Origin: Thermococci archaeon
GTDB lineage: Archaea; Methanobacteriota_B; Thermococci; Thermococcales; Thermococcaceae
Length of the DNA: 25,420 nucleotides
Assembly: GCA_003663525.1 (NCBI GenBank)
Contig: QMUF01000003.1
Span: 1-25,420, forward strand
Reading direction: 5' to 3'
The position numbers and the translations under genes were made by a program. Under the pieces are notes generated by a model. It saw only the letters and a program-made list of their open reading frames with translations. It searched no databases and was not told the origin of the DNA. Below, piece by piece: positions 1 to 25,420 of the stretch; the first letter of the stretch is position 1; the number at the start of each line of letters is the position of its first letter.

Positions 1-548
1 AACCCACTAATCCCCACTATCTTTGGATTATGAACGTAAACTGCCGAAAGTCCAGTAACAGCTCCCAAAAGCTCTACAAGACCATCGTTCATCCCAAGGA
101 CAAAATCCCTTATGTTTTCCACGTGGAAGCGTTTCTTGCTTTCGTAGAAAAAGCGCTCGTGTTCAAGCTCGTCTAGGATTATCTTCGAAATCACTTCTCT
201 TTCTTCATCGCTAAGCTTGTATTTTGTTAGAAAGTTAAAATACTTCTGAATTGCCGAGTTTTCTCCCATCTCAAGCAAAGAAACAATAGGCCCCGGCCCT
301 AAAAGCTTCCTAAGCAGTTTCACAAAAAAGAAGCTGAGCCTCCCTATTTTTACTTTTTTCGGTTTTTTATCCCTCTTGACCAAAAAGTCGTGCCAGAACT
401 TTGAGTGATTAGACTCAATATGGGATAGCCTCAAAAACTCCTCTCTCAATTTTGGATCTTTTTCATCTCTACTCAAGGAAGCATAAAGAACGGAATCCTT
501 ATATTCGCCCTCGTAAAATTGGTTAGCTAATTTCAGTATCTCATCCAT
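1..548 (-). CDS. Ferritin-like/VIT1 (CCC1) membrane metal transporter, partial
   Basis: The gene runs off the left edge, so only about 182 N-terminal codons are present. The start ATG at 548 follows a GGTGGG ribosome site. Residues ~1-140 form a ferritin-like helical domain, with Glu/His pairs in LSHIESNHSKFWHDF and in ILDELEHERFFYE. The transporter domain then begins with NIRDFVLGMNDGLVELLGAV, the hallmark first helix of VIT1/CCC1 iron/manganese transporters. In this family the cytosolic ferritin-like domain is thought to bind metal that the membrane part moves across the membrane. The neighbours include several other diiron proteins and a ZIP transporter, which fits a metal-handling role. 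Family assignment is strong. The metal (Fe or Mn) and the direction of transport cannot be told from sequence. Confidence 0.9.
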   Translation of the reverse strand, partial: MDEILKLANQFYEGEYKDSVLYASLSRDEKDPKLREEFLRLSHIESNHSKFWHDFLVKRDKKPKKVKIGRLSFFFVKLLRKLLGPGPIVSLLEMGENSAIQKYFNFLTKYKLSDEEREVISKIILDELEHERFFYESKKRFHVENIRDFVLGMNDGLVELLGAVTGLSAVYVHNPKIVGISG

Positions 549-599
549 TTTCGCCCACCAAAAATGTAAAAACTTGAGAATTAATAAAGTAAATGGAAA

Positions 600-710
600 T
601 CACTCCGTGGGGGTATAGTAGCACCTCCTCGGCGATGTTACTTTTCCTTCCTTTTTGAGCTTTTTAATTGTCTCCTCAACTTCTTTTTTGTCGAATCTAG
701 CCTTTTTCAT
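600..710 (-). CDS. Small basic winged-helix-like protein, 36 aa
   Basis: A 36-codon frame starts with ATG at 710 inside the last codons of the GNAT gene, overlapping it by 14 bases, so translation would be coupled. The product starts MKKARFDKKEVEETIKKL and ends with SPRRCYYTPTE. The pattern (helix VEETIKKLKKEG, then a strand and an aromatic turn) looks like the last helix and wing of an archaeal winged-helix domain, such as those at the C-terminus of replication and transcription proteins. It is too short for a complete HTH. It may be a real micro-protein co-transcribed with the acetyltransferase, or a remnant of a larger gene. Function is unknown. Confidence 0.5.
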   Translation of the reverse strand: MKKARFDKKEVEETIKKLKKEGKVTSPRRCYYTPTE

Positions 711-1236
711 CTTTATATTTCATCACTACGAACTCCCTGTAGTCCATAACCTTTTCAAAACCCTTTTTGAGGTAGTACGAATAAGCCTCAAGCTCTGGGA
801 AGGTTATCACGTAGGCCTCTTTTCCAAGTTTCCTAAGCCTTTCAACTGCAAATTCAAGAAGCTTTGAACCATATCCTTTACCCTTATATTCCGGATCAAC
901 CATAAAGAACTCTATAAGCCCTATTTTTTCATTTTTAATCTCCTCCGGCACCCACCAGACGTCTTTGCCCTCAATGTTGTAAACGAGGGCAACAGTACCG
1001 ATTATTTTTCCATCTTCACTACGCAGGGCGTAGAGCTCGTCGAACTCATCTCTCAACCTAAATTCAAGAAAGGGCTCATAGACCTGCTTAAATTCCTCGA
1101 AATTATTAGTGCTCGGTTTTTTCTTTACCCATTCTAGGGCAGGGTAAGCCCCATTAGTTTCCTGATAAACCCGAAAGACGAACTTAACGAGCTCTTCTTT
1201 AAGTTCAAGTGATTTTTCAGTAAGCTCGATTCTCAT
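697..1236 (-). CDS. GNAT-family N-acetyltransferase
   Basis: The 179-residue protein has a clear GNAT acetyl-CoA binding motif: IEFFMVDPEYKGKGYGSKLL, i.e. beta4 followed by the K-x-x-G-K-G-Y-G pyrophosphate loop at about residues 107-126. It then has the helix AVERLRKLG and the C-terminal ...YSYYLKKGFEKV typical of the fold. It should transfer an acetyl group from acetyl-CoA to an amine; the substrate is not evident. The ATG at 1236 is preceded by GGTGAATAAGA. A TATA-like ATTTTAGT (reading the minus strand, 1269-1279) is correctly spaced. It is divergent from the rubrerythrin-like pseudogene and overlaps the 36-aa ORF downstream. Confidence 0.88.
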   Translation of the reverse strand: MRIELTEKSLELKEELVKFVFRVYQETNGAYPALEWVKKKPSTNNFEEFKQVYEPFLEFRLRDEFDELYALRSEDGKIIGTVALVYNIEGKDVWWVPEEIKNEKIGLIEFFMVDPEYKGKGYGSKLLEFAVERLRKLGKEAYVITFPELEAYSYYLKKGFEKVMDYREFVVMKYKDEKG

Positions 1237-1252
1237 TCTTATTCACCAAAGG

Positions 1253-1260
1253 TATATATG
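1253..1260 (+). promoter_or_regulatory. TATA box (AAAGG TATATATG) of the rubrerythrin-like pseudogene
   Basis: A purine-rich BRE (AAAGG) and TATATATG lie about 35-40 bases upstream of the ATG at 1293. They predict a start site near 1281, with GGTGATATT as ribosome site. The promoter of the broken gene therefore looks intact, which suggests recent inactivation. Confidence 0.5.
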
Positions 1261-1292
1261 CCTCTTCACACTAAAATCTTACTGGTGATATT

Positions 1293-1728
1293 ATGAACGA
1301 ACTTGGGGGCACTCGCCTTAGCCCTAAAAGTCGAAAAAGCAGAACTCGGGTTTTACATCAAAATGGTCAAAAGGGCAAAGGATGAAAGAGCAAAAAGATG
1401 TTCCTTTTCTGATTGGAGAAGAAGCAGAACATTGGGACTTTGGGAAGGAGTTTGTAGAGAAGCTCCTCCAAAAACCAGAAGTGCCGCAACTCGATAAAGA
1501 GCTTTTGGAAAAGCTTACTCCAAAATACGGGGAGAATTCAGCGAGATTAAAGCTGTAGAATTGAGAATGCAACAAGAAAAGCCCACATGGGAGTTTTATG
1601 AGAAAACGGCAGAAGAAGTAGAGGATAAAACAATTAAGAAGATTTTTGAGGAGCTTGCAAACACAGAAACCCCCCACTATAAGCTTTTAAAGGCTCAATA
1701 TAATTCAGTAATGAAGACAGGAATATGA
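1293..1728 (+). pseudogene. Rubrerythrin/ferritin-like protein, broken by four single-base frameshifts
   Basis: The reading frame has to be switched four times to recover one continuous ferritin-like protein of about 145 residues. The pieces are: MNEL; GALALALKVEKAELGFYIKM (from ~1305); a few residues after the AAAAAG run (~1392-1397) beginning MFLF; IGEEAEHWDFGKEFVEKL (from 1412); and IKAVELRMQQEKPTWEFYEK through ...VMKTGI (1546-1728). Glu and Glu-Glu-x-x-His type ligands (GEEAEHW, TETPHY) survive, so it was a four-helix diiron protein of the rubrerythrin type. The promoter and ribosome site (GGTGATATT-ATG) are kept. The shifts lie at or next to short homopolymers (GGGGG, AAAAA, TTTTC, GGGG), so sequencing error must be excluded. 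Unless it is error, this is a recent pseudogene. Confidence 0.85.
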
Positions 1729-1782
1729 ATGGATTATCGGACTTCAACCTTGAGGTTGATTGAGCTGGTGGAGGTGAATAAC

Positions 1783-2085
1783 ATGCTGGCCAAATACCCA
1801 TTTGAGATTCCGAAGAATAGACCTCTCTCACGGAGGGAAATTGCCCAAGCCCTACGCTGGGCAATTGAAGCTGAACTCGATGCCATAAGCTTCTACGAGC
1901 AGCTGGCCGAGCACATTGAGGACGAGAGGATAAAACACATATTCTTAGACGTAGCTAACGAGGAGAAGGAGCACTTCGGCGAGTTCCTCGCAGCACTCCT
2001 TGAGGTTGATGGGGAGCTTGCGAAGTACATGAAGGAGGGTTTTGAAGAGGTCGAGGAAGAGACAGGGATAAAGGTTACACTGTGA
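1783..2085 (+). CDS. Short ferritin-like protein, encapsulin-cargo type
   Basis: The product is 100 residues. An ATG at 1783 follows a strong GGAGGTG site, so I prefer it to the upstream codon at 1729. The two predicted helices carry the diiron pattern: E31 in AIEAELDAISFYEQL and E61/H64 in VANEEKEHFGEF. From memory, both sequence and length closely resemble the N-terminal ferritin-like part (~100 residues) of the Pyrococcus furiosus encapsulin PfV and separate encapsulated ferritins, which oxidise Fe(II) inside a protein shell. Here the protein ends at GIKVTL, and no shell gene follows before the convergent ZIP gene. It may load a shell encoded elsewhere or work as a free decameric ferroxidase. 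A T6 run at 2087-2092 can end transcription. Confidence 0.8.
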   Translation: MLAKYPFEIPKNRPLSRREIAQALRWAIEAELDAISFYEQLAEHIEDERIKHIFLDVANEEKEHFGEFLAALLEVDGELAKYMKEGFEEVEEETGIKVTL

Positions 2086-2103
2086 CTTTTTTCCTTCTCT
2101 TTG

Positions 2104-2913
2104 CTATCCGAGCATTGAGTCAAGAAAGAGCATCACATAGAACCCCAAAAAGAAGCCCGCAGTTACAAGAAGCTCGTTCTTCTCGTGCTTATAAATCTCG
2201 GGAATCATCTCTTTTACCGTTACATACAACATTGCACCACCGGCTAAGCCAAGACCATATGGAAGCAGATTGTGGAATATCGTGAAGAAAAATGCTCCAA
2301 CGAGAACCATAATCCATTCGGCCACCCCACTTAAAACACCCATCAGAATAGGCTGAAGTCTTTTCTTTTGAAGGGTTGCAAGTGGTAATGAAACGACAAT
2401 CCCCTCAGGAAAGTCCTGTATTCCAACTGCAATTGCTGTTACAAGGCCAGTCTTAAGGTCAAACACTATAGATGTGCCCACGGCCAAGCCTTCAGGTAAA
2501 TTGTGTATTATGACAGCTAAAACTATCAACCACATCACTCTCAGCTTGTCCTTAAGCTCTTCTGGGCCTTCGTAGCCTTTAACTAAATGTTTATGGGGCA
2601 CAAAACGATCGATAGTATATATGAGGAGTATTCCAAGAAAAATCCCTACCCCAACAGGAGTAAAACTACTTGTAGATTCAATAGCTGGCAGGATTAAACT
2701 GGTAAAGCTTGCCACTATCATAACTCCAGCAGCAAAGGACAAACATACATCTATCCCCCAATCTGGCATTTTATTTGAGAATATAGCAAGCAATGCGCCA
2801 AAAGTTGTCATCAATGCAACGAAAAGTCCAGCATAAAAAGCAACTATCATTAAATTACCGTTGGAAAGGGTTAACAGGTAATTACTTAATGAGACAACAA
2901 AATTTTCTAACAA
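2104..2913 (-). CDS. ZIP-family divalent metal transporter
   Basis: This 269-residue integral membrane protein has about eight hydrophobic segments. Two ZIP signatures form the metal path: VIIHNLPEGLAVGTS and VGIQDFPEGIVVSLPL, with the conserved His, Asn, Asp and Glu ligands in transmembrane segments IV and V. The family imports Zn(II), and sometimes Fe(II) or Mn(II), into the cytosol. The TTG start at 2913 is supported by the promoter: TATA at 2944-2955 predicts initiation near 2924, just upstream. An internal ATG at 2850 is the alternative. A 14-bp dyad covers the predicted transcription start, so a metalloregulator probably represses the gene. The gene converges on the ferritin-like gene at 1783. 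Confidence 0.88.
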   Translation of the reverse strand: MLENFVVSLSNYLLTLSNGNLMIVAFYAGLFVALMTTFGALLAIFSNKMPDWGIDVCLSFAAGVMIVASFTSLILPAIESTSSFTPVGVGIFLGILLIYTIDRFVPHKHLVKGYEGPEELKDKLRVMWLIVLAVIIHNLPEGLAVGTSIVFDLKTGLVTAIAVGIQDFPEGIVVSLPLATLQKKRLQPILMGVLSGVAEWIMVLVGAFFFTIFHNLLPYGLGLAGGAMLYVTVKEMIPEIYKHEKNELLVTAGFFLGFYVMLFLDSMLG

Positions 2914-2915
2914 TT

Positions 2916-2929
2916 TTAGGGCACCCTAA
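2916..2929. promoter_or_regulatory. Operator-like dyad TTAGGG-CA-CCCTAA at the ZIP start site
   Basis: A perfect 6-bp inverted repeat with a 2-bp centre sits between the TATA box and the TTG codon of the ZIP gene, across the expected transcription start. The half-site TTAGG/CCTAA resembles binding sites of DtxR/IdeR/MntR metal-dependent repressors. The regulator itself is not in the window. Confidence 0.6.
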
Positions 2930-2943
2930 TATATTTGCACTCC

Positions 2944-2955
2944 AAGTATATAAAG
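2944..2955 (-). promoter_or_regulatory. TATA box of the ZIP transporter gene
   Basis: The minus strand reads CTTTATATACTT, a near-consensus archaeal TATA element. It is about 25 bases upstream of the predicted start site near 2924 and gives a leader of about 11 bases before the TTG start. Confidence 0.6.
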
Positions 2956-2973
2956 ATTCTTAAAAAGAAAAAT

Positions 2974-3456
2974 TCAAAGGCCAACGCGCATCATCTGACT
3001 ATACATTCCCCAGTTCAGAAGAAGTTCATACTCTGCTCTAAGTGTGTAGTAATGCCCCTTCTCCATATCACTCAAAGAACACATAAGTCTCCTCTTCTCT
3101 TCCGTGTCCGCCATATTTTCTAGTGTTTCATACAATTTGCTTGCTATGTCCTTAGATTTCATTGCCCACCGGACGAGATCAATTATGTCTTGAATTTTCT
3201 CAAGCTTACTTGCAACGGGCTTTAACTCCGGCCCTACTTGCTCTTTGGGAAATATTAGTTCTTCTCCCGGAAATGTTTGAGCATAAAGCTTTCTCAAGAG
3301 TATTTCATGCTTCCTTTCCTCTTCCGCTAAAAATTTAAGTTTCTTTTTGAAGCTTTCCATATCCACATTCGCAGCCATGCTTTTATAAAACTCCCTTACA
3401 CCAATTTCGGCCTTTATGGCCATTTCCAAAAGTTCTTTTAAGGAAAATTCATTCAC
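2974..3456 (-). CDS. Ferritin-like diiron-fold protein, 160 aa
   Basis: The protein has two halves, each with the ferritin-like helix pair. Half one has E17 in LLEMAIKAEIGVREFY and E47/H50 in KFLAEEERKHEILLRKL. Half two has RWAMKSKDIASKLYETL and SLSDMEKGHYYTLRAEYELL. In half two the first ligand position appears to be Asp rather than Glu. There is no rubredoxin domain, so it is not a classical rubrerythrin. I chose the GTG at 3456, just after the stop of the preceding gene; a TTG at 3501 with GGAG upstream would add 15 residues and overlap that gene by 38 bases. It is the last gene of the KaiC/membrane-protein cluster and may sense or detoxify oxidants or handle iron for it. Exact role unknown. 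Confidence 0.75.
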   Translation of the reverse strand: MNEFSLKELLEMAIKAEIGVREFYKSMAANVDMESFKKKLKFLAEEERKHEILLRKLYAQTFPGEELIFPKEQVGPELKPVASKLEKIQDIIDLVRWAMKSKDIASKLYETLENMADTEEKRRLMCSLSDMEKGHYYTLRAEYELLLNWGMYSQMMRVGL

Positions 3457-3463
3457 CTTTTCA

Positions 3464-4072
3464 CTAATGTGAATATAAAAGCTCTTTGTTAAAATCGCCA
3501 AGTCTCTCCACTGCCACGTAATGGAGTCTCACGAGAGTGTAAATCCATAGGATCATGGAAAAGAGGTACACTACCGGAGCGATTTCTCCAACAAAAAGAC
3601 TAAGCCAGATAAATCCCACAAAAGTCCAGGATGATATCTCTGCAAGCCTCTTATACCTTTCAGGGGTTCTAACGTAGCCCGATATGGCATTAATGAGGAG
3701 CACAATAGCTACTGAAGAAGCTAGCTCAACGGTGTAGAAGCTATTCCTTACAAAAATTGCACTTCCAGCTACAATTCCAACCTGTAAGAGCATTGTCCAT
3801 GTTGCCCTAACAAGTCTGCTTTCCGAAAGGGAGTAGGCTATTAAAACAGGCCCCAGAAGAATTGCAAAACTTATAATTGCTTGATGAACTTCAAACATTG
3901 TTGCGATAAAACCGAGTGAAGTCAATATTCCCCCAAAGAGGATATACCAGGAAAGCTTTCTATGCCCTAAAAAGAAGCTCTCAATCTTTCTTGAAAGGTT
4001 CCAAGTAAGGAAAATTCCCGTAAGGGTTAACAATCCGCAGATGCTCATGAGAGTTTGATAAACACTTACCAT
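3464..4072 (-). CDS. Family A polytopic membrane protein (third copy)
   Basis: The 202-residue protein is almost entirely hydrophobic, with about seven predicted membrane helices. It is a paralogue of the products at 4730-5347 and 5904-6563. The best evidence is the shared C-terminal pattern SSWTFVGFIWLSLFV...ILWIYTLV, equivalent to SSWLFVAYSWVRYF...ILWVYSGM in the second copy. The ATG at 4072 was chosen because the product then starts VYQTLMSICGLLTLTGI, matching EYQIIMTLNGALTVLGI at the start of the second copy; a TTG at 4114 is possible. A 93-base gap with a TATA-like sequence precedes it, so it may also have its own promoter. I do not recognise the family. A sensor or scaffold working with the KaiC pair is an inference from position only. 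Confidence 0.72.
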   Translation of the reverse strand: MVSVYQTLMSICGLLTLTGIFLTWNLSRKIESFFLGHRKLSWYILFGGILTSLGFIATMFEVHQAIISFAILLGPVLIAYSLSESRLVRATWTMLLQVGIVAGSAIFVRNSFYTVELASSVAIVLLINAISGYVRTPERYKRLAEISSWTFVGFIWLSLFVGEIAPVVYLFSMILWIYTLVRLHYVAVERLGDFNKELLYSH

Positions 4073-4165
4073 GCTTCCATCGTCCAAGTTTTTACCTTGA
4101 TAGTTAGGAAACAAAGTAAATAAACCTTCCGGTAAATTTTTGCAGATTTTGGAGTATGCTGAAAA

Positions 4166-4729
4166 TCAGTTCCAAGAAAAGCTTCTTTTCTTTATGTTCT
4201 TCAAAACCTCCACTCCCTCAAACATCTGGAGGACTCCAAACAATATCCCGCTGAAGAATGAGAATTCACTAACAAGATAATATCCCATCAGATAGAAGAA
4301 AAAGCTAATGAACAAGAGGAGGGAAGAAATTACCAGAACATCGGTATGAAGCCAGGAAAGTAAGTTATTAAGCTTTACACCCAAGAGTGCGGATAGTGCA
4401 AATAGAAGTGCCATCAATGGAAAAAGCAGTTCAACAGCTGTGAACACAGCATAAACCACAATAACAGCTGAAAAACCGACATACAGCCACATCCATACTC
4501 TAAGTCTGCCAAAGGAAAACACAAGCACAACAAAAAGGAAACTAACTGCTCCTATAAACCCTATAGCGTTTCCAAATTTTGGAAAAGTGAATTCGAGGAC
4601 AGAGGCCAATGCAAACATTGCAGATGACAGATACATTGTATTCTCCTGTGTCCCTTTTACTTTCCATGCCAGCGCTGCACCAAGAATTGAAGCACTAAGG
4701 AGCAGGTAAGAGAGAGCTATACCTATCAT
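4166..4729 (-). CDS. Family B polytopic membrane protein (second copy)
   Basis: This 187-residue protein has about six or seven hydrophobic helices and a short basic tail (VLKNIKKRSFSWN), probably cytosolic. In length, helix spacing and an early acidic helix (SAMFALASVLEFTFPKFGNA) it resembles the product at 5344-5904 (LLFSGASIVEIIFAVNLDVIEF), and the two occupy the same place after a family A gene. The ATG at 4729 directly abuts the TAA of the preceding gene; GGAGATGG lies just upstream. No enzyme motif or known transporter signature is visible. Function is unknown. Tight coupling suggests it forms a complex with its family A neighbour. Confidence 0.7.
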   Translation of the reverse strand: MIGIALSYLLLSASILGAALAWKVKGTQENTMYLSSAMFALASVLEFTFPKFGNAIGFIGAVSFLFVVLVFSFGRLRVWMWLYVGFSAVIVVYAVFTAVELLFPLMALLFALSALLGVKLNNLLSWLHTDVLVISSLLLFISFFFYLMGYYLVSEFSFFSGILFGVLQMFEGVEVLKNIKKRSFSWN

Positions 4730-5347
4730 TTAAAGCCATCTCCTGAGGTAGTCGTATATTCCCATACCAGAGTACACCCAGAGAATTACTGCGGAGGAGT
4801 ATAGGAGAACTATGAGGAAAGACATTCCCTCCAAGGAAGTCCTATTAATGAAGTACCTCACCCAGCTGTAAGCCACAAAAAGCCAAGAGGATATTAGGAG
4901 AGAGTACCTCAAAAAGGGAGGAAGAACTCTCAGCATTAAAAGGGAATGAACCAGGATAAGAAGGGTTAAAAGAACGCCTATGTAGATAAGCTGTGCTGTA
5001 GTATCTGAAAAGCGGGAAACGAGAGATATTGAGGAGAGAATCAAAAGAAACTGGGCAACAAACCTCTTCGTTGGAACAAGAAGTCCAAATGTGCTGAATG
5101 AATAGATCATTACACCCGGCCCGGCAAGGAGGAGAAGCGTGATAACGTTCCTCTCAAACTCACTTGTTGGTTTCATAATGCATAAAAAGCCAATTGAGAT
5201 TAGAATCCCGCCAAAAAGTGGGCCAAAAACGGCATATCTTTTCCCCGAGGTGTAGCTTTCCAATTTATTAAAGATAAGGGTAACATAGGCTATCCCCAAA
5301 ACCGTGAGGGCCCCGTTGAGTGTCATTATAATCTGGTATTCGATCAT
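4730..5347 (-). CDS. Family A polytopic membrane protein (second copy)
   Basis: The product has 205 residues and about seven membrane helices. The ATG at 5347 overlaps the previous stop as ATGA and follows GGTGGATGGG. The C-terminus, ILWVYSGMGIYDYLRRWL, closely parallels LIWVYSTLKTYETLREWL of the first copy, and both share SW-L-x-V-x4-W-x-R-[YF] about 40 residues earlier. This conserved, charged C-terminal tail is probably cytosolic and is a candidate contact for the ATPases of the operon. No catalytic motif is seen. The similarity is modest, so the duplication is old. Confidence 0.75.
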   Translation of the reverse strand: MIEYQIIMTLNGALTVLGIAYVTLIFNKLESYTSGKRYAVFGPLFGGILISIGFLCIMKPTSEFERNVITLLLLAGPGVMIYSFSTFGLLVPTKRFVAQFLLILSSISLVSRFSDTTAQLIYIGVLLTLLILVHSLLMLRVLPPFLRYSLLISSWLFVAYSWVRYFINRTSLEGMSFLIVLLYSSAVILWVYSGMGIYDYLRRWL

Positions 5348-5904
5348 CCCATCCACCAAATCCTTTCCCCAACTGTAAGGAACAGGAACAAAACAGCTCC
5401 GAAATAAAGAAACGCACTGAGAACATTAAATCCCGTCAAAAGTGCTCCAATGCTCAAAAGTGCAAATACGCTCGAAAAGAGCAGGGTATTTCTCGTATCT
5501 TCCCCAAGAATAAACGCATTCTCCCTAAGACTTAAAGCTAAGATAGAAAGAACAACCAGTGTGCCCACGTGGAAGTATTTGAGATCATGGAACGTAAAGA
5601 CAACAAGAAGTGTCAGGGCAACAATTAAGGGAAAGTACTCGTAGTGAATTTTTTTGCCCGTGTTAATTGAGATAAACCTTTCCACAATTAGCAAAATTCC
5701 TAGAATCCCAAAAAACTCAATTACGTCTAAATTAACTGCAAAAATTATCTCCACTATAGATGCCCCACTGAAGAGCAGGCCAAGTAAGAAGGCATAAGGC
5801 CGATGATGTAAGAGAGGGTTCTTTTTCTTTTTTGTGAAAAAGCCAATTATTATGAGAAGGCCAAGTAAAATATCGGGCAGTTCTGAAATTAGAACACATT
5901 CCAT
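5344..5904 (-). CDS. Family B polytopic membrane protein (first copy)
   Basis: This 186-residue membrane protein begins MECVLISELPDILLGLL and has a basic cytosolic loop (FFTKKKKNPLLHHR) after the first helix, followed by about five or six more helices. The ATG at 5904 overlaps the preceding stop as TAATG, with GGGAGTGG upstream; a GTG at 5913 is an alternative start. Its 3' end overlaps the next gene by ATGA. It is similar in size and layout to the product at 4166-4729. No known domain was recognised. Its place inside an overlapping operon argues for a subunit of one membrane complex. Confidence 0.72.
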   Translation of the reverse strand: MECVLISELPDILLGLLIIIGFFTKKKKNPLLHHRPYAFLLGLLFSGASIVEIIFAVNLDVIEFFGILGILLIVERFISINTGKKIHYEYFPLIVALTLLVVFTFHDLKYFHVGTLVVLSILALSLRENAFILGEDTRNTLLFSSVFALLSIGALLTGFNVLSAFLYFGAVLFLFLTVGERIWWMG

Positions 5905-6563
5905 TAGAGCCACTCCCTCAGTGTTTCATAAGTTTTAAGTGTGGAGTATACCCATATAAGCAGGGATATGAAATAAATCAAGAGGACTCCATAGTGGATG
6001 CACGTTTGGGGGTTTTTGAAGGAATAGTAGCGAAGCCATGCATGGAGAACGAGAAGCCACGATGCAATCTTTAGGAGGTTTTTGTTAAAGCGCGAACAAA
6101 CTGCCAAAGAGGAAACAGATTTCATGAGAATGAAAATAGGGAGAGTAATGCCAAAAAGAAGCAATATTACCCCAATTTTTCTCAAAGTGGGAAGTGGAAG
6201 AAACGAATAGATAACAGAAGACGCCAGAATAACAAAAACTTGCACCTTTAACTCTCTATCAATTTTAGTTTGTTTGATTCCTACAAAGAAGGGCAGAACT
6301 ACGAGCAGGCCCCCGATAAGAGCAAAGAGGCTAGAAAGAGTAATAATAGATGAAGACAAAGCACCTTTAGTTGCTCTTATATCGAGCAGTCCTCCAATAA
6401 CCAAAAGCATAATAAGTCCTCCAATTACCTGAAGGGCTTCAAGGGTTCTGTTTTTAATGTATAGGTTAAAAGCGCGAAATACCGAAATAGCAAGAGAAAA
6501 CCCAGACAAGACCATGACTGCAATAGCAAGGCTTAATAGTGTATGCTCATCCAAGGGGCTCAC
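5904..6563 (-). CDS. Family A polytopic membrane protein (first copy)
   Basis: The 219-residue product has about seven predicted membrane helices and ends LREWL. It shares the family A pattern ASWLLVLHAWLRYY (about residues 165-178) and LLIWVYSTLKTYETLREWL (C-terminus) with the two later copies. A cytosolic segment around GIKQTKIDRELKVQVF separates the two halves. The GTG at 6563 overlaps the preceding gene by 17 bases; a TTG at 6554, correctly spaced from GGTGAG, is an equally good start. Coupling to the P-loop-less RecA-fold gene upstream suggests these products meet at the membrane. Function unknown. Confidence 0.72.
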   Translation of the reverse strand: MSPLDEHTLLSLAIAVMVLSGFSLAISVFRAFNLYIKNRTLEALQVIGGLIMLLVIGGLLDIRATKGALSSSIITLSSLFALIGGLLVVLPFFVGIKQTKIDRELKVQVFVILASSVIYSFLPLPTLRKIGVILLLFGITLPIFILMKSVSSLAVCSRFNKNLLKIASWLLVLHAWLRYYSFKNPQTCIHYGVLLIYFISLLIWVYSTLKTYETLREWL

Positions 6564-7146
6564 CTACGATAATTTCCTTATTCAGTTCAAGCTTGTAAAA
6601 CCCCGTAACCCCATAGGGAGACTTCTTAATTCGTATCCCCCTCGTTATTTTAAACCCATCAACGACCTCAACTATATCTATAACATGCGTTGCAGACTCC
6701 TCGAAGATGGCAAGAGTCTTGTCATCAAGCAATCTCTTATCCACCATCGACATCAAAATAAAACCACGTTCGAGAGCCATATTAGCTAATTCAGAGAAGA
6801 AGCGCTGAACGGTTTCAGATGGATGGAAAACAAGAAGAGGCTGGAGGAAGAATATACCAACGAAACGATCTTCTGGAACTTCTCTCATTGCATGGGTTAT
6901 TTTAAAAAGCTCCTGCGGAGCAAAATCCTCCCCCAAGGTAAAGTAAATAACCCCATCAATGCCCTCTATCTTCTTAAGTCTCCTTTTAAGGCGAGGCGTT
7001 ACAAAGACGACGGCTTTCTCTTTATTTTCTTTCAGAACAGCTAAGACTATCTCTATCCCAAGCTCTCCGATGGTGGAGATTAAAACCGTACTCCCCGGTT
7101 CAATTTTCCCGAGGAGCTCGTCGAGCTTGGGGATGCCGAGCCTCAT
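6547..7146 (-). CDS. RecA/KaiC-fold protein lacking the P-loop (pseudo-ATPase)
   Basis: The 199-residue protein starts MRLGIPKLDELLGKIEPGS, the same opening as KaiC/RadA-like ATPases (G-[IV]-x-x-LD-x-LL-GG-x-I-x-x-G). The next segment, residues 24-31 STIGELGI, stands where the partner at 7149-7853 has GGPGAGKT, so the Walker A lysine and threonine are missing. The Walker B region reads FVGIFFLQPLLVF without the final Asp. The rest keeps the strand/helix order and the end ITRGIRIKKS, comparable to LRGIKIIKFRG in the partner. It cannot be a normal ATPase and is probably a structural or regulatory partner. It starts 2 bases after the stop of the active ATPase gene and overlaps the first membrane-protein gene. 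Confidence 0.82.
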   Translation of the reverse strand: MRLGIPKLDELLGKIEPGSTVLISTIGELGIEIVLAVLKENKEKAVVFVTPRLKRRLKKIEGIDGVIYFTLGEDFAPQELFKITHAMREVPEDRFVGIFFLQPLLVFHPSETVQRFFSELANMALERGFILMSMVDKRLLDDKTLAIFEESATHVIDIVEVVDGFKITRGIRIKKSPYGVTGFYKLELNKEIIVGEPLG

Positions 7147-7148
7147 AC

Positions 7149-7853
7149 TTAGACCCCATGAAACAGAACTTCTTGGTGATAAACTTTAATACCTTTACTG
7201 GTTATTCTGTAAGGCCTGAGCTCCTCATCGAAGGTGCTTCCTCTAAACTTTATTATCTTAATACCTCTAAGAGTCTTTCCCCGTTCCTCAATTACTCTCA
7301 GCTCGATAACCCCACTCACAAGGTATTCTTCAATGTCACTATCCATGAGCTCTGAGGTAAAGAGGATTGTAGCTTTATACTTGGATATTGTCTTCAGAAA
7401 GGTCATAAAAGTCCTTCTGTACTCAAGCTCATCTAGAATCGTGAGCTTAATCATTGTTAGGGGATCTATAACTATCCTTGAGTACTTTTCAGCCTTGATC
7501 TCTTCGCTTATTGTCCTTGCAAGCTTCTCAAAGCTAGTTGCAAACTCCTCATAGAGGACATCAGCAAAGATCATCTTTTTCTCTCCCACTGGTGTTGCAT
7601 CCACAATTTTTATGTTGGGATGATCCAGATTGAAGCCAAATTTACTCATATCTTCTTTGAGGGTTGAGAGGGGTTCTTCAAAAGTGATATACAAACCTTT
7701 TTCCTTGTTTTTGATCCCTTCCACCAAAAAGTGCATTGCAAGAGTAGTTTTGCCCGCCCCAGGGCCTCCTTTTACAAGATACGCCCTTCCGGGGATGAGG
7801 CCGCCATTAAGCATTTTATCAAGGCCTTCCACCCCTGTTGAGATCCTCACCAT
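7149..7853 (-). CDS. Single-domain KaiC/RadA-like ATPase
   Basis: The 234-residue protein is one RecA-type domain. Walker A is GGPGAGKT (residues 29-36), the catalytic Glu pair is E59/E60 in YITFEEP, and Walker B is RIVID with D130. The C-terminal LRGIKIIKFRG...YRITSKGIKVY is typical of KaiC-like proteins. In archaea, KaiC-like ATPases have been proposed to act as signalling hubs that link sensors to partner proteins. The ATG at 7853 is preceded by GGTGAG; a GTG at 7862 is possible. It is the first gene of a run of overlapping genes that continues with a P-loop-less paralogue and five membrane proteins. Its promoter and a dyad lie just upstream. Partner and output are unknown. Confidence 0.92.
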   Translation of the reverse strand: MVRISTGVEGLDKMLNGGLIPGRAYLVKGGPGAGKTTLAMHFLVEGIKNKEKGLYITFEEPLSTLKEDMSKFGFNLDHPNIKIVDATPVGEKKMIFADVLYEEFATSFEKLARTISEEIKAEKYSRIVIDPLTMIKLTILDELEYRRTFMTFLKTISKYKATILFTSELMDSDIEEYLVSGVIELRVIEERGKTLRGIKIIKFRGSTFDEELRPYRITSKGIKVYHQEVLFHGV

Positions 7854-7868
7854 GTTACTCACCGCTGT

Positions 7869-7884
7869 AGAGTAATCCTACTCT
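7869..7884. promoter_or_regulatory. Dyad AGAGTA-N4-TACTCT at the KaiC operon start
   Basis: A perfect 6-bp inverted repeat with a 4-bp spacer (ATCC) lies between the TATA box and the ATG at 7853, over or next to the predicted transcription start. This is the usual place for an archaeal repressor site. Confidence 0.5.
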
Positions 7885-7888
7885 CATC

Positions 7889-7898
7889 ATTATAAAGT
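7889..7898 (-). promoter_or_regulatory. TATA box of the KaiC/membrane-protein operon
   Basis: The minus strand reads ACTTTATAAT. It predicts initiation near 7867, leaving a leader of about 14 bases with GGTGAG before the ATG at 7853. Confidence 0.6.
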
Positions 7899-7992
7899 TT
7901 GTCATTAAAATTATTGTCTCGCCGCTATGGTCTCACTCTTAAAACTTTTTTGCCAGAACAGAATCCCACCAGAAAAGAAAATTATAAAAGAA

Positions 7993-8340
7993 TCACTCAA
8001 GCTGAACCTCGTTCTCCCAGAGGCCATGGATGTTGCAGTAGCTTAAGGCATAAAGTTTGCCTTTTTTGCTTGTCCTAAAGAAGAACTTAGCTATTGGCTC
8101 TGTTAATGGTTCTCCATGGTTTGCAAACTCAGCTCTGCCAATAAGTATTGGAAAGTTTTCTCCTTCTGGATGGAAATAAACTTCAATCCAAGCTATGTGG
8201 TGCTCTGGTGTGTTAGGATGGGAGATTTCTTTACCAACTTGAACTTTTATTTTTATTAGTTCTCCTTCCTTCTTGTATTCTATAGCGGGGATGTGTTTTT
8301 CTCCTTTCCAGTCCCCACTTCTTATAGTTCCACTAATCAT
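7993..8340 (-). CDS. sorA: Superoxide reductase
   Basis: The 115-residue protein is a one-iron superoxide reductase that reduces superoxide to hydrogen peroxide with electrons from rubredoxin. The centre-II ligands are all present: H16 in GEKHIP (with E14 and K15), H41 and H47 in ISHPNTPEHH, and C102/H105 in YCNIHGLWENE. The ATG at 8340 follows GAGGTGATTGAAA and gives the family start MISGTIRSGDWKGEKH. Compared with my memory of the P. furiosus enzyme (about 124 residues), a loop of about nine residues is missing after HGEP, away from the iron site. It lies 11 bases after rubredoxin, its electron donor, and is followed by a T-rich terminator region. Confidence 0.97.
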   Translation of the reverse strand: MISGTIRSGDWKGEKHIPAIEYKKEGELIKIKVQVGKEISHPNTPEHHIAWIEVYFHPEGENFPILIGRAEFANHGEPLTEPIAKFFFRTSKKGKLYALSYCNIHGLWENEVQLE

Positions 8341-8351
8341 TTTCAATCACC

Positions 8352-8516
8352 TCAATCCTCTATCCTCTCAAACATATCTTTTGGAGCCCCACAAAGCGGG
8401 CATACCCAATCATCCGGAATTTCCTCAAACTTCGTTCCTGGATTAATTCCACTATCTGGATCTCCTGTTTCCTCATCGTATATATACCCACATACTATAC
8501 ATTTCCACTTTGCCAT
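8352..8516 (-). CDS. Rubredoxin
   Basis: This 54-residue cytosolic electron carrier has one iron held by four cysteines in two CxxCG knuckles: [15 protein letters not shown] and [12 protein letters not shown]. The ATG at 8516 follows GGTGG and gives the typical start [19 protein letters not shown]. It passes electrons to the superoxide reductase encoded just downstream and to rubrerythrin encoded just upstream. The 77-base gap before it holds a T-run, a weak TATA-like CTATTTAG and a dyad, so it may have its own promoter as well as read-through from rubrerythrin. Confidence 0.97.
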
Positions 8517-8553
8517 GTTTCCACCACTCAATATTATTAGATCGACCTTAGAA

Positions 8554-8570
8554 AGTTTGTGCTCCAAACT
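8554..8570. promoter_or_regulatory. Dyad AGTTTG-N5-CAAACT upstream of rubredoxin
   Basis: A perfect 6-bp inverted repeat with a 5-bp spacer lies 38-54 bases upstream of the rubredoxin ATG and touches a TATA-like CTATTTAG (minus strand, ~8569-8576). The half-sites resemble GTTT/AAAC, the halves of the SurR redox-regulator site, but the spacer is longer than the usual three bases. It is an operator candidate only. Confidence 0.4.
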
Positions 8571-8593
8571 AAATAGAGCAAAAAACGAAAGAG

Positions 8594-9109
8594 CTATTCA
8601 AAAACTACAAACTTCTCTCTTGAAGCCCCGCACACTGGACAATACTCAGGAGCCTCATCTATAACCGTGTATCCGCATATTGGACATATGTAGACCCTCT
8701 TTATTTCAAGATCCTTTTTCTGTTCCGCCAGTTCTTTGGCTTCCTTGTAAAGCTCTGCATGAATTTTTTCTGCCTCTAAGGCATAATGAGTACTCCTCAC
8801 AGCCTCTTTCTCACCCTGGAGCTCAGCAGTTGCTTTGTAAACTGGATACATTTCTTCGACTTCAAAAGTCTCCCCATCTATTGCTACCTGAAGGTTGCTA
8901 GGAGTGTCCTTAATATTGCCAAGTGCTTGATAATGATTTTTAGCATGTACAAGCTCAGCAAAAGCTATTGCTCTAAAGAGCTTTGCTATATTAGGAAATC
9001 CTTCCCTTTCAGCAACATCCGCAAAAATTAGATATCTCGTATGCGCTTGGCTTTCTCCTGCATATGCATCTTCAAGAAACTTCTTCGTCATTTTTCTTTC
9101 GACTACCAT
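8594..9109 (-). CDS. Rubrerythrin (peroxide reductase)
   Basis: The 171-residue protein has an N-terminal four-helix diiron domain (E19 in [21 protein letters not shown], then [15 protein letters not shown]) and a C-terminal rubredoxin-like iron site, [20 protein letters not shown]. Rubrerythrin reduces hydrogen peroxide to water with electrons from rubredoxin, completing the superoxide reductase pathway. The ATG at 9109 follows GGGTGGTAGCT and matches the family start [20 protein letters not shown]; a GTG at 9118 is less likely. A good promoter lies at 9151-9158. It is the first intact gene of the rubrerythrin-rubredoxin-superoxide reductase unit. Confidence 0.97.
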
Positions 9110-9150
9110 AGCTACCACCCCAAAACGACATTATTAATTCGATAGAGAAA

Positions 9151-9158
9151 TATAAAAG
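9151..9158 (-). promoter_or_regulatory. TATA box of the rubrerythrin unit
   Basis: The minus strand reads AAAACC-TTTTATA, a BRE plus TATA element. It predicts initiation near 9129 and a leader of about 20 bases with GGGTGG. Confidence 0.6.
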
Positions 9159-9195
9159 GTTTTCTATCCGAAACTTATAAAGAGGAGAGGAAATA

Positions 9196-9855
9196 TTAAA
9201 GTTCGTCAATGCTAACTCTAGACTTTATTTTCCTTTCAAGTTCTAACGCCTTTTTCACGTCTTTAATGATAACTGCCCCAACAACTTTTCCTTCCCTAAG
9301 AAATACCTTTGTTTTATTATCTAACCAGTTCCCATCTCCCTTTGTTTCCCCTATGATAGCTATGGGGAAGTCACCAAACTTAAAAACGGTAGAACGAGAC
9401 TCAAAAGCATACCTATCTTCTTCACCCCGTATGAGATTTGCAAGAACTCTTGCGTGTCCCATTGCATCTTTAGCTGTTCCACAGATTATTCCGTTATATT
9501 CTGCACAGTCCCCAACAGCATAGACATCCCGAGCTGAAGTCCTGAATCGATCATCAATTAAAATTCCCCTGCCTGTATGAATGCCACTCCTCAGGGCAAG
9601 TTCCTTGTTTGGGATTATTCCTACTGCACAGATTTTTACTCTTCCCTCTATATATCCCCTCCCAGTGAAAACGCCCTCTCTGTCACCTTTTAATACATTG
9701 GCATTTAAATAGAACTCCACACCTTTAGATGCAAGCTCTTCTATTATCAGCTCTGTAAGCTCATTATCAAGGCCAAGAAGGTTACTTCCTCTATGGACAA
9801 GTTTAACCCTATAGCCAGCTTTTGATAAGTTGCCTGCCAGTTCAAGCCCTGTGAC
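9196..9855 (-). pseudogene. NAD(P)H:rubredoxin oxidoreductase, N-terminal half missing
   Basis: Only about 220 C-terminal codons remain. The frame is open upstream until an in-frame TAG at 9856-9858, which belongs to transposon-like sequence. The first homologous residues are [20 protein letters not shown], i.e. the middle of the NAD(P)-binding Rossmann motif. The N-terminal FAD-binding domain and the first glycines (about 140 residues of a ~360-residue enzyme) are gone. The retained part has the second FAD motif [15 protein letters not shown] and a C-terminal domain ending [12 protein letters not shown]. The intact enzyme reduces rubredoxin for superoxide reductase and rubrerythrin, so its loss next to those genes is notable. 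A working copy may exist elsewhere in the genome. Confidence 0.9.
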
Positions 9856-9951
9856 CTACCCCGCCCTGAAGGGCGAGATTTTCGAAAAGAATATAATGCT
9901 GTGGAAACGTCGTCATATCCTCCAAAATCTACATCTTCTGGGAAAAATCTC
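9856..9951 (-). mobile_element. IS200/IS605-type element end remnant
   Basis: At 9860-9875 the sequence forms a hairpin (CCGCCCTGAAGGGCG: stem CGCCCT/AGGGCG with a 2-base loop). This is the kind of subterminal hairpin that marks ends of IS200/IS605 elements in Thermococcales. The following ~75 bases encode on the minus strand an open tail, ...GYDDVSTALYSFRKSRPSG, that looks like the C-terminal end of a transposon ORF but has no start. It joins the truncated reductase on one side and the AGOG stop on the other. The identification is by pattern and memory. Confidence 0.6.
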
Positions 9952-10695
9952 TCACAAAGAAGAGAGCCTTAAAACTAACTCGGCTTTTTCATAGTACTCT
10001 TTAAGCCGTTTCTTTACTTCCTCTTCTCCCCCTAAAACAGGCCAGAGAATAGAATCTATGTGCAAAGGTGGGATCCCAACCTCTTTTGAAATTCTCTCCC
10101 AAAACTTCACGGGATCCTCAGATGTAAACCTTCTTGTGTAATTTTCAATTCTAAAGTCTTTGGGTATAGGAATCTCCATTGGATAAGGAACAAATTCTCT
10201 AAAAACAATTCTAGATGCATACCCAAACATTTTAACAGCAAATACTATTGTTTTAGCATCTTCCTTGGCTCTCATGACCTTCACAAGATCATTCCTAAAT
10301 TTTAGCATGTTGTTGTAATAAACTTCAAAATTCTCTAATGTCAGAGTCATTAAAAACGGTTCAAGTCTTTCCAGACGGTTTAGCTTTGAGGAAATTAGCC
10401 TTTTATTAGTTTTAGATTTAGGTAAAAGCTCAGAATAAGCTCTTAAGATGGTGTTCTTTGGATAATTTTGAGAGAAATAGTTGGAGAATTCCAACCACCA
10501 CTGCTCCCCCTTACCAGAGAGCTGATAACTAACAATAGAATTCGCTATAACAAGCTTAATAAAGAGTTCATCATCGCCAAGATTCTTATGGAGATTTTTT
10601 AATGCTAAAAACTGGAGATCCACTTTTTCTTCGATAATTCTCGCGCATTCGATCCCCAGTTCCATAAGGATATTTTTAAGTACCTCAACTTTCAA
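9952..10695 (-). CDS. Archaeal 8-oxoguanine DNA glycosylase/lyase (AGOG)
   Basis: The ~247-residue protein belongs to the AGOG family of helix-hairpin-helix glycosylases that remove 8-oxoguanine from DNA and nick the abasic site. Recognisable elements are VFAVKMFGYASR, whose Lys (K155 with this start) matches the family's catalytic lysine, IPIPKDFRI with an Asp suited to the second catalytic role, and GIPPLHIDSILWPVLGG near the C-terminus. The TTG at 10695 lies 5 bases after GGTGG; GTG at 10704 or TTG at 10707 would add 3-4 residues. Repair of oxidised guanine fits the oxidative-stress neighbours, but the gene sits between transposon remnants, so the link may be accidental. Confidence 0.9.
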   Translation of the reverse strand: MKVEVLKNILMELGIECARIIEEKVDLQFLALKNLHKNLGDDELFIKLVIANSIVSYQLSGKGEQWWLEFSNYFSQNYPKNTILRAYSELLPKSKTNKRLISSKLNRLERLEPFLMTLTLENFEVYYNNMLKFRNDLVKVMRAKEDAKTIVFAVKMFGYASRIVFREFVPYPMEIPIPKDFRIENYTRRFTSEDPVKFWERISKEVGIPPLHIDSILWPVLGGEEEVKKRLKEYYEKAELVLRLSSL

Positions 10696-10762
10696 CGCTT
10701 CCACCAAAATAGAAAGGGATGAAGGACTTATAGAGTTTGCGAAAAAAGGAAAGGGAAACTAA

Positions 10763-11371
10763 TCAACTTTTTTTCTCTTCTGCAGACTCTTTCTTTTCTT
10801 TAGATGGTTTTGGCTTTGCTGGTGGTTTAAGCCTATAACCGAGTATTTTAAATTCAAAAGTGCTTCCGTCCCTAAGGATATATCTAACTTTCCCATCTTC
10901 AAGATATTCGATCTTGGCTAATGGATGCCTGTAGTCCTCGAATTTTCTCACCATATCTTCTGGCAATCGAACCCAGTCAAAGAGCTCGAGTTCTTCTTCT
11001 TTCCACTCTGTAGTTAAGATATAGTGCTCAACATGGCCCAATGCTCCAGTAGGACATACATCAACACAGAACTGACAGAAGGTACATCTTCCATAGTCTA
11101 TCTTTGGATGAGCTCTTTTTTCTCCCTCAATCCATGTCATCTCTATAGCCCTTGCGGGGCATATCTGACCATACATATTACAACCAATACATGTCTTCCA
11201 GTTGAGAGTATGGAATCCACGGTATTTTTCAGCAATTTGCGTAGATTCATAGGGGATTTTTATAGTTACGGGCTTTTTGAAGAGATATTTTAGACTAAGC
11301 CAGGGTTTCAAGAAGGAAGGTCTCTTTTTAACCTTTTCCTCAGGTGCAATTTTAAATTTAGCCTCACTCAT
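10763..11371 (-). CDS. mbxN: Mbx/Nuo-type ferredoxin subunit (MbxN/NuoI-like) with one Cys ligand lost
   Basis: The 202-residue protein is a peripheral ferredoxin subunit of membrane-bound respiratory complexes, related to NuoI and to the N subunit of Thermococcales Mbx/Mbh complexes. It passes electrons towards the large/small subunit pair. The second cluster motif is complete (C96, C99, C102, C106: CTFCQFCVDVCP). The first reads CIGCNMYGQICP: C61, C64 and C71 are present, but the third ligand is Tyr67 (codon TAT, one transition from TGT). The C-terminus is Lys/Glu/Pro rich. The ATG at 11371 is 6 bases after the mbxL-like stop, with GGTGATGAAAA upstream. The partner mbxL is a pseudogene, so this may be an orphan starting to decay. 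Confidence 0.88.
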   Translation of the reverse strand: MSEAKFKIAPEEKVKKRPSFLKPWLSLKYLFKKPVTIKIPYESTQIAEKYRGFHTLNWKTCIGCNMYGQICPARAIEMTWIEGEKRAHPKIDYGRCTFCQFCVDVCPTGALGHVEHYILTTEWKEEELELFDWVRLPEDMVRKFEDYRHPLAKIEYLEDGKVRYILRDGSTFEFKILGYRLKPPAKPKPSKEKKESAEEKKS

Positions 11372-11377
11372 TTTTCA

Positions 11378-12405
11378 TCACCTGTCTATATCGGGTGGAC
11401 AGTTCCCTAAGGTCATCAATATAACTGGCACGTCTGCTATTCTAGCCCCTACCAAAAGCTGTTCTATTACCCTGATTCCATGGGATATGCTTGGACCTCT
11501 TATCTGGACTCTGTAAGGCTTGTTTCCTCCATCGCTTACAACATAGGCTCCAAAATCTCCATTAGGAGCTTCTACATGAGCATAAGCATCTCCTGCAGGA
11601 ACCTTGAATCTTGGATCTTCAACTTTGTATGGGCCATCTGGCGGACCCATTTCAAGGAGTTATTCGAGGATGTAAAGATCCCGTTCAATTTCAAATCTCC
11701 TCACAAGCATTCTGGCCAAAGAGTCGCCTTCTTTGAGAACAGGTACTTCAAAATCAAGCTCTGGGTAGAGTAAATAGGGATATAATCTCCTTACATCTGC
11801 TTTTACTCCTACAGCCCTTAAGTTTGGGCCGGTAACACCTTCTGCTAAAGCAAACTTTTTGTCCATTACTCCAATCCCTTCAAGCCTGTTGTAAGTAATG
11901 TAATTCCCAAATAAGATGTTGTCAAAGTCTGAAAGTTTATCTCCCTGTTGCTTGCAAGACCCCTTCCGTAAGGGGGGTAGTTCACTCTTAACATATTCCA
12001 CAGTATCTTTGAGCTCCCTTAACCACTTGTCCCTAGGGATATCCCCTCTAACTCCACCAGGAATTGTATAAATATGGTAAACCCTCGCCCCAGTAAGCTG
12101 TTCAAAGAGTGCCATAAACCTCTCTCTATAAGCAGCGGCCCATTGTCCAGAATAGGTACGAAGTAACTCTGGCCATCTCAAGAACAACCCTGATCCATTG
12201 AGCTCTTTCTGGAACTTCCCATCCCATAAGCTCATCAACAGCCATGGAATAAATACCCTCTGGAACATCAGGCTCTGGGGCACAGATTCTAAGTAGGAGT
12301 GCTATGTTTGTGTACCATGGTCTTAGCTCGGCAAGTTTCTCAAATCCCCTGTGAAGAAAGCCTGGGTTAGCTATGACCTTAACAACTCTATGCCCATCCA
12401 GTTTA
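11378..12405 (-). pseudogene. mbxL: Mbx-type large subunit (MbxL/NuoD-like), decayed and 5' truncated
   Basis: Three lesions are visible. (1) The homology starts only at about LKLDGHRVVKVIANPGFLHRG (~12400); upstream lies antisense transposase sequence. (2) Near 12139-12150, SYLFWTMG runs out of frame into GQWAAAYRERFMALFEQL; both share the bases GGACAATGGG, so roughly ten codons appear deleted between short direct repeats, shifting the frame. (3) A TAA at 11660-11662 interrupts RDLYILE-stop-LLEMGPPDGPYK in frame, one change from CAA. The protein ends LGNCPPDIDR, keeping one Cys of the usual C-terminal Cys pair; near the N-terminus RICAPEPD likewise keeps one. This fits the Mbx rather than the true hydrogenase type. 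The upstream mbx genes are absent. Confidence 0.85.
11951..11975. repeat. Palindrome and hairpin inside the decayed mbxL
   Basis: CTTGCAAG (11951-11958) is followed by a perfect 6-bp stem CCCCTT-CCGT-AAGGGG (11960-11975). It lies in a segment reading PLRKGSCKQQGDKLSD that seems extra between VKSELP and FDNILFGNYITYNRL, in frame. It may be a small insertion or element scar. Confidence 0.4.
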
Positions 12406-12767
12406 AGATTGAGGTTAAGCGGAAGTGGTACACTCACGTCACCATTTCAAAAGTTGAGGAGAAGTTAACTGAGAATGATTGGATTAAAATCCCAAGAGAA
12501 CCATTAAGTAATTTAACAGCCGGAATTGATTTAGGAGTGAACAATTTAATGGCCGTTTACGTGGAGAATGGTGAGAGTTTCCTCGTGAATGGGAGACCAT
12601 TAAAAAGCATTGCATTCTACTGGCAAAAGAGGATTGCCGATTACCAATCCAAACTCAACAAGAGCGGAGCCAAAAGAAGCAAGAAATTAAAGAGAATGCA
12701 CAAAAATCCCAGATATTTAAACTCCTCATGTTACAAGCCTTACATAGTATACCGTGTTCAAAAATAA
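12400..12767 (+). pseudogene. tnpB: IS200/IS605-family TnpB fragment
   Basis: The plus strand encodes part of a TnpB protein (RNA-guided nuclease of IS200/IS605 elements). It runs from FKIEVKRKWYTHVTISKVEE through the RuvC-I motif AGIDLGVNNLMAVYVENG (Asp is the catalytic residue) to KSIAFYWQKRIADYQSKLN and KRSKKLKRMHK. After about 12705 the similarity stops and the frame ends in unrelated sequence (...YIVYRVQK). The N-terminal half, the remaining RuvC motifs and the zinc finger are absent, so it cannot be active. It cuts off the 5' end of the mbxL-like gene, read on the opposite strand, with a junction between about 12390 and 12425. No tnpA is seen. Confidence 0.85.
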
Positions 12768-12791
12768 ATTTAAGAAGAATTGAAAAGAGCA

Positions 12792-13292
12792 TCAGTAAAT
12801 TGAAATCCTTTTAACCCCTTCAAGTTTGGAGAGTTCATTTATCAATTCTCCAGGAATGGGCCTTTCTGTGATTATTGTAAGTGTGGCCTCAGGATACAGT
12901 TCAGGGTCTTCCGCAACCACCTGTATAATGTTTATGCCCCTGTCAGCAATCTTAGATGCAATTTTTGCAAGGATTCCTATGGCTCTTGGTTCGGGTTCGA
13001 TCTCTATTACTCCATATCCAACGTGTCTCCCAACAAACTTCATGTGAACTGTAGGTTCTAGGTTGGTGTAAATCTCCTTAAGCTCCGGAATTTTAAGGAT
13101 CATGGTTACTGTTTCCTTAACCACCCTTCTATCCACGTCGAGAGCCTTTGCTATCTTTGTGTAAGGGACCTCTATTTCTCCACATTTGATCTTCATATCA
13201 TCTGAAACCTTCAGTCCATGCTTTAAGAGGAGTTTCGCTATCTGTTTTCTAACGGGATACTCATCAAAATAATGTTCAAGTTCCCCCCACAT
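12792..13292 (-). CDS. HTH-ACT domain transcriptional regulator (ligand-sensing)
   Basis: The 166-residue cytosolic protein has an N-terminal helix-turn-helix-like part (VPYTKIAKALDVDRRVVKETV, about residues 42-62) and a C-terminal ACT domain from about residue 93 (GVIEIEPEPRAIGILAKIAS, then INIIQVVAEDP, and LEGVKRISIY at the end). ACT domains bind small ligands, often amino acids, so it probably senses a metabolite and binds DNA. The ATG at 13292 follows GAGGTGAAGGCA; a GTG at 13301 is possible. A TATA-like TTTTAATAC and a 15-bp dyad lie upstream, suggesting autoregulation. Ligand and targets are unknown. Confidence 0.82.
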   Translation of the reverse strand: MWGELEHYFDEYPVRKQIAKLLLKHGLKVSDDMKIKCGEIEVPYTKIAKALDVDRRVVKETVTMILKIPELKEIYTNLEPTVHMKFVGRHVGYGVIEIEPEPRAIGILAKIASKIADRGINIIQVVAEDPELYPEATLTIITERPIPGELINELSKLEGVKRISIY

Positions 13293-13329
13293 TGCCTTCA
13301 CCTCTGTCCATAATAGTCCATCACTACAC

Positions 13330-13344
13330 CTTTTGTTACAAAAG
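13330..13344. promoter_or_regulatory. Dyad CTTTTGT-T-ACAAAAG upstream of the HTH-ACT gene
   Basis: Perfect 7-bp arms flank one central base, between the TATA-like element (minus strand TTTTAATAC, ~13343-13352) and the ATG at 13292. A protein bound here would block initiation of the regulator's own gene. It lies about 40 bp before the TATA box of the divergent radical SAM gene. Confidence 0.5.
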
Positions 13345-13384
13345 TATTAAAATGTTTCCATGCGGTACTGTGCTCAGTTATCTA

Positions 13385-13392
13385 TTTATAAA
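13385..13392 (+). promoter_or_regulatory. TATA box of the radical SAM gene
   Basis: TTTATAAA preceded by TCTA predicts initiation near 13414 and a leader of about 20 bases ending in GAGGAT before the ATG at 13437. Confidence 0.6.
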
Positions 13393-13436
13393 CCTTGCTA
13401 AAAATTTTAAAAAGAAGTTCTTTCAAAGAGGATATG

Positions 13437-14693
13437 ATGAGAATAAAGCTTCCAAATTCATATTTTGAAGAATACGAAAATAGCATAAGATTGATTTGGA
13501 GAGAGGCCCTCTATGCCGATTTTGAAAAAAAGCTTCTCGAGAGAGCCATTAAACGGAGGTTTAGGATAAAACCCACTATAAGCATTGAAGAGGGGTGTCT
13601 CATTGTAGATGTTGAAAACGAGGAGATTGAAAGGTTGATTACATTTCTAATCCAAAGTCACCTGGGAGAATTTTTAAGAAATAAGTATACAAAAAGAAAA
13701 GTTCTCTATATTCATGAAGGGATAAACGTTCCGCTTTTAGGATATAATGCATTTGGATTGATAGATCGAGGAACAAACTTAATTCAGGTTAGAGGCTCTA
13801 CAGGGTGCAACGTTTCATGTATTTTCTGTTCCGTAGATGAGGGACCATATTCAAGAACTAGAATTCTTGACTACGTCGTAGATGTAGATTATTTACTAAA
13901 ATGGTTCGATGAAATCGCCCAGTTTAAAGGAAAAGGACTTGAGGCCCATTTAGATGGCCAAGGGGAACCTTTACTCTACCCATTCATTGTAGAGCTCGTC
14001 CAAGGGCTTAGAGAAAATCCAAATGTTAACATTATTTCAATGCAGAGCAATGGGATTTTGCTCAATGAGAAGTTAATTGAAGAGTTAGCAGAAGCCGGAT
14101 TAGATAGAGTAAATCTATCCATCCACTCTCTCGATCCAGAAAAAGCCAGAATGCTTATGGGGGTGAAAAATTATGACCTCAATCATGTCTTGGAAATGGC
14201 CGAGGCCTTGATAAATGCTGGGATTGATGTCCTTTTTGCTCCAGTGATTATTTTTGGAATAAATGACATGGAAGCTGAATCTTTTATTGAATTTGCAAGA
14301 AAAATTGGAGCAGGGGAGAGATGGCCCGCTTTAGGATTTCAGAACTATGTACCCTACAAATTTGGAAGACATCCATCTGTGAAGTTTTTATCTTTCAAAA
14401 AGTTCTACACATGGCTTAGGGAACTTGAAGAAAAAACTGGTATGAGGCCTTTAGTGCTAAAGCCAGAACACTTTGGGATGCATAAAAGAAGATTCATCCC
14501 ATTAGAGTTCCACGTTGGAGAGGTTGTTAAGGTTAAAATAGTCCTTCCTGGTAGAATTGAAGGGGAAATGCTAGCTGCTGCAAGAAACCGTCTGATAGAG
14601 GTCATAAATACTCACGCAAAAGTTGGTGAAAAGATTAAAGTAAAAATAGTAAGGACAAGACATGGAATCTACGTTGGCACTCCAATTAAATAA
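13437..14693 (+). CDS. Radical SAM protein with C-terminal TRAM domain
   Basis: The 418-residue protein has the radical SAM iron-sulphur motif C124-x3-C128-x2-C131 (STGCNVSCIFCS), followed by the SAM-binding strand HLDGQGEPLLYP and later SMQSNGILL and VNLSIHSLDPEKAR. The last ~60 residues (GEVVKVKIVLPGRIEGEMLA to HGIYVGTP) form a TRAM domain, a small RNA-binding beta barrel. Methylthiotransferases (MiaB/CDKAL1) also end in TRAM, but their N-terminal cluster domain is missing; residues 1-115 have no recognised domain. It is therefore probably an RNA-directed radical SAM enzyme of unknown reaction. The ATG at 13437 is best spaced from GAGG; ATG 13434 would add one residue. Its end overlaps the convergent epimerase gene by 8 bases. 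Confidence 0.88.
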   Translation: MRIKLPNSYFEEYENSIRLIWREALYADFEKKLLERAIKRRFRIKPTISIEEGCLIVDVENEEIERLITFLIQSHLGEFLRNKYTKRKVLYIHEGINVPLLGYNAFGLIDRGTNLIQVRGSTGCNVSCIFCSVDEGPYSRTRILDYVVDVDYLLKWFDEIAQFKGKGLEAHLDGQGEPLLYPFIVELVQGLRENPNVNIISMQSNGILLNEKLIEELAEAGLDRVNLSIHSLDPEKARMLMGVKNYDLNHVLEMAEALINAGIDVLFAPVIIFGINDMEAESFIEFARKIGAGERWPALGFQNYVPYKFGRHPSVKFLSFKKFYTWLRELEEKTGMRPLVLKPEHFGMHKRRFIPLEFHVGEVVKVKIVLPGRIEGEMLAAARNRLIEVINTHAKVGEKIKVKIVRTRHGIYVGTPIK

Positions 14694-15819
14694 ACCTGGA
14701 ACTCTTCACCCTGAGTTCTCCTTTTTCGTAAAGACTCAAAAGTATATCTACCATTCTCTCCCCACTTTTGCCATCTCCAAATGGATTTGGGGCATTCACC
14801 ATCCCGTTGTAGAAATCCTCATCATTTAAAAGCTTATCAACATAGTGGATTACTCTCTCCTTCTCAAGGCCCACTAAAACGTTTCCTCCTGCTTTTATGG
14901 TTTCAGGCCTTTCAGTGTTGTAGCGAAGTGTAAGACATGGCACACTAAGAATTATGCTCTCCTCTTGAATTCCCCCTGAATCTGTCAAGACAATTTTTGC
15001 GTTCTTTTGAAGTTTTAAAAAGTCAAGATAACCGAGAGGTTTTGTGAGAATCACGTGATCTTTTGCTTTCAGCCTTTCCCATAGGCCTAAACCTTTTAAT
15101 CTTTTTTCCGTTCTTGGATGTACCGGATAAACCACAGATATTGGCAGAGACTCTATTATCTCCACGAGTTTTTTGAGATTTTCTGCACTATCTGTGTTTT
15201 CAGCCCTGTGGGCCGTTAAAACAGCATATTCTTTTGACTTTAATCCAAATTTTTCCAAGATTTTGCTCTTCCTTTCAGCTATCTCTGAGTTCTGGAAAAC
15301 CGCATCAACTATTGTATTTCCCACAACATAAACCCCTTCAATAATGCCTTCCCTTTCGAGATTTTTCCTAGCCTCTTCTGTAGGGGCAAAAAGAACTTCA
15401 CTCGCATGATCCGCCAAAATCCTATTTATCTCCTCAGGCATAGTCCTATCAAAACTCCTCAGGCCAGCCTCAACGTGAGCTACTGGAATCTTGAGCTTCA
15501 CACTCGCTAAAGCCCCGGCCAAAACAGTGTTAGTGTCTCCTTGAACCAAGGCAACATCAGGCTCTTCTTTCATCAGAACCTCCTCTATCTTTATCATTGC
15601 TATTCCCGTTTGATATGCCTGGGTCCCCGAGCCAACTTCAAGATGATAATTTATCCTGCGAAGTTCAAGCTCCTCCAAAAAGACTTTGCTCATCTCATAA
15701 TCATAATGTTGCCCCGTATGAATGAGCAGAGGTTTTACTCCCCTCTTTTCAAATGCCCTGATTACAGGGGCCAATTTTATTATTTCTGGCCTAGTGCCAA
15801 AAATAAAGGCTGGCTTCAA
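14686..15819 (-). CDS. wecB: UDP-N-acetylglucosamine 2-epimerase (non-hydrolysing)
   Basis: The 377-residue enzyme converts UDP-GlcNAc to UDP-ManNAc in the cytosol. Signatures are the start KPAFIFGTRPEIIKLAPVI, the catalytic-region motifs VQGDTNTVLAGALA and HVEAGLRSFDRTMPEEINR, and the C-terminal LTDSGGIQEESIILSVPCL typical of the GT-B-fold epimerase family. The length is normal. The start is a TTG at 15819 that overlaps the previous stop as TTGA, with GGGAGGGG just upstream. Together with the dehydrogenase encoded upstream it makes UDP-ManNAc uronic acid for surface polysaccharide or N-glycan. Confidence 0.95.
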   Translation of the reverse strand: MKPAFIFGTRPEIIKLAPVIRAFEKRGVKPLLIHTGQHYDYEMSKVFLEELELRRINYHLEVGSGTQAYQTGIAMIKIEEVLMKEEPDVALVQGDTNTVLAGALASVKLKIPVAHVEAGLRSFDRTMPEEINRILADHASEVLFAPTEEARKNLEREGIIEGVYVVGNTIVDAVFQNSEIAERKSKILEKFGLKSKEYAVLTAHRAENTDSAENLKKLVEIIESLPISVVYPVHPRTEKRLKGLGLWERLKAKDHVILTKPLGYLDFLKLQKNAKIVLTDSGGIQEESIILSVPCLTLRYNTERPETIKAGGNVLVGLEKERVIHYVDKLLNDEDFYNGMVNAPNPFGDGKSGERMVDILLSLYEKGELRVKSSRFI

Positions 15820-17102
15820 TACTCGCCCCTCCCAAGGCCCTTAAATACAAATCCCTTCGGTGGGGTTTTTACTACGTATCTACCATCTATTAAGATTCTG
15901 TTTCTCATTAAACTTCCAATTTTCTCCCAATCTAGATTCTTGAATTGCGAGTGATCGGTTGCTATTACCACAGCATCTGCCCCTTTTAAAGCCTCTTCGA
16001 GAGTCTCATGAGTTCCTTTTACATATGGATCATAACTCCTTACTTCTTTTACATCTTCCTTTATACCCTCAATAAAAGCCAATGCTGGAGAATTCCTTAT
16101 ATCGTCTGAGTCGCCTTTGTATGCTAGGCCAAGAACTACAACAACGGCCTTCTCAGGAGTAATATTAATCATCTTCAAAGCATTCATAAGAAGATCCTTG
16201 GCAAAGAGAGGGATGTCTTCATTGATTTCTCTGGCTTTCTGAATTAATCCAAAGTCTTCTTTAGCAGAACTAAGCAACAAATACGGATCCTTTGGTAAAC
16301 AGTGCCCTCCAACACCTATTCCGGGAGTGTGGATCTTTACCCTTGGATGAGTGTTAGCAAGCTCTATCGCTTCGAAGATATTAACACCATATTGATGGGC
16401 TAGGATGGCAAATTCATTCGCCAACGCTATGTTTACATCTCTAAAAGTATTCTCCATCAATTTTACCATTTCACTAGTGGTGGAATTTGTTCTGAATATT
16501 TGGCCTTTTGCAAATGACCTATACAAGATTTCGGCCAATTCTGCACTTTCTTCCGTAATTCCGCCAATTATTCTTGAATTATAAACAAGTTCTTTAAATA
16601 TCCTTCCGGGCATTACTCTTTCAGGGGCGTGCACCATGTAGAAGTCCACTCCTGCCTTAAACCCCCTTATCTCCTCTATTAGACGGGCCATCTTCAGGGT
16701 TGTCATGGGTGGAATCGTGCTCTCAATTACCACAAGAGAGCCCTTCTTCATTGTTTCAGCAACTGTTCTTACGGCCCCTTCTAGATAGGTTAAATCTGGG
16801 GTTTTATCATCTCTCAAAGGCGTTTGAACACATACCAAATAGACATCTTTACCTATTATATCCTCTTTGTTGGAAGTGGCCCTTAATCTACTGCTATCCA
16901 CGGCCTTATGCAATAGATCGTCTATCTCTGGCTCAATTATATGAGAGTTGCCAGAGTTCAACTTTTCAACAACTTCCTTCCTTATTTCATAACCTATAAC
17001 ATTGAAACCAGCATTTGCGAACATTATAGCCGTCGGAAGGCCTATATACCCTAAACCAATTACTGCAATCTCTGCACTCTTATTGATTATCTGGTCTTTC
17101 AT
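15816..17102 (-). CDS. wecC: UDP-N-acetyl-D-mannosamine dehydrogenase
   Basis: The 428-residue NAD-dependent enzyme oxidises UDP-ManNAc to UDP-ManNAcA. It has an N-terminal Rossmann motif IAVIGLGYIGLPTA (from residue 12), the central motif VKLMENTFRDVNIALANEFA, the catalytic cysteine in PGIGVGGHCLPKDPYLLL, and the C-terminal domain with VVVLGLAYKGDSDDIRNSP. The ATG at 17102 follows GGGTGGAAAAG; upstream in-frame codons lack a ribosome site. A TATA-like TTAAATTT (~17137-17144) gives a short leader. It is the first gene of the two-gene unit with the epimerase. Confidence 0.95.
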   Translation of the reverse strand: MKDQIINKSAEIAVIGLGYIGLPTAIMFANAGFNVIGYEIRKEVVEKLNSGNSHIIEPEIDDLLHKAVDSSRLRATSNKEDIIGKDVYLVCVQTPLRDDKTPDLTYLEGAVRTVAETMKKGSLVVIESTIPPMTTLKMARLIEEIRGFKAGVDFYMVHAPERVMPGRIFKELVYNSRIIGGITEESAELAEILYRSFAKGQIFRTNSTTSEMVKLMENTFRDVNIALANEFAILAHQYGVNIFEAIELANTHPRVKIHTPGIGVGGHCLPKDPYLLLSSAKEDFGLIQKAREINEDIPLFAKDLLMNALKMINITPEKAVVVVLGLAYKGDSDDIRNSPALAFIEGIKEDVKEVRSYDPYVKGTHETLEEALKGADAVVIATDHSQFKNLDWEKIGSLMRNRILIDGRYVVKTPPKGFVFKGLGRGEY

Positions 17103-17290
17103 CTTTTCCACCCAAGTAAAAGAGATTAAAAACCTAAATTTAAGGTTTTTCCACGAAATAATGTCGATCCAAAAACCAAAAAGATTTCTCAAGAAATTTT
17201 AATTTTCCATACATTTACCGAAAAGACTGAAGGGTAATGAACAAATAAACTTCTATAATCCCGTTTTTCATTGACAGAAATTGTAATAAA

Positions 17291-17300
17291 CATTTATAAC
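17291..17300 (+). promoter_or_regulatory. TATA-like element in the 17103-17400 intergenic region
   Basis: CATTTATAAC is a good plus-strand TATA match, 110 bases upstream of the DUF354 start. It would begin a transcript near 17318, upstream of the nearer promoter at 17359-17368. The rest of the 298-base divergent region shows no other gene. It could drive a long-leader mRNA or a small RNA. Confidence 0.35.
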
Positions 17301-17358
17301 CAAAAAACATCTTCAAGATTTAAGTACTTAACGGCTAAAAAAATCGTTTTACGGAAAC

Positions 17359-17368
17359 CCTTTTAATG
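17359..17368 (+). promoter_or_regulatory. BRE/TATA of the DUF354 gene
   Basis: GGAAACC followed by CTTTTAAT predicts a start near 17388 and a 12-14 base leader containing GGTGA before the GTG at 17401. Confidence 0.5.
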
Positions 17369-17400
17369 GACAAAGCTGTTCATAATAGTGGGTGAAATCC

Positions 17401-18489
17401 GTGAAGATTTGGATAGATATCGTCAATGCACCTCACGCTCACTTTTTCAAAGGTATAATCAGGGAACTTGAAAAGAGAGGGCATGAAGTTTTGGTCACTA
17501 CGAGAGAGTTTGACGGCCTAACTGGAATTTTGGATATGCTAGGAATAGACTATTATATTGTTGGAAAACATGGAGGATCAACCCTTGAGGGTAAACTTAT
17601 AGCAAGTGTTGAGAGACAACATAAACTTGCTAAGCTAATAATCGAAGAAAATCCTGATCTAAGCCTCTATAAAAATTCTCCCGAGGCCCCAAGGGTCGCC
17701 TTTGGACTAGGAGTCCCAACAATAGGATTTGCAGATAACGATACAGCAACAGCAGTTAACAAACTCATGATGCCATTTACTCGGAGGCTCATTTATCCAA
17801 AGGCCATAGATGCCTATGAGCTTATAAAATGTGGGGCAGATGCAAACTCTCTAAGACCTATGAACGGCATACCCGAGCTAGCACATTTATATGAGTTTAT
17901 TCCAACCAAAGAACCACTAAAAGAGCTGGGATTAACTGCTCACAGTTACATAGTCATGAGAACCGAACCAATAAAGGCCAATTACTTCAATGGAGACGCC
18001 GAAAAGAGCATCCTTGAGAACATAATTCCCCTTTTACCAGACGTGCCCCTTGTCCTCTTCCCAAGGACTGAAACACAAGCAAAACGCTTTGAACATTTTG
18101 AAAACGTCATAATCCCCAAACACATTACCGATAGCTTATCCCTCCTCTATTATGCAAAACTTATGATAGGTGCGGGGGGAACAATGAACAGAGAGGCTTT
18201 GGCTTTGGGAACACCCACAATATCAACGTATCCGGGGAAGCTTTTAGCAATAACCCAGTGGCTAATAAATTTGGGAATCAAATTCCATTCAACCGACCCA
18301 ATAGAGGTATCTGAGAAGGCCTGGGAACTCATGAGAAAGAACGGAGCCTTTAGAAAGCATATTAGAAATGTCATCATAGGCATGGAAAACCCAATGGATG
18401 TATTTCTCAAGGAAATTGAAATCTACGAAGAATATGGAACGTTCCCTGTCCAAGAAGTTGCCTCGGAAGAGCTGAGAAGCAGGAAATGA
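17401..18489 (+). CDS. DUF354 (glycosyltransferase-like, GT-B fold) protein
   Basis: The 362-residue protein starts VKIWIDIVNAPHAHFFKGII, the signature of DUF354, followed by ELEKRGHEVLVTTREFD. The C-terminal half has LMIGAGGTMNREALALGTP and ISTYPGK, resembling the nucleotide-sugar binding part of GT-B enzymes such as UDP-GlcNAc 2-epimerase and glycosyltransferases. The reaction is not known. Its position divergent to the ManNAcA-forming genes suggests a role in surface glycan assembly. GTG at 17401 is spaced 5 bases from GGTGA; GTG at 17392 would add three residues. A T6 run at 18552-18557 follows as a likely terminator. Confidence 0.85.
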   Translation: MKIWIDIVNAPHAHFFKGIIRELEKRGHEVLVTTREFDGLTGILDMLGIDYYIVGKHGGSTLEGKLIASVERQHKLAKLIIEENPDLSLYKNSPEAPRVAFGLGVPTIGFADNDTATAVNKLMMPFTRRLIYPKAIDAYELIKCGADANSLRPMNGIPELAHLYEFIPTKEPLKELGLTAHSYIVMRTEPIKANYFNGDAEKSILENIIPLLPDVPLVLFPRTETQAKRFEHFENVIIPKHITDSLSLLYYAKLMIGAGGTMNREALALGTPTISTYPGKLLAITQWLINLGIKFHSTDPIEVSEKAWELMRKNGAFRKHIRNVIIGMENPMDVFLKEIEIYEEYGTFPVQEVASEELRSRK

Positions 18490-18550
18490 GAGTGGCCCAC
18501 CATGCCCTTCAAGAAGAGAAGAGGTCACTCATTTGTATTCCTAATTTACA

Positions 18551-18557
18551 CTTTTTT
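18551..18557 (+). terminator. Oligo-T terminator after the DUF354 gene
   Basis: A CTTTTTT run 60 bases past the stop, between two convergent genes, fits the archaeal oligo-T termination signal. Confidence 0.4.
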
Positions 18558-18564
18558 AGGTCTT

Positions 18565-19125
18565 TTAGACTAAAGAAGCTACCATGGGAGTGATATATGC
18601 TTCGACAAGGGCCGCCAGCAAAAGCATTATGAGGGCCAATACAAGCATTCTCATAGATTTTATAAAACCATTCAAGAATCGCTCTCGTAGAGTTCCTCGT
18701 CCTCTAACTATCTCAAAGTACCATTCCACTCCACCAAGGCCAGCCACAGCAAAAGCTGGAATTTCCAAAATTCCATGTGGGATTATTGCCAATAACAACT
18801 GCAAAAAGCTCTCACCTTGAGAATGGAAGTATTCCAAGACTATGCCCACTATAAATCCATTGAAAAACAATATCCCGGCGGGGACTATACCAAATAGTAC
18901 TCCTCCAATTGCTGAAATTATAGCAACACGGGAGTTATTGAAAAATATGAATGTGAAGAGACTAAATTTGTCAGTATTTTCACCTATGGTTCCTCTAAAG
19001 AAATTTCTTAAGTTTGAAAACATTGATTCAGCAGACTCAGGAGCAGCCCGAGCAATGAGCACCCCAAACAAACAACCAATTAAAAATAATCCTATAAATC
19101 CATAAAAAATCTTACTTTTCTTCAT
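18565..19125 (-). CDS. SpoIIM/DUF95-family membrane protein
   Basis: The 186-residue protein has about five membrane helices and the family core FFNNSRVAIISAIGGVLFG, followed by LAIIPHGILEIPAFAVAG, with the conserved H-G-x-x-E-x-P motif. In Bacillus the family member SpoIIM works in sporulation. In archaea, which do not sporulate, the role is unknown. The first helix plus MKKSK may act as a signal anchor. The ATG at 19125 overlaps the previous stop as ATGA, so it is translationally coupled to the lipoate-ligase-C-like gene. Confidence 0.85.
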   Translation of the reverse strand: MKKSKIFYGFIGLFLIGCLFGVLIARAAPESAESMFSNLRNFFRGTIGENTDKFSLFTFIFFNNSRVAIISAIGGVLFGIVPAGILFFNGFIVGIVLEYFHSQGESFLQLLLAIIPHGILEIPAFAVAGLGGVEWYFEIVRGRGTLRERFLNGFIKSMRMLVLALIMLLLAALVEAYITPMVASLV

Positions 19126-19403
19126 TTTTCCTCACTCAGGGCATTTTTAAGGGCCATTTTAAAGTCCTCAACATTTATGTACGGCATTTCAACATCAAGT
19201 CTTACGGCGAAGAAGTCATCTATTGCGTTTTCAAGCTCCTCTAACTTTCTTCCCCTTAGAGCATCTTCAAGCTCAGTAATAGTTTCCTCAGGATAAATGA
19301 AAAAATCTCCCGTAATTTTAACATTCATAGCCACATTATCTTCCTCTTCAATCTCAAATCGTATGAGGCCCTTCTTAGCCTTATGCTCACCGATCTTTTT
19401 CAT
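19122..19403 (-). CDS. Stand-alone lipoate-protein ligase C-terminal-type protein
   Basis: The 93-residue product starts MKKIGEHKAKKGLIRFEIE and contains NVAMNVKITGDFFIYPEETI, then ELEDALRGRKLEELENAI. This pattern matches the small C-terminal domain of lipoate-protein ligase A (K-x-x-KGL-x-x-x and GDFF). In several archaea the two ligase domains are separate proteins, and the small one is needed for lipoate adenylation. No N-terminal ligase gene lies nearby. The ATG at 19403 is preceded by GTGAG; TTG 19418 is an upstream alternative. It overlaps the SpoIIM-family gene by four bases. The domain match is from memory; the function in this organism is an inference. Confidence 0.72.
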   Translation of the reverse strand: MKKIGEHKAKKGLIRFEIEEEDNVAMNVKITGDFFIYPEETITELEDALRGRKLEELENAIDDFFAVRLDVEMPYINVEDFKMALKNALSEEK

Positions 19404-19424
19404 GGTGCTCACAAACAATTTTAA

Positions 19425-21407
<1,983 letters not shown>

Positions 21408-21456
21408 GGTCTTTTCTTTTCCATACATTTTAGGTGTAGAACTCCCTTTCCACAAA

Positions 21457-21469
21457 CCTAAAATACACC
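21457..21469 (+). promoter_or_regulatory. Promoter of the DapA-family gene
   Basis: AAACC-TAAAATAC (BRE/TATA) predicts initiation near 21487, only about 8 bases before the ATG at 21495. Its CCTAAAA pairs with TTTTAGG at 21428-21434 as an inverted repeat with a 22-base spacer, so the element may also be an operator half. Confidence 0.4.
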
Positions 21470-21494
21470 AAAACCAAATTATTTCGGTGATCTC

Positions 21495-22382
21495 ATGCGC
21501 GGAGTTGTGGTACCTCTTGTAACTCCCTTCAATGAAGACTACTCAATTGACCTTCCTGCTCTCGAAGAACATATAAGCTATCTTCAAAAAGCCGGAGTGC
21601 ATGGGATTTTCATAAATGCGACCACTGGCGAATTTACAAGCTTAAATAATGAAGAGAAAAAACTTTTAGCAGAAAAAGGCAGGGAGCTTGTAACATCCAC
21701 TTTTTACCTCGTGGGAACGGCCTCAACAAACACTTTTGAGGTCATAGAACTTACAAAACATGCTCAAGATATTGGAGCAGACTACGTGGTTATAGCTCCT
21801 CCCTATTACTGCCCGCTTAACGATGAAGCTCTCTTCAAGCACTATTCCATGGTTGCTGAAAAAACAGAAATTCCAATAATTTTATACAACATCCCCAGGT
21901 GTGCCAATCCAATGAGCATTTCCCTTATAAAACAGCTTGCTCTTGAATACTCAAACATAGCCGGAATAAAAGAAACCATAGACAGTATTAACCACGTTAG
22001 AGATGTGATTTTTGACGTGAAAGGTGAAAGAAAAGACTTTAAAGTCTTCACTGGCCTGGATCAACACCTTTTAAACACTCTACTCCTGGGCGGAGATGGA
22101 GGCATAACAGCATGTGCAAACTTTGCACCAGAGCTTCATTTGGGCCTTTACAAGTCATTCGAGGAGAAAAACTTTGAAGTTGCAATGAAATACGCCCAAA
22201 AGCTCGCAAAAGTCTCAAAAGTTTATGACCTGGCCTCTTCATTCGGTTCAGCAATAAAAATAGCTATGAATATAAGGGGCTTCTCAATAAAACCTGTCCT
22301 CAGGCCACCCTACATTATGGATGGAGAAGAAGCAAGAGAGAAAATTAAAGCCCTCCTAACATCACTGCAGCTTGTACCTTAA
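21495..22382 (+). CDS. Dihydrodipicolinate synthase/N-acetylneuraminate lyase superfamily protein
   Basis: The 295-residue TIM-barrel protein starts [19 protein letters not shown]. It has the Schiff-base lysine in AGIKETIDS, the conserved tyrosine in IILYNIPRC, and the substrate loop [10 protein letters not shown] in place of the usual GTTGE. The family cleaves or makes carbon-carbon bonds of pyruvate-derived substrates (DapA, KDG aldolase, NAL). No lysine-biosynthesis or KDG pathway gene is adjacent, so the substrate is open; a 2-keto-3-deoxy sugar acid aldolase is as likely as DapA. GGTGAT precedes the ATG. The 3' end overlaps the convergent aRF1 gene by 21 bases. Confidence 0.85.
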
Positions 22383-23609
22383 AATGGCAGCTATTCCTCC
22401 AAATGCCCTGTAAAACTGCTGGCCCTCCTCGGTATCGAGAGAGATTATCTCAACTTCAGACCCGCTTTCCTCTGCTATTTTTATAAGTTCTTCATCCACA
22501 TCCCATTTTTCAAAGCTTATATTTTGACTGTTGCATTTAGGACATGTCTTGAGGTTCTTCTTGTATGCCTCAAATTCTGCTTCACTCATGGTTTTAAGCT
22601 CTTTCCACCCACAATTGTTGCAATGGACCTTCACTCTAACTCTATCATAACCCTCGCTAAGCAGTAGCGTGTCCACTGCTCCAAGTTCTAGGGCCTTTCT
22701 TACCTCCTTCTCACCATAGGTTATGAGGCCCGTATCTTTAACCAGATGCTTGAAGAACTGCTGGATAAGCTGTCTCTCCTTAACTGCTTCTTGTTCCCTC
22801 AAAATGTCGCTTGCCTTTTCAACGAGCTCCCTAAGCCCGTATTCACCGTGATAACTTATATCTACAACACCAATGATTTTCTTCTTAAGTTCATGGTGCA
22901 GATAGTCACCTTCAACGAATTCCTCCTTTGTGGGCCCTGGGCCACCAATAATAATCCCCTTCAGCTCGCCTTTCTCCAAAAGCGGGAGAAATACATTTGT
23001 TGCGTGCTCCCCAATTCTCTTCATGAACTCGTGAGTTTCTTGCTCTCTAATTCTCTCATACCTTCGGGCCGACTGACCACCGGCCCTCGTCTTCCCAGGT
23101 ACATTAGAGGTTAACTCTTCAACTACTTCTGTCTTCTTTCCCCTTAAAATACCAATCGTGGCCTCATTCTTCTCCACGGTTATTAAACCATAAGCGTCTT
23201 TAACTCTCAACATTTCCTCTAAGGGGTCAGTAACAAAAGTTTGGTCACATCGATAGAGCCTCACGTTTAGGGGCTCCGGGGGAACAATTGCAAATACCCT
23301 GATATCAGAAACCCCCTCTTGCTCACTCACATTACCAACAAAAAGGGCCAGACCCGTCTCTGGAGTTTGTTTATATAGTTTCAAGTGCTGCATGGCTCTC
23401 TCCAAAGCCCCAAGAACATTTTTTCTAGTTGTTTTGGATTTGATGTTCTGTGCCGTTCCATACTCCTCCCTAAGCTGTTGCATGACTTTATTTAAATCAT
23501 AATCTGCGGGAATGTAAAGGGAAACCAATTCGGTGGCCCTACCTCGAAACTTTTTAAGCTCTTCAACCTTCTTTTTAAGCTCATACATTTCAGCAGACTT
23601 GTGAGACAT
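22362..23609 (-). CDS. prf1: Archaeal peptide chain release factor aRF1
   Basis: The 415-residue protein decodes all three stop codons and releases the peptide at the ribosome. Domain 1 has the NIKS motif at residues 55-58 ([13 protein letters not shown]). Domain 2 has GGQ at 177-179 ([17 protein letters not shown]). Domain 3 carries a C4-type zinc ribbon (CNNCGW...CPKC). The length matches the family. The ATG at 23609 follows GGTGATAATC. The promoter lies at 23667-23676. Confidence 0.97.
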
Positions 23610-23666
23610 GATTATCACCTCACCAATTGGTCTCTTTTCTCGCTACACACCTCTTAAAAAATTCGA

Positions 23667-23676
23667 CTTTATAAAG
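23667..23676 (-). promoter_or_regulatory. TATA box of aRF1
   Basis: CTTTATAAAG, itself palindromic, lies about 60 bases upstream of the ATG and predicts a start near 23647 with a leader of about 38 bases. Confidence 0.5.
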
Positions 23677-23689
23677 ATTTGGAAAAGAA

Positions 23690-23926
23690 CTAAAGATAGG
23701 ACAAGAACAACAGTATGAAAACACCCAAAATTCCACCAACGGCCACTATAAGGAAGTTTATCAGGTTCATTTCCACATGCGCTATGCCAAGGTAATTCAA
23801 AATCCCCAGAAGTATAAGGCCAACTATTGCGTTCATTGCCATCCATTTTATCACTGAAAACGTTAACTTGATAACTATTGCTGCCGCGATTATTAATAAC
23901 ACCATGAATACTATGAAATTAATCAT
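23690..23926 (-). CDS. BofA-family small membrane protein
   Basis: The 78-residue protein has three hydrophobic helices. The middle and last parts (MNAIVGLILLGILNYLGI, then MNLINFLIVAVGGILGVF) match the BofA family: N-x-x-x-G-[LI] and [NI]-L-x(5-8)-GG-x-x-G. In Bacillus BofA inhibits an intramembrane protease that activates sigma-K. Archaea lack that system, so it may regulate another membrane protease; no partner is nearby. The ATG at 23926 overlaps the previous stop as ATGA, coupling it to the HEAT-repeat gene. Confidence 0.78.
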   Translation of the reverse strand: MINFIVFMVLLIIAAAIVIKLTFSVIKWMAMNAIVGLILLGILNYLGIAHVEMNLINFLIVAVGGILGVFILLFLSYL

Positions 23927-24498
23927 TCCTCTTCACCTCCCAGCTCTTTTATAACATCTTGAGCAATTTCACCCAGAGATACCCATCTAATGCCTTCAAA
24001 TGGTATGATGACTGCATCTGTGACATCTTTAAACTGTTCAATTAGCGGTAGGGCCTCTTTAACCCTGAGCTTTTTAAGTGCCAGCATTGCAAATGCTTTC
24101 CTATTTTTGTCTCCATGTTCAAGAATATCTATAAGGCTACTCACTATTTCGTTCCTGAACATCTCTCCTACCCATGGAAAAAACCTTATCATTAACTCGA
24201 AGCTCTGCATGGCGTTTTCCTTAACATATGGGTCTGGATCGTTCACAAGTAAAAGGGTTTTCAATGGAAGACCCCCCTCGACATACTCCATCATCAGGTC
24301 TTTGTGTCTTGAAATAAGTTCCCCGAGGAGTAAAAGAGCATCTCCCCGTATTCCTGGGTTTTTTTCATTGAGGAGTTCCAGTATTGCATCAACGTATCCT
24401 TTGTCCTTCACCGCCTCACGAAGTATTCCCTCTAACTCCCCCTGAGAAAGCATTTTGATGATCTTATTCTTTTTGGATCCAAACGAAAACAACCCCAT
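23923..24498 (-). CDS. HEAT-repeat protein
   Basis: The 191-residue cytosolic protein is built from helical pairs typical of HEAT repeats: AILELLNEKNPGIRGDALLL, then LLLVNDPDPYVKENAMQSFE, then LIDILEHGDKNRKAFAMLAL and a degenerate C-terminal unit (ALPLIEQFKD). Such proteins are usually protein-binding scaffolds. The start MGLFSFGSKKNK (ATG 24498 after GGTGTGT) is preferred to the upstream codon. Co-translation with a BofA-like membrane protein suggests a membrane-linked scaffold. No enzyme motif is seen. Confidence 0.82.
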   Translation of the reverse strand: MGLFSFGSKKNKIIKMLSQGELEGILREAVKDKGYVDAILELLNEKNPGIRGDALLLLGELISRHKDLMMEYVEGGLPLKTLLLVNDPDPYVKENAMQSFELMIRFFPWVGEMFRNEIVSSLIDILEHGDKNRKAFAMLALKKLRVKEALPLIEQFKDVTDAVIIPFEGIRWVSLGEIAQDVIKELGGEEE

Positions 24499-24583
24499 AC
24501 ACACCACTGTAATCTTTTTGACTTTGAGCCTTAAAGCCCTTTCCCTAAATTTTAAAAAGCTCTCGAGAATTTGGAGATAGGCA

Positions 24584-24629
24584 ATGAGGAAAACAATTTA
24601 CACTGAGCGGTGATGATACTTTACCTCAA
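24584..24629 (+). ncRNA. Possible C/D-box guide RNA (half canonical)
   Basis: An ATGAGGA (C-box-like, 24584-24590), a 12-base spacer, a CTGA (D' box, 24603-24606), and TGATGA (C', 24611-24616) have the order and spacing of an archaeal C/D sRNA. GGC and GCC flank the ends. A TATA-like AATTTTAAAA (24548-24557) lies about 30 bases upstream. No proper D box is found after C' (only CTCA, too close). Weak candidate. Confidence 0.25.
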
Positions 24630-24648
24630 GCCTTTAAGAGGTGAGATT

Positions 24649-24939
24649 ATGCACATCAAAGAGTTTCAAGAGCTGATTAGGGAGCTTTACTTCCACAGGG
24701 ATGAGAAGAGAGGACTGGAAAAGACTTTCATGTGGTTCAGTGAGGAGGTTGGCGAATTAGCCGAGGCCTTAAGGAAAAACGATAGAGAGGCCATGGAAGA
24801 GGAGTTTGCTGACGTTTTGGCATGGCTCGTGAGCTTGGCCAACATAGTAGGGGTGGATGTGGAAGAGGCCGCAAAGGAGAAATACCCCGGCGTTTGCCCT
24901 TACTGTGGGAAGAACCCTTGTGAGTGTGAGAAGGAGTGA
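24649..24939 (+). CDS. MazG-like nucleotide pyrophosphohydrolase with Cys-rich tail
   Basis: The 96-residue protein has the MazG metal-binding pattern: FSEEVGELAEALRK (EExxE) followed by EEEFADVLAWLVSLAN (ExxxD). These proteins hydrolyse (d)NTPs to monophosphates, removing abnormal nucleotides. The C-terminus CPYCGKNPCECEKE carries four cysteines (C-x2-C-x4-C-x-C) that could bind zinc. The ATG at 24649 follows GAGGTGAGATT. Confidence 0.85.
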   Translation: MHIKEFQELIRELYFHRDEKRGLEKTFMWFSEEVGELAEALRKNDREAMEEEFADVLAWLVSLANIVGVDVEEAAKEKYPGVCPYCGKNPCECEKE

Positions 24940-25057
24940 TTAAGTTGTTTTAAACTTCATTTTAAATGAGAATAACAAGTTATTTGTGACTGGTACCTTA
25001 TATTGGACAAGACTACTAACTCAAAATTTACAAAGAGGAATAGCTAACAAAACAACA

Positions 25058-25065
25058 TTTATAAA
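25058..25065 (+). promoter_or_regulatory. TATA box of the right-edge membrane protein
   Basis: TTTATAAA in AACATTTATAAATCC predicts initiation near 25087, right at the ATG (25089), so the message is probably leaderless; no ribosome site precedes the ATG. Confidence 0.6.
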
Positions 25066-25088
25066 TCCTAAAAAACCTAATTAAGTCG

Positions 25089-25420
25089 ATGCTATCGAAT
25101 AAAAAGATAATAAATGTTACAATGGGGAGTATACTCTCAGCAACTTGGTTATTGTTAGGTAAAATGAATCCATATTTTTCAATTCTTATACTTATGTTTT
25201 TAGGCTTAAATCTCTCCTCGTACATATGTGAAAAGATTTCTTTCAGAGTTTCCTTTGCAGGAGCCCTTGGAGTGTCTGTTTTAGTGATTACCGCTTATAT
25301 TTTAAGTATCCTACAGATTGGTCTTTCTCCTTTAATGTACCTAATTTTAATATTGTCAAGTATCACCTTTAACTTTGATTATTACAAAAAAATATCTAGA
25401 AAGGAATTTGTATCCCTAGG
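25089..25420 (+). CDS. Unknown integral membrane protein, partial
   Basis: An open frame of 110 codons runs off the right edge. It has about four hydrophobic segments: VTMGSILSATWLLLGK, YFSILILMFLGLNLSSYIC, VSFAGALGVSVLVITAYILS and LMYLILILSSITF, followed by a charged stretch (DYYKKISRKEF). The composition is AT-richer than the neighbours. The 149 bases between it and the MazG-like gene hold only the promoter. I do not recognise the family. Confidence 0.7.
   Translation, partial: MLSNKKIINVTMGSILSATWLLLGKMNPYFSILILMFLGLNLSSYICEKISFRVSFAGALGVSVLVITAYILSILQIGLSPLMYLILILSSITFNFDYYKKISRKEFVSL

Follow-up and report, generated by a model that had tools for sequence, protein, structure and literature searches.

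In a stretch of DNA of 25,420 nucleotides from a Thermococci archaeon (contig QMUF01000003.1; the whole stretch is called the window here), we identified a conserved cassette of four genes, encoding a KaiC-like ATPase (KC), a DUF835-like partner (DP) and two membrane proteins (A and B). The cassette recurs within one family of heat-loving archaea and seems to be a sensing module not described before. In archaea, KaiC-like proteins are proposed to act as major hubs of signalling and, to our knowledge, little is established about how signals from outside the cell reach them. The cassette differs from the seven-gene unit that a sequence-only reading of the locus had described at first. The features of the locus, including the second pair (A2, B2) and the additional A-type gene (A3) found in the window, are as follows.

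7993..9118, minus strand: upstream context, genes whose sequence suggests superoxide reductase, rubredoxin and rubrerythrin
7888..7902, minus strand: ACAAACTTTATAATG, read from the sequence upstream of KC, presumably a TATA-type promoter element
7149..7862, minus strand: KC, single-domain KaiC-like ATPase, active by motif (PF06745, Walker A)
6547..7146, minus strand: DP, DUF835-like, no P-loop (profile kinship, Walker A absent)
5904..6563, minus strand: A1, predicted seven-helix membrane protein of the cassette type, with loop-6 Cys and C-terminal REWL (A family; AF2 model of its paralogue A2)
5344..5913, minus strand: B1, predicted seven-helix membrane protein with N-terminal Cys6 (AF2, Cys pairing)
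4730..5359, minus strand: A2, second A protein, of the Cys-less pair (AF2)
4166..4729, minus strand: B2, second B protein, of the Cys-less pair (B family; scar in relatives)
4117..4132, minus strand: CCGGAAGGTTTATTTA, upstream of A3, presumably a BRE/TATA-type element (upstream block in 13/14 loci)
3464..4114, minus strand: A3, resident A-type protein, more likely to start at ATG 4072 than at TTG 4114 (occurs without the cassette)
2974..3501, minus strand: downstream context, rubrerythrin-family gene (PF02915, 91.5 bits)

The gene order is kept in other genomes of the order, as the sequence-only reading required: DP-A-B was found at 24 loci, which belong to 23 of the 94 genomes, with KC present at 23 of these loci. 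The 35 loci behind these counts were gathered by a search with DP and are thus silent on how often KC or A occurs without it. KC adjoins DP at 34 of the 35 and DP-A-B is seen at 24; KC-DP without A-B was found at 10 loci and DP-A-B without KC at one, a fragmentary locus (L077) being excluded from the 24/10 split. In the window, a gap of 2 bases separates KC from DP, DP overlaps A1 by 17 bases and A1 overlaps B1 by 10, and the same lengths recur elsewhere, the DP-A overlap being 17 nt in 20/24 cassettes and the A-B overlap 10 nt in 22/26 pairs. GTG is the start codon of 20/20 A and 23/24 B genes, counting those that begin at profile position 1. Given the adjacency at 34/35 and 24/35 loci and the fixed overlaps, the linkage of KC, DP, A and B exceeds chance. 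A KC paralogue was solitary at all 15 loci sampled, the A family is spread more widely than the cassette, and the presence of the cassette across genomes is patchy. An apparent DP-A fusion of 407 aa in G028 (L059) was set aside, since KC is split there over several frames and decay or sequence error is as likely as a true fusion; it was included in the first A profile and removed from later locus counts.

The sequence-only reading had taken all seven genes for one packed operon ending in an A-B-A-B-A series of membrane proteins. The seven minus-strand ORFs at 3464-7862 and their tight spacing stand, with a B1-A2 overlap of 16 bases if the longest ORF is taken, an A2-B2 gap of 0 and a B2-A3 gap of 51 (TTG start) or 93 (ATG 4072). 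The series is not the conserved unit: the unit is KC-DP-A-B, A2-B2 forms a second pair, in which A2 shares 54% identity with the A of G047:C47, and A3 stands apart as a gene of its own. Nor is the single operon confirmed, as A3 is probably a transcription unit of its own, having its own promoter-like block and persisting where the cassette was deleted. Of 14 upstream regions, 13 keep this block, slightly altered, and that of G083 lacks it; A3 is present without the cassette in relatives. We had considered that the block of genes in the window was inserted between superoxide reductase and A3, but the 3' end of B2 is left as a scar in G079 and G082, which points to deletion. The two genomes are near-identical at the scar, and the deletion may be one event.

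The composition read from the sequence at the outset, an active KaiC-like ATPase with a dead partner and membrane proteins, was right. KC matches PF06745 (KaiC/ATPase) at 174.6 bits against a gathering cut-off of 26.6; the Walker A motif is present in 29/29 near-full-length KC proteins and the EE pattern of the catalytic glutamate pair in 27/29, and the KC of the window, which has both, is by motif an active KaiC-like ATPase. It is not a circadian KaiC, being a single domain of 237 aa that scores 78.2 against 546 bits for TIGR02655 and 128.5 against 408 bits for PRK09302. Walker A is found in none of 34 near-full-length DP proteins. The DP of the window scores 15.9 bits against DUF835 (PF05763), below the gathering cut-off of 33.1; at an E threshold of 0.5, 10 of 12 DP members have a match to DUF835, the best at 5.1e-6, and the DP profile aligns with DUF835 proteins at an hhalign E of 2.6e-6 and a probability of 89%. 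The similarity of DP to KC is weak (hhalign E 0.0018, probability 15%; E 0.015 from small alignments). DUF835 itself has 7-14 matches per genome in 10/10 genomes sampled. Among 20 long DUF835 proteins, seven N-terminal hydrophobic segments were counted in 12, six in 5 and five in 2, the wrong ORF having been taken for the remaining one; an earlier set gave ORFs from 18 of 30 loci, 4 of them wrong short ones. DUF835 lay at the C-terminal end in 8/8 long proteins scanned.

The three A proteins of the window are homologous (blastp E 1e-7 to 2e-20), as are B1 and B2 (1e-8). A and B are predicted to be seven-helix proteins with the N-terminus outside and the C-terminus inside; the AF2 models of A2 (pLDDT 79.5, pTM 0.74) and B1 (pLDDT 73.8, pTM 0.73) have 7 helices each, and the positive-inside rule gives the orientation. 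We keep A and B apart as two families because hhalign found nothing between them; a blastp E of 0.001 between A2 and B1 was obtained with composition correction off. Neither resembles the seven-helix part of the DUF835 proteins at significance (hhalign E 0.012 and 0.045; best hmmsearch E 0.0028), and the Foldseek searches with their models gave no significant structure match (best E 0.14 and 0.34). No Lys that could correspond to the retinal-binding residue in TM7 of microbial rhodopsins is among the 80% columns of A or B, and K+R in TM7 amounts to 0.0 per B and 0.4 per cassette A sequence. The membrane proteins match no transporter or polysaccharide family at cut-off, nor any other family.

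RecA-fold ATPases can perform mechanical work, and it can be envisioned that a transporter or secretion pore is made up of A and B and powered or gated by the KC-DP ATPase. The presence of several polytopic proteins and an ATPase in one unit would suit such a machine, as would the well conserved acidic residues of B, E66 near TM3 (88%) and E183 (96%). However, A and B reach the cut-off of no transporter family, the only residues conserved at 80% or more across the whole alignment of 50 A proteins are G, L, Q, W and Y, and PMC4858521 presents KaiC-type proteins as regulators, so that we regard a transporter as unlikely.

The cysteines of A and B vary together. Both the loop-6 Cys of A and Cys6 of B are present in 21 of 25 scored pairs and both are absent in 4, with no mismatch (the 26th pair, with a broken A at L055, was excluded), and the loop-6 Cys occurs in 0/25 unpaired A proteins, for which 20 of the solo places listed were retrieved. 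The pattern suggests that A loop 6 and B Cys6 are probably joined by a disulfide outside the cell; only about two changes of cysteine state are seen on the tree, not enough for a test. The C-terminal R-W-L of cassette A was considered as a docking signal and rejected, since the start of B may dictate W-L, which falls inside the A-B overlap; A2 retains the motif without the overlap, in two related loci only. The acidic N-terminus of A may likewise be forced by the end of DP.

Fifteen of 24 cassettes have a rubrerythrin-family gene within 6 kb, against none of 10 KC-DP-only loci, of which 2 have short flanks; 5 of the 9 cassettes without such a neighbour also have short flanks. The link may be one ancestral linkage. 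These neighbours, together with the paired extracytoplasmic cysteines, could also mean that A and B are redox membrane enzymes, active in electron transfer or thiol exchange and serving the rubrerythrin/superoxide reductase pathway under regulation by KC-DP. This seems very improbable to us, as neither A nor B keeps a His or a second Cys at the 80% level, and the pairing cysteines are missing from 4 of 25 pairs.

Between the window and G075, dN is 0.28 for A1 and 0.16 for B1 against 0.07 for KC and 0.06 for DP, with similar dS. Such fast-changing membrane proteins, the patchy presence of the cassette and its loss with scars would be in keeping with a conflict or stress effector module in which A and B act on the membrane under the control of KC-DP. 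But A2, B2 and A3 (dN 0.09-0.10) are not accelerated, and neither are A1 and B1 in G030-G042; PADLOC, which covers known anti-phage systems, had no hit to A, B or DP at an E threshold of 0.01, and KC drew weak ATPase hits only (best 1.2e-5); and searches for viral or plasmid relatives of DP found none. We regard an effector role as quite improbable. A phage or plasmid origin was likewise considered and set aside: the same searches with DP came back empty, and PHROGs had no match for the five proteins searched.

The sequence-only reading had left the choice between a sensor and a secretion or transport complex. Nothing specific was found for the latter, and the former is favoured by the predicted N-out/C-in topology of A and B, the kinship of DP to DUF835 domains fused to seven-helix domains, and the predicted A-B disulfide. 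Our preferred reading, held tentatively and at somewhat less than even confidence, is a membrane sensing module with an A-B pair, a DP adaptor and KC as an ATP-driven switch. A and B would pair as seven-helix proteins, in most versions through the disulfide from A loop 6 to the B N-terminus. DP would bind the cytoplasmic face of the pair and couple it to KC, a role suggested by its kinship to the 7TM-DUF835 fusions, and KC would hydrolyse ATP and, when signalled, take on another state or other partners, as other KaiC-type switches of archaea do. The signal might possibly be an oxidant or the redox state, given that most cassettes adjoin superoxide-reductase/rubrerythrin genes. One could go further and see in the cassette a separate class of archaeal receptors, in which a heterodimer from two 7TM families, held by a disulfide, acts through a DUF835-type adaptor on a KaiC-type ATPase, a class that evolved apart from GPCR/G-protein and histidine-kinase systems and reads oxidant or redox state outside the cell, but this we consider doubtful.

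No description of a KC-DP-A-B cassette was found in the literature searched, whose coverage ended short of the mBio 2017 KaiC-hub survey. The GPCR and microbial rhodopsin 7TM bundles are among the nearest known systems; A and B lack the conserved retinal-binding Lys of the rhodopsins, and Foldseek gave no significant match for either. ArlH/FlaH of the archaellum is similarly a KaiC-like ATP-binding protein tied to a membrane machine, but KC scores 37.4 bits against the NCBIfam equivalog cut-off of 215 for ArlH and is not an ArlH. The 7TM-DUF835 proteins (PF05763) of the same genomes share with the cassette a seven-helix part and a DUF835-type part, DP being DUF835-like; in the cassette, however, the 7TM parts are separate, two per cassette and without significant similarity to the fused ones, DP scores below the Pfam cut-off, and an active KaiC partner is added. 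If the sensor reading is true, these proteins are candidate one-piece counterparts. In the cassette, candidate receptors are encoded side by side with an adaptor and an ATPase, and the reading makes the sharp prediction of one A-B disulfide. According to PMC5847659, the genomes of most Pyrococcus and Thermococcus species hold only one histidine kinase, a chemotactic one, so a sensing system of the cassette type would fill a gap. The same source proposes the KaiC-like ATPases of archaea (PF06745) as signalling hubs; KC is likewise a typical single-domain member, and its partnering with a presumably inactivated KaiC-like protein would fit the hub concept, whereas the stable four-gene cassette, its two 7TM families and its fixed overlaps set the present system apart.

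In the window, whose contig belongs to a draft genome that is 82.8% complete, a KaiC-like ATPase (KC) and a DUF835-like protein without a P-loop (DP) are followed by membrane proteins that sequence comparison separates into two families, A and B, for which every Pfam and NCBIfam family stayed below cut-off.

7149-7862, minus strand: KC, KaiC-like ATPase
6547-7146, minus strand: DP, directly downstream of KC
5904-6563, minus strand: A1, A family
5344-5913, minus strand: B1, B family
4730-5359, minus strand: A2, A family
4166-4729, minus strand: B2, B family
3464-4114, minus strand: A3, A family

DP searches gave matches at E up to 1e-3 in 40 of the 94 genomes of the order, and at E up to 1e-20 the DP profile clearly set apart 35 loci spread over 34 genomes, a level that no match in the 21 further genomes of the phylum reached. 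The KC-DP-A-B part of the gene order on which the sequence-only reading was built is conserved in other Thermococcales genomes: DP-A-B is found at 24 of these 35 loci, window included (23 genomes; G047 has two), with fixed overlaps. In 20 of the 24 the DP/A overlap measures exactly 17 nt, and 22 of 26 A-B junctions overlap by exactly 10. Among genes beginning at profile position 1, GTG is the start of 20/20 A and 23/24 B. KC is the gene immediately before DP at 34 loci, a few of its copies being broken or cut by a contig end; ten loci have KC-DP without A-B, and the locus L077, a fragment, was left out of this split. The exception, L049 (59-2032), is the sole DP-A-B locus without KC; its genome has a complete cassette (KC-DP-A-B) elsewhere, and the preceding gene is presumably P-type-ATPase-like. 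At L065, a repeated translated motif resembling a CRISPR array (9514-10735) adjoins a KC-DP pair without A-B. B turned up at cassette loci only, with 23 matches in 20 of the 94 genomes and the same 20 out of 115 phylum-wide, and a broader B profile adds three cassette loci; A is more widespread than the cassette (61/94 genomes).

The proposal that all seven genes form one overlapping operon was not confirmed, as A3 is kept without the cassette in relatives and is preceded, at 13 of 14 loci with the cassette present or absent, by a block that we take to be a BRE/TATA-like motif. Cassette-free relatives carry at the same site superoxide reductase, A3, a rubrerythrin-family gene and a zinc transporter, in that order. 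A scar upstream of A3, carried by G079 and by a single one of the two contigs from G082, translates as GVEILKSIKKRSFSWK, the counterpart of the B2 end in the window, GVEVLKNIKKRSFSWN; from this B2-like scar, the cassette appears to have been lost there by deletion. The two cases are near-identical, possibly a single event. In G083, the first part of A2 is retained, followed by A3. In the A tree, A3 proteins cluster with solo A proteins and A2 falls on the A3/solo side with support of only 0.62, while in the A-B pair tree, which included no solo A, A2-B2 clusters with the DP-A-B of G047:C47. Given the scars, A3 without cassette, the block before A3 and the A trees, the seven genes are best read as a resident A3, the cassette itself (KC-DP-A1-B1) and an additional A2-B2 pair, which the two trees place differently. 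Split reading frames after A3 in G083 (L044, 6780-7906) are presumably transposon-type, TnpB-like. Two stretches of G081:C1 (3315-3590 and 11797-11922) weakly match A-gene pieces, with E values of 6e-4 and 8e-4 and a stop in one of them; they may be remnants of a decayed copy.

Between the window and G075, A1 (dN 0.28) and B1 (0.16) evolve faster than KC (0.07) and DP (0.06), with dS of 0.74-0.87; A2, B2 and A3 are slower (dN 0.09-0.10). Between G030 and G042 there is no such contrast (dN 0.12 for both A1 and KC). Compared with G083, the closest relative of the window, DP is near-identical (dS 0.03), whereas A1-B1 is strongly divergent (dS about 0.7, A1 0.69; window 5344-6563 versus L044 4473-5677), a mosaic that suggests recombination.

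AF2 predicted seven helices for A2 (pLDDT 79.5, pTM 0.74, 9-row alignment) and B1 (pLDDT 73.8, pTM 0.73, 7-row alignment), and structure searches with A and B gave no significant match. Positive loops 1 and 3 predict an outside N-terminus for A; the charge pattern of B is similar, but weaker. Cysteines were scored in 25 of 26 A-B pairs, excluding L055 (broken A). A cysteine in loop 6 of A and Cys6 of B, both predicted extracytoplasmic, are present together in 21 pairs, absent together in four (L049, L068 and, in the window and in L045, the A2-B2 pair) and one-sided in 0/25; the loop-6 cysteine occurs in 0/25 A proteins outside A-B pairs (five at cassette loci, 20 at fetched solo loci). The co-occurrence is a striking sequence pattern; on the tree, the states change only twice per protein, too few for statistics.

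With a profile built for this analysis, 15 of the 24 cassettes, spanning five of six genera searched, had a rubrerythrin-family gene no more than 6 kb away, compared with 0/10 KC-DP-only loci; of the nine cassettes lacking this neighbour, five have short flanks. The family has 8 to 16 matches per genome, many clustered, in eight genomes sampled, and the 15 linked cassettes may derive from a single ancestral linkage.

The motifs agree with an active ATPase and a dead partner, Walker A being present in 29/29 near-full-length KC (the EE pattern in 27) and in 0/34 DP. A KC paralogue (L158-L172; 48-60% identical to KC) is solitary, with no adjacent DP, A or B, at 15/15 loci sampled. Searches of an open-licence library without the main KaiC survey found no description of the cassette. 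DP is similar to DUF835 with a score under the cut-off, and hhalign gave E 2.6e-6 against DUF835 proteins and only 0.0018 against KC; DUF835 is listed as an inactivated KaiC in PMC5847659. DUF835 has 7 to 14 matches per genome in all ten genomes sampled, and many proteins in these genomes (L138-L157) join a seven-helix-like N-terminal part to it. Seven hydrophobic segments precede DUF835 in 12 of 20 long proteins, six in 5 and five in 2, one ORF being unrecovered; in 8/8 scanned, DUF835 is the C-terminal end, and no Pfam family scored above its cut-off in the N-terminal part. We propose that A-B would be a receptor-like membrane pair, DP its adaptor and KC an ATP-driven switch, with redox sensing by the cassette a weaker candidate, a further step beyond. 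This receptor-like arrangement would explain the gene composition, the predicted seven-helix folds and the cysteine pair, as well as the parallel with DUF835 proteins.
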